Shown one piece after another: positions 1-64,000 of a stretch of 64,000 nt of DNA. The translations under genes and the position numbers were made by a program. Source of the stretch: Leptotrichia sp. oral taxon 223 (GTDB lineage: Bacteria; Fusobacteriota; Fusobacteriia; Fusobacteriales; Leptotrichiaceae); assembly GCF_013394795.1 (NCBI RefSeq), contig NZ_JABXYU010000001.1, positions 744,001 to 808,000 on the forward strand, in the 5' to 3' direction. A model generated the notes under the pieces. It was not told where the DNA came from and searched no databases. It worked only from the letters and a program-made list of their open reading frames with translations. Each line of letters opens with the position of its first letter. Position 1 is the first letter of the stretch.

Positions 1-155
1 TGTACGTCCTTCTTGTAGTACCATGTGCTGTAGCAATGGGAGCGTTAAAACAGGAGTTTGGATGGAAATTATTGGCATTCCAAGTATCAATGCTGTTAAT
101 TTTACCTTATGTTGTATCAATACTGTTCTTTAATGTCGCCCGATTATTTGTATAA
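1..155 (+). CDS. feoB: Ferrous iron transport protein B, C-terminal end (partial)
   Basis: The third forward frame is open from the window edge to a TAA at 153-155 and encodes about 50 residues: a hydrophobic segment, the stretch GALKQEFGWKLLAFQ, then a second membrane segment ending FFNVARLFV. A membrane helix, a short loop with a KxEFGW-like motif and a last helix are how FeoB GTPase permeases end. The following gene, a small FeoB-associated Cys-rich protein, supports the call. The GTPase domain and most of the permease lie outside the window, so function is inferred from the tail and its neighbour. Confidence 0.7.
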   Translation, partial: YVLLVVPCAVAMGALKQEFGWKLLAFQVSMLLILPYVVSILFFNVARLFV

Positions 156-274
156 TTTTAGAATCATTGAATTACTGTGATTTAAATATATTTTTAGATT
201 AACATATAATTTTAAAATAATTTTGCTAAATAAAATTTACTATTAGCCATACAATCTTGAAAGGAAGTGCAAAC

Positions 275-448
275 ATGGAAAAAACAATCATTGTTGCTGT
301 AATTGCAGCCATAGTTGTAATCGCAGTTTTTAGAAAAATATACAAAGATTATAAGAAAAATAAAAATTTTTGTGGAACAGACTGCTGCAGTTGTTCAGGT
401 GTTTCGGTCTGTAATTTGCAAAAAAAATCAGAAAATCATAATAAATAA
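275..448 (+). CDS. FeoB-associated Cys-rich membrane protein
   Basis: A 57-residue protein with one N-terminal membrane helix (about residues 3-21, IIVAVIAAIVVIAVF), a short basic stretch (KIYKDYKKNK) and a Cys cluster CGTDCCSCSGVSVC. This layout is the FeoB-associated Cys-rich family, which sits beside feoB and is thought to help Fe(II) uptake; its biochemical role is not settled. The frame is open from a TTG at 257, but the ATG at 275 is preferred because AAAGGAAGTG lies just upstream of it. Confidence 0.75.
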   Translation: MEKTIIVAVIAAIVVIAVFRKIYKDYKKNKNFCGTDCCSCSGVSVCNLQKKSENHNK

Positions 449-555
449 TATAATTCAAATATATTTCTTTAACAAATTAAAAACAAAGAAAATAAAAATT
501 TTATTATAAGAATTATCCTGTATAATTACATCTGACCAATAGAAAAAGTGAAAAC

Positions 556-705
556 TTTTTTCTTCAAAACTCCTTTTTAAATATGCTATCACAAGGGTAG
601 CATATTTTTTTTGCCAATTTTTTACAAAGCAAGGTAATACAGTACCAAAAAGGTATTCAGTTACCTTTTTCATTTTTTAATATTTTTTATTTATTTGTGA
701 TTTTT
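556..705. repeat. Left long direct repeat, probable attachment region of the integrative element
   Basis: About 150 bp is repeated in the same orientation at 9895-10045 with only a few differences. It contains the terminator hairpin and several GGTAA...TACC words (627-666, another at 712-730) that look like paired recombinase core sites. The repeats lie just outside the two copies of a 27-bp repeat, as expected for attL and attR flanking an integrated element. The exact crossover cannot be read from one genome. Confidence 0.6.
579..611 (+). terminator. Rho-independent terminator inside the left direct repeat
   Basis: An 8-bp perfect stem (ATATGCTA / TAGCATAT) with a 9-nt loop is followed by a run of T on the plus strand. 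It would end the feo transcript. The same hairpin occurs in the right direct repeat at about 9921-9951, so it belongs to the sequence duplicated on integration. Confidence 0.7.
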
Positions 706-732
706 CTAAAAAAGGTACTCATTTACCTTGCC

Positions 733-759
733 GGTTGGTCCCCCGTTGGTCCCCAAATT
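733..759. repeat. 27-bp terminal repeat, left copy (possible integrase arm site)
   Basis: The sequence contains two GTTGGTCCCC units in tandem and is repeated perfectly at 9825-9851 in the same orientation. It lies 44 bp beyond the integrase stop codon, and its partner lies at the other end of the element. Paired GGGGACCAA-type repeats near a phage-type integrase gene suggest arm-type binding sites; that reading is inference. Confidence 0.6.
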
Positions 760-802
760 CATTGCCTACAAATTATCAGTTTTATTGATTCAATTAATGG
801 TT

Positions 803-1861
803 TTAATTTACATCATTCAAAAATTTGATGTTATCCATTGATACAGTCAATTCCTCGATGTCTGATTGAATATAATATTCATTTGTAGTGCTTATGTCCT
901 CGTGTCCTAGTATATCGGTTATTACAACGCTATTTATTTTTTGATTGTTCATAAAGGTTGCCAATGTCTTTCGGCAATCGTGTGGCTTATGATTCATTTT
1001 TAACTCTTCCAGCGTCTTATAAAACTTTTCCCTGAAATAATTTGTACGTATCGGCTTATTTTCTTTTTTCTTTTTCTCAAATACCCATTTTTTATTATAT
1101 AACAAATATTCAGTTGGACTGCTCTCATATAGTCCTTTCACTAACTGAAATATATCCTTGTGTATCGGTATTTGTCTATGTCTCCCTTTTTCCGTCTTGT
1201 TTCCGCCGTTTATAATTCTACGCAGCAAGTCAACGTTTTCTTTTTTCAGTTCTGTAATTTCACCTATTCTCATACCTGTGTAAATCATAATTAAAATATA
1301 GTCTACCCACTGTATGCCAATATTATTCCACAGCTTTTGAATTTCATAGCCTGTAAACACGTTCTTTTGCCTTTTGCTGCTTTCCTTTGGCAACCTTATA
1401 AACTTCGCTCTGTTCACTGTCATTATCTCAAGTTCCATAGCATAATTGGATAATACTGTCAAAAAGTTCTTTGTGATCTTCTTTGTTGCTACACTGCAAT
1501 TAAGACTGTTTACTGTATCTTGCATTTGCGGTCCTTTTATTTCCCTGAATACTAGACTATGTAACGGCTTACATCTCTTAAAGCTGTTCTCGTAGCCTTT
1601 TATCGTGCCAACTGCAACCAGTCCTTTCTGATTCTCAATAAATAATCTATACAACCCCTTAAATGTCATTGTGCTGTTTTCTACGTCATAGGGATTGTAT
1701 AAATATTCATTCAGCACTTCCATTGCCTGTTTCCTTGTTTCATAATAGCCCAGCGATACCCTTTTCTTTGTTCTCCAGTCCGTAACCCTTACCCTGTACG
1801 GCTTTCTCTTTGTGGTTTTTGTTACACTTCCAGTACCATTTGCATTTTTTATTCTTTTCAT
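803..1861 (-). CDS. int: Tyrosine recombinase / phage-type integrase
   Basis: A 352-residue site-specific recombinase with an N-terminal AP2-like DNA-binding segment (TKRKPYRVRVTDW...KRVSLGYYETRKQA), a SAM-like core-binding domain and a C-terminal catalytic domain. Catalytic motifs are visible: Arg in YTGMRIGEI, Lys in NKTEKGRHRQIPI, HDCR box, LGHEDISTT and the nucleophile Tyr in EYYIQSD. It should catalyse integration and excision of the surrounding element. The ATG at 1861 has GGTGGAAG just upstream and is preferred to a TTG four codons earlier. It is the last gene of the leftward operon and faces the left repeat. A 50-residue relic of a close relative is at 10047-10199. Confidence 0.93.
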   Translation of the reverse strand: MKRIKNANGTGSVTKTTKRKPYRVRVTDWRTKKRVSLGYYETRKQAMEVLNEYLYNPYDVENSTMTFKGLYRLFIENQKGLVAVGTIKGYENSFKRCKPLHSLVFREIKGPQMQDTVNSLNCSVATKKITKNFLTVLSNYAMELEIMTVNRAKFIRLPKESSKRQKNVFTGYEIQKLWNNIGIQWVDYILIMIYTGMRIGEITELKKENVDLLRRIINGGNKTEKGRHRQIPIHKDIFQLVKGLYESSPTEYLLYNKKWVFEKKKKENKPIRTNYFREKFYKTLEELKMNHKPHDCRKTLATFMNNQKINSVVITDILGHEDISTTNEYYIQSDIEELTVSMDNIKFLNDVN

Positions 1862-1936
1862 TTCTTCCACCAATCCAAAAATCTAGCTAATAGGCACTAC
1901 TCTACCCTATAATTTTAATACCGTTTTTTACAATAG

Positions 1937-2155
1937 TCAAAAAAATATTTTAATCAGTTCATTGTCCGTTAGTTCTAATAACTCTTTTATCCTGTATATT
2001 TCCGACTGTGTAAAATAATTTTTTCCGTTTATTTTTTTATTAAGTCCACTTTCCGATATTCTTAATTCCTTAGCTAATTTCTGGTAATTCATTTTTTTAT
2101 CCTTTATCTTGAGCTTTAATACGTTGTATGCCATTCTCTTTGCTCTCAAGTTCAA
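1937..2155 (-). CDS. Small HTH DNA-binding protein (Cro/excisionase-like)
   Basis: A 72-residue protein with a predicted helix-turn-helix (MNYQKLAKELRISESGLNKKING) and the C-terminal pattern ELLELTDNELIKIFF. The same architecture and ending (EFLNLTNDEVVEIFINE) occur in the gene at 5928-6134, so the element carries two related small regulators. Its place between rep and int would suit an excisionase or copy-control regulator, but nothing proves this. The start is a TTG preceded by GGGGTGA; an ATG seven codons in is the alternative. Confidence 0.6.
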   Translation of the reverse strand: MNLRAKRMAYNVLKLKIKDKKMNYQKLAKELRISESGLNKKINGKNYFTQSEIYRIKELLELTDNELIKIFF

Positions 2156-2173
2156 TTAAATCACCCCGTTTTG

Positions 2174-2926
2174 TTATTTGAATATTCCTGAAGCAGTAAA
2201 CAGCCTTTTCCTGTCATTTATCATTTCAAAAAAGGCCCGAATTTCCATATCATCAAGTTTCATTATACGCTTTTTTCCTACAATAGTTATATATTTTAAT
2301 ACTGTATCAATATCATTTTCAGTATCTTTTACTATTTTTACGTCAATAGCGTTCTTAATTTCCTCTCCTTTCCATTTTTTCCAAGTCTTTTCCAATTTTT
2401 CTATTTCTTTTTTTCTGATCCAATGTTTCTTAAAGTCTTCTCTAACTCCTAATAATAAATGGATATGCGGCAATAACTTTCCTGTATATTTATTATAGGA
2501 AATTTCAACTATTTTTATATAGCCCAGCATTATTGCCTGTATGCTCCTTTTCCTTATGATTTTAGCCACTATTTCATTATTTTCTCCCACTTCCTTGCTT
2601 AATTTCGATAAATCGCTTATTTCTCTGCCGTTAAATGTTATTAGGATATATCGGATTCCGTTTTGTTCATTGATTTTTTTCTTTAGTTTTAAAAAGGACT
2701 TGAATTTTTTGTTTTCTCGGCATAAAGGACAAGTTTGGCGCTTACACCTTGTTACAAAGTTTATTTCTCCAGCACTGTATAAAAGTTCATTGTTTATGCA
2801 GTCTATTATTTCATCAACTTCATTTGTCTTCCTGTATTCCTCTATGATTTCCAATATCTCTATTATCCTATCTGTTTCTTTTTCTGTATATCTATATCGC
2901 TTAGGATAATTCCCACTTTTTTCCAT
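2174..2926 (-). CDS. Rolling-circle replication initiator (Rep_1-like HUH endonuclease)
   Basis: A 250-residue protein with features of plasmid Rep proteins of the pC194/pUB110 type. It has a Cys cluster (RCKRQTCPLC, residues ~61-70), a motif-I-like strand (RYILITFNG), an HUH metal motif (LPHIHLLLGV, residues ~152-161) and a motif-III-like segment (TVLKYITIVGKK) in which the Tyr would be the nicking residue. Such proteins nick a double-strand origin and start rolling-circle replication. GGAAGTGAATTG precedes the ATG. Rep, the small HTH gene and int form the distal part of one leftward operon. A replication initiator inside an integrated element implies a circular replicating stage after excision; that is inference. 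Confidence 0.8.
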   Translation of the reverse strand: MEKSGNYPKRYRYTEKETDRIIEILEIIEEYRKTNEVDEIIDCINNELLYSAGEINFVTRCKRQTCPLCRENKKFKSFLKLKKKINEQNGIRYILITFNGREISDLSKLSKEVGENNEIVAKIIRKRSIQAIMLGYIKIVEISYNKYTGKLLPHIHLLLGVREDFKKHWIRKKEIEKLEKTWKKWKGEEIKNAIDVKIVKDTENDIDTVLKYITIVGKKRIMKLDDMEIRAFFEMINDRKRLFTASGIFK

Positions 2927-3094
2927 TCAATTCACTTCCTTACCCAAATGTTAAATTCGGCGTGCATTATCCCTCTCTTTTTTCTATAATCATTTTTCCT
3001 TGTGTATGTCTGTATATAATCAATAAATTATCATTGCTTTTCTTTGAAATATATAGATTATTTTGTATTCTAAGCCTTTATTTATGCTATCTAG

Positions 3095-3123
3095 ATTATA
3101 TCTTTGAATGAAAAATGATTAAA
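3095..3123 (-). promoter_or_regulatory. Possible promoter for rep
   Basis: On the minus strand a perfect -10 TATAAT (3095-3100) lies 17 bp from a weak -35 TTTAAT (3118-3123). The -35 overlaps the start of an inverted copy of the iteron-like word (3121-3134), so a protein bound there could control rep. This is a sequence match only. Confidence 0.35.
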
Positions 3124-3318
3124 AATGTAAGATAACTACCCCATATAACTATATATAAGAAAAGGGAAAAATTTTTGTTCACTCAAAATCACGTAATTTT
3201 TTTAACCTTGTATTAATCTTACATTTTTTGTTGTTATGGTATCTAACTTTACATTTTTATTTCCTATTTTTTACTTCAAAAACGTATAATTTGTTATGGT
3301 ATTTAATATTACATTTTT
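3121..3318. repeat. Iteron-like repeats upstream of rep (candidate origin or operator region)
   Basis: The word TAnnnTTACATTTTT occurs directly at 3211-3228, 3240-3258 and 3300-3318, and inverted at 3121-3134. The last two direct copies are exactly 60 bp apart and share the preceding GTTATGG. The 540-bp gap 2927-3465 has no gene and is very AT-rich. Repeated words next to a Rep gene often mark an origin or Rep operator. I see no convincing pC194-type nick site, so the origin role is a hypothesis. Confidence 0.5.
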
Positions 3319-3356
3319 ATTCTCTTATCATTTAAAGATTAGGGCCTAAATTTTGA

Positions 3357-3385
3357 TTGTCTTAACTGCTCTGATATGGTATAAT
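3357..3385 (+). promoter_or_regulatory. Plus-strand promoter opposing the operon
   Basis: -35 TTGTCT (3357-3362), a 17-bp spacer and a perfect extended -10 (TGG TATAAT, 3380-3385). It points right, against every gene from 803 to 6134, and no plus-strand gene follows. It could produce a short antisense RNA, as in plasmid copy control. Confidence 0.4.
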
Positions 3386-3465
3386 TGATATATAGAAATA
3401 CACCAAAATAATTATGATTGCTTGTTATAACACTCCCCCCTTTTTGTGAAATAACAGGCATTTTT

Positions 3466-3618
3466 TTATTTCTTGTCCTTTTTCTTCGGATTATATTCTT
3501 GCTGTGATTTTCCATAATTCAGTTTGCCACACTTCTTGCATTTGGCGGCATAATAAATACAGCTGTTCTCTATTCCAAATAAGAACGTTCCACAATGCTT
3601 GCAATATACTGATTTCAT
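3466..3618 (-). CDS. Com-like small zinc-finger protein
   Basis: A 50-residue frame beginning MKSVYCKHCG with two CxxC pairs (YCKHCG and KCKKCG) 18 residues apart and a Lys-rich tail (YNPKKKDKK). GGAG lies upstream of the ATG. The size, the two knuckles and the phrase CGTFLFGIEN...KCKKCGKLN resemble the Com translational regulator of Mu-like phages, which binds mRNA. Function here is by resemblance only. Confidence 0.6.
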   Translation of the reverse strand: MKSVYCKHCGTFLFGIENSCIYYAAKCKKCGKLNYGKSQQEYNPKKKDKK

Positions 3619-3635
3619 ATTTTCTCCTTTCGCTG

Positions 3636-3920
3636 TTATGATAATGGTTGTCCGTCTTCCTCTTCATCAAAGACTTTCATTATTTGCTCGCTTTCGTCAA
3701 TAAGTGCCTCAAAAACAACATTATCTATTGACACCTCTAACAAATCGGTAACTTTATCCACTATTTGAATTATTTGATTACCAGGTATCATCAATTCGCC
3801 TAAAAACTCAACAAATGCTACTGCCTGTATTTTCCGTTCTTTTTGTGTTTCAATCCACTTCTTTTTTCGTTCTTCATTTGTTGTTGTTAAGACTTTTCTT
3901 AATATACCCATTCTATCCAT
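3636..3920 (-). CDS. Hypothetical element protein (94 aa)
   Basis: A 94-residue soluble acidic protein, predicted helical, ending in DEEEDGQPLS. It has no motif I recognise. Its position between two other small genes of the same leftward operon, with short gaps, supports it being expressed. Confidence 0.55.
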   Translation of the reverse strand: MDRMGILRKVLTTTNEERKKKWIETQKERKIQAVAFVEFLGELMIPGNQIIQIVDKVTDLLEVSIDNVVFEALIDESEQIMKVFDEEEDGQPLS

Positions 3921-3932
3921 TTTCTAACACTC

Positions 3933-4055
3933 CTATAATTTTCTGTCTGTCGGTATTCCTAACTTAATCAATAATTTCTCCATTTCTTCCACGCTTAATT
4001 GTTTAAATGCTTTGATTATCGCCTTTGCTCTTTCATCACTATTAATTTTCTCCAT
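3933..4055 (-). CDS. Hypothetical 40-aa protein
   Basis: A short frame MEKINSDERAKAIIKAFKQL... ending PTDRKL. A strong ribosome binding site (GGGAGGAATACAGG) sits directly upstream of the ATG, and the gene fits between its neighbours with the same direction and small gaps. The peptide is probably two amphipathic helices. No family recognised. Confidence 0.5.
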   Translation of the reverse strand: MEKINSDERAKAIIKAFKQLSVEEMEKLLIKLGIPTDRKL

Positions 4056-4121
4056 CCTGTATTCCTCCCGTTATTTTTTCAGTTAATAGAACGGAAAATT
4101 CCGTTCTCGTAAATTCCTGTA

Positions 4122-4742
4122 TTATCTGCCTGTTTTTATTTCTAAAACTTTAGTTTGTATTTCTTCAATAGCATTTAAAAACGGTCTGTATTTTTCTTCA
4201 AAGCTCATTTCTGTTTGCGGCTCAAGTTCAAAATCAAGGTATTTTTCTAAGTCCTTGTTTATCAATTTTTCAAGTTCCTTTTCTTTATCTAGCCTTGTAA
4301 ATAATTTTCCTATTTTTCTGTTCCCCAATATTTCCCTTATTATTCTAAGCATTTTAAGATTATTAGCCTCGTAACCTAAAATTTCAAATACTATTTCTTC
4401 AAAAAGTTCATCTGGTATATCAAATTTTGAAAATTCCATTATATATTTAAGTTTATCAAAGTCTATTTTTTCAATTTCTTTTTTGCTCCATTTTTGACTG
4501 TATTCTTTAATATTTCCAGTTATATCAGCATTTATTTGCTTTATTTCAATCTCAAATTTTTCTTTTACAGGTTTCATATTCTGCGTGATATTTTTTTCAA
4601 TTTCTTCTGGTGAACCCCACGCACCTTCGTGGCTTTCTCTAGTTATTCTTAGGCTTTCTAAAAATATCAGCCTTTTTTCTTCCGCCTTTGCAATAAGTTT
4701 ACTCAATTCGTTATTTAGTTCGTATCCAATGTATATAGTCAT
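4122..4742 (-). CDS. Hypothetical helical protein (206 aa)
   Basis: A 206-residue charged protein with no membrane segment or signal peptide, made mostly of predicted helices. An N-terminal coiled-coil-like stretch (ELNNELSKLIAKAEEKRLIFLESLRI) is followed by Glu/Lys-rich helices. I recognise no catalytic motif. It starts three bases after the stop of the upstream gene (4746-4970), so the two are probably translated together. Confidence 0.6.
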   Translation of the reverse strand: MTIYIGYELNNELSKLIAKAEEKRLIFLESLRITRESHEGAWGSPEEIEKNITQNMKPVKEKFEIEIKQINADITGNIKEYSQKWSKKEIEKIDFDKLKYIMEFSKFDIPDELFEEIVFEILGYEANNLKMLRIIREILGNRKIGKLFTRLDKEKELEKLINKDLEKYLDFELEPQTEMSFEEKYRPFLNAIEEIQTKVLEIKTGR

Positions 4743-4745
4743 TTC

Positions 4746-4970
4746 CTATCCCTCCATTTCCATTCTTGCCACTTGCTTTCCTAATTCAAAAAAAGTTTTT
4801 TGTGTTTCTACAAGTAAATCAGCAAAAAAATTACTCGCCTCTCTACTGCTTTTAAGTTCTTTCATTACAATATCCATTTTTCTTTTGCAACGTATCTCAA
4901 GTTCTATATCTGCCCATTCAAGTATTGCTTCTTCCATACTTTTTTTCGCTTTTTCTTTCATTTCTTCCAT
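4746..4970 (-). CDS. Hypothetical helical protein (74 aa)
   Basis: A 74-residue protein, almost entirely predicted helix, with the segment RKMDIVMKELKSSREASNFFADLL. Direct neighbour of the 206-aa gene in the same operon. No known domain recognised. Confidence 0.5.
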   Translation of the reverse strand: MEEMKEKAKKSMEEAILEWADIELEIRCKRKMDIVMKELKSSREASNFFADLLVETQKTFFELGKQVARMEMEG

Positions 4971-4983
4971 TTAATCCACTCTC

Positions 4984-5091
4984 CTATTTAAATATTTTCT
5001 TGATTCTGTTAATGATTTTCTTTTGTTCCTTTTCCCTTGCCTTGTCGCTGTTCTTGTTTACCATTCCTATGGCTTCAAATTTGTGTTTCAT
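4984..5091 (-). CDS. Hypothetical 35-aa basic peptide
   Basis: The frame MKHKFEAIGMVNKNSDKARE... ends IKKIFK. GGAGTGG lies six bases upstream of the ATG. It is very basic (many Lys), is predicted as one long helix and sits between two operon genes. It could bind nucleic acid, but no family is recognised. Confidence 0.45.
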   Translation of the reverse strand: MKHKFEAIGMVNKNSDKAREKEQKKIINRIKKIFK

Positions 5092-5144
5092 TCTTTACCA
5101 CTCCATTTCAATATTAAATTTTATTTATTTGTTTATTTTCGGAT

Positions 5145-5870
5145 CTAGTTCAATAACAAAACTTCATTATTCCCTAGCCCTGTATTTTGATTGATTCCGT
5201 CCATTATAACCCTTACACTTTCGGGGTATAGCCTTGTTACCACTTTTAATAAGTCCTTGCCATAATCATTCGCTAGTGCATATTTAAGCACGCTTTTAAA
5301 TCTGTCCTTTGCCCTTACCGTCTTGTTATAGTTAGTCATTCTAGCCTTTAAATCAATGTGATATTGTTCCTTAAATACCCTGTAAATTTCATTGTATCTG
5401 TTCCCGTAATTTCCCCCACCAACTCTTACGACCCTGTTTATAATGTCCTCTATCTGATAAGGCTGTAAATCTCCATTAAGCCCTTTGATTATTTCCTTTT
5501 GTGCCTCGTTCTCAATTCTTAATCTTTCGTTTTCAAGCTCGCTTTCTATCTGCATTTGTAACAACTCAATCTTAGTAAACTGCTTAGGTTTAGTAGCTCT
5601 TTCAATTAACTTAAATCTTACTACCGCATCATATCGAGCCGCTAACTGGAATACCCCCTCTTTTGTTAAATCGTACTGTGGCAATTTTCTTCCTGTATTG
5701 TCCGAATATTCACTCAACGCAAAAATGCGTTCAGTATCAAGCCCTTTGTTTTCCAGCTTTTCAATCTCATCTTTAATATCTCTTAATACATCTGCGTGTC
5801 TTTTCCCTGTTACCTCTGCAATTTCTCTACTTGTCATTGTACTTTCTTTCAATACTGCTAATTCTTTCAT
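5145..5870 (-). CDS. Rha-family phage regulatory protein
   Basis: A 241-residue protein. The N-terminal half matches the phage Rha (pRha) domain: SREIAEVTGKRHADVLRDIKDEIEKL, then FALSEYSDNTGRKLPQYDLTKEGVFQLAARYDA. A coiled coil (residues ~100-128) and a C-terminal domain (YQIEDIINRVVRVGGGNYGNRYNEIYRVFKEQYH) follow, resembling the C-terminal domains of phage antirepressors. Rha proteins occur in temperate phages and satellites and affect early regulation. It is the second gene of the leftward operon, directly after the Cro-like gene, which points to a phage-type regulatory cassette. Confidence 0.8.
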   Translation of the reverse strand: MKELAVLKESTMTSREIAEVTGKRHADVLRDIKDEIEKLENKGLDTERIFALSEYSDNTGRKLPQYDLTKEGVFQLAARYDAVVRFKLIERATKPKQFTKIELLQMQIESELENERLRIENEAQKEIIKGLNGDLQPYQIEDIINRVVRVGGGNYGNRYNEIYRVFKEQYHIDLKARMTNYNKTVRAKDRFKSVLKYALANDYGKDLLKVVTRLYPESVRVIMDGINQNTGLGNNEVLLLN

Positions 5871-5927
5871 TTCTTACCTCTCCTATCCTGTTTTTTAATA
5901 TTGCTCGGCTAAAATTTCAGCCCAGCC

Positions 5928-6134
5928 CTATTCGTTTATAAAGATTTCTACTACTTCATCATTGGTTAAATTTAAAAATTCTTTTAGTTTTGCGATTTCT
6001 TCGGGCTTAAATTTAGTTCTCCCATTAAATCTTTTGTTTACTGGAACTATTGAAAAGCCGAATAATTTAGCTACATCGTCCTGTGTTTTTCCGTTTAATA
6101 CCATTTTTGAATCCAATAATTTTCTGTTAATCAT
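5928..6134 (-). CDS. Cro-like small HTH protein
   Basis: A 68-residue protein with a helix-turn-helix (TQDDVAKLFGFSIVPVNKRFNGRTKFKPEEI) and the ending LTNDEVVEIFINE. It is the first gene of the leftward operon, divergent from the CI-like repressor gene at 6287, which is the usual place for Cro. It is related in sequence pattern to the gene at 1937-2155. Confidence 0.7.
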   Translation of the reverse strand: MINRKLLDSKMVLNGKTQDDVAKLFGFSIVPVNKRFNGRTKFKPEEIAKLKEFLNLTNDEVVEIFINE

Positions 6135-6147
6135 TTTTTATCACCCC

Positions 6148-6256
6148 TAACTATCACATACTATGTATGTATTTTATTTAAATATAGCATACATACTATA
6201 TAAGTGTCAAGTATTTTTTGTTTGTATTTTTTGATTTTTGTGATATGATAGTTATA
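6148..6256. promoter_or_regulatory. Divergent promoter-operator region between Cro-like and CI-like genes
   Basis: On the minus strand TTGACA (6205-6210), an 18-bp spacer and TATATT (6181-6186) form a strong promoter for the leftward operon. On the plus strand TTGTAT (6222-6227), 16 bp and TATGAT (6244-6249) can serve the repressor gene. Operator candidates are the palindromic words ACATACTATGTATGT (from 6156) and CATACATACTATATA (6188-6202, inside the minus spacer). In addition, TAACTATCA (6148-6156) recurs inverted as TGATAGTTA (6246-6254). Confidence 0.6.
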
Positions 6257-6286
6257 GAAGCAAATGGATTGGATTGGTGAATAATT

Positions 6287-6901
6287 ATGAAAATAAACGA
6301 AAAAATAAAAGAACTAAGAACTAAAAATAAATTAACACAAAAGGAATTTGCCAATAAAACAGGTTTATCAATTTCAACAATACAAAAATATGAGTACGGC
6401 GACTTAACCCCTAGTGAATCGGTATTATTTAAAATTTGCAAAACTTTCGATATTTCCCCTGACGAATTGTTAAAAGATACCAAAAATGTCGATGAATTGG
6501 ATGAAATGGAAAAATATTATCAAATTTTATTTACAGATACATACCAACCTGACAAAAAATTAAGAAATATTCTCATTGATTTGGACGATAGAGAAGTTTT
6601 TTTGAAAAAAGATGAAAAGGCGATAGTGGAATTTCTTTTATACAATGGATTTGAATTTGATTTTTTAGATATATACGATAATCTTTTATATTGTAAAAAT
6701 GATAAATTACAAATTGACACTTTAATTGAGATAACACAATTAAGACAATTAATCTCTATGACTAAAAAAAAGATTATGTTAGATTTTAAAATTATATTTG
6801 ATACTTTTGGCGAAGATTGGGAAACGGGAAGCCTTTCATATATGGAAATTCTAGAAAAACAAATTGAAGAAGAAAAGGAACTAGAAAAGGATTTTGATTA
6901 A
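6287..6901 (+). CDS. XRE-family CI-like repressor
   Basis: A 204-residue protein with a classical N-terminal helix-turn-helix: INEKIKELRTKNKLTQKEFANKTGLSISTIQKYEYGDLTPS (residues ~3-43), followed by CKTFDISPDELL. The C-terminal part is acidic and helical, with no Ser/Lys LexA-type peptidase motif, so any induction would not use self-cleavage. It is the only rightward protein gene of the element before the non-coding region and is divergent from the Cro-like operon, so it probably maintains the integrated state. Confidence 0.85.
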   Translation: MKINEKIKELRTKNKLTQKEFANKTGLSISTIQKYEYGDLTPSESVLFKICKTFDISPDELLKDTKNVDELDEMEKYYQILFTDTYQPDKKLRNILIDLDDREVFLKKDEKAIVEFLLYNGFEFDFLDIYDNLLYCKNDKLQIDTLIEITQLRQLISMTKKKIMLDFKIIFDTFGEDWETGSLSYMEILEKQIEEEKELEKDFD

Positions 6902-6947
6902 TTCATTAATCCCTAAATCAAACCGCAAAACTTCTGCCATCTCAAAA

Positions 6948-7046
6948 CGACTGAACGAATCGTGCACCCATAATTAAACGACTGGGCAAATCGCCTACCC
7001 ATAGTTAAAGGACTAGGCGAATTGTCTACCCCTATTGAACGGATTG
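6948..7046. repeat. Degenerate 31-bp tandem repeat (three copies plus a partial)
   Basis: Units begin at 6948, 6979 and 7010, with a partial fourth at 7040. They share a CGACTG...CGAATCG...CTACCCATA-TTAAA framework. Copies differ by point changes, and one stop-containing frame rules out a simple coding repeat. It starts 47 bp after the repressor stop codon. Confidence 0.65.
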
Positions 7047-7341
7047 TTAAGGGAGTAGTTAAAAGCGACACCCTTTGAAGTGAATAGATAAAATCTACTG
7101 TGTTAGCTTTTGTTAGCCAGTATATAAAATTTATATATCAGATAACGGGCTATGTTAAACTTAGGTCGTGAATAATTATTGAATACATCCAATAGAGATA
7201 AACTCCCCTTTGGTTGTTTTTATTTCTCCATTTGTGGGGAAAAGTTAATAAGCAATATATTTTGCCCTCGCCCTTATGGCGAACGTGATTTTATACCAAC
7301 ATTTCCCTTATAATTTTTTTCAGGATGAATAAGTGATAACC

Positions 7342-7365
7342 CTGATACGAAAATTTTTCGTACCG
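7342..7365. repeat. Palindromic hairpin element, copy 1
   Basis: CTGATACGAAAATTTTTCGT followed by ACC forms a 7-bp stem. A second copy at 8151-8173 differs at two paired positions (A-T to G-C), keeping the stem. Both are followed by a shared AATTTrAC...CATAA segment. Confidence 0.55.
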
Positions 7366-7545
7366 TGAATTAATTTAACCTCATATAAGCCAAATACAAG
7401 CTCATACACGCTTTCAATTCATTTCTTTGATAATTTCACTGCCTAACTTATCAAAATACTTCCACAGCTTGTTTTTAAACTCACAGTATTGTGAAACTTA
7501 CAGACAATTAATTTACATTTGGGCCTATTCCTTAAATCCGGATAA

Positions 7546-7921
7546 GCACGTTAAGATTAAAAAATAAAACATTTTTTTAATGTTAATGGAAATTAAATTG
7601 TTGGCTTTTGTTAAGTTTTTATATCCGTACTGCATAAATCTAACTTAGGGAGTTTTTTTATACCCTAATTCAAATTTAGTGTTTCCTGCAATTATTTTTA
7701 CAACGAATCAGCAAGCTAAGATTATTTCAAATTTTAGTATTTTTTAGTAATTTATATTTTCTATTTCTCAATTTAATCATAAGACGTCCACAGACGAACG
7801 TAAAGGGGGTATCACATTCGATAAATTAAATTTTGGCATTAATCTATGGCTAGAGTATAAATCTCTCTTAAATCGCTTAATTTACATTAAAAAATTATTT
7901 TATTTTTTAATCTTAACGTGC
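7546..7921. repeat. Long inverted repeat (24-bp perfect, about 39-bp near-perfect arms)
   Basis: The arm at 7546-7569 starts GCACGTTAAGATTAAAAAAT and is the exact reverse complement of 7898-7921. With a small mismatch the pairing continues inwards to about 7584 and 7883. Further out, GGGCCTATT (7521-7529) pairs with AATAGGCCC (7949-7957). Roughly 300 bp of non-coding sequence lies between the arms, itself with a small TTAGGG/CCCTAA hairpin. It could be a MITE-like insertion, a single-strand origin or a structured RNA. Confidence 0.6.
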
Positions 7922-8150
7922 TATTGCGGTTTTATAGGCTGTTCTAACAATAGGCCCATTTGTTATTGGCTGTTACTTAAATTTAAGTAGTAGCTCCAGT
8001 GTTCTTCTCTGTGAAGTACGTAGGTAAAATATTTTACTCACATCATTTTTGAATAGGTCTGCTAAAATTTCAGCCAACCCAAATGCGATACCTTAAATTA
8101 AAGGCGTCGTATTTATGTAGTAATTTGTAGTATTTTTTTACTTGTTGAAT

Positions 8151-8173
8151 CTGATACGGAAATTTTCCGCACC
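8151..8173. repeat. Palindromic hairpin element, copy 2
   Basis: CTGATACGGAAATTTTCCGC followed by ACC is a diverged copy of the element at 7342-7365, with a compensatory base-pair change in the stem. It lies 809 bp to the right of copy 1, in the same orientation. Confidence 0.55.
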
Positions 8174-8581
8174 AGCTTTTATAATTTGACTCCATAATTT
8201 TTTGAAGTGAAATTTTTATAATTTACATTTCAACATTTATTCTTAAAATCAATTCTAAGGTGGCTAACATTCCACTCACGTTCGTTTGTAAACTTTTTGA
8301 TATAAAACTATGGCTAAGATGTAAAATGTTCTCAAATCGCTTTATTTTTTGTCATATTTCCTAAAAACTGTTTTTTGAAATTCTTTTAACATATTATTTT
8401 TACTAGCTTTTTAATGATAATTCATCTAAAAAACGGAACAGAACTAAAACTTAAAAAAGTCATCATACATATTTTTTCTGGGGCTTCGAACCCGTTCGCT
8501 TTGTTTTAAGTTCTCCAAAGTACCTTTTCATTTTTGCATAAAAAAATCACAGCTAAATTAATAAACTGTGATTCGTTTATC

Positions 8582-8878
8582 TTATCCAAACAGGTCGCTG
8601 TGAGTTCCTGTATCTGTTAATAACAGTATCAAGCCCTTTTCTGTTATCTTGTATACCAACAGCCAATCAGGTGCTATATGACACTCACGATGTCCTATAA
8701 AGTCTCCTATCAAAGAATGGTCTTTATTCTTTTCAGGTAACTTCTCCCCTTTTGCCAGCATTTCTACAACTTCATCTAATAAATTTGTATTATATCCACG
8801 TCTTTCTACACGTTTCAAACTTTTGCGAAATTGTTTAGTTGTATGTATTGAGTATATCATTTTATCATTATTCTTCAT
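8582..8878 (-). CDS. YafQ/RelE-family mRNA interferase toxin
   Basis: A 98-residue toxin of the YafQ branch. Residues matching the YafQ active site are visible: His in KDHSLIGDF, His and Asp in ECHIAPDWLLVYK, and His and Phe in GTHSDLF. These enzymes cleave mRNA on the ribosome and are neutralised by a DinJ-type antitoxin, encoded just upstream with an 11-bp overlap. A shorter start at MIYSIHTTKQF (8860) is possible. The module sits at the right end of the integrative element and would stabilise it; that role is inference. Confidence 0.9.
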   Translation of the reverse strand: MKNNDKMIYSIHTTKQFRKSLKRVERRGYNTNLLDEVVEMLAKGEKLPEKNKDHSLIGDFIGHRECHIAPDWLLVYKITEKGLILLLTDTGTHSDLFG

Positions 8879-9146
8879 TTTCCAGTATGTCCTCTATCAT
8901 TTCTTTTGCTGACGAATAGCCTTTACCCATATTGCCAGTTCTTTCCATTTCTTCTGCCTCTTTAATAGCAGCCAATAACTCTTGTCTTGGACGTGGATTC
9001 CTAATTTCAAAAGGTATCTTCTGTTCTTTTATTGCCTGTTTTAAGAATACGTTTATCGCTGTAGTTAAGTTCATTCCTAAGTCCTTGAATAACTCCTGTG
9101 CCTCTTTTTTAGTGGTATCATCTATATTTATAGTTGTTGCACTCAT
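8868..9146 (-). CDS. RelB/DinJ-family antitoxin
   Basis: A 92-residue antitoxin. The ribbon-helix-helix start (MSATTINIDDTTKKEAQELFKDLGMNLTTAINVFLKQAI) and the RNPRPRQELLAAIKEAEE segment are typical of DinJ/RelB. The ATG at 9146 has AAGGAG at 8-bp spacing; a GTG three codons earlier is less likely. It precedes and overlaps the YafQ-like gene. The AT-rich palindromic sequence just upstream (about 9160-9195) is a likely autoregulatory operator. Confidence 0.9.
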   Translation of the reverse strand: MSATTINIDDTTKKEAQELFKDLGMNLTTAINVFLKQAIKEQKIPFEIRNPRPRQELLAAIKEAEEMERTGNMGKGYSSAKEMIEDILENEE

Positions 9147-9155
9147 CTTTATCAC

Positions 9156-9824
9156 TCCTTAAATATTTATATTATATATATATTATACACTTAAAATATA
9201 TAAAAAGCAATAAAAAAATCTGAATTTCTACATCAGGCCCATTATTTTATCAAGTTCAATTGTATTTATTGTTTGCACCAATATTGGTTATTTATTAGCT
9301 CATTTACTGAAAAGTTTTGCCATTTTTCGTGATTCTTTATTATCTATTCAATCACTTATTATTCCTGCTTTTGTGTACTGTTTGCACCAGTTTTGTTTTT
9401 GGTGCAAATTCTATTAATTTGGTGCAATTTTTCCGTAATTTTCCAACAAATTTTATTTTCGGTTGTTACCTTTAACCCTTATTATTGCTGTATTCCTTAG
9501 CATTTTGCAACCATTAAAATTGGTTGTGTTTTTGGTTACTTTCGGTTGCATTTCCAATTCTAAGTGGTTGCATTAAATATTATATTGGAGTAGTGCCATT
9601 ATGAAATACACTACTAGCCTTTGGATTGGTAACATAATTATACCATATTTCACATAGAATTTGAATCAGCTGGAAAATAATTTATATTAAAAAAGGACTA
9701 CTCAAATGTGAATAATCCTTTTTTTATTAGCTAGATTTTTTGTTTTAAAATTGCAAAAGTAGTGGTATTTTTATTGGTACTCACAAACCCCCATAAATAG
9801 CGACTTCATTTTTTTACTTTTTGA
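9156..9824. other. Non-coding right end of the element with repeated GGTGCAA/GGTTGCA words
   Basis: No gene is visible. TTTGCACCA occurs near 9275 and 9380, TGGTGCAA near 9397 and 9420, and related GGTTGCA/GCAACC words several times between 9460 and 9570. Their dispersal in both orientations suggests binding sites or decayed repeats; no known element was recognised. Confidence 0.35.
9689..9725. terminator. Bidirectional terminator
   Basis: The stem AAAAAGGACTACTCA / TGAATAATCCTTTTT has two C-A mismatches, a 4-nt loop and A/T tracts on both sides. Confidence 0.55.
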
Positions 9825-9851
9825 GGTTGGTCCCCCGTTGGTCCCCAAATT
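9825..9851. repeat. 27-bp terminal repeat, right copy
   Basis: Identical over 27 bp to 733-759, with the tandem GTTGGTCCCC units in the same orientation. The two copies delimit about 9.1 kb that holds all genes of the element. Confidence 0.6.
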
Positions 9852-9894
9852 AAATTTTATACCCATTTTTACTGGCTTTCTCTTAAAAAAGAAG

Positions 9895-10045
9895 TTTTTT
9901 CTTCAAACTCCTTTTTAAATATGCTATCACAAGGGTAGCATATTTTTTTTGCCAATTTTTTACAAAGCAAGGTAATACAGTACCAAAAAGGTATTCAGTT
10001 ATCTTTTTCATTTTTTTAGTTTTTTTATTTATTTGTAATTTTTCA
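9895..10045. repeat. Right long direct repeat, probable attachment region
   Basis: Near-identical to 556-705, including the terminator hairpin and the GGTAA...TACC words. It joins directly to a decayed integrase fragment at 10047, so the target site of the present element lay next to an older element remnant. Confidence 0.6.
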
Positions 10046-10046
10046 T

Positions 10047-10199
10047 AAAAGTTGCCAATGTCTTTCGGCAATCGTATGGCTTATGATTCATTTCTAATGC
10101 TTCCAGCGTCTTATAAAACTTTTCCCTGAAATAATTTGTACGTATCGGCTTGTTTTCCTTTTTCTTTTTCTTAAATACCCATTTTTTATTATATAGCAA
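10047..10199 (-). pseudogene. Decayed integrase fragment
   Basis: The minus strand encodes about 50 residues (LLYNKKWVFKKKKK... to HKPYDCRKTLAT) that match residues ~270-320 of the intact integrase at 803-1861 almost exactly. The conserved HDCR box reads YDCR here, so a catalytic residue is already lost. Sequence before and after this piece is missing, and the C-terminal part is replaced by the direct repeat. It is the remnant of an earlier, related element at the same place. Confidence 0.85.
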
Positions 10200-10744
10200 A
10201 TATATTATAGAGTTGTTCTAATCTTTATTTGCAAAAGTGAATGTTAACGAGTTTCGTTTTCGTAGTAATCAAGGTTTATCCAAATAATGAATGTTTCGAC
10301 TACTTTCTCAAATAAAATTTGGAATATTTCAAAAAAATGCTTAGACGAGCCAGAGATAATCTATTATCTTGAGTATGGCATTAATATGTTAAAATAACCA
10401 TTATTGTGAAATAAAGGGAAATGGCGACGATTTCCCTTGCTTATATAAAAAGAAAAAACATAGAATTATGAAAAAATATTTATTAACAATAAGCAATTTT
10501 TCAAAATCTGTATAAGAATCCTTTATACGGATATTTAATGATTAAATTTAATTAAGGACATTTTAATAGTTACATAGTTTGTATAAATAGTAATCTTGTA
10601 AAAAAGCTTTAATTCCATGAATTTTCTAATTTCTACTATTCAAATAGGAGTTAATTTTACTTTATCAAAACAAAAAAAGAGAAAAATAATATTATTAAAT
10701 TTCTCTCTTTTTTCAAATTATTAAAAAATATTTTTAGTTAAGTT
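10200..10744. other. Non-coding spacer between the element and the EF-G-like gene
   Basis: No gene seen. A perfect 9-bp hairpin (AAGGGAAAT / ATTTCCCTT) lies at 10414-10438 without a T-tract. A second hairpin ends the EF-G-like gene and is listed separately. Confidence 0.4.
10672..10712 (-). terminator. Terminator of the EF-G-like gene
   Basis: A-rich and T-rich arms (AAAAAAGAGAGAAA / TTTTTCTCTTTTTTT on the minus strand) flank an AT loop, 33 bp after the stop codon. It could act in both directions. Confidence 0.6.
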
Positions 10745-12733
10745 TTATTTTTTTCTGCTGTCAATTACTTTTTGTGCCAAGTCTCCCATTAATTCTTCGT
10801 ATCTCACGAGTTTCATTTCAAAATATCCACGTCCTTGTGTGATGGCTTTCAATTCGTTGGCGTATTTGAATGTTTCTGACATTGGGGCTTCAGCTACTAT
10901 TTTTTGTTTTGTATTTTTGTGGGCTTCCATTCCTATTACTCTACCACGTTTTTTGTTGATGTCGCCCATTACATCCCCGATATATTCTTCTGGAATGATA
11001 ATTGTAAGTTCCATAATTGGTTCTAATAAAATTGGTTTTGCTTCCAGCATTCCCTTTTTGAAAGCCAAGTTTGCAGCAATTTTAAAGGCTAATTCTGAAG
11101 AATCAACATCGTGATATGAACCGTCGTATAAGACAGCTTTTATGTTAGTTACTGGATAACCAGCTAGAACTCCCTCTTTTAGCGATTCTCTTAATCCTTT
11201 TTCCACTGCTGGAATATATGATTTTGGAACACTTCCACCTGTAATTGTTTCTTCAAAGACAAAGTCTTCGTCTACGTGAGAGAATTTAATTAATACATCT
11301 CCGTATTGTCCGTGTCCTCCTGATTGTTTCTTATGTTTTCCTTGAACATCAGAAGTTCCTTTGATTGTTTCACGGTACGGCACTTTTAATTCGATAGTTT
11401 TTATTGATATTCCAAATTTAGCTTTTAATTTTTCGATAACTGTTGCAGAATGAAGTTCTCCTTGTACTCCTAGCACTGTCTGCCCTGTTTCAAGGTTTCT
11501 ATGCCAAGTGAAAGATGGGTCTTCCTCCATTAGACGATTAAGTCCAGAAGACATTTTTTCATCATCATTTTTGTTCAAAGGCTCTATAGCCACGAATAAT
11601 TGTGGTTTTGGAAAAGTTATTTCCTTTATGGCAGCTTCTTTTTCATTAGTTGACAATGTATCAGAAGTTTTTGTACTGTTAAATTTTGAAAATACAACAA
11701 TATCTCCAGCGATTCCCTTTTGAACTTCTTCCATTTTATTCATAACGAATGTATAAATTTTTCCAATTCTTTCTTTTGTTTTTCTATTTATATTAAAAAC
11801 TTCGTTATCTTGCTTAACTTCACCAGAATAAACTTTTGCATACGAAACTTTTCCTAAGAAAGAATCAATTGTAGTCTTAAAAATTTGACATACAAATGTA
11901 TTTTTTTCAGGCTCAATTTTCTTGTTATCATTAGGTGATGGCAAGAAATCCTTTACCATGTCAAAAGTTGTATGAAGCCCAATGTTTTTTAAAGTCGAAC
12001 CGCAAATAACCGGGATTACAGAGCAGTCAAGCACTCCCTGTCTAAGTCCATGATGAATTTCAGCTGTTGTAAATTCAACACCATTAAAATATTTGTCCAT
12101 TAATTCTTCATCTGTTTCGGCTACCGCTTCCAAAAGCATTTCACGAATTGAATTTATTTCATCATCCATATCAGCGGGCATTTCCACAGTTGCACATTCA
12201 TTTTTGTTTTTATCAAATTCCCTTGCAAACATATCAACTACATTAATATGTCCACGAAATTCATCTCCACGTCCCCAAGGTACATGAAACGGCGCAATTC
12301 TTTTACCATATTTTTCTCTCAACTGTGAAAGAATCTTTTCATAATCAGCTTTTTCATTGTCAATTTTATTTACAAAAATAAATCGTGGAATATTTCTGCT
12401 GTCTGTCAATTCCAGAGCTGTTTCTGTTCCAACTGTAAGATCTGTAGTCCCATCAACAATAATAACCGCTCCATCAACTGCCGCAAGCCCTGATTCAACT
12501 TCGCCAAAAAAATCCCCATATCCTGGAATATCCACAAAATTAAATTTTGCAGCCTGATATTCAATTGCATGTAAACTCAAGGAATTAGTAATTTTTGCGT
12601 CATTTTCATTGACTGAAATACGATTGGTAAGCCCAGCCGTAAATTCCAGCCCCTCCACCATATTACTCTTTCCTGAACCGCTATGTCCCAAAATTCCGAC
12701 ATTTCTAATGTTAGTGCTGTCATATATTCTCAT
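10745..12733 (-). CDS. Elongation factor G-like translational GTPase
   Basis: A 662-residue EF-G paralogue. The P-loop GHSGSGKS (residues ~16-23), the G3 motif DIPGYGDF and the G4 motif NKID are present, followed by domains II to V; the last third (GGSVPKSYIPAVEKGLRESL, VLYDGSYHDVDSSELAFKIAA, MELTIIIPEEYIGDVMGDINKKRGRVIGME) is typical EF-G domain IV/V. The G3 motif has Tyr where canonical EF-G has the catalytic His, and the N-terminus has GHSGSGKSN rather than GHxDxGKT. These mark the EF-G2 or EF-G-like class, whose role is not well defined. It is a single gene with its own terminator, so a housekeeping EF-G is expected elsewhere. Confidence 0.88.
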   Translation of the reverse strand: MRIYDSTNIRNVGILGHSGSGKSNMVEGLEFTAGLTNRISVNENDAKITNSLSLHAIEYQAAKFNFVDIPGYGDFFGEVESGLAAVDGAVIIVDGTTDLTVGTETALELTDSRNIPRFIFVNKIDNEKADYEKILSQLREKYGKRIAPFHVPWGRGDEFRGHINVVDMFAREFDKNKNECATVEMPADMDDEINSIREMLLEAVAETDEELMDKYFNGVEFTTAEIHHGLRQGVLDCSVIPVICGSTLKNIGLHTTFDMVKDFLPSPNDNKKIEPEKNTFVCQIFKTTIDSFLGKVSYAKVYSGEVKQDNEVFNINRKTKERIGKIYTFVMNKMEEVQKGIAGDIVVFSKFNSTKTSDTLSTNEKEAAIKEITFPKPQLFVAIEPLNKNDDEKMSSGLNRLMEEDPSFTWHRNLETGQTVLGVQGELHSATVIEKLKAKFGISIKTIELKVPYRETIKGTSDVQGKHKKQSGGHGQYGDVLIKFSHVDEDFVFEETITGGSVPKSYIPAVEKGLRESLKEGVLAGYPVTNIKAVLYDGSYHDVDSSELAFKIAANLAFKKGMLEAKPILLEPIMELTIIIPEEYIGDVMGDINKKRGRVIGMEAHKNTKQKIVAEAPMSETFKYANELKAITQGRGYFEMKLVRYEELMGDLAQKVIDSRKK

Positions 12734-12889
12734 AACATTTCCTCCCTGTATCTGCTTTCTTTAATTAATGAAATTTACCTTACATTAAATTTTAACTTGA
12801 AATACGAAAAAATCAAGTTAATTTTATCATTTTTCTTCAAATTGAATAAAATGTAGCTGATTTTTTGTCAATTAAGTTTTAAGTCAAGA

Positions 12890-13345
12890 TCACCCTTCAA
12901 AAGGGTCTTCATATTCCTTTACACTTAATCTGTCCATCGCTATATCATGTTTCTCCTGTTCGGCTATATATTTTTTTATTGTTGCTTCATTTAAGCCTAC
13001 TGTGCTTACATAATATCCTTCTGACCAGAAATGTCTGTTTCCAAATTTATATTTTAAGTTTGCATGCTTATCAAACATCATCAATGCACTTTTCCCCTTC
13101 AGATATCCCATAAAACTTGATACACTTATTTTTGGTGGTATGCTTACCAGCATATGCACGTGATCTTTCATCAGATGTCCTTCTATTATTTCAACTCCTT
13201 TATATTCACATAATCTTCTTAAAATTTCTCCCACACTTTTTCTGTATTGACTATATATAACTTTTCGTCTATACTTAGGTGTAAATACTATATGATACTT
13301 ACACATCCATTTAGTATGAGACAGGCTATTAGTTTTATTAGCCAT
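12890..13345 (-). CDS. tnpA: IS200-type transposase (Y1 HUH, TnpA)
   Basis: A 151-residue IS200/IS605-family TnpA. It has the HUH motif (KDHVHMLVSIPP, residues ~61-72) and the catalytic Tyr in KKYIAEQEKHD near residue 126. The starting phrase (KYHIVFTPKYRRKVIY) and RHFWSEGYYVSTVG are standard for this family. It transposes single-stranded DNA by recognising end hairpins. No tnpB follows, so this is an IS200-like element. GAAAGGAAGGTG precedes the ATG. The frame appears intact. Confidence 0.93.
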   Translation of the reverse strand: MANKTNSLSHTKWMCKYHIVFTPKYRRKVIYSQYRKSVGEILRRLCEYKGVEIIEGHLMKDHVHMLVSIPPKISVSSFMGYLKGKSALMMFDKHANLKYKFGNRHFWSEGYYVSTVGLNEATIKKYIAEQEKHDIAMDRLSVKEYEDPFEG

Positions 13346-13485
13346 ATAAACACCTTCCTTTCATTAATAGTAGCTTAAACCTATTATAACGGAAGGTGTA
13401 TTTTGTTGCAAAATTACGTTTCCGCGCCCGCATAGCGGGTGGTTTTATGTTTCGCACGCTTTGCGTACTCAACTGACTAAAGCCA
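13346..13485 (-). mobile_element. IS200 upstream end with hairpins
   Basis: Upstream of tnpA lie a CCCGC-ATA-GCGGG hairpin (13427-13439) and a smaller CGCTTTGCG palindrome (about 13453-13461), both GC-rich in an AT-rich setting. IS200 elements carry subterminal hairpins bound by TnpA, so this is likely the left end of the element. The exact ends are not resolved. Confidence 0.5.
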
Positions 13486-13489
13486 ATAA

Positions 13490-13626
13490 AAAAAGAATAC
13501 CCTCATGCAAGAGTATTTTTCCTCAAAATCCACAATGGACGAGCTTTACAAGATACGTAAAAACTATGATATTTATATGGATAAAGAGGAGGTAATTAAT
13601 TTCTTACCTCTTCTACCTTTGGATTT
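13490..13626. other. Spacer with hairpins between IS200 and the protease gene
   Basis: A hairpin with A/T-rich arms (AAAAAGAATAC... / ...GTATTTTT, about 13490-13520) could terminate either flanking transcript. A second, AAGAGGTAA / TTACCTCCTCTT on the minus strand (about 13586-13612), follows the protease stop codon at 13627. No gene assigned. Confidence 0.4.
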
Positions 13627-15963
13627 TTATAAATTAACATTAATATTTTCAGATATTTTTATATTATTATGCCAAAAATTATATTCATCAAGTTTTTGTG
13701 TAATACCATTATAGACATTACAAGTATTAGTTGGATCTTTAATTGTAATGATTAAGCAAAACTCTTGACTTAATTCTCTATTTTCAATAACTGCTCTATC
13801 TTCAATGCTACTTCTGTAAGTACCATCTATTGTAAGATACCATTTTTTATCAGAAGTTGTATATTTTATTTTGTTCCCATCTGTTAACTCTGATGTATCT
13901 ACAGCATATTTTTTTACTGGATAGTATTTATCTCCATACTGAATTAGCATTCTTTCTTTTAATGCAAAATCTTTTGATGATTCTTTCATTTTAACCTTAC
14001 TGTACAATGAACCTATCAGTATATTTTGAGTACCACTTCTTCCAATTGGATTTAAAATACCATTTTTGCTTGTATCCCTAGGTATTTTTTCATCATAAGA
14101 ACCAAATCTTACATCTATATTTGACTGACAATATTCAAATCCTTGAGTTGGATCTAAAATAGGATCATACACAAGTGTTACTATCACTTGAAAATTAAAG
14201 AACTCATTCTTTACCAAACATTCTGGCATAGGAAAATCTTTAATATCTATGAAGTTTCCTTTTGGTAAAACATCACGCAATATTAGTGTCGCTTCATTTG
14301 GAGAATTATATAATATATTATGAACTGTATCAGGTAATCCAAAACCAAGATATTTAGTTCTTTCAAATTCTGGTATTTCTGTATTCTTAGGATAACTAGC
14401 TGAATGAATTATTAAGCTTTTCAATAACAATGAATCAAATTCCTCATCCATTTCGTTTAATAAACCTGCAGCTAAAGCAGCCACTCTAGGAGTTGAGAAA
14501 CTAGTTCCTGCTTGTTCAACAATATCTCCATTTTTAGAAAATGATTTTACACCACCTTGGATAATCTTTCTGCATGAGTTAACTCCAGCATTACCACCTA
14601 AATGTACAATATCAGGTTTTATAATATAAGCTGGACCTGGACCTCTTCTTGAAAATGGTGATAAATTATATGGCTCAGATATCCAACCATTCTCTTTTTT
14701 ATCAGCAATGGATCCAACCACCAATGATCTAACAGAATCAGCTCCTTCATGTAATTTTCCTATAGCATCTCCATTAGCAAAATTCGTACAATTTCCAGTA
14801 GATTTACATATCAAAACATTATACTCATCTTGAATATCGTCCAATGCAATAGCAAAATCGCTAAATTTTTGTTCAGATATTTCACGAACAATACTTATTG
14901 ATAAATTCCATATCTTTATTTCTTTATAATTATTTTTTATAACTTCTCTAATATTTTGTATTAATTCATCTTCCTCTATACTTTCTTTTTGCGTATCAGG
15001 AAAAATTGCAGCATCAAATACTCTTATATTTTTAGCTCCAACAACTTCTTCACCTTGAAGTTCATCTCCATATGTAATAACACCAGCAACAAATGTTCCA
15101 TGATTTTCTAATAGTAGTTCATTTGGATATGGTGAATTTCTAACTCCATAAATCCACGACTGTAAAGGGTCTATCCTACATATTCCATTATCTAAAACAC
15201 CTACAATTTCACTTTTTTTCTCACTATCATATTCTTTGATTTCTATACTATCTTTTTTATTTAATATATCCAAATTGATTGATATATGTGGCATGGGAAC
15301 AAACTCTTCTGCTAAGTCAAACAATGTATTGTTTATAAGTTTATCAATTTGTAGGTTAGATATATCTTGCAATTTATATATTATAAGTGATTTCGTATAA
15401 TTTGTTTTTATAAATTCAATCTTTTCATTTCTTAAAAACATCTCAAATTTTGCTTTATGACTTTTATTAGTGGAAAAGTCATTAAAATTAAAAAGTTTTA
15501 CCTTATAGTTAGAAATGCCTTCACTTTTATATGCAATAGGCTTATATTTCATGATATTATCAATACCAGAAATTCCATACGCATTATTTTTAACATCACT
15601 TATTTTTTCTTCAATTTTAGCTCCATCTGTTTGAGAATCCACACGAATAACTAAAGTATTTTCATCTGTGACTCCAATCACATTATTCTTGTTAGTAAAA
15701 AAAATATTTTCAATTTTCCTTCTATGACTTTTAGCATGTGCATCTCTATTTAACTTTACTTCAATTATTACTGGTATATCTCTTTCATTCCAATTTTCTT
15801 CTTCTAATACATCCTTTATAACTCGCGATAATGCCACAGATTTTTCATATAGTTCTTCACCATGAAGAACCCATTTAGGAAGTTCTTTTCCACCACCACC
15901 TTCTACTCTTTGCTTATCCTCTTCTCGTTTAGCAAAAAATTTGATTGGTAATGTTTCTTTCAT
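13627..15963 (-). CDS. Subtilisin-like S8 serine protease, IetS-like
   Basis: A 778-residue protein without a signal peptide, so cytoplasmic. The catalytic triad of the S8 family is clear: Asp in IVGVLDNGIC (residue ~256), His in LENHGTFVAGVI (~289) and Ser in QAGTSFSTPRVAALAAG (~485), with the oxyanion Asn in STGNCTNFAN. About 250 residues precede and 280 follow the peptidase domain. An AAA ATPase gene ends two bases upstream of its start. This AAA-ATPase plus subtilisin pairing is that of ietAS, first described in plasmid incompatibility/maintenance in Agrobacterium and later as an antiphage system. In that model the protease is the toxic part and the ATPase controls it. Confidence 0.85.
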   Translation of the reverse strand: MKETLPIKFFAKREEDKQRVEGGGGKELPKWVLHGEELYEKSVALSRVIKDVLEEENWNERDIPVIIEVKLNRDAHAKSHRRKIENIFFTNKNNVIGVTDENTLVIRVDSQTDGAKIEEKISDVKNNAYGISGIDNIMKYKPIAYKSEGISNYKVKLFNFNDFSTNKSHKAKFEMFLRNEKIEFIKTNYTKSLIIYKLQDISNLQIDKLINNTLFDLAEEFVPMPHISINLDILNKKDSIEIKEYDSEKKSEIVGVLDNGICRIDPLQSWIYGVRNSPYPNELLLENHGTFVAGVITYGDELQGEEVVGAKNIRVFDAAIFPDTQKESIEEDELIQNIREVIKNNYKEIKIWNLSISIVREISEQKFSDFAIALDDIQDEYNVLICKSTGNCTNFANGDAIGKLHEGADSVRSLVVGSIADKKENGWISEPYNLSPFSRRGPGPAYIIKPDIVHLGGNAGVNSCRKIIQGGVKSFSKNGDIVEQAGTSFSTPRVAALAAGLLNEMDEEFDSLLLKSLIIHSASYPKNTEIPEFERTKYLGFGLPDTVHNILYNSPNEATLILRDVLPKGNFIDIKDFPMPECLVKNEFFNFQVIVTLVYDPILDPTQGFEYCQSNIDVRFGSYDEKIPRDTSKNGILNPIGRSGTQNILIGSLYSKVKMKESSKDFALKERMLIQYGDKYYPVKKYAVDTSELTDGNKIKYTTSDKKWYLTIDGTYRSSIEDRAVIENRELSQEFCLIITIKDPTNTCNVYNGITQKLDEYNFWHNNIKISENINVNL

Positions 15964-15965
15964 TT

Positions 15966-17063
15966 TTATTCACCCCTTACTTTTTTAGATATCATCTGTA
16001 CCTTTCTTAGAGAAAATCCATGACTTTGTAATTCTCTATGGGTCATTCCTCCTTGAATTAAAAATTTGATGAAATCTTCTTCATTAGTTATCGAATGATT
16101 CTTAAATAAAAAAGTTTCTCTTAAAATATCAAATGAAACAATCTCTTTTTTTTCATTTATTACAGCATTTCTCATAGAATTATTCATAATAGTGTTAATA
16201 TCCGAATGACTTAATCCAATTAATGAAGTTGCTAAATTCTCAATTTTCTTGTCTGTTATATTAAATTTAAATTTTGATGTACTAATACATATATTAAGAA
16301 GTATATTAATTTCAAATTCCGTAGGCTTATTTACACTTAATACTCGATTAAATCTACGCCAAATCGCAGGATCTAGTAATTCATGATGATTTGTTGCAGC
16401 AATTATAATACTATCTTTACTAAAAACATCTATATTCTGAATAAGGCTATTTACAACTCTTTTTAATTCACCTGTTTCATTTTTGTCATCTCTTATTTTA
16501 GCAATAACATCAAATTCATCTAAAAACAAAATACACTCCTGCCTTGAAGCAAAATCAAATATTTTCCTGATATTTTTTGCCGTACTTCCCAACAAAGATG
16601 AAATCATTCCATCCAATCTCACTGTCAATAATGGAAGACATGTCTGCATAGATATGTATTGTGCTATCGAAGTTTTTCCGCATCCTGGTGGCCCATAAAG
16701 AAGCAAAGTACAAGAATCATCTATTCCAGCTTTTAATAATTTATCCCTATTTTCATAACCCTTTATAAAATCTCGAACTTCATTTGTAACTTCATTATTT
16801 AAAATTAATTTCTCTCTATCAATAATCGGGTAACAAATATCAACCATATCCATTCTACTTTCACCATCAACAGGTTTAGATGATAATGAATCTAAAGATA
16901 ATATACTTCCTCTTTTTTTTGATAGTAAATTATTTATTTTTCGTGCCAATGATAAGTCGCCAGTATTTTCTAAATTTTTAGCTAATATTTTAGAATAATT
17001 AAAGACCTTTTCCTTATCTCCAGATAATGCACCTTCAATTATTTTAGAAATCTCTGTATACAT
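15966..17063 (-). CDS. AAA+ ATPase, IetA-like partner of the S8 protease
   Basis: A 365-residue AAA ATPase. The N-terminal ~100 residues are helical. The ATPase core has Walker A GPPGCGKTS (residues ~126-134), pore-loop-like DGMISSLLGSTAKNI, Walker B ILFLDEFD, sensor 1 IIIAATNHHELLD and Arg fingers in AIWRRFNRVL. The second ATG (17063) is chosen because GGAGG lies 8 bp upstream; a GTG nine bases earlier overlaps the ribosome site. The TAA is two bases before the protease ATG, so the genes are translationally coupled, as in ietAS. Confidence 0.88.
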   Translation of the reverse strand: MYTEISKIIEGALSGDKEKVFNYSKILAKNLENTGDLSLARKINNLLSKKRGSILSLDSLSSKPVDGESRMDMVDICYPIIDREKLILNNEVTNEVRDFIKGYENRDKLLKAGIDDSCTLLLYGPPGCGKTSIAQYISMQTCLPLLTVRLDGMISSLLGSTAKNIRKIFDFASRQECILFLDEFDVIAKIRDDKNETGELKRVVNSLIQNIDVFSKDSIIIAATNHHELLDPAIWRRFNRVLSVNKPTEFEINILLNICISTSKFKFNITDKKIENLATSLIGLSHSDINTIMNNSMRNAVINEKKEIVSFDILRETFLFKNHSITNEEDFIKFLIQGGMTHRELQSHGFSLRKVQMISKKVRGE

Positions 17064-17084
17064 TCCATCCACCTCCTACTTTTT

Positions 17085-17113
17085 ATTATATATTATTTTT
17101 ATACTTATTTCAA
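17085..17113 (-). promoter_or_regulatory. Promoter of the ATPase-protease pair
   Basis: On the minus strand TTGAAA (17108-17113), 17 bp and TATAAT (17085-17090), placed 22 bp before the ATPase start. This is a strong sigma-70-type match, so the pair is probably expressed constitutively as its own unit. Confidence 0.6.
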
Positions 17114-17184
17114 TATCTTTTGTTATTATAATTGTATTTTTCGTTATTATTTTTTACATATCGTTATCAAGGTAATAAAAAAGA

Positions 17185-17917
17185 GGTTGTCTCAAAATGA
17201 TTAAAATTTTGAGTTCAGCTTCTATTTTTTTTTATTTTGACGTATACTTGAATTCAAGTTTTTGTTTATTTGCACACGTATATGTATCGGTTTCTTCATC
17301 AAACGACATATTTTCCGCCTTAGAAATATCCTGTTTAAATTTTCGAGTTTTCTACTTTTCATAATTTTGTGGTTTTGTATATGGAGTATAATTATTATTA
17401 AAAAGATATTCATAGTTCTCTTCACTTTCATATCCTGCATCTGCAATAATATTTTTAAATTTCAAGTTTTTACTTTCCAATACTGATAAAAATGGAATAA
17501 GCGTTCTTACATCCGTAGGATTGGTGAACAGATCCAGTCCTACAATATATTCAGAATTTACGTTTATCTATAAATTGTATGCAGGTTTCAGCTGCCCATT
17601 TTTCATGTAGTCCTCCTTCATTCTCATAAACGTTGCATCCCTGCCTGTTTTTAGAGTATGCTTGCATTAAATATCTATAGTCCAATCCCTCCAATAATTT
17701 GCTAATTACTCTAACAGGTGATGATTCGGAGATATTAACTCCAATATCCATAGGCGAAAACAATTGATAATTTGAAAAAATGTAGTACAATTAATTGAAT
17801 GGTTATTGTTTTTTGTCATAATTCAATTATACCATTTTACCGAGATTTTATTTCGTTTTTTTCTTTTTTTAAACAAAAAAAGCTGAACTCAAAATTTTAA
17901 TCATTTTGAGACAGCCC
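17185..17917 (-). mobile_element. Internally deleted IS1182-family element
   Basis: Terminal inverted repeats of about 37 bp (GGTTGTCTCAAAATGATTAA... at 17185 and its reverse complement ending GAGACAGCCC at 17917) enclose broken transposase pieces on the minus strand. The N-terminal piece, 17551-17790, contains NYQLFSPMDIGVNI...SPVRVISKLLEGLD. A downstream piece at about 17225-17460 reads ADAGYESEENYEYLL...YTPYTKPQNYEK in more than one frame. Most of the catalytic DDE region is missing, so the element cannot move on its own but its ends look intact. Confidence 0.85.
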
Positions 17918-17959
17918 TTATTTCTTCTATTTTTGAGACATTTCCATTTTTTATGTTTA

Positions 17960-20653
17960 TTATTTAACCTTGATACTCAAAACCTGACAAGTTTTTACAT
18001 TATTAATTTTAATTTTATTTCCAGCAAAACTGAATTCAACATTATCCATAACTGTTTCTTCATCAAATTTTACTAAAGATGTATTTTTAATATCATCGTG
18101 ATATATAATGTCAAAATCAGTAGACTTTTTATCATCAGGATTATATACTCTAATAATTAATGCATTTTCCTTTTCTGCTTTTTTCACAGTGCTGAGAATA
18201 CAATTTCTATTTTCTGAAGAAAATATTGAATAATCAAATGGAACATCCTGAATTTCAGGTTTATTCATTAAAAAGAAAATATCCACATTTTTAAATTCCG
18301 CAGCCTGATAATAATAGAAAGGAGTTAAGTATTCCTTAGATATATTCGAAATTTTTGAAATTGAATATTCATTCTTTCCAATAGAAATAGCAAAATTAAA
18401 CTTCAGATTTTTCAGCAGGTTTGCATCAGGTGTTTCCCAGTTAGCCATTCCTGAAGCTCTTCCAGGTCTATCTTTAAGCTCTGCTTTTCCCATTTCTGGT
18501 GTTGATCTGAATAAAGTGAGTGCTATTGTATCAAATTTTTCACCTGTAATCTGATATTCCCTTACACAATCTGTTATAATGCTTACATTTTCATGGTCAT
18601 TAGCAAGAGATACAAAAGATTGCATTGGTTCTATTGTTCTAGGTTTTTCATTCCAGCTATTTTCCCGCCAGTTTTCAACTTCAGAAAGATAAACAGGCCT
18701 TCTAATTGTTCCAAATTGCTGATCAGCAATAGATTCAACACTTTCTATTCCTGTTTTAAACAATACACGTACACGATGTTCTATAGCTTTATTTTCAACT
18801 TCTATATCTACTTTTACAAGAGAACTGTCTTTTTCCAGTGATAGAGTTACCAAAAATTCTATCTGGATATTATCTTGTTCCTGTTCTCTTGATGTCAAAT
18901 TATGAGGAATATTCATTTTTACAGAATATTTTATTTTATTTAACAGCGAATTTTTTTCTGTTTCCAATATTTCGATTTCAGAATTTTCACTTGTTAAAAT
19001 CCTGTCGTTATAAGGCTCTGAATAATCATAAGTATCTCCTGCATCTCCAGAATCTTCAAAAATCAAAAAACCTTCTTTTTCTAAATTATTCTTTTTATCT
19101 TTTATGATTATTGAACCATTTTTCTGAACTCTCACATTCAAAATTTCATTTTCAATTTGATTCATTTCAGTACTGCATTCATAAACCTTAACAGCTGACT
19201 CTTTTTTTCTCGTAAATAGTGTTCTGTATCCTAAAGGTAACATGTCTTTCAGGTAAATCAGCAACTCAGTTTTATATATTTCTGCATTTTCCTTTATCCA
19301 ACGGGGATTATCATTAGTATTGAATCCTACTTCCGATTTCATTTTATTTTTTATTCTTTCCTCAAGCTTTTCACTTTTTAGAACTTTGGTTTCGTATATA
19401 TTACCATCAGTATCGTAAATTTCTACATCAGTAAAAGGAGTAAAAATTTCAGTCTTTAAAACTCCACTTCTTCTGTATGGAAGAAAATTATATACTTGAA
19501 ACTGAAAAATATCTTTTTCAGGAATAGCTGATCCTATTTCTCTCATCTTTAAATCATTCAGATTATCCATTAGAGATTTTACAGTATCATTTCTATATTC
19601 AATACTGTTATTTGTTTCATCAGAATTACACATACCGATACTGTCATGAGCGGCATTTTCAGCCATAAGCTTCCATGCCTTTTCAAAAACTTTATTTTCA
19701 TATTCAAAGCCTGATTTATATGCTATTGAACTTAAAGGCTCCGATATATTTACTATAAGATTTTCATTCTTATTATTCTTTATCTTTAAGTCAGCTCTTG
19801 TAGAATATATAGATTTATGAACCCTGCTGAATTGTCCCGATGTCATTTCCCCTTTTACAGTATCATACCGAAATCCATTGTTTTCCGCTTTCTCCATTAC
19901 ATTATCAATGGTAGATATGTAAAAATTACTATCAGGATTAAGCTTATTAAGTTTTTCTATAATTTCAGGAAGATTTTTTCTAATTGGTCTCTGATCTTCA
20001 CCATTATATAATATCAATGTCCCTATTAGAGATCTTCTGTCTGTTTCTTCCTTCAATTTCGCCATTAAATTATTCAAACTATCTGTTTCAGATGTAAAAT
20101 AAACAAAATTTCCATATCTGTCAAGATACATATTGAAAACCCTGCTTCCATCAGGAGATTCCCAATAAAACTCATTTTTAGGATAATGACTATCCCCTAG
20201 CCCTCTTTTAAAGGTATTGTATTTTATGTTAAAACCATTAAGCAACTGTGGCATCTGAGCCGACTGACCAAAAGAATCAGGCATATATCCTGTTTTCATA
20301 TATGCTCCAAAATCTTTTGCCCTTTCTATTCCATAATACAAATTCCTTATAATGGATTCTCCGCTTATTACCATCTGGTCTGTCTGTGTATACCATGGTC
20401 CTATTATAAGTTTGCCTTCTCTAACAAGCTTTTTTATTCTATCTTCATCATAGGGATGAAATTCAAGATAGTCATCTATAATGGATAGCTGCGCATCCAG
20501 AAGAAAATGACTGAAGTTTTTATTGTTTTCCAGTACATCAAATATTTCCTTGAAATGATTCAGGGAATATATTTTAGAACGGGAAGTTGTAAAGTACCAT
20601 TCCCTGTCCCAGTGTGTATGCGGGATAATCGGAAAATCATATTTTTTATTCAT
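17960..20653 (-). CDS. mngB: GH38 alpha-mannosidase, MngB-like
   Basis: About 897 residues, glycoside hydrolase family 38. The N-terminal phrase IIPHTHWDREWYFTT with metal ligands His and Asp, the segment GKLIIGPWYTQTDQMVISGESIIRNLYYGI and the nucleophile Asp in GYMPDSFGQSAQMPQLL follow E. coli MngB closely. MngB cleaves 2-O-(6-phospho-mannosyl)-D-glycerate to mannose-6-phosphate and glycerate. There is no signal peptide, which fits a cytoplasmic phospho-sugar substrate. It starts one base after the EIIC stop; an ATG four codons earlier (20665) overlapping EIIC is the alternative. Last gene of a five-gene leftward operon. Confidence 0.88.
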   Translation of the reverse strand: MNKKYDFPIIPHTHWDREWYFTTSRSKIYSLNHFKEIFDVLENNKNFSHFLLDAQLSIIDDYLEFHPYDEDRIKKLVREGKLIIGPWYTQTDQMVISGESIIRNLYYGIERAKDFGAYMKTGYMPDSFGQSAQMPQLLNGFNIKYNTFKRGLGDSHYPKNEFYWESPDGSRVFNMYLDRYGNFVYFTSETDSLNNLMAKLKEETDRRSLIGTLILYNGEDQRPIRKNLPEIIEKLNKLNPDSNFYISTIDNVMEKAENNGFRYDTVKGEMTSGQFSRVHKSIYSTRADLKIKNNKNENLIVNISEPLSSIAYKSGFEYENKVFEKAWKLMAENAAHDSIGMCNSDETNNSIEYRNDTVKSLMDNLNDLKMREIGSAIPEKDIFQFQVYNFLPYRRSGVLKTEIFTPFTDVEIYDTDGNIYETKVLKSEKLEERIKNKMKSEVGFNTNDNPRWIKENAEIYKTELLIYLKDMLPLGYRTLFTRKKESAVKVYECSTEMNQIENEILNVRVQKNGSIIIKDKKNNLEKEGFLIFEDSGDAGDTYDYSEPYNDRILTSENSEIEILETEKNSLLNKIKYSVKMNIPHNLTSREQEQDNIQIEFLVTLSLEKDSSLVKVDIEVENKAIEHRVRVLFKTGIESVESIADQQFGTIRRPVYLSEVENWRENSWNEKPRTIEPMQSFVSLANDHENVSIITDCVREYQITGEKFDTIALTLFRSTPEMGKAELKDRPGRASGMANWETPDANLLKNLKFNFAISIGKNEYSISKISNISKEYLTPFYYYQAAEFKNVDIFFLMNKPEIQDVPFDYSIFSSENRNCILSTVKKAEKENALIIRVYNPDDKKSTDFDIIYHDDIKNTSLVKFDEETVMDNVEFSFAGNKIKINNVKTCQVLSIKVK

Positions 20654-20654
20654 A

Positions 20655-21839
20655 TTAATACTCATCCACTTCCAGCTTACCATCTTTTATAAGCTTATTT
20701 CTGTACAGCACATTACATACTGCAATTATTATTGATCCTACAGCTATTCCTATCATATATGCAGGAAGATTTTTTACAAGAGGCCATGCCCAGACTGCTG
20801 ATTCAGGAAACCATTGTACTGCACCTAAAGCTATTCCTGAAAATGCCCCTATAACCGAAGAAACTACGTATAAAGGAATTGTAAATCCAGGATTTTCAAG
20901 TGCAAAAGGAATTGCTCCTTCTGAAATTCCCATAAAAGCAAGGAAAATGGATGTCTTACCTGCATCGTAAAATTCACTGTTATAAACTCTTCTTCCAACT
21001 AATTTCTTGTCTATCAGAGTTGACAGTCCAAGACCTATTGATGGAGTAACTATTGCTATTGTTCTTGCTGTAATCGGAAGAACTTTCTCAGTAGTAAATC
21101 CTAAAGCCACGAATCCTGCAGCCTTATTTACAGGCCCTCCTAAATCAAAAGCTGTAGTTGCCGAAAGTACAAGAGCATATGCAAACTGTCCTGCTGCTCC
21201 TGCCGCTTCAAGAAGTGCTCTAATTTGGAGATTTATCCATCCTCCAACAGGAGTTATTACAAATACCATCACAAACATACAGAAAAGCGAAGAAAGTAAA
21301 GGTATTAGAAATGTAGATTTAAATGCAAGCCATTTTTTTGGTAAATTGATGCTCTTATTTAAATATTTTACAAAATACCCTATTATCATTGCAATAATAA
21401 ACGCCCCTAAAAATCCTGAAGGAACCGGTGTAATTTTATCCAGAACTCCATCAACCATTCCTATAGTGGCTACAGGCTTATTTGCAACGTAACCTCCTAT
21501 AAATCCTGCAGCAAGGGCTGTCTTACCACCTATAGAATTTGCCACAAATGCCGCAAACATTGGGATAGCAAAACCAAATAATGTAAATCCAAAACTTTCC
21601 ATCAATGAAGCCAATTTTAATAACTGTAAGTTCATTCCTGTATACTGTCCTGTCTTTATTGCATCCAAAATTGATACACTTGGATCAATTTTAAATATTA
21701 CGTAAGGAATTACCTGAGAAAATGCACCAATAAGTCCTCCCATTATAAGTACAGGTATCATATAGGATATACCTGTCATAAGATGTTTATAAAATTCCTG
21801 CCAGAAACTGTTTTTTCTTTTTCTTTTTAATTGAGCCAT
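20655..21839 (-). CDS. PTS fructose-family EIIC component (mannosyl-glycerate)
   Basis: A 394-residue membrane protein with about ten hydrophobic segments and family phrases HLMTGISYMIPVLIMGGLIGA, GGKTALAAGFIGGYVANKP and GISEGAIPFALENP. This is the permease of the fructose/mannitol PTS family, which carries the sugar through the membrane during phosphorylation. In E. coli the equivalent MngA fuses A, B and C domains; here they are three genes. The linked MngB-like gene indicates 2-O-alpha-mannosyl-D-glycerate as substrate, though another mannosyl compound is possible. Confidence 0.87.
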   Translation of the reverse strand: MAQLKRKRKNSFWQEFYKHLMTGISYMIPVLIMGGLIGAFSQVIPYVIFKIDPSVSILDAIKTGQYTGMNLQLLKLASLMESFGFTLFGFAIPMFAAFVANSIGGKTALAAGFIGGYVANKPVATIGMVDGVLDKITPVPSGFLGAFIIAMIIGYFVKYLNKSINLPKKWLAFKSTFLIPLLSSLFCMFVMVFVITPVGGWINLQIRALLEAAGAAGQFAYALVLSATTAFDLGGPVNKAAGFVALGFTTEKVLPITARTIAIVTPSIGLGLSTLIDKKLVGRRVYNSEFYDAGKTSIFLAFMGISEGAIPFALENPGFTIPLYVVSSVIGAFSGIALGAVQWFPESAVWAWPLVKNLPAYMIGIAVGSIIIAVCNVLYRNKLIKDGKLEVDEY

Positions 21840-21909
21840 TTTAAATACCTCCCATATTTCTTTTTATAATTTTTATTTTTTTGCTATATTTATGCAATTC
21901 TTTATTAAA

Positions 21910-22221
21910 TTATCCTATTTCTTCAACTATTTCTCCCAAAATTTCTTTTCCTTCTCTGATGGCTTCTTTTAAAGTAATTTCATAAGGATCATAACCTTCA
22001 AAACGCTCCATACCTTGTGGAGTAATTGCCAACGCAAGAATAATTGCATCTGATTCCGCTATATCTTTCTTTGTAAGTTCATTCTGAATTCCATCTGCTC
22101 CCTGTGTTTCTATTTTAATTTCTACACCCAGTTCTTTTGCCGCCTTTTCTAAAGAATCTGCCGCCATGAATGTATGTGCCAGTCCCATCGGACAAGCACA
22201 GACTGCTACAATTTTTTTCAT
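21910..22221 (-). CDS. PTS fructose-family EIIB component
   Basis: A 103-residue cytoplasmic domain with the phospho-Cys loop VAVCACPMGLAHTFMAADSLE (active Cys at residue 10) and the following KIETQGADGIQNELT typical of fructose-type EIIB. It takes phosphate from EIIA and passes it to the incoming sugar. It lies between the EIIA and EIIC genes in the same operon. Confidence 0.9.
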   Translation of the reverse strand: MKKIVAVCACPMGLAHTFMAADSLEKAAKELGVEIKIETQGADGIQNELTKKDIAESDAIILALAITPQGMERFEGYDPYEITLKEAIREGKEILGEIVEEIG

Positions 22222-22262
22222 AATAATTCTTCTCCTTATATCAGTTTATTTTTTACTTTCAT

Positions 22263-22697
22263 TTACTCAATAATAATTTTTAATAATTCTTCCTTGTCAT
22301 CTGTTATTTCCAATTTTTCCCTAAATTTTTCCTCCAGTATCTTTTTTGAAAGTTTCATTAAAATTTTTATATGTTCCCCTGCTGAAGCTGAAGGAACCCC
22401 AAGAAGAAATATATATTTCACCTTTTCATCCGGATCTCCCCAGAAAATTTCCTTTTTTAATTTTGCAAATACTATCTGAGGAGAATTTATAAATTCTGAT
22501 TTCCCATGAGGAATTGCTACTTTAAATCCCACAACGGTATTTTCCATTTTTTCCCTTTTCAGAACATCTTCAAAAAATTTTTCCTTATCAACTAATTTTT
22601 CATTAGATATTGTATCTATCATTTTATTAATTATTTCTTTCTTATTTTCCGTTTCCAAATCTAAAATAATGTTATCCTTATTAATAAAATTCTCCAT
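22263..22697 (-). CDS. PTS fructose/mannitol-family EIIA component
   Basis: A 144-residue EIIA domain with the phospho-His in VAIPHGKSEFINSPQIVFAKL and the end-of-domain phrase KYIFLLGVPSASAGEHIKILMKLSKKI. It is phosphorylated by HPr and feeds EIIB. It is the second gene of the operon, 66 bp after the regulator. Confidence 0.9.
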   Translation of the reverse strand: MENFINKDNIILDLETENKKEIINKMIDTISNEKLVDKEKFFEDVLKREKMENTVVGFKVAIPHGKSEFINSPQIVFAKLKKEIFWGDPDEKVKYIFLLGVPSASAGEHIKILMKLSKKILEEKFREKLEITDDKEELLKIIIE

Positions 22698-22762
22698 TTT
22701 TCTATCTCCTGTATTTAATAAATTTAGTCAACTCCATTTTTCAGAAATAACTTCTATAATAT

Positions 22763-24826
22763 TCAAATATCAGCCATTTCTAGAAATTTCAAATAATCTA
22801 TCAGTTCTTCGGGATTCTCTTTATTTAACAGTTCATTCTCAAAATCAGGATTTTTCAAATATCTGTTTAATTCAAGTATAGCCCGTAAATGCTCATCTTT
22901 ATTTCTTGATGCAAGGCATATAACTATTCTTATTTCACTCCCAAAAAAATCTATTTCCTTTTTTAATGTTATTAATGAAAAACCTGTTTCCTTTACATTT
23001 TTTAAAAGCTGTCCATGAGGCAAAATTGTTTTATTACCAACCAGAATATATTTTCCATACTGTATAATCTGATTTTTCAATTCTTCTGTATATTTTTTCT
23101 TCACAAGCCCTGAATCAATCATTGTCTTACCTGTAATTTCTATTACTTCCTCAAGGTCATTTGCATCGACATTTAACTTAATATTTTTTTCAGAAAGTAA
23201 TTCTACAAAACTTTTACCAATTTCTGCTTTTGATTCCGTGTCATCATAAATGTTCTCTTCAAAATTTTTCATCAGCTGTTTTTTTAATTCTGATTCATCC
23301 GTTATTTTCTTTATAACATTTAACAACTCTGTCAACTTTATTTTTGATCTTTTTTCAGGAAGACCATAATTTTTTAATTTTAAAATATCCTTTTCATTCA
23401 TGATGGGATTAACTGTTATTACATCTATACCATCCAGCTTAAAATTCAATGTTGATATAATGATATCAGCTTTTTCCAGATAATTGTAATTTTCCAGCTG
23501 ATTAAAAGGTATTATATCAATTATGTTAACCTGAAATCTGTTATTAATGTTTTCATATAAAAATCTTGAACTGCTATATCCCAATCCACATACAATCAAT
23601 ATGTCAGTATCTTTCTTGAACAGTGTTGCAGGATTATTTCTCATTATAGCCCTTTGAATCATAACAGTAATAAAAGCCGCTTCATCTTCATCAAATGACA
23701 AATTTATAAAATCAGAAATTATTTTCAAACTTGATTTTGTTTTTACAAAAAGTTCCATATACTGTTTTTTGACTTCGCTTAAAATACTTTCTGTCAGTTT
23801 AAATTTATTTTTCATTCGATAAATTGCAGGTTTTATATGATTAAGCAATTCTTTCCTTAAAATTTTATCCTCTGTAAGATTTATTCCCAAGCTATCACTT
23901 AACAACTTTATAAATTGATCTATCAGGCTTTCTATCAAAATCCAGTTTAAAAAATAGGAATATTCCGAGTTATATGAATATGAACCCAGAAAAAAATCAA
24001 CAAAATAATAAATATCTTTTTCTTTTATATTTTCAACTTTTTCCAATATTTCCTTAATTTTATTAAATTCCACTGTTTTCGAAAGAAAAATTTTATTTTC
24101 CACATCTTCTTCTATTTCGTATCTATTTTCATTTCTTATCTGAGAAATAAACAGAAATAGCTGTAATGTTTCAAACGCTTCATCACTGATTGTTTTTTCT
24201 GTATAATCCAGTATTTTATTAATTGTATTTTTAGATCTTTCTATTCTGCTTTTTTTATAAAATTTCTGTATTATTTTTTTTAAGGGATCATATTCTATTT
24301 TCTTTTCCTTTGTGTTCTTCATATATTCCCTCAATATATTAATCATATATTTTCTTATATTTATTTCACTTCCAATAATCTTATATCCTCTATTGTTGTT
24401 CATATCGATTACAAGGTCATATTCACTAATAATTTTATTTAATTCTTTTAATGAATATCTTACGGTTGTTTTACTTAAATTATATTTTTCAGTGAAATAC
24501 TGCAATATAAATTCATTTTTAGAAAGAAATATTTCATAAGATAACATGTTTACCCTTTCATTTTCTGACAAAAAATATTCCTTTTCTTTAATGTTTTCCA
24601 CAATATCTTCTATTTCATTTTCTGAATATAAAATTTTTAATCTATTGTTATTTATTTCAACGATGTCTTTATTATTCTTTTCCTGAAAAAATACATTTAA
24701 CTCATCAATATCATAGCGGATACTTCTTTCAGTTATATTGTATAAGTTTGAAATATCTTTTATTGTAATTTCATCATTTGAATTTATTACCAGATTAATA
24801 ATTTCAAAATACCTCTTTTTTACCAT
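22763..24826 (-). CDS. PRD-containing BglG/MtlR-type transcriptional regulator
   Basis: A 687-residue regulator. Domains in order: N-terminal HTH (TIKDISNLYNITERSIRYDIDELN), a second HTH (YNLSKTTVRYSLKELNKII), two PRD domains (residues ~190-400), an EIIB-like domain (DILIVCGLGYSSSRFLYENI, Cys present) and a C-terminal EIIA-like domain with His in TILPHGQLLKNV. This is the MtlR/ManR activator architecture, controlled by phosphorylation of PRD and EII domains by HPr and the cognate EIIs. It is the first gene of the mannosyl-glycerate operon, whereas E. coli uses a GntR-type MngR. Confidence 0.87.
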   Translation of the reverse strand: MVKKRYFEIINLVINSNDEITIKDISNLYNITERSIRYDIDELNVFFQEKNNKDIVEINNNRLKILYSENEIEDIVENIKEKEYFLSENERVNMLSYEIFLSKNEFILQYFTEKYNLSKTTVRYSLKELNKIISEYDLVIDMNNNRGYKIIGSEINIRKYMINILREYMKNTKEKKIEYDPLKKIIQKFYKKSRIERSKNTINKILDYTEKTISDEAFETLQLFLFISQIRNENRYEIEEDVENKIFLSKTVEFNKIKEILEKVENIKEKDIYYFVDFFLGSYSYNSEYSYFLNWILIESLIDQFIKLLSDSLGINLTEDKILRKELLNHIKPAIYRMKNKFKLTESILSEVKKQYMELFVKTKSSLKIISDFINLSFDEDEAAFITVMIQRAIMRNNPATLFKKDTDILIVCGLGYSSSRFLYENINNRFQVNIIDIIPFNQLENYNYLEKADIIISTLNFKLDGIDVITVNPIMNEKDILKLKNYGLPEKRSKIKLTELLNVIKKITDESELKKQLMKNFEENIYDDTESKAEIGKSFVELLSEKNIKLNVDANDLEEVIEITGKTMIDSGLVKKKYTEELKNQIIQYGKYILVGNKTILPHGQLLKNVKETGFSLITLKKEIDFFGSEIRIVICLASRNKDEHLRAILELNRYLKNPDFENELLNKENPEELIDYLKFLEMADI

Positions 24827-25211
24827 TTTGTCTCCTTATACTAATAATATATACTGATTTTCATATTTTTCAAGATTTTTATTTTTTCAAATTTTATTGA
24901 AAAAATTTTTTCATAATTATATAATTTTATATGTATACTTATATTATTCTGATTTTCATGATTTGTATTTGAAATGTAACTAATTTATTTATTATCTTAA
25001 AATATAAGCTCTATAATATCTGTAGGGTGAACAAGAATTCAACAACTTAAAAAAGCTTATTAAACTTAGAAATCCTTAAGCTTATTGAACTTTTTATCAC
25101 CCCATACTTGACATAGAGCTATTTAAAAAATATAAACTCTTTGAATATTAATATATTCAGAAAATAAAAAAATGTGTAAGTATTTTTCTTTTTTGAGATA
25201 GTTTATCTATT
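24827..25211. other. AT-rich intergenic region upstream of the PTS operon
   Basis: No gene seen. A 15-bp direct repeat AAGCTTATTrAACTT occurs at 25053-25067 and 25078-25092, and could be a binding site. The promoter of the operon should lie in 24840-24960, but the sequence is too AT-rich to place it. Confidence 0.3.
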
Positions 25212-25510
25212 TTAAATATTCCGTAGTCCTGCAAGCTCTGTTGCAATTCTATCCCATGCATAATACACCCACACAGCATTTATATCTGTCTTAAGTGCTG
25301 TAACCATATCTGTTACTGCGTTTGGAATCATTTTAACTTTGCTGAAATCTCCTCTGTCATCAGTTATGATTTTCTTTAATATTGCTTTTTCTATTTCATC
25401 ATCCTATATAGCGTACTTATGACCTTCAAGCTTTTTGGGACTGTCTATTCCCTTCTCCTTTAACGATATTATTCCTGAAATATTATGACTTATAATTGCA
25501 GCGACTGCTT
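25212..25510 (-). pseudogene. Remnant of an NMT1/SsuA-like ABC substrate-binding protein
   Basis: The minus strand reads SHNISGIISLKEKGIDSPKKLEGHKYA, then an in-frame TAG (25404-25406), then DDEIEKAILKKIITDDRGDF...KMIPNAVTDMVTALKTDINAVWVYYAWDRIATEL. The pattern 'SPKKLEGHKYA(T)WDDEIEKA' is typical of NMT1/THI5-type periplasmic binding proteins for thiamine-precursor-like ligands. Both ends are missing, so this is an internal fragment with a nonsense change. Confidence 0.75.
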
Positions 25511-25539
25511 AAAAAAAGATAAATTTCCTTTCCTGAAAA

Positions 25540-25582
25540 CAAAAAAAGACAAAAAACCTTTTTAAACAAAGTTTTCTTGTCT
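25540..25582 (-). terminator. Terminator of rRNA operon A
   Basis: On the minus strand a 15-bp stem with one mismatch (AGACAAGAAAACTTT / AAAAGGTTTTTTGTCT) is followed by seven T. It lies 128 bp downstream of tRNA-Asn and is not present in operon B. Confidence 0.75.
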
Positions 25583-25709
25583 AGTTAACAATATTCTTGC
25601 AGTAATTTACTATCTTGATATTTACAACAGTTCTATTCATTAATACACTACTGTACAATACTTTATGCCTTTTTTCTTTAAATCCTCATGGAATTTTCAC
25701 AAAAAAAAG

Positions 25710-25786
25710 TGGCGTCCCCGGTTGGACTCGAACCAACGACCCTCTGATTAACAGTCAGATGCTCTAACCGGCTGAGCTACGGAGAC
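25710..25786 (-). tRNA. tRNA-Asn (GTT), rRNA operon A
   Basis: A full cloverleaf on the minus strand with acceptor GTCTCCG pairing CGGGGAC (one G-T), anticodon GTT in loop CTGTTAA, T-loop GGTTCGAGTCC and an encoded CCA. Last gene of the rRNA operon. Confidence 0.97.
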
Positions 25787-25802
25787 ACACAAAAGAAAAA
25801 AA

Positions 25803-25917
25803 GTTTGGCAACTGCCTATTTTCCCGGGACGAATCCAAGTATCGTAGGCGTAAGCAGACTTAACTGCCGGGTTCGAAATGTGACCGGGTGTATCCCTGCT
25901 GCTAGCATCACCAAACT
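25803..25917 (-). rRNA. rrf: 5S ribosomal RNA, operon A
   Basis: About 115 nt with terminal stem AGTTTGG / CCAAACT and the conserved 5S core (CCGAACTCGG-type region read here as GGGTTCGAAATGTGACCGGGTG on the plus strand neighbourhood). Ends set by the stem. Confidence 0.93.
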
Positions 25918-25967
25918 TAATTAAATTGTCAAGTTAAGACAATGAGAAATAAATAGTAGCAGTAAAA

Positions 25968-28880
<2,913 letters not shown>

Positions 28881-28985
28881 AGAATAACTTTTACTCCAGT
28901 TCATTGTAATCTTTTACCTACTATTCATTTCCCATTGTCCTGAACAGAGACATAAGAAGAAGCAGCTAGTGAACTGGCTCCTTAG

Positions 28986-30497
<1,512 letters not shown>

Positions 30498-30647
30498 ATA
30501 TATCTTCATATATTTAATTTCACCTTTGTCTTGACGAGAATCTTATTTGCATAAGCATTCTTGACTTTTATCTATCTTTTACACATTATTGCTTCTTCTA
30601 TTCTTATCTCAATTGTCCTTCGACACAGTTTTGTATCGACAAGATAT

Positions 30648-30676
30648 ATATTATCATAATTGGATTTCTTTGTCAA
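30648..30676 (-). promoter_or_regulatory. Promoter of rRNA operon A
   Basis: Perfect -35 TTGACA (plus 30671-30676), 17-bp spacer and -10 TAATAT (30648-30653), about 150 bp upstream of 16S. The leader 30498-30647 has no gene. The leader and promoter are shared with operon B as far as about 30733. Confidence 0.75.
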
Positions 30677-30823
30677 CTACTTTTTTTCAAAAAATTTGGT
30701 TTTTTTCATATTTTTATTTGCAGTCTGTTTTTTATTTCTTAGAAGATACCTTAAAATCTAGTTTTTTAATTTATATATTAAGTATTTTGTGATTTAAATC
30801 TTTATTTACCTTTTAAATTCTTT

Positions 30824-31459
30824 TTATTTTTGAATCTTTTGTAAAATTATTTTTATGGCTTCACTTATATCTTTTACCTTTATTAATTCATTGTCTGTTA
30901 TCCATTTTGCAACATTGGTATTTGTATATCCCAAAGATTCTAAAGCTAGCTTTAGATCTTCTTTCATTAATAACAATTCTGGATTTGAAGCATTTGATGT
31001 TATCAATTTACTTGATGATATATCGCTTATTTCTTCAATTGATTCTGCTAAATCCAGTTTTTTTACTTTATCTTTTAAGTCTAAAATTATTTTTTGCGCT
31101 TTTTTTACTCCTAGTCCTGGAACTCTTGTGAAAATTTTTGATTCATTTTCATTTACAATGTCAATAATTTCTCGTGTATTAAAAGTTGATAATATGGCAA
31201 TTCCAAGCTTAGGTCCTACACCGCTTATAGTTATTAACGCCTTAAAAAGTTCTCTTTCATTTTGGGTTTTAAATCCATATAATGAAATATCATCTTCTTT
31301 TACATTTGTATAAATGTATAATTTTTCATCACTTCCAATATTATCTAACTTTTCAAAAGTTTTTAGAGATACATGAATTTTATATGCTAAACCGTTTATA
31401 TCTAAAGCTATATAATCAATTTTTTTTATTGTTAATTTTCCAGAAATGTATTCAAACAT
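30824..31459 (-). CDS. ruvA: Holliday junction branch migration protein RuvA
   Basis: A 211-residue protein with an N-terminal OB fold (MFEYISGKLTIKKIDYIALDINGLAYKI), the tandem helix-hairpin-helix region (FKALITISGVGPKLGIAILSTF and FTRVPGLGVKKAQKIILDLKDKV) and a C-terminal UBA-like domain (DLKLALESLGYTNTNVAKWI) that contacts RuvB. RuvA binds four-way junctions and loads RuvB. It follows murI in the same direction with a 62-bp gap; ruvB is not adjacent. Confidence 0.95.
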   Translation of the reverse strand: MFEYISGKLTIKKIDYIALDINGLAYKIHVSLKTFEKLDNIGSDEKLYIYTNVKEDDISLYGFKTQNERELFKALITISGVGPKLGIAILSTFNTREIIDIVNENESKIFTRVPGLGVKKAQKIILDLKDKVKKLDLAESIEEISDISSSKLITSNASNPELLLMKEDLKLALESLGYTNTNVAKWITDNELIKVKDISEAIKIILQKIQK

Positions 31460-31521
31460 TTATTTCCTTTCCTTAAAATATTTTATAATTATTTTTATAG
31501 TGTGAGTGTTCATTTTTTATT

Positions 31522-32307
31522 TTATAGTTTTATCAGTTCCACTTCTTTAATATCTTCTTTTAAAAACATAATGCCAATTTCTTTAAATTTTTCCTGTCCA
31601 TCTGTCACATAGTATTTTACCTCTTCATTTTTTTTAGCATCATTCTTTAAAAATTCATTTTTTTGTAAAATATTTTTTAAATCTAAAGCCGTTTCCTTTG
31701 CCGGATCCACTATTTTTATATTCGGATAAATTTTACTGATAGCGTCTTTTAATAAAGGATAATGAGTACATCCTAATATTAGCGTGTCAATTTTGCCTTC
31801 AAAATCATCAAGATATGTTTTTATTATTTGATTTACTAATTTCCCGCTTAAAATTCCTTCTTCTACTGCTGGCACAAAAAGTGGGCATGCTTTCTGAATA
31901 ACTTCTGCCTTTGTGTTGAAAAGTTTTATCTCTTCTTTGTATTTTCCTGATTTTATCGTTGCTTTTGTCCCTATAACGCCGATTTTACCATTTTTTGTGG
32001 TATTTATTGCCGTTCTTGCACCTGCTTCAATTACTCCTATAATTGGGATTTTAAATATTTCCTTTAACTCGTTTAGAGCTAAGGCTGTTGCTGTATTGCA
32101 GGCCACTACAATAGCGCTCACGTTTTTTTCTAACAAAAATGCAACTATTTCTTTTGAATACCGGATAATTAATTCTTTTGTCTTTTCCCCATATGGAACT
32201 CTTGCAGTGTCTCCAAGATAATATATTTTTTCACTTGGAAGAACTTTTCTTATTTCCTTTAATACTGTAAGTCCTCCAATTCCAGAGTCAAATACACCAA
32301 TTGACAT
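31522..32307 (-). CDS. murI: Glutamate racemase
   Basis: A 261-residue cofactor-independent racemase that makes D-glutamate for peptidoglycan. Both catalytic Cys motifs are visible (VVACNTATALALNEL and LILGCTHYPLLKDAI), with the N-terminal signature IGVFDSGIGGLTVLKEI and LGDTARVPYGEK. GGAAGGAAG precedes the ATG. It lies between a D,D-carboxypeptidase gene and ruvA on the same strand. Confidence 0.96.
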   Translation of the reverse strand: MSIGVFDSGIGGLTVLKEIRKVLPSEKIYYLGDTARVPYGEKTKELIIRYSKEIVAFLLEKNVSAIVVACNTATALALNELKEIFKIPIIGVIEAGARTAINTTKNGKIGVIGTKATIKSGKYKEEIKLFNTKAEVIQKACPLFVPAVEEGILSGKLVNQIIKTYLDDFEGKIDTLILGCTHYPLLKDAISKIYPNIKIVDPAKETALDLKNILQKNEFLKNDAKKNEEVKYYVTDGQEKFKEIGIMFLKEDIKEVELIKL

Positions 32308-32369
32308 TTTACTTCCTTTCCTTTAATAATCGTTATCTTCAAAATTATTAATTAAGCAATAAAATTGAG

Positions 32370-32395
32370 CCGTTAAAAAACAGCTCTTTTTTCTT
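32370..32395 (-). terminator. Terminator of the carboxypeptidase gene
   Basis: GAGCTG / CGGCTC stem with an A/T loop, preceded by A and followed by AATTTTATTG on the minus strand, a few bases after the stop codon. Confidence 0.55.
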
Positions 32396-32401
32396 TTTAC
32401 T

Positions 32402-33640
32402 TTATTTCATAATTAATTCTCCACTGTAAGTTAATGTTCCGTCAGTTGCAACATATGTACCTACAATTTTTCCTACGCTTTTTCTAGTGATTCCTGAATT
32501 TAAATTTACTGTGTAATTTAAGTTAGGACGTTGAGTAGCTGTTATTTCAACATCTTTGGATGGATATAAGTTATATTTGCTATTTCCTATTGTTGCTGTT
32601 GCTATCACATCACTTTTGCTTATAATCTTCATTCTTTTAGCTGAATTTTCATTATTATTCTTTCTGAAGATCATATTGAAAAATTGTTCTATTTTATTGC
32701 CTTTTTGTGCACTTCCATTATTTTCAGCACTGTAACTGCTATTGGCAGCTGTGTTTTTATTAGTGTAGCCATTATTCACATTTGTTTTTCTTGCATAGCC
32801 ATTTGCATAATAATCGTTTATTTCTTTTGCCCCTATTGCATTTCTGTCTTTTGCCCTGTTTGAACCTAAAATAATGGCTATCATTCTGTCATTTCCTCTA
32901 TTTGCCGTTAAAACAATGTTAGAACCTGCCGCATTGTGGTAACCTGTTTTTATTCCATCCACTCCTAGTACATTTCCTAAAAGCGTATTTGTAGAAGTTA
33001 CTTTTGTATTTCCATTGTCAACATAGTCTACTTTATTTTTTGAAAAATTTAAATACTCGCTATAGTCTTTTAACGTTATTTGAGCCAATTTATACAAATC
33101 ACGTGCATTTCCCTGATCCATGCATGATCCTGTATAGCTAGGCGGCAATCCGTTTGGAGAACAGTATCTAAGTGAAGTTAATCCATAACTTCTAGCTTTT
33201 TCATTCATTGAATTTACAAAATTTGAAACATCTCCTCCAACGTACTCAGCAAGAGCATATGCCGCATTATTTGACGATTTAATAATTGTTGCTTTTAATA
33301 AATCTCTTACTGTATACTGCTTTCCAGCCGTTAATTTTATTCCATACGGAACTGAGGCAGCTTTAGATGAAACTGTCACTTTATCATCATATGAAATTTG
33401 TCCGCTTTTTATTTTATCCAGCGTCAATATTGATGTCATAATTTTAGTAACTGAGGCTAATGGACGAACTGCTAAACTGTTGTCTTCCTTTATAATATTC
33501 CCATTAACATCTCCTATTAGAAGTGCCTTATAGTCATGATAATCTTCCCCTTCAGCAAATGAAAATGCTGATACAGCCAAAAATGCCATAGAAAATATTA
33601 GTTTTTTACTTTTTTTTCCAAACTTTACTTTTTTTACCAT
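32402..33640 (-). CDS. D-alanyl-D-alanine carboxypeptidase (penicillin-binding protein 5/6 type)
   Basis: A 412-residue exported serine peptidase of the S11 family. A basic N-terminus and hydrophobic segment (LIFSMAFLAVSAFSFA) form a signal peptide. The three active-site motifs are SVTK (in RPLASVTKIMTSIL), SSN (IIKSSNNAAYAL) and KTG (DGIKTGYHNAAG). It trims the terminal D-Ala of peptidoglycan stems. The start at 33640 (MVKKVKFG) is chosen because GAGGAAAG lies upstream of it. The C-terminal ~100 residues form a separate domain after an Asn/Ser-rich linker. Confidence 0.92.
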   Translation of the reverse strand: MVKKVKFGKKSKKLIFSMAFLAVSAFSFAEGEDYHDYKALLIGDVNGNIIKEDNSLAVRPLASVTKIMTSILTLDKIKSGQISYDDKVTVSSKAASVPYGIKLTAGKQYTVRDLLKATIIKSSNNAAYALAEYVGGDVSNFVNSMNEKARSYGLTSLRYCSPNGLPPSYTGSCMDQGNARDLYKLAQITLKDYSEYLNFSKNKVDYVDNGNTKVTSTNTLLGNVLGVDGIKTGYHNAAGSNIVLTANRGNDRMIAIILGSNRAKDRNAIGAKEINDYYANGYARKTNVNNGYTNKNTAANSSYSAENNGSAQKGNKIEQFFNMIFRKNNNENSAKRMKIISKSDVIATATIGNSKYNLYPSKDVEITATQRPNLNYTVNLNSGITRKSVGKIVGTYVATDGTLTYSGELIMK

Positions 33641-34243
33641 TTTATTTTTCTTTCCTCTTTTCATATCTAATAATTTTTCCTAAAAAGTATTATAACATTT
33701 TCTTATTAGTTTTTCATTTGTAAATTTCTTGATAAAACTTGTTTAATTCGATTTATTGTGCTTTTTAAGTACTCCCAATCATAAAAATAATTCTTTATTA
33801 TTTGTGCTGTTAGTTTGATAAATCACCTGGATTCCTTTAATAACATATTATAAAAAAATACTTTTAGGATTTCTCATAAAATAGTCATAACTTTTGAACT
33901 CAGTTTTAAAGTATTTTTATTATACATTTAGTAAAAATAGTTAATTATATTGATATAAAATTTAAGTAATAATTTAGAAGATTTTATTATGAACATTATA
34001 AAAAATTAACCGCTATTTCCATATTATTTTGAACAATACATAGCTTATAGTTTAAAACGAAAGCAGAAGGTTCTATGGTAAGCCATTGCTTTTTACATAT
34101 TTTTACTTTAATTTTTAAGTGGATTGGTTATAATATTATTTTTTATAAGGCAAATTGGACTCATTACAAAATTTAAAAGTATTTTTTTAAAAAATATGAT
34201 ATAATTATAAAAAATATAAATCAAAAAAAAGGAAAGATTAAAA
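33641..34243. other. Intergenic region between divergent genes
   Basis: About 600 bp of AT-rich sequence without a plausible gene. A TATAAT at 34200-34205 is a possible -10 for the rightward genes, without a good -35. No riboswitch or repeat recognised. Confidence 0.3.
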
Positions 34244-34606
34244 ATGAATAAACTTAACTGGAAAAGAATTTATGAGAAACCTGAAAAAAATGATGGTTTT
34301 AGAGTGTTTGCAGACAGGCTATGGGCAAGGGGGATGAAAAAGGAAGATGCCAAAATTGATTACTGGGCAAAGGAAATTACACCTACAAAAGAACTCAGGG
34401 AAGATTATCACAAAGGAAGAATTAATTTTGAAACGTTTGCAGCGGGATATCTAAGCGAGCTGGAAAAAAATCCTGATTTTGACAACTTTTTACAAAAAAT
34501 AAAAACCGAGCTGACTTCAAGAAATGTTACAATACTTTTTGCAAGCAAGACTCCTGAAATTAGTCATATTCCGATTTTAAAAAAGTATTTGGAAAATAAG
34601 TTGTAA
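34244..34606 (+). CDS. DUF488 family protein (YeaO-like)
   Basis: A 120-residue protein with family phrases RIYEKPEKNDGFRVFADRLWARGMKKEDAKIDYWAKEITPT and TILFASKTPEISHIPILKKYL. DUF488 proteins are small cytoplasmic proteins of unproved function. It starts a rightward group with the Nudix gene 15 bp downstream. Confidence 0.9.
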   Translation: MNKLNWKRIYEKPEKNDGFRVFADRLWARGMKKEDAKIDYWAKEITPTKELREDYHKGRINFETFAAGYLSELEKNPDFDNFLQKIKTELTSRNVTILFASKTPEISHIPILKKYLENKL

Positions 34607-34621
34607 AAAGAGGAGAAAAAG

Positions 34622-35389
34622 ATGATTGCGACATTATGTTACCTTGAAAAAGATAATAAATATCTAATGCTATACAGAAATAAGAAAAAAATCGATATAA
34701 ATAAAGGGAAATGGATTGGCGTTGGTGGAAAACTGGAAACAGGGGAAACACCTGAGCAATGTTTAATACGGGAAGTCCAGGAGGAAACAGGATACAAGCT
34801 GAACAGTTATAAATACAGAGGGCTTGTAATTTTTAATTACAATGAAGACGAGCCTTTATTCATGTATGTTTATACAAGTTCCGATTTTGCCGGGATGGAA
34901 AAGGAATGTGATGAGGGGGATTTGAAATGGATTCCGAAAAATGAAATTTTGGATTTGGAATTGTGGGAAGGCGACAAAATATTTTTAGAATTATTGTTTA
35001 AAAATACACCATTTTTTTATTTGACTTTAAATTATGAAAATGACAATTTATTGAGCTCAAAACTAGAATTTAAAGAAAAATACAGCTGTTTTGAAGTTTT
35101 TGTTCCAGAAAATTATGTGGAAAAAATTGTGGAAAACTTACAAAAATACAATCTTTTGACAGAAGGCTTTTATGCAGATGTTTATTCTACAATTGATGGA
35201 ATTGGACATTGGAAAACTTTGGAAGGTGGGAATCCTTTTGACGGAGAAGTTGGAAAAGCGAGCGTTGCCAATGAAAAAATTATGAAATTTAGAGTAAAAA
35301 AAGAATTTGAGGAGCTGGCGTATTATTTAGTGAAGGAAGCACATCCTTATGAAACTGCGGTGATTAACGTCTTCAGAATGGAAGTGTAG
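34622..35389 (+). CDS. Nudix hydrolase fused to a YqfO/NIF3-insert-like domain
   Basis: A 255-residue two-domain protein. Residues ~1-130 are a Nudix domain with the full box GKLETGETPEQCLIREVQEETGY, as in MutT-like enzymes that hydrolyse oxidised dNTPs or other nucleoside diphosphate derivatives. Residues ~155-255 (CFEVFVPENYVEKIVENLQ...GHWKTLEGGNPFDGEVGKA...EAHPYETAVINVFRM) match the PII-like domain found inserted in NIF3/YqfO proteins. The substrate cannot be read from sequence. The fused second domain may bind a regulatory ligand. Confidence 0.85.
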   Translation: MIATLCYLEKDNKYLMLYRNKKKIDINKGKWIGVGGKLETGETPEQCLIREVQEETGYKLNSYKYRGLVIFNYNEDEPLFMYVYTSSDFAGMEKECDEGDLKWIPKNEILDLELWEGDKIFLELLFKNTPFFYLTLNYENDNLLSSKLEFKEKYSCFEVFVPENYVEKIVENLQKYNLLTEGFYADVYSTIDGIGHWKTLEGGNPFDGEVGKASVANEKIMKFRVKKEFEELAYYLVKEAHPYETAVINVFRMEV

Positions 35390-35432
35390 AAAATTTTTTA
35401 GAAAAATAAAAAAATAGGAAGGAATATTTGTT

Positions 35433-36407
35433 ATGAAAAAAATAATTTACACAATTACAGTTTTTTTAATAATCAATTTTGGCTTGAATGCGTATACTTT
35501 GCGGGAAAATGTTCAGGAAACACTTTCAAAAAGAGGAGTGAAGCAAAGCATAATTAATGAAACATCGGACTTTTTGCTAGATTCAAGAGGTGAAATGTCT
35601 ATTATCCCACAGCAAAATGAAATTGCCAGTTTAATTGACAGAGCAGAAATGTTACTGAAAAAAGATAAAAATAATATCGTAATTAAGCAGTATCTATCGG
35701 CAATGTATTTGAAAAAAGGTGGAAATAAGAATACTTTAAAAGCACAAAAAATAAATGAAGAAAACTTAAAAGATAAAGGAATTACCGATTTTGAAAAATG
35801 GAGTGCAACAGGGCTATATTATTACCAAATAGGAGAAAAGAAAAAGGCTCAAGAATATTTTGACAAAATTAAAGAAAAATACAAGGAAGAACCTGCTGTC
35901 TATAATTTAATTGAAATAGTGATGATGGATATTGATGTATTAAGAGACAGCAAAAATTTTAACGAACTTATTGTAGATACAGCAACTAATGAAAAAAAAA
36001 TGAAAGAAATGCAGGAAATATCTAAAAAACAAGTTGAAAAAATGAAAATAGTTAAGGATTTCTTTCAATCAGAAGAAAACAAAAGAGAATTTGGTGTTGT
36101 AGATGAGTTAGTTTACTCTTTTGATTTGTTATTAAATCTTTCGAAAATTAATGAGATAATGCAAAAAGATTTGAAACAGGATGGAGAATTTAAAATAAAA
36201 ACTATAAAAGAAGCAACTGATTATTATTTAAAAAATGTTGCAAATAATGAAAAAATGACAGAAGATTCAATAAAATACAATATAATATTGGAAAATATGT
36301 ATTTGAGAATAATGGTAATATTAGTGTCAGATGATGAAAAAGAAAGTGCAGAATTTTCAAAAAAATTAGAAAAAAGTAAACTTTATAGAATATTTGAAAA
36401 ATTGTAA
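35433..36407 (+). CDS. Exported TPR-like hypothetical protein
   Basis: A 324-residue protein with a signal peptide (MKKIIYTITVFLIINFGLNAYT) and helical, TPR-like content (SATGLYYYQIGEKKKAQEYFDKIKEKY, residues ~130-155). The mature N-terminus (LRENVQETLSKRGVKQSIINET) is closely similar to that of the gene at 38101, so the two are paralogues. No enzyme motif seen. Located between the Nudix gene and cbiG. Confidence 0.6.
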   Translation: MKKIIYTITVFLIINFGLNAYTLRENVQETLSKRGVKQSIINETSDFLLDSRGEMSIIPQQNEIASLIDRAEMLLKKDKNNIVIKQYLSAMYLKKGGNKNTLKAQKINEENLKDKGITDFEKWSATGLYYYQIGEKKKAQEYFDKIKEKYKEEPAVYNLIEIVMMDIDVLRDSKNFNELIVDTATNEKKMKEMQEISKKQVEKMKIVKDFFQSEENKREFGVVDELVYSFDLLLNLSKINEIMQKDLKQDGEFKIKTIKEATDYYLKNVANNEKMTEDSIKYNIILENMYLRIMVILVSDDEKESAEFSKKLEKSKLYRIFEKL

Positions 36408-36456
36408 AAATAAGTATAAAAAATTGCTTAAAAATCAAATATGAAAAGGAGAAAAA

Positions 36457-37470
36457 ATGAGAACAGCGATTTACTGTGTAAGTAAAACTGGTTATAAAAC
36501 TTGTTTAAAAATAAAAGAGAATGTATACAATAATTTGCATATTTACGTATCAGGAAGAGTAGCTAACTTGCTAAATCTTGAAAATGAAAATAATGAAGAT
36601 TTAATTGTAATAAATGAAAGAGTGCCAATTTTACTGGAAAAGACATTTAATAAATATGATTTACATATATTTGTCGCGGCAACTGGAGCAGTTGTCAGAA
36701 TTATTGAAGGAAAATTTAAAAGCAAAGATACTGATCCTGCAGTTATAACGATTGATGATCACGCTAATTTTGTGATTTCATTGCTTTCAGGACATCTTGG
36801 AGGGGCAAATGAAGAATGTAAAAAAATTGCGGATGGAATTGGAGCGATCCCAGTAATTACAACAGCTTCTGATGTTGGTGGAAAAATTGCAGTTGACACA
36901 TTGTCGCAAAAAATTAAAGCAAAATTGGAAAGTCTGGACGATGCCAAAAGAGTTACTTCGCTTATCGTAAATGGAGAAAATGTGAGCATTCATTTGCCAA
37001 AAAATATCGTAGAAAATGCCAAAAATTGTGCTGGAGCAATAATTGTCTCAAACAGAAAAAATATTGAAATTTCTAAAATTATTCCCAAAAATATTATTCT
37101 CGGAATCGGCTGCAAAAGAAATACACCGAAAGAAAAAATCATCGAAAAAATAAATTATGTAATGGAAACTCAAAATTTAGAAATGGACTCGATAAAAAAA
37201 GCCGCATCCGCTTGGGTAAAATCTGATGAAATTGGACTTTTAGAAGCAATGACTAAATTAAATATTCCAATAGAATTTTTTGGAAAAGAAAAAATTTTGG
37301 AAGTAGAAAATTTAGTTGAAGAGCGTTCAGAATTTGTAAAAAATCAAATCGGAGTATACGGAGTTTCCGAGCCTTGTGCCTATCTAGCTTCGAGTAGAAA
37401 AGGAAATTTTTTGGTAAAAAAAGTGAAGCTGGGAGAAGTTACGATTTCAATTTTTGAGGAGGAAATGTGA
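36457..37470 (+). CDS. cbiG: Cobalt-precorrin-5A hydrolase CbiG
   Basis: A 337-residue protein of the anaerobic cobalamin pathway that opens the lactone ring of cobalt-precorrin-5A. The core region FVAATGAVVRIIEGKFKSKDTDPAVITIDDHANFVISLLSGHLGGANE is the CbiG N-terminal signature. The C-terminal domain (IILGIGCKRNTPKEKIIEKI ... SEPCAYLASSRKGNFLVKKVKLGEVTISI) matches the CobE/CbiG C domain. GAAAAGGAG precedes the ATG. Other cobalamin genes except cbiH are not nearby, and no cobalamin riboswitch was recognised upstream. Confidence 0.95.
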   Translation: MRTAIYCVSKTGYKTCLKIKENVYNNLHIYVSGRVANLLNLENENNEDLIVINERVPILLEKTFNKYDLHIFVAATGAVVRIIEGKFKSKDTDPAVITIDDHANFVISLLSGHLGGANEECKKIADGIGAIPVITTASDVGGKIAVDTLSQKIKAKLESLDDAKRVTSLIVNGENVSIHLPKNIVENAKNCAGAIIVSNRKNIEISKIIPKNIILGIGCKRNTPKEKIIEKINYVMETQNLEMDSIKKAASAWVKSDEIGLLEAMTKLNIPIEFFGKEKILEVENLVEERSEFVKNQIGVYGVSEPCAYLASSRKGNFLVKKVKLGEVTISIFEEEM

Positions 37471-37472
37471 GA

Positions 37473-37985
37473 ATGGAAATATATAAATTGTCATTTATAG
37501 CAATAGTATTATTTATGATACACGAATTTGAAGAAGTAATTTTTATAAAAAAATTTGTAGAGGAAAATAAAGTTGTAAAAGATATGAAAAATGAATTATT
37601 TATGAAGAAAAAGGGAAATTATCCATCTACAGAAACACTTTCATTAATGATTGCTGAAGAATTTATAATTTTATCAACATTACTTTTTATAGCAAGTGAG
37701 ATTAGTATGTATGAAATAGTACTGTCATTATTTATTGTATATATTGCACATTTAGTACCTCATATGTATGATGCGCTTAGATATAGAAAATTTTCCCCAG
37801 GAAGTCGAACTTCTTTTATAATTTTCCCTTTAGGAATTTTAATAATCTGGAATGTTATTTTAAATAAAGAAATTAATTTAGTTATTTTAATTTTATGTGT
37901 TATAATAATTGGATTTCTGATGATCTTAAATTTACTATTTTTACATAAAATTAGTAAAAAAATTGATAGGTATCTGTGGAAATAA
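37473..37985 (+). CDS. HXXEE-domain membrane protein
   Basis: About 170 residues with several hydrophobic segments and the family motif MIHEFEEVIF, followed by a conserved glutamate (MIAEEFIIL) and HLVPHMYDALRYRKFSPGSRTS. HXXEE proteins are small membrane proteins of unknown biochemical function with conserved His/Glu that might bind metal. The ATG at 37473, two bases after the cbiG stop, has GAGGAGG upstream and is preferred to an overlapping GTG. The coupling to cbiG suggests co-expression. Confidence 0.8.
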   Translation: MEIYKLSFIAIVLFMIHEFEEVIFIKKFVEENKVVKDMKNELFMKKKGNYPSTETLSLMIAEEFIILSTLLFIASEISMYEIVLSLFIVYIAHLVPHMYDALRYRKFSPGSRTSFIIFPLGILIIWNVILNKEINLVILILCVIIIGFLMILNLLFLHKISKKIDRYLWK

Positions 37986-38053
37986 AAAAAATTATAAAAA
38001 TATTTAAAATAAAAAATAGATTTAAAAAATATATAATCAATATAAAAAATTTA

Positions 38054-38100
38054 AAGAAAGGAGCTTGTATAATGTAACTATATTATACAAGTAAAATAAC
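38054..38100 (+). promoter_or_regulatory. Hairpin with an ATG-TAA minimal frame between ribosome site and start codon
   Basis: AAAGAAAGGAG (38053-38063) is followed by a perfect 10-bp inverted repeat (CTTGTATAAT at 38064-38073, ATTATACAAG at 38082-38091) and then TAAAATAAC before the ATG at 38101. The loop side contains ATGTAA, 8 bases after the ribosome site: a start codon directly followed by a stop. Confidence 0.5.
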
Positions 38101-39534
38101 ATGAAAAAAATATTTCTAATCATAGTCCTTTTTTTAATAAATCTAAATTTAGTCGCCTTAACAATGAAGGAAAAAATCCAGCAAGATTTGTCAAAAGCAG
38201 GTGTTAAACAAGAAATAATTGATGAAACTGTAAAATTGGATAAGAAATTTGGAGAAGGATTTGTAGAAGAAGATGGAGATGGGAAAAGGACAACTGAAAG
38301 TAAAGATGAATGGGAAAAACTTTATCAGAAAGATAAAAGAAATTATGTTGCCTTGGAAAGATTGATAGAATCGTATTTTGTGACTGGAATACCAAATGAT
38401 TCTCAGAAGGAAAAATATATTTCAGAATATTTGAAAATGGATATTCCTGAAGATAGAAAAAATTTCGTTTTGGGAAGGGACTTCTGGAATTGTTCCAAAA
38501 ACAAAGATACAAAAAATGAGTATTTTGAAAAAGTTAAAAAGATTAGCAATAATCAGTATTATTTGAAGGGAATAGATTTTTTTGAATATATATCAAAAGA
38601 AACGGAAAATATAAAAGAAGATGGAAATTCTAAGTTAATGAAACAGAAAATAGATGAAATAACGCAAAAAATGGATGAAATTGATAAAATACTTGATAAT
38701 AAAAATTTGCTAGAAAAATACAGAATTTCTGATGAAGAAGCCTATTCTGATCAATTAACTTTTTTTATGGTTGGTGGTATTCTAAAAGCGGTTACAGGTG
38801 ATACTGAAGGAATGGTCAATGATTTTATAAATAAAATTGCGAATAAACAGATTTCTAAGGAAGTGGCTGAGTATAATCAAAATAAAGAAATAATTACTAC
38901 TTTGTTAATCAAAGTGACACTGGCTTTTAAAGAATTTTCTGGAGAGATAACAAAGGAAGGGAAAAACTTTGAAAAATTGATGAAAAGATTACAAGAAACT
39001 GAAATGTATAAAAGGCTTATGGAAAATACGGAAAAGGGTGAAACTATTGAAAACGATAGTTATTTAGAAGAAAAGAGAAAAAATTTTGAATCACTTTCAG
39101 ATGATGATCAAATAAAACAAATTGTTAATCAAAAAAAATTTGACTATATCGAAACAAGAATAGATAAGGAGAAAAAGATTTTTGATTGGACATTTGGATG
39201 TGATGGATTAAATTGTAAACTTGTTTTTTTAGGAAAAAATAAAGATTTTGAGAAAAAAATAAAATTAAAAGATTTGAAAGAAAAAGAAAAAATTGTTAGA
39301 ATTCTTATTTTTGGAAAAAGAGAAGAAGATGAAGAAATTTCAGAAGGAGTATTTTTAAGAAAAGGAACTGACAGTAAAGACAATAAATTTTATGTGTATG
39401 ATGATGAAAATGAGGATAGAATATTAACAGTTTTTGCAGCTCAAAATGAAAATTTAGATTTTTTTAAATTTGCAAATGAAATATTGGGAGAAAATTATAA
39501 AAATATTGAAGCGAAATATGGTGGAAGAGATTAA
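38101..39534 (+). CDS. Exported hypothetical protein, paralogue of the 35433 gene
   Basis: A 477-residue protein with a signal peptide (MKKIFLIIVLFLINLNLVALT) followed by MKEKIQQDLSKAGVKQEIIDET, which mirrors the mature N-terminus of the gene at 35433. The rest is charged and helical, with a C-terminal beta-rich part after residue ~350 (KKIFDWTFGCDGLNCKLVFLGKN...) containing a Cys pair. No catalytic motif recognised. A hairpin lies between the ribosome site and the start codon. Confidence 0.6.
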   Translation: MKKIFLIIVLFLINLNLVALTMKEKIQQDLSKAGVKQEIIDETVKLDKKFGEGFVEEDGDGKRTTESKDEWEKLYQKDKRNYVALERLIESYFVTGIPNDSQKEKYISEYLKMDIPEDRKNFVLGRDFWNCSKNKDTKNEYFEKVKKISNNQYYLKGIDFFEYISKETENIKEDGNSKLMKQKIDEITQKMDEIDKILDNKNLLEKYRISDEEAYSDQLTFFMVGGILKAVTGDTEGMVNDFINKIANKQISKEVAEYNQNKEIITTLLIKVTLAFKEFSGEITKEGKNFEKLMKRLQETEMYKRLMENTEKGETIENDSYLEEKRKNFESLSDDDQIKQIVNQKKFDYIETRIDKEKKIFDWTFGCDGLNCKLVFLGKNKDFEKKIKLKDLKEKEKIVRILIFGKREEDEEISEGVFLRKGTDSKDNKFYVYDDENEDRILTVFAAQNENLDFFKFANEILGENYKNIEAKYGGRD

Positions 39535-39583
39535 AAATAATAAAATAAAAATTTATTAAAATATAGTAATTTAGGAGGAAAAA

Positions 39584-40333
39584 ATGAATAAAAATGGGAA
39601 AATTTATGTAGTAGGAATCGGGCCGGGAAAAAAGGCAGATATGACTTTTAAGGCTTATGAAGCGATGGAAAAAAGTGATGTTATTGTTGGGTATAAAACT
39701 TATACTGACTTGATTAAGGAATATTTTCCAAATACGGAAATAAAAAGTTCAATTATGATGAAGGAAGTTGACAGATGTATTGAAGTTTTGGAACTTGCAA
39801 AATCTGGTAAAAATGTTGCTTTGATTAGCAGTGGAGATGCTGGAGTATACGGTATGGCTGGAATAATGTATGAAGTTATTGATGAAAAAGACGATGTGGA
39901 AATTGAAGTAATCGCAGGAGTTACAGCGGCAAACGCTGCAGCCGCAATCGTTGGAGCTCCAATTATGCACGATTATGTAACAATCAGCCTGAGCAACCTC
40001 CTGACAGACTGGAAATTAATAAAAAAACGTTTGGAACTGGCAGCACAGGGAGATTTTATCATAAGCTTATACAATCCAAAAAGCAAAGGAAGAACAACAC
40101 AAATTACGGAAGCACAGCAAATTATGCTAAAATATAAATCAAAAGACACTCCTGTTGCAATTGTGAAAAACGCTGGACGTGAAAATGAAGAGCATGAAAT
40201 TACAACACTTGAAAAAATGCTTGATTCTGAAATAAATATGCTTACAATCGTGTTAATTGGAAATTCAAATACATTTGTGAAAAAAGGGAAAATGGTTACA
40301 CCTAGAGGGTATGAGAAAAAATATGAATATTAA
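39584..40333 (+). CDS. cbiH: Precorrin-3B / cobalt-precorrin-3 C17-methyltransferase
   Basis: A 249-residue SAM-dependent methyltransferase of the tetrapyrrole (CobJ/CbiH) family. The N-terminal IYVVGIGPGKKADMTFKAYEAM, the block VALISSGDAGVYGMAGIMYEV and EVIAGVTAANAAAAIVGAPIMHDYVTISLS are diagnostic. It methylates C17 and contracts the corrin ring, the step next to that of CbiG. AGGAGG precedes the ATG. It is separated from cbiG by the HXXEE gene and the exported paralogue. Confidence 0.95.
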   Translation: MNKNGKIYVVGIGPGKKADMTFKAYEAMEKSDVIVGYKTYTDLIKEYFPNTEIKSSIMMKEVDRCIEVLELAKSGKNVALISSGDAGVYGMAGIMYEVIDEKDDVEIEVIAGVTAANAAAAIVGAPIMHDYVTISLSNLLTDWKLIKKRLELAAQGDFIISLYNPKSKGRTTQITEAQQIMLKYKSKDTPVAIVKNAGRENEEHEITTLEKMLDSEINMLTIVLIGNSNTFVKKGKMVTPRGYEKKYEY

Positions 40334-40398
40334 TGTTTTTTAAAGGGCTAACAGTAAAACTTTATGCAATTTATAAAAAAATTATTACTAAATAAACA

Positions 40399-40440
40399 AA
40401 AAAATTGGACTATCAAAAATATTAAGTTAGTCCATTTTTA
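40399..40440. terminator. Bidirectional terminator between cbiH and the DUF956 gene
   Basis: Stem TGGACTA / TAGTCCA extended by A and T tracts on both sides, with a 14-nt loop. It serves the convergent cbiH and mannose PTS transcripts. Confidence 0.7.
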
Positions 40441-40450
40441 TTTTTCTAAT

Positions 40451-40834
40451 CTATTTTTTTCTATTTTTCTTAAACCAGTCAAACACTCTTTTCAGTGATA
40501 AGACAGGTTTATTTCTCACAATCTTTTCATTTCCTAAAAAATCACGCATTGTCTTTAATGTTTTTCCAGCATTTTTTACAACGAAATTATATGAGCCAGC
40601 ACTTTTAGTATCTATGAAAAAACCACGAATATATTTGTCTTTAAAAAAAATCTGTGCCCTTACTCTTACAATTTCTCCCCAAGGAATTTGAATATAGTCT
40701 TCAGGATTACGATTATTATAAAATTCGAAGGCTTTGTCTCCCACAAGTATATTTCCATTTTTATTTCCAATCATTCCTGATAGAGAATTTGCCTTTGTTG
40801 TAAATAACACTTTTGTATTCATTGAAATAGCCAC
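40451..40834 (-). CDS. DUF956 family protein (mannose PTS-associated, ManO-like)
   Basis: A 127-residue soluble protein with the DUF956 phrases TKANSLSGMIGNKNGNILVGDKAFEFYN, IQIPWGEIVRVRAQIFFKDKYIRGFFIDT and GKTLKTMRDFLG. DUF956 genes regularly close mannose-family PTS operons, as here after EIID, and are presumed regulatory. No DNA-binding motif is visible. Confidence 0.88.
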   Translation of the reverse strand: MAISMNTKVLFTTKANSLSGMIGNKNGNILVGDKAFEFYNNRNPEDYIQIPWGEIVRVRAQIFFKDKYIRGFFIDTKSAGSYNFVVKNAGKTLKTMRDFLGNEKIVRNKPVLSLKRVFDWFKKNRKK

Positions 40835-41030
40835 TTTTATTCCTCATTTCTATAACTTCATTTATTATTAAAACTTTTGTAATCAAACAATAACTATAAA
40901 TAAACAATCTGTTTTTAAAAAATTTTAAGTGTAAAATTAGAAAAAAGCTGGCTTTTTAGTTCCAACTTCTTTCTTTTACATAACTTTTTCAATTATTTAA
41001 AATTGAATTTTTAGCAGTTATTGCTTATTT

Positions 41031-41948
41031 TTAGAATATTCCAACCAAATGTCCTAGAATTCCCACTGCAAATAATCCAAAGATAATTACAATCGGACTT
41101 ACTTTTCTCTTAAGCAGCCACATACATAAGAATGTCAATAATAAAGCTGCTAATCCTGGTACTAACTGATTTAAGTTATCTTGTAAAGTTGTTACTTTTT
41201 CAGGAGAAAGCGATAGCCCGCTTGCTACATCTCCAAGAATTTTTTGTAACTGAGTACCGTCTATAGGCCCTTTTGGAAATTCTATATAAGCTCCTTTTGA
41301 TAAAGGAACTCTTGATACAACCATTGGGAAATTAATTGTTGTCCAACGTTGAACCAGTATTCCCATAACAAACATTCCTAAAATAGATGCTCCTTTAGTA
41401 ATTGTTTGCAATAAACCACCTGACAAGTCTTTTGTAATTTCAGCACCTTTTTGGTAACCAAATTCTTGAGTATACCATAAAAAGGCTATACGGATTGCAT
41501 TCCATACGATAAAGAAAAATAAAGGCGCTATCATTGATCCACCTGCCGCTAATGAAGCTGCAATTGCTCCTAAAATTGGACGTACTGTAAACCAGAATAC
41601 AGGATCTCCAATTCCAGCAAGCGGTCCCATCATTCCAACTTTTACCCCTTGGATTGCCGCATCATCAACTGGAGCCCCGTTAGCTCTTTCTTCTTCTAAA
41701 GCAAGAGTTACTCCTAAAATTGGCGCAGCAATGTATGGGTGAGTGTTAAAGAACTCCAAATGTCTTTTTAACGCTGCTGAAGCATCATCTTTATTTGGAT
41801 ACAGTTTTTTTAATGCAGGAATTATAGCATAAGCCCATCCTCCATTTTGCATACGTTCATAGTTCCAAGAACCTTGAAGAAATTGTGAACGTAACATTAT
41901 ATTAAAACGATCTGATTTTTCTAATTTTATTTTATTATTTTCTGCCAT
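41031..41948 (-). CDS. manZ: PTS mannose-family EIID component
   Basis: A 305-residue membrane protein with the EIID signatures FLQGSWNYERMQNGGWAYAIIPALKKLY and VGMMGPLAGIGDPVFWFTVRPILGA, and C-terminal membrane segments. EIID and EIIC together form the sugar channel of the mannose-type PTS. The stretch from about 187 to 262 is an insert of periplasmic-loop character. Confidence 0.95.
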   Translation of the reverse strand: MAENNKIKLEKSDRFNIMLRSQFLQGSWNYERMQNGGWAYAIIPALKKLYPNKDDASAALKRHLEFFNTHPYIAAPILGVTLALEEERANGAPVDDAAIQGVKVGMMGPLAGIGDPVFWFTVRPILGAIAASLAAGGSMIAPLFFFIVWNAIRIAFLWYTQEFGYQKGAEITKDLSGGLLQTITKGASILGMFVMGILVQRWTTINFPMVVSRVPLSKGAYIEFPKGPIDGTQLQKILGDVASGLSLSPEKVTTLQDNLNQLVPGLAALLLTFLCMWLLKRKVSPIVIIFGLFAVGILGHLVGIF

Positions 41949-41966
41949 TTCCTATTCCTCCTTTAA

Positions 41967-42773
41967 TTAATAGTCATTTAAAATGTCACCTAGCGGATCT
42001 CCAGAAGAAGCTGAACCTCCATCTCCGCCACCATTACCTTTATTATTTGTAACATTTAAGTAAATAATAGCTGCACATACACCAATAATTCCAGTTGCAA
42101 TCAATGTCAATTCATTTAATGGTGCTAATGCAAAACCTAGGAAGAAGAATGGCCATACTTCTTTATTTGCCATTAAGTTAATAACCATTGCGTACCCTAC
42201 TGCTACAACAAATCCACCACCAATAGCCATTCCTTCAGTAAACCATTTTGGTAATGAACTTAATGCTCCCTGAATAACATCTGAAGGAACAAATAATAAT
42301 AACAAAGCAGGAATAGCAATACGCAGCCCTTGACAGACAAGCGCTATCATATGCCATAATTCAACGCCTTTAAAGTTACCTTTTTCCGCTTCCCTATCAG
42401 CCTGGTGAACAATAACTACTGATAAAGTACGGACAACCATAGTTAAAACTAGTCCTGCAGTTGCAAGGGCAACAGCCGTTCCAATTACAGTACCCTGATC
42501 CTTAAAATTATTTTTTGCAAAAATTATAGCGGAAGCTACAGAAGCAAGAGCCGCATCAGGCGCAACAGCTGCCCCTACGTTTGCCCAACCCAAAGCCATT
42601 AATTGTAAAACTCCACCTAGCATAACACATTCTTTTATGTGCCCTGTCGCAACTCCAATTAACGAACATGCAATAATTGGCTGATGGAATTGGAACTGGT
42701 CAAGGATACCTTCCATTCCTGCTAGAAATGCGACGATTAATATTAAAATAATTGATAAAATATTAAAATCCAT
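41967..42773 (-). CDS. manY: PTS mannose-family EIIC component
   Basis: A 268-residue protein with multiple membrane segments and family phrases GMEGILDQFQFHQPIIACSLIGVATGHIKECVMLGG and LMALGWANVGAAVAPDAALASVASAI. The C-terminal tail is Gly/Ser-rich (NKGNGGGDGGSASSGDP). Lies 18 bp before EIID in the same operon. Confidence 0.95.
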   Translation of the reverse strand: MDFNILSIILILIVAFLAGMEGILDQFQFHQPIIACSLIGVATGHIKECVMLGGVLQLMALGWANVGAAVAPDAALASVASAIIFAKNNFKDQGTVIGTAVALATAGLVLTMVVRTLSVVIVHQADREAEKGNFKGVELWHMIALVCQGLRIAIPALLLLFVPSDVIQGALSSLPKWFTEGMAIGGGFVVAVGYAMVINLMANKEVWPFFFLGFALAPLNELTLIATGIIGVCAAIIYLNVTNNKGNGGGDGGSASSGDPLGDILNDY

Positions 42774-42788
42774 AATAACCTCCTAAAA

Positions 42789-43778
42789 TTAAAGTTTTAA
42801 TCCTTCGTTTTGTTTTTCTGAAATCAATTTAAATAAGTCTGCCCTCTTATCAGCAGCAACTTTTCTTACATCAAATTGAACACCTAAATCTCTAAGTTTC
42901 TTATAAGTGTCAACATCATTCTGATCCATTGAAAGTACATTGTTAACCATAACTTTTCCAACACTGTGTGCCATCGATCCTACATTTAGCTCTTTAATAT
43001 CTACACCTTTTTCAATTACATAAAGCGCATCCTGAGGATTTTCAAATAGCAATAATGCTTTTGTATTTCCAAATCTTGGATCTTTTGAAATTGCTACTAA
43101 TTTGTCAAGCGGTATGACGTGTGCACGTACACCTGGAGGTGCCGCCTGTTCAATTAATTTTTTACGTAATTCATCTTTTGAAACTGTGTCTGAAACAACA
43201 ATTATTCTGTTTGGATTTGTAGCTTTTGTCCAGCTTGTTGCAACTTGTCCGTGTAACAGACGTGTGTCAATACGGGCTAGAACAAATTTTATTTTTCCAT
43301 CTCCGATAACTGTTCCTTCTGGAATTGCTCCTTTTGGCGTGTCATCTTGAGCCGCTGCTTTTGCTGCTGCTTCTTTAGGCTGTAATTCTTCAGGACGAAC
43401 CTTAACTTGATCTTTTCCTTCTGGAACAATAGCTTTTGCTACTTCATAAGCTGTATTTAAGTCTTCTCTTTCCGATAAAGCTGCTAACAGCATTGGCAAG
43501 TTAAGTCCTGCTACAATTGCTCTTTTTTCAGGTGCTTCTTCAAAAAAACGATTTGATTGGTTGAAAGGGCTTCCTCCCCATAAGTCAACTAAAAATAGAA
43601 CTTCTTCAGTTCCTAGTTTAGCAATGGCATCTTGAATTTTTTTATATAAGTCATCTGGCCCTTCACTTGGCATAAATACAACTGATTCCAGCAATTCCGC
43701 CTCACCTAGAATCATTGAAGCCGACTGCTTTATACCAGCCGCAAATTCACCATGACTTGCAACGATAATTCCTACCAT
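42789..43778 (-). CDS. manX: PTS mannose-family EIIAB component
   Basis: A 329-residue two-domain cytoplasmic protein. The EIIA domain begins MVGIIVASHGEFAAGIKQS with the phospho-His at residue 9 and FLVDLWGGSPFNQS. After an Ala/Lys-rich linker (~135-165), the EIIB domain has ARIDTRLLHGQVATSWTKA with its phospho-His. The ATG at 43778 is preceded by AGGAGG; the longer open frame upstream has no ribosome site. First gene of the operon EIIAB-EIIC-EIID-DUF956. Substrate is likely mannose, glucose or an amino sugar. Confidence 0.94.
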   Translation of the reverse strand: MVGIIVASHGEFAAGIKQSASMILGEAELLESVVFMPSEGPDDLYKKIQDAIAKLGTEEVLFLVDLWGGSPFNQSNRFFEEAPEKRAIVAGLNLPMLLAALSEREDLNTAYEVAKAIVPEGKDQVKVRPEELQPKEAAAKAAAQDDTPKGAIPEGTVIGDGKIKFVLARIDTRLLHGQVATSWTKATNPNRIIVVSDTVSKDELRKKLIEQAAPPGVRAHVIPLDKLVAISKDPRFGNTKALLLFENPQDALYVIEKGVDIKELNVGSMAHSVGKVMVNNVLSMDQNDVDTYKKLRDLGVQFDVRKVAADKRADLFKLISEKQNEGLKL

Positions 43779-43953
43779 TTTGAACCTCCTTTTAAATAAA
43801 ATATAATTTTTTGTATTTACTTTATATAATTTTAACTTCTTTTTCAATTTCTAAGAGTTTATTATTAAAATAAAAAGTAAATAATCTCATAGTATAAGTG
43901 TACCACATTTTTCCAGAAATTCAAGTATTTTATAAGAATTTTATAAAAAAAAA

Positions 43954-44193
43954 TTAATGAGTATGGATTTTTAGTGGATTTTTTGATATTTTATAATATT
44001 TAAACAAATATAATTTGATACTAGCCTTAGTAATAGTTTTTGCAGTAAAAATTATAATTTTAAAAACGAATAATGCAAAAAACTTGTCTATTTTTGTCCT
44101 TGTATTTCTAATTCCCCAATAATTTTGTCTTAGTGTTACAGATTTCTTTCTTGCGATTGCCCTAAAAATATAGTTAAAAAATTTACAAAACAA
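43954..44193 (-). CDS. Possible small hypothetical protein
   Basis: A 79-residue frame in the gap before the EIIAB gene, with the phrase RKKSVTLRQNYWGIRNTRTK and a very basic composition. It overlaps no other gene, but has no good ribosome site and may be a remnant of a repeated sequence. The rest of the gap 43779-44294 holds the promoters of the flanking divergent genes, not clearly placed. Confidence 0.25.
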   Translation of the reverse strand: MFCKFFNYIFRAIARKKSVTLRQNYWGIRNTRTKIDKFFALFVFKIIIFTAKTITKASIKLYLFKYYKISKNPLKIHTH

Positions 44194-44294
44194 TTTTTTT
44201 GTAGTACAATATAAAAGAATTAGCTAAAAAGAGATAGAAATTTAGGAACTTTTAAAAACAATAAACTAGAAATACTTTAGATTAGGAGGTTTTA

Positions 44295-45170
44295 ATGAAA
44301 ATAAAAGATATGTTTGAACAAAAGGAGCATCTTATTTCCTTTGAGATTTTTCCACCAAACAAAAACTTTTCGCAGGAGAAATTAAAAAACGTTACAGCTG
44401 AACTGGTGGAGTGCAAGCCTGATTTTATCAGTGTTACGTATGGTGCAGGCGGAAAAACTAAAGGTGGAACTATTGAAATGGCTTCACACATCAAAAATAA
44501 TTTGAAAACGGAAGTTCTGGCCCACTTGACTTGTGTTGGAAGTAAAAAAAGCGAGATTCACGATTATTTGCAGGAAGCAAAAAGTTGTAATATAAAAAAT
44601 ATTCTGGCGCTCCGTGGGGATGTACCACAGGGGGAAACAGAGGAAATTTATGACAAAGGCGACTATAAATATGCTTCTGAATTAATTAGCGACTTGAGAA
44701 GAAACAGTGAATTTAACGATTTTTCAATTGGAGGCGCATTTTATCCTGAAACTCACTATGAAAACAATGATCTGGTTGACTTGTTCCATCTGAAAAATAA
44801 AGTCGAAGCCGGGACAGATTTCTTGACTTCCCAAATGTTCTTTGACAATGATGTTTTTGTAAAATTTAAGGAGCAAGCTGAAAAACTAAATATAAAAGTA
44901 CCTTTAGTTGCAGGAATTATGCCAGTTACAAATGCAAAGCAGATAAAAAGAATTATAGAACTGGCAAAATGCTCTGTACCTCACAAATTAGATAAATTAT
45001 TGGAAAAATACGGAGATAATCCAGAATCTATGAAAAAGGCTGGAATAATGTACGCAAGTGAACAAATTATAGAATTATTAGCTTATGGAATCAAAGGAAT
45101 TCATATTTATACAATGAATAAACCTGAAATAGCAAAAGAAATTATGAAAAATATTGAATTTGCAAGATAA
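44295..45170 (+). CDS. metF: Methylenetetrahydrofolate reductase
   Basis: A 291-residue flavoprotein that reduces 5,10-methylene-THF to 5-methyl-THF for methionine synthesis. Signatures: SFEIFPPNKNFSQEKLKN (catalytic Glu), DFISVTYGAGGKTKGGT, AHLTCVG, NILALRGDVPQG and a C-terminal TNAKQIKRIIELAKCSVP. AGGAGG precedes the ATG. A single gene between the mannose PTS and pdxK; no S-box or other riboswitch seen in the 100 bp upstream. Confidence 0.96.
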   Translation: MKIKDMFEQKEHLISFEIFPPNKNFSQEKLKNVTAELVECKPDFISVTYGAGGKTKGGTIEMASHIKNNLKTEVLAHLTCVGSKKSEIHDYLQEAKSCNIKNILALRGDVPQGETEEIYDKGDYKYASELISDLRRNSEFNDFSIGGAFYPETHYENNDLVDLFHLKNKVEAGTDFLTSQMFFDNDVFVKFKEQAEKLNIKVPLVAGIMPVTNAKQIKRIIELAKCSVPHKLDKLLEKYGDNPESMKKAGIMYASEQIIELLAYGIKGIHIYTMNKPEIAKEIMKNIEFAR

Positions 45171-45312
45171 ATTTTAAATATTTATTTAACAAATTAATTT
45201 TTGAAATGTTTTGATTGTATAGATGTTTTTATCATATTATTTTTTATAAAAACAAGGGTTATTGATAATTTGAAACTGAAATAATTAAAAATACAAAACA
45301 GGAGGTAACATT

Positions 45313-46125
45313 ATGTCTATTAAAAAAGTATTAACAATTGCAGGATCTGATACAAGCGGAGGAGCCGGTATACAGGCGGATCTGAAAACCTTTCAGGAAA
45401 GAGGAGTTTACGGGATGAACGCTCTCACAGTTATTGTTACAATGGATCCTAAAAATAGCTGGGCTCACAAAGTTTTTCCAATTGAATTGGACGTTATTAA
45501 GGAGCAAATTGATACTGTTATAAATGGAATTGGAGTGGATGCATTAAAAACTGGTATGCTTCCGACAGTTGAAATTATTGAATATGTAGGTTCTATTTTA
45601 AAAAATTGTAAAAATCCAGTTGTTATAGATCCCGTTATGGTGTGTAAAGTGAGCAGCGGCTCTACTGAAAATCTTTTCCCTGAAAATGTAATTGCCATGA
45701 AAAATCATTTATTGCCTTACGCAACTGTTGTTACTCCAAATCTATTTGAAGCAGCGCAGTTAGCTGGAATGGAAAAAATTGACACGCTTGAGGAAGCTAA
45801 GGAAGCGGCTAAAAAAATATGTGACTTAGGTGCAAAAAATGTTGTTATAAAAGGAAGAAAATTTTTCGCTGGAGAAAAATCAATTGATTTCTTATACGAT
45901 GGAAAAGATTTTGAATTTTTTGAATCTGAAAAAATTGATACAGAATGGAATCATGGTGCAGGATGTACTTTCTCCGCCTCAATCACAGCAGAACTAGCAA
46001 AAGGTGCCACAGTAAGCGAAGCAGTTGCTACTACAAAAAAATTAATCACAGAAGCCTTGAAACAGTCTTTTAAATTAAACGACTATACTGGACCTTTAAA
46101 TCATAAAGCATTTGCTTTAAAATAA
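45313..46125 (+). CDS. pdxK: Pyridoxine/pyridoxal kinase or HMP(-P) kinase (PdxK/ThiD type)
   Basis: A 270-residue ribokinase-fold enzyme. TIAGSDTSGGAGIQADLKTFQERGVYGMNALTVIVTMDP, VDALKTGMLPTVEIIE, VVIDPVMVCK and the C-terminal HGAGCTFSASITAELAKG with catalytic Cys follow the Bacillus subtilis PdxK pattern closely. That enzyme phosphorylates pyridoxal and is related to the thiamine-pathway kinase ThiD, so either vitamin B6 salvage or HMP phosphorylation is possible; B6 is favoured. AGGAGG lies before the ATG. No TPP riboswitch visible upstream. Confidence 0.87.
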   Translation: MSIKKVLTIAGSDTSGGAGIQADLKTFQERGVYGMNALTVIVTMDPKNSWAHKVFPIELDVIKEQIDTVINGIGVDALKTGMLPTVEIIEYVGSILKNCKNPVVIDPVMVCKVSSGSTENLFPENVIAMKNHLLPYATVVTPNLFEAAQLAGMEKIDTLEEAKEAAKKICDLGAKNVVIKGRKFFAGEKSIDFLYDGKDFEFFESEKIDTEWNHGAGCTFSASITAELAKGATVSEAVATTKKLITEALKQSFKLNDYTGPLNHKAFALK

Positions 46126-46148
46126 TAAATAATAAAAATATGTTTTTT

Positions 46149-46195
46149 AAAAAGTATTCTCTTTGGAGTAGGTGTTTAAGAGGATACTTTTTTTG
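46149..46195 (+). terminator. Terminator of pdxK
   Basis: AAAAGTATTCTCTT / AAGAGGATACTTTT stem with a T-run, 24 bp after the stop codon. Confidence 0.75.
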
Positions 46196-46274
46196 TAAAA
46201 TTTTAACTTATCATAAATTGCAATATTAAATGCAACATTTTTTTATCTGAAAATCAAATAGGAGAATATAAATA

Positions 46275-46799
46275 ATGGAAAAAATTAGTCTTGAAGAATT
46301 GGAAAATTTGATGTGGAAAAAATATAAAAAACAAATAAATTTTCGACAGTTACAAAAGGAATTTTTAAAAAATGATGATGAAAGAATAGAGTATATAAAA
46401 ACAGAGTTGGAACAAGCATATAATGAAAAAAATGGAGACAGCATAGATATTTTAATTTCAGCAATTTACATGTTCAAATTATATAGTGAAAAATTTGTTG
46501 ATATTTTATGCAAATTAACAAAAGAAGAATGGCACGGAAAACATGAAGATATAGTATTTTATCTCCAACAAATGGAGTTACCTTATACAATAAACTGTAT
46601 ATACGAACTGGCAATTTCAAATTTTGAAAAATACCGTTGGGATGATAATTTTGCATTAGTGAGAAAATGTTGTTTTGCTTTAGGAGATATAAATACTCCT
46701 AAGGCGAAAGAAAAACTGAAACTATTGTTGCAAAGTGATGAAGAAATGATAAGAAAACATGCAATGAAGCAGTTGGAAAGATGTGATTTTTCAGATTAA
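46275..46799 (+). CDS. HEAT-repeat-like protein, possible immunity protein
   Basis: A 174-residue acidic, fully helical protein. The C-terminal half (DNFALVRKCCFALGDINTPKAKEKLKLLLQSDEEMIRKHAMKQLERC) reads as two HEAT repeats. No signal peptide or enzyme motif. It is followed after 38 bp by an Imm49-like gene; HEAT-repeat proteins often act as immunity proteins in polymorphic toxin loci, but no toxin gene is present nearby, so this role is inferred. Confidence 0.55.
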   Translation: MEKISLEELENLMWKKYKKQINFRQLQKEFLKNDDERIEYIKTELEQAYNEKNGDSIDILISAIYMFKLYSEKFVDILCKLTKEEWHGKHEDIVFYLQQMELPYTINCIYELAISNFEKYRWDDNFALVRKCCFALGDINTPKAKEKLKLLLQSDEEMIRKHAMKQLERCDFSD

Positions 46800-46837
46800 G
46801 AAAATAATAAAAATTAGAGTGGAAATGAGGAATATAA

Positions 46838-47728
46838 GTGAATATTTTAATTGATGAACAAAAGTTCAAAGAAAATTATGAAATTTTATCTGATTATAAA
46901 TTTGATTTTGAAATGGAAAAAAGATGTATAGATTACATTAAAAATAAAAAGGGAAATCAGTTATCCTGTATGAGAACATTATCATCAGAGTATAAAGTAC
47001 TTGCTTCAAAAAAATTATTGATAGAAAATAATTTAAATTCTTTTAGGTTAAACTGTCATATTTCAGAAAAATTAAAAATTTTAGGAACTTCTAAAGAATC
47101 AAGACTTTATAAGGCTAGCTATAGTTTATTTGGATTAATTATGTCAAATAATAAAGAATGGATAAGTTTTTTAAAAAATAATTTAAACTATATAACTTCA
47201 AATGATTTTAATTCAAAAGAGAACACCTATATAAAATCAAAAGATTTACATCGAAATTCTTTTTTATCAAAAACAACTATTTTAGCACTATTAGGAGATT
47301 TTGAAGAAGTAGAAAAAAGAAGCAAAAAATATTTGGAAGAACCATTAACTAAAAGTTATTATGCATATACAAAATATGATTTTATGTTTTTTGAAGCATT
47401 AGTAAATAAAAATACAGAAAAAATGAAACGAGCAATACATAAATTATTAGAACCTAAAATAGCTAAAAAAATTCTTTTTGATACAGATATTAATTATAGT
47501 TTTTATTTGAATATTTATGTATTAATGTATTCTAAAATAGCATTATTACATGGATTTGACTTAGGAATTAATGATAAAACGGCTCCTAAAAATTTAATTG
47601 ATAATACCTCACTACAAAGTTATGAAGAACCATACGATTTTATGAAAAAAATAGATTTGGTAACATTGACACCTGAAAAATGGATAGAATGGATAAAAGA
47701 TTACTCAATAATTGTACCGATTACTTAA
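46838..47728 (+). CDS. Imm49-like immunity protein
   Basis: A 296-residue helical protein. The pattern of helices and the phrase YSFYLNIYVLMYSKIALLHGFDLGINDKTAPKNLI resemble the Imm49 family, whose members neutralise toxins of contact-dependent or polymorphic systems. The start is a GTG with GAGG upstream. It is an orphan here, without an adjacent toxin. The family call rests on memory of the pattern and needs a profile search. Confidence 0.5.
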   Translation: MNILIDEQKFKENYEILSDYKFDFEMEKRCIDYIKNKKGNQLSCMRTLSSEYKVLASKKLLIENNLNSFRLNCHISEKLKILGTSKESRLYKASYSLFGLIMSNNKEWISFLKNNLNYITSNDFNSKENTYIKSKDLHRNSFLSKTTILALLGDFEEVEKRSKKYLEEPLTKSYYAYTKYDFMFFEALVNKNTEKMKRAIHKLLEPKIAKKILFDTDINYSFYLNIYVLMYSKIALLHGFDLGINDKTAPKNLIDNTSLQSYEEPYDFMKKIDLVTLTPEKWIEWIKDYSIIVPIT

Positions 47729-47895
47729 TTTAAATATTAAAATAAAAATTATCATATAGAAAGGCATAAATAAATTATTTTCATAATTGATTTTATTACA
47801 ATTTTTTGATAAAATATACAAGTCTAATTTGATTTGATAAACAAATAAATTTATGATAAAATTAGTTTAAAGGCTGAATAAAAAAATTGATATGT

Positions 47896-47905
47896 TTCAC
47901 GTGAA
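47896..47905. promoter_or_regulatory. Palindrome upstream of sufC
   Basis: A perfect 10-bp palindrome TTCACGTGAA, 72 bp before the sufC start, in otherwise AT-only sequence. It could be an operator for the suf genes. Confidence 0.3.
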
Positions 47906-47977
47906 TTTTCAGTTTAATTAAATTGAATTTAGCAAAATCGGAGTATATTTATAAAAAATTTTGGAGGTAAAATTAAT

Positions 47978-48724
47978 ATGAGTTTGTTAGAATTGAAAAA
48001 TGTAAAATCAGAAGTAGAGGGGAAGGAAATCTTAAAAGGACTGAACTTGACTATAAATAAAGGAGAAGTTCACGTAATTATGGGGCCTAATGGGGCAGGA
48101 AAATCTACGCTTGCAAGTATTCTTGTAGGGCACCCAAAACACGAGCTTGTTGACGGGGAAATTATTCTGGATGGAGAAAATATTAATGAAGATGCTGTAG
48201 ACGAACGGGCTAAAAAGGGGATTTTCTTATCATTTCAATATCCAGAAGAAATACCAGGACTTACTGTGGAGGACTTTTTGAGAACAGCAAAAGAATCTGT
48301 TACTGGGAAAAAACAATATTTAATGCAGTTTCACAATGAACTAGTAGAAAAAATGGAAAAACTTCATATTAATCCCGAATATGCAGATAGACACTTAAAT
48401 GTTGGATTTTCTGGTGGAGAAAAGAAAAAGAATGAAATTTTACAGATGGCAGTTTTAGAGCCAAAATTGGCTATTCTGGATGAAACTGATTCTGGACTTG
48501 ATATTGATGCAACAAAAGTTGTATTTGAAGGTGTTCAAAAGTTAAAAACTAAAGATACAGCTTTACTTATAATTACTCACTATGACAAGGTTCTTGACTA
48601 TTTGAAACCTGATTTTGTTCATATTCTGATGGATGGAAAAATTGTTAAGACAGGTGGACAGGAATTAGTAGAAAGTATTGAAAAAGATGGTTATGGAAAA
48701 ATGAAAGAAGAGTTGGGATTATAA
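47978..48724 (+). CDS. sufC: Fe-S cluster assembly ATPase SufC
   Basis: A 248-residue ABC-type ATPase with Walker A GPNGAGKST (residues ~36-44), signature LNVGFSGGEKKKNEIL, Walker B LAILDETDSGLDID and the switch His in LLIITHYDKVL. It powers the SufBCD scaffold that builds iron-sulphur clusters. First gene of sufCBD, with GGAGG before the ATG. Confidence 0.97.
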   Translation: MSLLELKNVKSEVEGKEILKGLNLTINKGEVHVIMGPNGAGKSTLASILVGHPKHELVDGEIILDGENINEDAVDERAKKGIFLSFQYPEEIPGLTVEDFLRTAKESVTGKKQYLMQFHNELVEKMEKLHINPEYADRHLNVGFSGGEKKKNEILQMAVLEPKLAILDETDSGLDIDATKVVFEGVQKLKTKDTALLIITHYDKVLDYLKPDFVHILMDGKIVKTGGQELVESIEKDGYGKMKEELGL

Positions 48725-48756
48725 AATTTTAATACGGAAAAGAAAGTGTGGGAAGA

Positions 48757-50169
48757 ATGGAAAATAGAAAAAAAACGTATGTTGCAGACATTGAGCGTGG
48801 TGTATATGATATAAAAGATGAAGGGCATTACAGATATAAAGCTGATAAAGGGCTTACACCTGAAATTATTAAAAAAATTTCAGAAAGAAAAAATGAGCCT
48901 GAATGGATGCTTGAGTTTAGATTAAAGGCATTGGAAGTGTTTAATTCAAAGCCTATGACTAGCTGGGGACCTGATTTATCTGACCTTGATATAAATGATA
49001 TTGTTCATTATTTGGAGCCTGATTCAGCACCAATGAATGACAGCTGGGATGATGTGCCAAGCTACATAAGAGAAACTTTTGACAGGCTTGGTATTCCAGA
49101 AGCTGAGAAGCAGTCGCTTGCGGGAGTAGGGGCGCAATATGATTCAGAAGTGGTTTATCATAGTATTCATAAGGATTTGGAAGAGCAAGGGGTAATTTAT
49201 ACAGATATTGAAACAGCTGTTATAAAATATGAAGATATGCTAAAAGAATATTTCATGAAATTAATTACAATTGATGATCATAAATTTGCAGCGTTGCACG
49301 GAGCTGTATGGTCAGGCGGCTCTTTCATTTATGTGCCAAAAGGCGTAAAAGTAAATATGCCGTTACAATCATATTTCAGGCTAAATGCACCCGAAGCGGG
49401 ACAATTTGAACATACGCTTATAATTGTAGATGAAGGAGCTGATTTGCACTTTATCGAAGGATGTTCAGCACCAAAATATAAAAAAAATGTACTTCATGCA
49501 GGAGCAGTGGAATTGATTGTCAAAAAAGGAGCAAGATTACGATACTCTACAATCGAAAACTGGTCAAGAAATATGTATAACTTGAATACAAAAAGAGCAT
49601 TAGTTGAAGAAGACGGAGTAATAGAATGGGTATCAGGATCGTTTGGTTCAAGAGTTTCCATGCTTTATCCAATGAGCATTCTAAAGGGAGATCGTTCAAG
49701 ATGTGAATTTACAGGAGTTACATTTGCTGCGGCTGGACAATATCTTGACACAGGATGTAAAATTATTCACCAAGGAAAACATACAAGTTCAACAGTCCAC
49801 TCAAAATCTATTTCAAAAAATGGTGGGACAGCTTTTTACAGAGGACTTTTAAAAGTATTGCCAGAAGCAACAGGATCAAGATCAACTGTGGAATGTGAAT
49901 CACTAATGCTGGATAATCTGTCAAGTTCAGACACTATACCGATAATTGATATTAACAACGACAGCGTAGATATTGGGCATGAGGCAAAAATTGGAAGAAT
50001 AAGCGATGAGGCAATATTTTACCTTATGTCAAGAGGTATTAGCGAGGATGAAGCAAAGGCGATGATTGTAAGAGGATTCGTTGAGCCAATTTCTAAGGAG
50101 CTTCCGCTTGAATATGCTGTAGAGCTTAATAAATTGATAGAGCTGGAACTTGAAGGAACTATTGGATAA
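48757..50169 (+). CDS. sufB: Fe-S cluster assembly scaffold SufB
   Basis: About 470 residues with the SufB core: YDSEVVYHSIHKDLEEQGVIYTDIETAV, SGGSFIYVPKGVKVNMPLQSYFRLN, FEHTLIIVDEGADLHFIEGCSAPKY and the C-terminal VDIGHEAKIGRISDEAIFYLMSRGISEDEAKAMIVRGFVEPI. It is the cluster scaffold of SufBC2D. The ATG at 48757 is preferred to a GTG three codons earlier because homologues begin MENRKK-like and GGGAAGA sits directly upstream. Confidence 0.97.
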   Translation: MENRKKTYVADIERGVYDIKDEGHYRYKADKGLTPEIIKKISERKNEPEWMLEFRLKALEVFNSKPMTSWGPDLSDLDINDIVHYLEPDSAPMNDSWDDVPSYIRETFDRLGIPEAEKQSLAGVGAQYDSEVVYHSIHKDLEEQGVIYTDIETAVIKYEDMLKEYFMKLITIDDHKFAALHGAVWSGGSFIYVPKGVKVNMPLQSYFRLNAPEAGQFEHTLIIVDEGADLHFIEGCSAPKYKKNVLHAGAVELIVKKGARLRYSTIENWSRNMYNLNTKRALVEEDGVIEWVSGSFGSRVSMLYPMSILKGDRSRCEFTGVTFAAAGQYLDTGCKIIHQGKHTSSTVHSKSISKNGGTAFYRGLLKVLPEATGSRSTVECESLMLDNLSSSDTIPIIDINNDSVDIGHEAKIGRISDEAIFYLMSRGISEDEAKAMIVRGFVEPISKELPLEYAVELNKLIELELEGTIG

Positions 50170-50205
50170 TTTAAAGACATTGCTTAAAAAATGAGAGGAG
50201 TAAAA

Positions 50206-51333
50206 ATGTTAGAAAAATCAAGCATACAAAATCTTGATAACAGTGATTACAGATTAAAAATTTTTGAAGAATATAAAACACTTGAAAAAGTTAATTGGAA
50301 GAGGGTTGGCTATAAATATGAGGAACCTGAAACTTTTAAGGAATTTAACAATCTGGAAGTTAAAAATGAAAATCAGGATGGAGTTGTTATAAAAAATATA
50401 AATGATTCCCTACAAGAACTTGAAAGTTTGAAAAATGATAATGAATATGGATTGGGAGATTTTTTCAAGAAACAGAACTTTGTTTTTTATAATGAAGGTA
50501 AATATTTGAAAATAAAAGAGAGAAAAACTGTTGAAAAGCCAATTTACTTAAATTATCGTGCAAACAAAGAAAATAATTTCCTAGTTGACTACAATGTTAT
50601 TGAAGTGGAAGACTTTGCAAAAGTTACAGTAATTATTACTTATGATTCAGAAGATGATGCACCAGTTTATCATAATGGGATTATAAAAGTGTTCACTGGG
50701 AGAAATTCAGAAGTAAAAATTATAAAAATACAAACTTTAAATACAAATAGTTCCAATTTTGAATCATCTAAGATAGAAACTTTGGGACAAGGAAAAACTG
50801 AATATTACAGTGTTGAATTAGGCGGAAAAATTAATGCGATAAGCCACAAATCCTACCTTGAGGAAGATTCTTCGGAAGTTTATATATGGCCTGCATATCT
50901 TGCTGATGAAGACAGAAAATTGGACTTGGAATACTCTGTGGTTTTCCGTGGACGTAGAACAATTGGAGAGCTTCAAGGAAGAGGGGCTGTAAAAGATACG
51001 GCTAAAAAAGTATTTCGTGGAAACCTTTACTTTAAGCAAGGTTCTAGTAAATCTGAAGGACGTGAAGGTGAATTTGCAATTTTACTAAATGACAAAATAA
51101 AAGCTGATTCAATTCCAACATTATTCTGTAGCGAAGATGACGTCATCGGAGAACACGCCGCTTCTGTCGGAAAAGTTGATGAATCAAAATTATTTTATCT
51201 AATGAGCCGTGGACTTTCTGAAAGCAGAGCAAAAAAATTGATAGTTGAATCTTCATTCCGTCCAATAATGGATAACATCGATGATGAAAAATTAAGAGAA
51301 AAATTATTTGAAGAACTGGAAAGAAGAATTTAA
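50206..51333 (+). CDS. sufD: Fe-S cluster assembly protein SufD
   Basis: A 375-residue SufD with the beta-helix core (ELGGKINAISHKSYLEEDSSEVYIWPAYLADEDRKLDLEYSVVFRG) and the C-terminal DDVIGEHAASVGKVDESKLFYLMSRGLSESRAKKLIVESSFRPIMD. It pairs with SufB. GAGGAG lies just before the ATG at 50206, five codons inside the longest frame. Confidence 0.95.
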   Translation: MLEKSSIQNLDNSDYRLKIFEEYKTLEKVNWKRVGYKYEEPETFKEFNNLEVKNENQDGVVIKNINDSLQELESLKNDNEYGLGDFFKKQNFVFYNEGKYLKIKERKTVEKPIYLNYRANKENNFLVDYNVIEVEDFAKVTVIITYDSEDDAPVYHNGIIKVFTGRNSEVKIIKIQTLNTNSSNFESSKIETLGQGKTEYYSVELGGKINAISHKSYLEEDSSEVYIWPAYLADEDRKLDLEYSVVFRGRRTIGELQGRGAVKDTAKKVFRGNLYFKQGSSKSEGREGEFAILLNDKIKADSIPTLFCSEDDVIGEHAASVGKVDESKLFYLMSRGLSESRAKKLIVESSFRPIMDNIDDEKLREKLFEELERRI

Positions 51334-51350
51334 AATAACAAGATATAAAT

Positions 51351-51399
51351 TTGAAAAATTACCCACAAAGTGATATAATTTTTTATTGCTTGTGGGTAA
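51351..51399 (+). promoter_or_regulatory. Promoter embedded in a 10-bp palindrome before the OmpA-domain gene
   Basis: TTGAAA (51351-51356), 17 bp and TATAAT (51374-51379). A perfect inverted repeat TTACCCACAA (51359-51368) / TTGTGGGTAA (51390-51399) brackets the -10 box, with one arm in the spacer and the other around the expected transcription start. It may be a repressor operator, or also a weak terminator after sufD. Confidence 0.6.
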
Positions 51400-51422
51400 A
51401 TTCATATTTTTAAGAGAACGCT

Positions 51423-51911
51423 ATGAAAAAAATTTTATTTTTAGGGCTGTTATTTAGTGTAAACTTAGTGAATTTAGGAGAAGCTGTACCTGGAATAGTG
51501 TTTGACGAAAAACCTAATCTTCTTTTTGCATGCGATTATTATACTGAAAAAAAATGTGTTATTAGAGGTTTTGAAACAAATAAAAAAGTTCCTAGTGAAA
51601 GTGAAGCAGTTGATTTAAAAGTAATTTCAGAAACATTTAATAAATATGCAATTAGCGGTTCAATTGATATTGTAGGACATACAGATTCAACTGGTTCAAA
51701 AAATTATAATCAAAAATTATCTTTAATGAGAGCAAATAATGTGGCAATACTGTTTAGAGAATATGGATTAGATAATAAATTTACTTTTAAAATAATCGGA
51801 AAAGGTGAAAGCGAGCCTTCTGATACTAATGAAACGAAAAATGGGAGATATAACAACAGAAGAGTTGAATTATTTTTTAAAGATTTAAAACTTAAAGAAG
51901 AAAAAAAATAA
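51423..51911 (+). CDS. OmpA-family outer membrane / peptidoglycan-binding protein
   Basis: A 162-residue exported protein with a signal peptide (MKKILFLGLLFSVNLVNLGEA) and an OmpA-C domain: SIDIVGHTDSTGSKNYNQKLSLMRANNVA ... IIGKGESEPSDTNETKNGRYNNRRVELFF, with the Asp and Arg that bind diaminopimelate in peptidoglycan. It interrupts the suf genes between sufD and sufS and has its own promoter. Two Cys in the mature N-terminus (FACDYYTEKKCVIRGF) may form a disulphide. Confidence 0.88.
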   Translation: MKKILFLGLLFSVNLVNLGEAVPGIVFDEKPNLLFACDYYTEKKCVIRGFETNKKVPSESEAVDLKVISETFNKYAISGSIDIVGHTDSTGSKNYNQKLSLMRANNVAILFREYGLDNKFTFKIIGKGESEPSDTNETKNGRYNNRRVELFFKDLKLKEEKK

Positions 51912-51943
51912 TCAATATGATTAAAAATAAAGAGGAGGGAAAA

Positions 51944-53149
51944 ATGGACTATAGAAAAGAATTTCCAATATTTAAGAATAGAAATAATCACTATCTTGAT
52001 ACAGCAGCAACTTCACAAAAGCCAAAAAGAGTGCTGGATAAAATTATGGAATATTATGAAAAATATAACGGTAACCCAGGACGTGGCTCGCATACTTTGT
52101 CTATGGAAGCCTCAAACTTGATGACAAATGCACGAAAAACTATACAGAAGTTTATCAATGCAGAATATTCAGAAGAAGTGATTTTTACAAAAAGTACGAC
52201 AGAATCAATCAATTTAATAGCCTATTCTTACGGAATGGAATTTATAAATGAAAATGACGAGATAATTCTAGGAATTTCAAATCATCACGCAAATATTGTC
52301 CCTTGGCAGTTTGTTGCTAAAAAGAAAAATGCCACGATAAAATTTGTGTATCTTACTGAAAATGGACAATTTGATATTGAAGATTTTAAAAATAAACTGT
52401 CAAATAAAACAAAACTTATAGCTATTTCTGCTGTGGTAAATGTTACAGGAGTTATTCAGCCAATAAAGGAAATTATTGAAATTGCACGAAATAAAAATAA
52501 AAACATACATATTCTTGTGGATGCTGCACAGTCGATGCTGCATTTTAAACACGATGTTCAAAAACTGGATGCAGATTTTCTTGTATTTTCAGGACATAAA
52601 TTATTTACACCAATGGGAATTGGAGTTATGTACGGAAAGAAGGATATTCTTGACAAAATGCCACCTTTCTTATACGGTGGAGATATGATTGAATTTGTAA
52701 CAGAACAGGAATCAACGTTTGCACCACTTCCAAATAAATTTGAAGGTGGAACTCAGAATGTAGAAGGAGCAGTGACACTGGAAGAGGCAATCAATTTTAT
52801 TGAAGAAATAAGTTATGAAAAAATTAATGAAATTGAAAATTCTCTTACGGAAATTGCTTTAGAAAAATTAAGAAAACTAGATTTTGTGGAAACATATTTT
52901 ACAAAAGATGTTGAGCGTGCTGGAATTATTGCCTTTAATGTAAAAAATGTGCATTCTCACGATGTGGCATTTATCTTGGATTCGTATAATGTGGCAGTCC
53001 GTTCAGGGCATCATTGTGCACAGCCTTTAATGAAGTATTTAGGAGTTCCTTCATGCTGCCGTGCAAGTTTTAGCATTTACAACAATGAAAAGGATATTGA
53101 TAAACTGATAGAAGGGCTTTTAAAAGTGAAGAAAGTTTTTGAATTATAG
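51944..53149 (+). CDS. sufS: Cysteine desulfurase SufS
   Basis: About 401 residues, class V aminotransferase fold. NHYLDTAATSQKPKRVLDKIMEYYEKYNGNPGRGSH, the PLP Lys in FLVFSGHKLFTPMGIGVMYG and the persulphide Cys in VRSGHHCAQPLMKYLG are visible. It takes sulphur from cysteine for cluster assembly. GAGGAGGG precedes the ATG at 51944, nine codons within the longest frame and 32 bp after the OmpA-domain gene. Confidence 0.97.
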   Translation: MDYRKEFPIFKNRNNHYLDTAATSQKPKRVLDKIMEYYEKYNGNPGRGSHTLSMEASNLMTNARKTIQKFINAEYSEEVIFTKSTTESINLIAYSYGMEFINENDEIILGISNHHANIVPWQFVAKKKNATIKFVYLTENGQFDIEDFKNKLSNKTKLIAISAVVNVTGVIQPIKEIIEIARNKNKNIHILVDAAQSMLHFKHDVQKLDADFLVFSGHKLFTPMGIGVMYGKKDILDKMPPFLYGGDMIEFVTEQESTFAPLPNKFEGGTQNVEGAVTLEEAINFIEEISYEKINEIENSLTEIALEKLRKLDFVETYFTKDVERAGIIAFNVKNVHSHDVAFILDSYNVAVRSGHHCAQPLMKYLGVPSCCRASFSIYNNEKDIDKLIEGLLKVKKVFEL

Positions 53150-53193
53150 GAAAAATAAATAAAAAGAAAAAAAAATTGAAAAGGAGGTTTAAT

Positions 53194-53643
53194 ATGAATT
53201 TAGAAAAAATATATCAGCAGACAATACTGGAATATAGTAGACGTAAGGAACTAAATCGTGAAATTGAAAATCCGACATTTGCAGAACGTGGGCATAATCC
53301 AAACTGTGGAGATGACTTGACACTTGAAATAAAAACTAATGAAAACGGTGTAATAACAGATGCTGCTTTTATTGGAACTGGATGTGCTATTTCAACAGCT
53401 TCTATGGCTATGCTGATTGACTTAGTAAAAGAGAAGACGTTGGAAGAAGCAAAGGAAAAAGTAAATTTGTTTTTCAAAATGATGAAGCAGGAAGAAAAAT
53501 TAACAAATGAAGAAAGTAAAAAATTAGGAGATGCTGTTCTTATGGAATATGTGGCTCAAATGCCTGCAAGAGTAAAATGTGCTACACTAAGCTGGCACTC
53601 GCTAAAAGTAATTGTAGAGAAAAGTGAGAAGCAAGGGAAATAA
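53194..53643 (+). CDS. sufU: Fe-S assembly sulphur transfer protein SufU
   Basis: A 149-residue IscU-like SufU with its three metal-binding Cys (HNPNCGDDLTLEI, GTGCAISTASMAM, ARVKCATLSWHSLK) and the insert typical of SufU between the second and third. It accepts sulphur from SufS by zinc-ligand exchange. AAGGAGG lies just before the ATG at 53194. Last gene of the group. Confidence 0.95.
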   Translation: MNLEKIYQQTILEYSRRKELNREIENPTFAERGHNPNCGDDLTLEIKTNENGVITDAAFIGTGCAISTASMAMLIDLVKEKTLEEAKEKVNLFFKMMKQEEKLTNEESKKLGDAVLMEYVAQMPARVKCATLSWHSLKVIVEKSEKQGK

Positions 53644-53652
53644 ATATAAAAA

Positions 53653-53684
53653 AAAGGCTGTTAAATCAGTCTTTTTTCTTTAAA
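53653..53684. terminator. Bidirectional terminator between sufU and rRNA operon B
   Basis: AAAAAAGGCTG / CAGTCTTTTTT stem (one mismatch) with a 6-nt loop and A/T tracts on both sides. Confidence 0.65.
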
Positions 53685-53711
53685 TCTTTATGATATTTTC
53701 ACAAAAAAAAG

Positions 53712-53788
53712 TGGCGTCCCCGGTTGGACTCGAACCAACGACCCTCTGATTAACAGTCAGATGCTCTAACCGGCTGAGCTACGGAGAC
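53712..53788 (-). tRNA. tRNA-Asn (GTT), rRNA operon B
   Basis: Identical to the tRNA at 25710-25786, including the encoded CCA, at the end of rRNA operon B. Confidence 0.97.
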
Positions 53789-53804
53789 ACACAAAAGAAA
53801 AAAA

Positions 53805-53919
53805 GTTTGGCAACTGCCTATTTTCCCGGGACGAATCCAAGTATCGTAGGCGTAAGCAGACTTAACTGCCGGGTTCGAAATGTGACCGGGTGTATCCCTG
53901 CTGCTAGCATCACCAAACT
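53805..53919 (-). rRNA. rrf: 5S ribosomal RNA, operon B
   Basis: Same sequence as 25803-25917, offset by 28,002 bp. Confidence 0.93.
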
Positions 53920-53969
53920 TAATTAAATTGTCAAGTTAAGACAATGAGAAATAAATAGTAGCAGTAAAA

Positions 53970-56882
<2,913 letters not shown>

Positions 56883-56952
56883 AGAATAACTTTTACTCCA
56901 GTTCATTGTAATCTTTTACCTACTATTCATTTCCCATTGTCCTGAACATAAT

Positions 56953-57028
56953 TGGTGGAGATAAGCGGGTTCGAACCGCTGACCTCTGCCTTGCAAGGGC
57001 AGCGCTCTCCCAACTGAGCTATATCCCC
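56953..57028 (-). tRNA. tRNA-Ala (TGC) in the 16S-23S spacer of operon B
   Basis: Cloverleaf on the minus strand with acceptor GGGGATA / TATCTCC, anticodon TGC within CTTGCAA, T-loop GGTTCGAACCC and encoded CCA. Absent from operon A. Confidence 0.97.
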
Positions 57029-57040
57029 AAGACTTAAATA

Positions 57041-57117
<77 letters not shown>

Positions 57118-57160
57118 ATAAGACATATAAGAAGAAGCAGCTAGTGAACTGGCTCCTTAG

Positions 57161-58672
<1,512 letters not shown>

Positions 58673-58822
58673 ATATATCTTCATATATTTAATTTCACCT
58701 TTGTCTTGACGAGAATCTTATTTGCATAAGCATTCTTGACTTTTATCTATCTTTTACACATTATTGCTTCTTCTATTCTTATCTCAATTGTCCTTCGACA
58801 CAGTTTTGTATCGACAAGATAT

Positions 58823-58851
58823 ATATTACCATAATTGGATTTCTTTGTCAA
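58823..58851 (-). promoter_or_regulatory. Promoter of rRNA operon B
   Basis: -35 TTGACA (58846-58851), 17-bp spacer and -10 TAATAT (58823-58828), as in operon A but with one changed base next to the -10. Leader identity with operon A ends near 58917. Confidence 0.75.
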
Positions 58852-58967
58852 CTACTTTTTTTCAAAAAATTTGGTTTTTTTCATATTTTTATTTGCAGTC
58901 TGTTTTTTATTTCTTAGAGAGTACTTATTGTTTCTTGATTTTTAAACTGTTGTTTTGATAAGTTATT

Positions 58968-60026
58968 TTAATTTATTTCAAGATATTTATTTATTATTTC
59001 AATGCTTTTTATGTAATTTTCTGTAAGACTTTTGTTATTTTTATAAAATAGTTTTATAAATTTTTGATTATTTTTTTCAAGCAAGCATTGTAATATGTTA
59101 TCAAATTCAGAATTCTCATTTTTTGAATTTGATTTTTTTTCAATGTATATCAGGATGTCATAACTGCTATGTTTAATGAAATCTTCTATTACTAGATTTT
59201 TTTGACAATTTTGAATTATTGAAAAAGTTTGCAAGGAAGAAAATTCGGTATCTATAAAAGTTAGTTTATCAGCATTTTTAATAGATTCCAATATTCTTCT
59301 ATTATGTTCATAAGCAATATTGTTATAATCAGAGTATTGAATAACTTCTATGTGATTCTGCAATTCTTCTTTTATATACTCTTTTCTGTATTCTTTTACA
59401 TAAGTTGTATTATAGTAATTGGCCAATTTATGAGTTAAATTAGTTTTCCCTGAATGTTCTGAACCGATTATTGCTACCTTTAAGACAAAAAACTCTCTTA
59501 CGTATTTTGGAATAAAAAACCAGTTTTTGTATGGATTCTTTCTTATTTCCGTTGCACTGATATGAAAATTATTTCTATTTATATCTATTAATTGGATTTT
59601 TAAATTTTTATTGAAAGTGTTTTCAAAATTTGGCAATGTTAAAAAATTATTTTTATAGTTTTCTACATCTTGAGTTTCGTTTGTGAAAATCACATCCACT
59701 TTAATTTTGTTTTTTAAAAGTGTTTCCTGTACTCTTTCGCTCCATAATTTCCAGCCGTTTGGATAAAAGGGGATTCCGTCTTCTGCAAGATGTATTATCT
59801 TTATGTTTTTCTGATGTTTAAAAGTTTTTTCTACAAATCTGATTCTATCTTTTACAGTTGGCATTTTCTTCATCTTTGATTCTTCAAATAATTTTTTGTC
59901 CCTGTCATCATCGGTGCATACAACGACATATAAATTTTCTACATAGCCGCTGGCTCTCTGGATAAAATCAACGTGTCCAATGTGCAATGGATAGAATTTT
60001 CCAAATATTATTCCATTTTTTTGCAT
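58968..60026 (-). CDS. nadR: NadR-like NMN adenylyltransferase / ribosylnicotinamide kinase
   Basis: A 352-residue bifunctional NAD-salvage protein without the HTH of enterobacterial NadR. N-terminal nucleotidyltransferase domain: GIIFGKFYPLHIGHVDFIQRA (HxGH motif) and FHISATEIRKNPYKNWFFIP (ISATxIR motif). C-terminal kinase domain: P-loop IIGSEHSGKTNLTHKLA (residues ~187-203) and FIDTEFSSLQTF. It converts nicotinamide riboside to NMN and NMN to NAD. Last gene of a leftward group after rmuC. Confidence 0.93.
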   Translation of the reverse strand: MQKNGIIFGKFYPLHIGHVDFIQRASGYVENLYVVVCTDDDRDKKLFEESKMKKMPTVKDRIRFVEKTFKHQKNIKIIHLAEDGIPFYPNGWKLWSERVQETLLKNKIKVDVIFTNETQDVENYKNNFLTLPNFENTFNKNLKIQLIDINRNNFHISATEIRKNPYKNWFFIPKYVREFFVLKVAIIGSEHSGKTNLTHKLANYYNTTYVKEYRKEYIKEELQNHIEVIQYSDYNNIAYEHNRRILESIKNADKLTFIDTEFSSLQTFSIIQNCQKNLVIEDFIKHSSYDILIYIEKKSNSKNENSEFDNILQCLLEKNNQKFIKLFYKNNKSLTENYIKSIEIINKYLEIN

Positions 60027-60084
60027 TTTTTTATTTCTTCTCCTTTTTGAACTAAACTTTTTTGCTGAATTTTATTAAATTTAT

Positions 60085-61521
60085 CTATTCTTCAATTTCT
60101 AAAATGTTTAAATTTTTATTATTTTCTATTTTTTCTTCAAATTTTGCATTTGAAATCTCTGTAAATCTTTTGCTTATTTTGTTTGAAGTCGTGTTAATTT
60201 CCTTTACATCCTTGGAAACTTTTTCAATGTCTTTTTGTAAATTGTCCCAGCGAGTACGGTATCTTGTAAATTCAACATTCAATTTTTCCAGTTCCTGCTG
60301 AATTATATTCGCATATTTGTCACGCTCCAAATTTGTCATCATAACCTGAATTACTGTCAATACTGAAATCAATGTCGTTGGTGAAGCTATCCGTACGTTT
60401 TTTTTGTAGGCATATTCTATGATGTCTGTGTGGTAAGCGTTTATTTCAGCAAAAATTGCTTCGGCTGGAAGAAATAATATTGCCTGTTCGCTTGTTTCAT
60501 TTTTTATTATATATTTTGAGGAAATTGCGTCTATATGTTTTTTCAAATCACTTACAAAATCTTTTCTGGCATTTTCCCTTTCAATTTGTGATAATTCGTT
60601 GTTATACATCTTTCTATAATTTTCCAATGGAAACTTTGAGTCAACCGTGATATTTCCAAGCGGTTCCGGAGTGAAAATGATGGAATCAACGATTGTCCCA
60701 TTTGAAAGTTTGTACTGTTTTTGGTAAAGTTTGTCGTTTTTTTCTCCAAAAACTGAGGATAATATTTGATAAAGCTGGATTTCCCCAAAAATTCCACGGC
60801 TTTTTTTATCTGTTAAAATATCTTGAAGTGAAACAACATTGCTTGATAACGCTTCTATTTTTTTCTGTGCTTCATCAATTTTGCTCAGACGTTCCAACAC
60901 ACTTCCAAAGGTTTTTGTTGTTTCCTCAAACCCTTTTGATAAACGTTCTTCCACTTTCATATTCATTACATCAAGCCTGTTTTCAATTTTTTGGCTTAAT
61001 TTTTCAAAATTTTCATTTATATTTTGGGTAAGCCCATCCTTAAACTCGTTTATATTTTTTGTCAAATTCTGATTATTTTCATTCATTACGCCTGTTAATG
61101 CTGTATTGTTTTCATTTAGGCGAACTGACAGCTTTTGAATATTATTATTCATACTGGAAGTTAGAAATTGGCTATTTTCAGTGTGATTTTTAGATAACAA
61201 CTGGTTATTGTCGTTCATCGTACCACTTAAATTTTGTCCTAATTCGTTAAATCTTAAAAGTAATTTTTCATTATTTTCAGATAATTTATTTTGTAAATTA
61301 TTTATTCCTTCAAGCAAGTTGTTTTTTGCATTCAGGCTTATTGTTTTTTCAATTTCATCAAATTTTTTCTTGTTTTCCTCAAAATTTTGCTGATTATTTT
61401 CGTTAATTTGACTTAACAACATTTTTTCTTCATTTTCAATATTTTTTTTATTAAGAAAAATAATTGTTCCAACGACTGTAAAAATATTTATTATTGCGAC
61501 AACTATTACTATAACTATCAT
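60085..61521 (-). CDS. rmuC: RmuC family DNA recombination protein
   Basis: A 478-residue protein with an N-terminal membrane anchor (IVIVIVVAIINIFTVVGTIIFL), a long coiled coil of repeated LNENNxxLT/LS units (residues ~45-210) and the RmuC domain (KSRGIFGEIQLYQILSSVFG ... VDSKFPLENYRKMYN ... ILFLPAEAIFAEINAYHTDIIEYAYKKNVRIASPTTL). The VDSKFP segment lies in the nuclease-like core. RmuC limits inversion and recombination at short inverted repeats in E. coli. Confidence 0.92.
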   Translation of the reverse strand: MIVIVIVVAIINIFTVVGTIIFLNKKNIENEEKMLLSQINENNQQNFEENKKKFDEIEKTISLNAKNNLLEGINNLQNKLSENNEKLLLRFNELGQNLSGTMNDNNQLLSKNHTENSQFLTSSMNNNIQKLSVRLNENNTALTGVMNENNQNLTKNINEFKDGLTQNINENFEKLSQKIENRLDVMNMKVEERLSKGFEETTKTFGSVLERLSKIDEAQKKIEALSSNVVSLQDILTDKKSRGIFGEIQLYQILSSVFGEKNDKLYQKQYKLSNGTIVDSIIFTPEPLGNITVDSKFPLENYRKMYNNELSQIERENARKDFVSDLKKHIDAISSKYIIKNETSEQAILFLPAEAIFAEINAYHTDIIEYAYKKNVRIASPTTLISVLTVIQVMMTNLERDKYANIIQQELEKLNVEFTRYRTRWDNLQKDIEKVSKDVKEINTTSNKISKRFTEISNAKFEEKIENNKNLNILEIEE

Positions 61522-61540
61522 TTTTATCCCCCTTTTCTAA

Positions 61541-63109
61541 TTAAAAGAATTTCCAAGTTCCATCTTCATATCTTACTCTTTTTTGAGTATTTTCAGAATT
61601 TTCATCTTCTTTTTTGGAAGTTTGAACTTCAGGTTCACGGTTAATTTTTTCTTTTCGTATTATTTTTGGAGAATCTTTTACTTGCGAGTTTTCATTTTTC
61701 TGTTTTGAAATTTGAAAATCTATTGTTAATTCTTCAGACTTTCTTGGTTTTATTGGATCTTGAAAATGTTCAGGCTGTTCTGATTCTGAATAAGTTGCTT
61801 CCTCTTTTTCAGGTGTATTGTCACTTTCAGGCTCTGGTTCAGGACTTTCTATTTTTTTCATTGCCAATTTCTCCCTTATTTTTTCAAGAAGTTTTTGATC
61901 TTCCTCATTCAGATTATCGAAAATATTTTCGTAATATTCGATATTCTTTGTATCAAATTTTTTCATAAATTCTCTAATTGTTATGGATTCCGGGCTATAT
62001 GCAACTTGATACTGGCTGTCTGAATTTTTATCATAAAAAACTTCATTAATGAATCCCATTTTTTCCAAGTCAGACAGAACTTCCTTTACAAAAAACACTT
62101 CCATTCCCAGTCTATCCGTTAATTTTTGATATGTAAAAGATTGCTTCTTTTCAATAAAATTTTTAATAATTAAGGATAAAATTAAAATTCCAGCTTCCCT
62201 TTTTACTTTTATCGGCATTTCAATTTTTTCGCTGTATAAAAATTCATCAGACGTCTGAATTGAAAAGGCTATCTGTGCGCCAAGCAAAATTGTCACCCAG
62301 ACATACTGTACCCAGATTAAGAAAATAGGGATTAATGCTAAACTTCCATAAATTATATTGTATCTTGTAATTGACGACTGTAATAATAAAAACAGCAATT
62401 TCCATCCAAAAGTAAGTAATGTTGTTACAACTCCTGCATAAACAGCTGGCTTTACTTTTACATTTGTATTTGGAATGATGTAGAATAAATAGCTAAACAG
62501 GATAATGTATGTTGCAGGCCCGAATAATCCAATAAAAAAGTTCATAATTACTGCATTTCCAGAAAAATGTCTTGCTATTTCTTCAATTGCTACTGAATTT
62601 AAAGCTGATAACAGCACAAAAAATATTGGCCCTAAAAATATAATTGCAATATAGTCAACAACTCTTCTCGTAATTGATCTTTTTTTATTTATTTTCCATA
62701 TTTTATTAAATGAATTTTCCAATGTTATTAAAACTTTTACTGCCGAATAAATTAGAATGACAATCCCAACTCCAGTTAGTATGCTGCTTTCCGTAGATAA
62801 AAGGAGCCTTTGGGCAACATCCACAATTGCTCTTAAAAAGCTGTTATTTCCTGGCCATAATTCAAAAAACTTCTGTATAAATATTTTATCCAGTCCAAAT
62901 CCTTTTGTAATTCCTAACACAAGGGCAACTACTGGGAAAATTGCAAGAAGTGAATAATAAGTCAAGGAAATCGCAAGTATTTGCGTTTCTCCGTCACGGT
63001 AGTTTCTGTAAATCAAGTAAATCATTCTTTTCATTTCATCTATTTTTTTCTTAAATCCGCCTTCTTTTACTTCTTTTTTTTCTTTTTGAAAATCTTTCTT
63101 TTCTTTCAT
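61541..63109 (-). CDS. YihY/virulence factor BrkB family membrane protein
   Basis: A 522-residue protein. Residues ~30-290 hold the YihY/BrkB core with about six membrane helices (TQILAISLTYYSLLAIFPVVALVLGI, LLLSTESSILTGVGIVILIYSAVKVLITLENSFNKIW, LIPIFLIWVQYVWVTILLGAQIAFSIQ). A winged-helix-like region (residues ~310-385) and a long charged tail rich in Glu, Pro, Ser and Lys (~400-522) follow. The family was once annotated as ribonuclease BN; that is not supported today, and function is unknown. Confidence 0.88.
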   Translation of the reverse strand: MKEKKDFQKEKKEVKEGGFKKKIDEMKRMIYLIYRNYRDGETQILAISLTYYSLLAIFPVVALVLGITKGFGLDKIFIQKFFELWPGNNSFLRAIVDVAQRLLLSTESSILTGVGIVILIYSAVKVLITLENSFNKIWKINKKRSITRRVVDYIAIIFLGPIFFVLLSALNSVAIEEIARHFSGNAVIMNFFIGLFGPATYIILFSYLFYIIPNTNVKVKPAVYAGVVTTLLTFGWKLLFLLLQSSITRYNIIYGSLALIPIFLIWVQYVWVTILLGAQIAFSIQTSDEFLYSEKIEMPIKVKREAGILILSLIIKNFIEKKQSFTYQKLTDRLGMEVFFVKEVLSDLEKMGFINEVFYDKNSDSQYQVAYSPESITIREFMKKFDTKNIEYYENIFDNLNEEDQKLLEKIREKLAMKKIESPEPEPESDNTPEKEEATYSESEQPEHFQDPIKPRKSEELTIDFQISKQKNENSQVKDSPKIIRKEKINREPEVQTSKKEDENSENTQKRVRYEDGTWKFF

Positions 63110-63146
63110 AAACTTTTCTCCATTATACTTTTATTTTTATTTAAAT

Positions 63147-64000
63147 TTATCCAAAATTGAAATATTCCTTCTCTTCAAAAATCTCATCCATAATTTTATC
63201 ATAATTTTCAATTTTTGCCTCTTCTGCCAGCACATCCTCCAACTTAGGATTTGTAACTGGATGTTTCGGAGCAAAAATTACGCACGAGTCTTCATAAGGC
63301 TCAATGGATTTCTCGTAAGTTTCTATTTCCTTTGCAATTTCAATTATTTCCGTCTTGTCCATTCCAATAAGAGGCCTAAATACTGGTAGTTTCTCCACAG
63401 AAGCATTTGTACACGTAAGCCCTCCCATTGTCTGGGAAGCAACTTGTCCAAGACTTTCCCCGGTAATTAAAGCCTGATACTGCATAGTATTCGACAATCT
63501 TTCAGCTAGACGCATCATGGCCCGTCTTGTTAGAATTGTAGCCAAATCTTTTTTTGTCTGAGTATTTATCGCTTCCTGAATTTTTAGTATATTTAACGAA
63601 TAAAGTCTTGTTTTTCCAACATAAAGTGATAAAATATCTGTCAGTTCCTTTACTTTTTCAAGAGCCTGCCGGCTTGTGAACGGGAAGCTGTGGAATGTAA
63701 TGAAATTTAGACGCATTCCTCTTTTTGCCATCATAAATGAAGCAACTGGGCTGTCTATTCCACCAGATAAAAGTACAAGTCCCTTTCCAGTTGAGCCAAG
63801 TGGCAGTCCTCCATAAGTTTTTATTCTGTCTGTATAAATATAAACATTTTTTCTAATGTCAACATTTATCATAACATCAGGATCTTTCATTTTAACCTTT
63901 TCAAAAGGACTGTTTACAAGCACATACCCCCCCAGTTCACGTGCATAGTCCATAGATTTTTTCTCAAATCCCTTGTTACTTCGGTTAACCGTTATTTTAA
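63147..64000 (-). CDS. thiI: tRNA 4-thiouridine synthase ThiI (partial)
   Basis: The frame is open from the stop codon to the right edge of the window, so the start of the gene is missing. Visible are the end of the THUMP region (RSNKGFEKKSMDYARELGGYVL), the PP-loop ATPase motif LLSGGIDSPVASFMMAKRG and the C-terminal SCVIFAPKHPVTNP with a Cys at the position seen in non-enteric ThiI. No rhodanese domain follows, as in Bacillus. ThiI adds sulphur to uridine-8 of tRNA and can take part in thiamine biosynthesis. First known gene of the leftward group thiI-yihY-rmuC-nadR. Confidence 0.95.
   Translation of the reverse strand, partial: KITVNRSNKGFEKKSMDYARELGGYVLVNSPFEKVKMKDPDVMINVDIRKNVYIYTDRIKTYGGLPLGSTGKGLVLLSGGIDSPVASFMMAKRGMRLNFITFHSFPFTSRQALEKVKELTDILSLYVGKTRLYSLNILKIQEAINTQTKKDLATILTRRAMMRLAERLSNTMQYQALITGESLGQVASQTMGGLTCTNASVEKLPVFRPLIGMDKTEIIEIAKEIETYEKSIEPYEDSCVIFAPKHPVTNPKLEDVLAEEAKIENYDKIMDEIFEEKEYFNFG

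Follow-up and report, generated by a model that had tools for sequence, protein, structure and literature searches.

The gene pair at positions 13627-17113 (minus strand) of the window, by which we mean the whole stretch of 64,000 nucleotides from Leptotrichia sp. oral taxon 223 that was analysed, is likely to be an intact, horizontally acquired and autoregulated ietAS addiction/defence operon in which the ATPase IetA restrains the protease IetS. The identity of the genes, their intact active sites, their pairing and co-evolution, the selection acting on them, their mobility and the presence of a repeat array were established here. Toxicity and its neutralization by this pair are predicted by analogy with published relatives. 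Judged from its sequence, the functional unit extends beyond the operon and takes in an upstream repeat array (17122-17167) and the relic of a relaxase gene (13484-13588). The features of the locus, in coordinates of the window, are as follows.

12890-13345, minus strand: IS200-type Y1 transposase in the flank outside the operon (PF01797, 1e-40)
13484-13588, plus strand: relaxase relic recognized by similarity, the final 35 codons of a MobA/VirD2-type gene, convergent with ietS and containing one in-frame stop
13589-13610, minus strand: terminator-like hairpin 3' of ietS, in a region that aligns with the Firmicute copies
13627-15963, minus strand: ietS, cytoplasmic S8 (subtilisin-like) protease of 778 aa, predicted toxin/effector, matching PADLOC PDLC02201
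15966-17063 (ORF to 17072), minus strand: ietA, classical AAA+ ATPase, predicted antitoxin, matching PADLOC PDLC02196
15973-15978, minus strand: ietS ribosome-binding site AAGGGG, seen in the sequence within the 3' end of ietA
15978-16082, minus strand: C-terminal trihelical helix-turn-helix of IetA, predicted DNA-binding tail (residues 331-365, GTG numbering)
17072-17077, minus strand: ietA ribosome-binding site AGGAGG, seen in the sequence
17085-17113, minus strand: sigma-70-type promoter TTGAAA-17-TATAAT, consensus score 11/12
17122-17167, minus strand: phased direct-repeat array, predicted IetA operator, with ATAAC cores at 17167-17163, 17147-17143 and 17126-17122
17174-17930, no strand assigned: insertion-sequence remnant in the flank, with terminal inverted repeats of ~60 bp that are 87% alike

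As the original prediction had it, an AAA+ ATPase gene and a cytoplasmic subtilisin gene lie 2 bp apart as intact ORFs, forming a single operon in the order ietA, ietS. The ietA product counts 365 aa from ATG 17063 and 368 aa from GTG 17072. The ATG is the likelier start, because AGGAGG (17077-17072) precedes it and the GTG overlaps that ribosome-binding site. The single strong promoter that had been proposed, TTGAAA-17-TATAAT, ranked first among 39 promoter-like sites of the scanned region, although such sites were overall no more frequent there than in shuffled sequences. An Rfam search of 13400-17960 returned no RNA match.

Both proteins were assigned by profile searches. Pfam identified Peptidase_S8 in the protease (2e-28) and AAA in the ATPase (4e-31). 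The comparison with IetA and IetS profiles that had been suggested as a check gave full-length PADLOC matches, at 1088 bits for IetS (PDLC02201, residues 1-777) and 443 bits for IetA (PDLC02196, residues 4-365), and PHROGs 3964 and 3757 also matched IetS and IetA, respectively. The IteA and IteS equivalogs NF042959 and NF042956 were the best NCBIfam matches, yet scored below their cut-offs (365/510 and 356/900 bits); the pair therefore represents a divergent clade of the ietAS family, outside the narrow equivalog. In viral contigs, matches were obtained with an alignment as query and none with a single protein. From IMG/VR and other loci, some of them on the same contig, we collected 103 IetS-like ORFs, and an IetA gene was found immediately upstream on the same strand for 100 of them. 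The IetA and IetS trees were concordant (r = 0.89, a value equalled in 0/999 permutations), and both placed the window copy as sister to the Streptococcus anginosus copy. The full triad claimed for the protease is present as D258, H288 and S488; these residues and the oxyanion residue N391 showed no variation among 38 relatives. The same holds across 26 IetA proteins for Walker A, Walker B, sensor 1 and the R239/R240 pair. Profiles, pairing, gene order and co-evolution thus all support the ietAS assignment, and no family of housekeeping ATPase-protease pairs fits better. FtsH, Lon, PAN/proteasome and type VII mycosin/EccA were considered and rejected, since their matches were weaker, partial and far under the cut-offs, and 0/12 congeners carry the pair. 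The expectation that an example from Fusobacteriota would broaden the family found little backing: the existing PADLOC profile accommodates this lineage (1088 bits), another full-length copy resides in a Fusobacteriaceae prophage, and mycoplasmas and Proteobacteria are known to carry such pairs. By kind, the locus is an ordinary member of the ietAS family, one with a well-documented mobile history.

No signal peptide is evident by eye at the start of IetS (MKETLPIKFFAKREEDK...), which is consistent with a cytoplasmic enzyme. Its AlphaFold2 model (pLDDT 85) contains two successive ferredoxin-like (beta-alpha-beta-beta-alpha-beta) segments, residues 65-139 and 153-223, after which come the S8 core and, at the C terminus, a beta domain. 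A phmmer search with the IetS sequence alone reached no solved structure; subtilases were reached only by profile and fold searches, with ProN-Tk-SP (3afg), which combines propeptide, S8 and beta domains, as the best PDB fold match. Segment 153-223 therefore sits where an I9-type propeptide would be, and its secondary structure in the model makes it a putative I9-prodomain-like domain. Residues 1-150 carry the conserved motifs LPIK.F..R and DA.AKSHR. Short-form proteases of Fusobacteriota (~500 aa, 31-38% identical) align from about IetS residue 150 and have no counterpart of this segment. Because these proteins also have no IetA neighbour, the comparison suggests that residues 1-150 form the contact with IetA.

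The short forms, cytoplasmic proteins 31-38% identical to IetS 150-626 with no IetA neighbour in the examined loci, were encountered in Fusobacteriaceae loci L005 (1468-2970), L006 (1489-2997), L010 (1093-2601), L023 (1339-2823) and L024 (1483-2967), and a further one is encoded by F. vincentii NZ_CP084075 (123120-124448). A similar regulator-like gene lies downstream of the short-form gene in L006 and L024. Genome G039 carries both full-length and short-form IetS, and the short-form gene at L026 1504-2996 (genome G070) is split into two overlapping frames and apparently broken.

For IetA, AlphaFold2 predicted (pLDDT 84) a bundle of three helices at the N terminus, then a classical AAA module, and a trihelical tail at the C terminus, and fold search placed the protein in the p97/FtsH/PAN class of AAA proteins. 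A Leu-Gly pore-loop motif is invariant. The tail helices span residues 331-340, 345-350 and 355-365, at a pLDDT of about 90 or more except for the final residues. Tails of orthologous IetA proteins gave weak Pfam helix-turn-helix matches (HTH_23, 5e-5; HTH_50, 2e-5) under the curated cut-offs, and the tail of the window protein matched none of these models, so that its helix-turn-helix rests on alignment and model.

The ATAAC repeats upstream of ietA are spaced 20 and 21 bp, stand at -104, -84 and -63 from the ietA ATG, and end 8 bp ahead of the -35 box. The array occurs once in the 2.58-Mb host genome, and the same array precedes ietA in S. anginosus, Megasphaera, the Fusobacteriaceae prophage copy, Fervidicella and several IMG/VR loci; the ietAS locus of Bacillus timonensis has five ATAAC copies upstream. 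Across ten loci, 22/24 successive ATAAC spacings are 20 or 21 bp. Regardless of motif, a search for chains of at least three identical 5-mers upstream of ietA, covering spacings from 9 to 45 in 57 nonredundant loci, found chains at 20-21 bp in 12/57 loci, compared to 4 to 5 loci in the two bins that overlap this one (19-20 and 21-22) and between 0 and 2 at every other spacing. When 7-mers with one mismatch were used, arrays were detected in 12/58 loci versus 0-1 in shuffled sequences. Arrays at 20-21 bp preceded 11/55 ietA genes versus 0/266 other ORFs in the same loci (Fisher P = 1.5e-9, which is optimistic because some of the loci are related). This strict array test was passed in about one fifth of ietAS lineages only. 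The core varies by lineage (ATAAC, TTCAT, CTTCA, ACGTT, TATTC and ATATC), and in an informal comparison IetA tails of the SLRK/SLRQ type mostly accompanied AAC/ACG cores, and STGK/SSGK tails TTCAT/CTTCA cores. By itself the ATAAC array is not diagnostic: 92 stretches matched in IMG/VR, and 3 of the 80 loci examined adjoin ietA. About half of the arrays away from ietA lie within ORFs, as expected by chance.

The array in the window is probably the operator of IetA, a candidate assignment made from sequence. More generally, and with confidence only slightly better than even, we propose that ietAS is autoregulated across phyla: the C-terminal helix-turn-helix of IetA would bind at least three direct repeats spaced by exactly two helical turns, and the recognition helix would have diverged in step with the motif. 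The array is mentioned neither in the SgiAT report (PMC5006074) nor in the other papers covered by our search, and the combination of array and IetA helix-turn-helix is provisionally regarded as novel. If autoregulation is true, IetA would tie ATP state or oligomer occupancy to operon expression. Sequestration of IetA by the array would then be possible; it might play a part in the incompatibility described for plasmid-borne ietAS and could offer phage or plasmid DNA a route to trigger the system.

Homology at the DNA level extends from 13484 to about 17170, at 86.4% identity to S. anginosus (NZ_CP012719) and 85.6% to Megasphaera micronuciformis, and in both the block includes the array and the relaxase tail. 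The relic is 83% identical over 35 aa (E = 7e-12) to the intact S. anginosus relaxase, which is accompanied by MobC, a helicase and a serine recombinase alongside ietAS; the Megasphaera relaxase is broken, and a Pfam Relaxase was found in locus L011. In the window, the IS200-type element meets the relic at about 13484 and cuts it off. The host 16S rRNA is closest to Fusobacteriota records, at 83-84%, and the genome belongs to another family than the genomes taken to be Fusobacteriaceae, probably to Leptotrichiaceae. The ietS gene is absent from 12/12 congeners; among Fusobacteriota, the IetS profile was matched in 14/98 species, in two of them at full length. All nine aligned congener regions lose homology at about 12,820-12,855, leaving no empty site to compare. 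By these sequence comparisons, the pair was evidently acquired horizontally on a mobile element common to mouth streptococci, with transfer possible in either direction, and the locus is evidently what remains of a conjugative element of Firmicute type. Insertion sequences now enclose it, and the chromosome has been rearranged with a breakpoint at this site. The term stand-alone used in the original prediction hence needs qualifying. Counting against the proposed reading, the ten neighbouring ORFs scanned contain no further clear defence gene. The pair is under purifying selection, as dN/dS relative to S. anginosus is 0.10 and 0.11 for the two genes, values that average over both lineages. A dS of about 0.6 to S. 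anginosus indicates that the two copies did not separate recently, and the dN/dS of about 0.1 together with the intact signals makes the window copy likely functional. The locus records one defence cassette moving among Fusobacteriota, streptococci and Negativicutes via conjugative elements, and ietAS has outlasted the decay of its carrier here.

Several observations concern the surroundings and other carriers. Relative to congeners G006 and G011, the segment from 12.85 to 53.66 kb is inverted or rearranged, their suf cluster (44.2-53.66 kb in the window) lying near fusA2. The breakpoints at 12,850 and 53,660 adjoin the IS200-ietAS-IS block and an rRNA operon. A block beside ietAS (17960-21839) encodes a GH38 mannosidase and a PTS EIIC and was probably acquired too, since the GH38 gene is absent from 12/12 congeners. 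At 34622-35389, residues 8-127 of a 255-aa ORF match the PADLOC candidate PDC-S07 (8e-17). A 77% identical ietAS copy (L181 3684-9882, genome G039) directly follows a prophage lysis cassette of M15 peptidase, DUF1353 and holin, a position typical of lysogenic conversion, and E. faecium plasmid pA15023_P1 (L018 2983-8245), a conjugative resistance plasmid, carries ietAS between two TIR-domain genes.

A 2023 survey described the mechanism of ietAS as still undescribed (PMC9958689). In the model we propose, IetS acts in the cytoplasm as a subtilisin-like protease that has, besides an I9-prodomain-like domain and a C-terminal beta domain, an additional ferredoxin-like domain at its N terminus. IetA, a p97/FtsH/PAN-type AAA+ ATPase and presumably hexameric, would keep IetS inactive, probably through a grip on the N-terminal region of the protease. 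The helix-turn-helix of IetA would bind the ATAAC repeats, which lie two helical turns apart immediately ahead of the -35 box, and IetA would thereby set the expression of its own operon. Loss or diversion of IetA, through element loss or phage takeover, would set IetS free to cleave cytoplasmic proteins, resulting in growth arrest or death before phage multiply. The roles of toxin for IetS and antitoxin for IetA are suggested by homology to SgiAT and the mycoplasma pairs. An antiphage role of the window copy may be proposed from catalogue entries, as the family is listed as antiphage in PADLOC and NCBIfam.

The most serious competitor, possible though less probable than the combined reading, is that ietAS acts as an addiction module only, having stabilized a former mobile element, with antiphage activity absent or incidental. 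A sister copy inside a conjugative element, a further copy directly behind a prophage lysis cassette, the relaxase relic beside the window copy, and characterized relatives that stabilize SGI1 and, from the literature, pTiC58 all agree with this. Pure addiction explains less well, however, that the pair outlived its element under purifying selection and that its homologues are catalogued as antiphage systems. We consider it highly improbable that ietAS is a decaying passenger without present function. Insertion sequences and the relaxase relic do flank the pair at a rearrangement breakpoint, but ORFs, active-site residues, ribosome-binding sites, promoter and array are all intact, and dN/dS is about 0.1, though averaged over both lineages.

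Doubtful as well, if less so, is a role of IetA as an unfoldase that feeds IetS in the manner of ClpXP or FtsH, so that the pair would serve protein quality control or degrade phage proteins directly. The p97/FtsH/PAN class and invariant Leu-Gly pore-loop motif would suit such a machine. In SgiAT and the mycoplasma pairs, however, the ATPase neutralizes the protease and its loss alone is lethal; the pair is missing from 12/12 congeners, unlike a housekeeping machine; and the genome has a separate 785-residue protein, 30% identical in its AAA domain, that is probably FtsH. The array, which was transferred along with the operon, might instead serve some other regulator, encoded by the donor element or by the host. 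We regard this as unlikely: equally spaced arrays with different cores precede ietA repeatedly, in hosts and carriers that are unrelated, where the common factor is the IetA helix-turn-helix tail, and tail types mostly go with particular core motifs in the informal comparison. On the reading that IetA is autoregulatory, the phased array and the helix-turn-helix on an AAA+ antitoxin offer a concrete handle on operon control and on a possible trigger.

Several published relatives were compared with the window pair. In SgiAT (S026-S025) of Salmonella Genomic Island 1, the protease is toxic and the ATPase neutralizing, and post-segregational killing was not obtained with an operon under its own promoter (PMC5006074). 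Activity of the sgiAT promoter was strong in the absence of SGI1 and seemingly greater still in its presence (PMC9927553), and simple repression therefore does not fit. Like the window locus, SgiAT has the ATPase followed by the protease; its two genes are 20 bp apart and are carried by an integrative element. It differs in its enterobacterial lineage, and its report names no helix-turn-helix or autoregulation and, in the passages covered, uses "repeat" for the island ends (PMC5006074). The mycoplasma AAA-ATPase/subtilisin pair A132/T133 is a proven toxin-antitoxin pair (PMC8562856, PMC6755753). It resembles the window pair as a horizontally acquired operon, with proteins of 353 and 757 aa, and differs in its phylum; the passages covered describe no regulation. 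In both SgiAT and the mycoplasma pairs the ATPase neutralizes the protease and losing the ATPase alone is lethal (PMC5006074, PMC8562856, PMC6755753). IetAS of Agrobacterium pTiC58 has a role in plasmid stability and incompatibility (Yamamoto et al. 2009, as cited in PMC5006074). Likened by description, it is also an AAA ATPase antitoxin and subtilisin-like protease toxin forming one module on a mobile element, a plasmid as opposed to the chromosomal window copy; our plasmid comparison used annotated IteS relatives on plasmids other than pTi. The window proteins belong to the PADLOC (PDLC02201/PDLC02196) and PHROGs (3964/3757) families with no apparent difference. The S. anginosus element retains an intact relaxase and serine recombinase, whereas the window retains the relaxase relic only.
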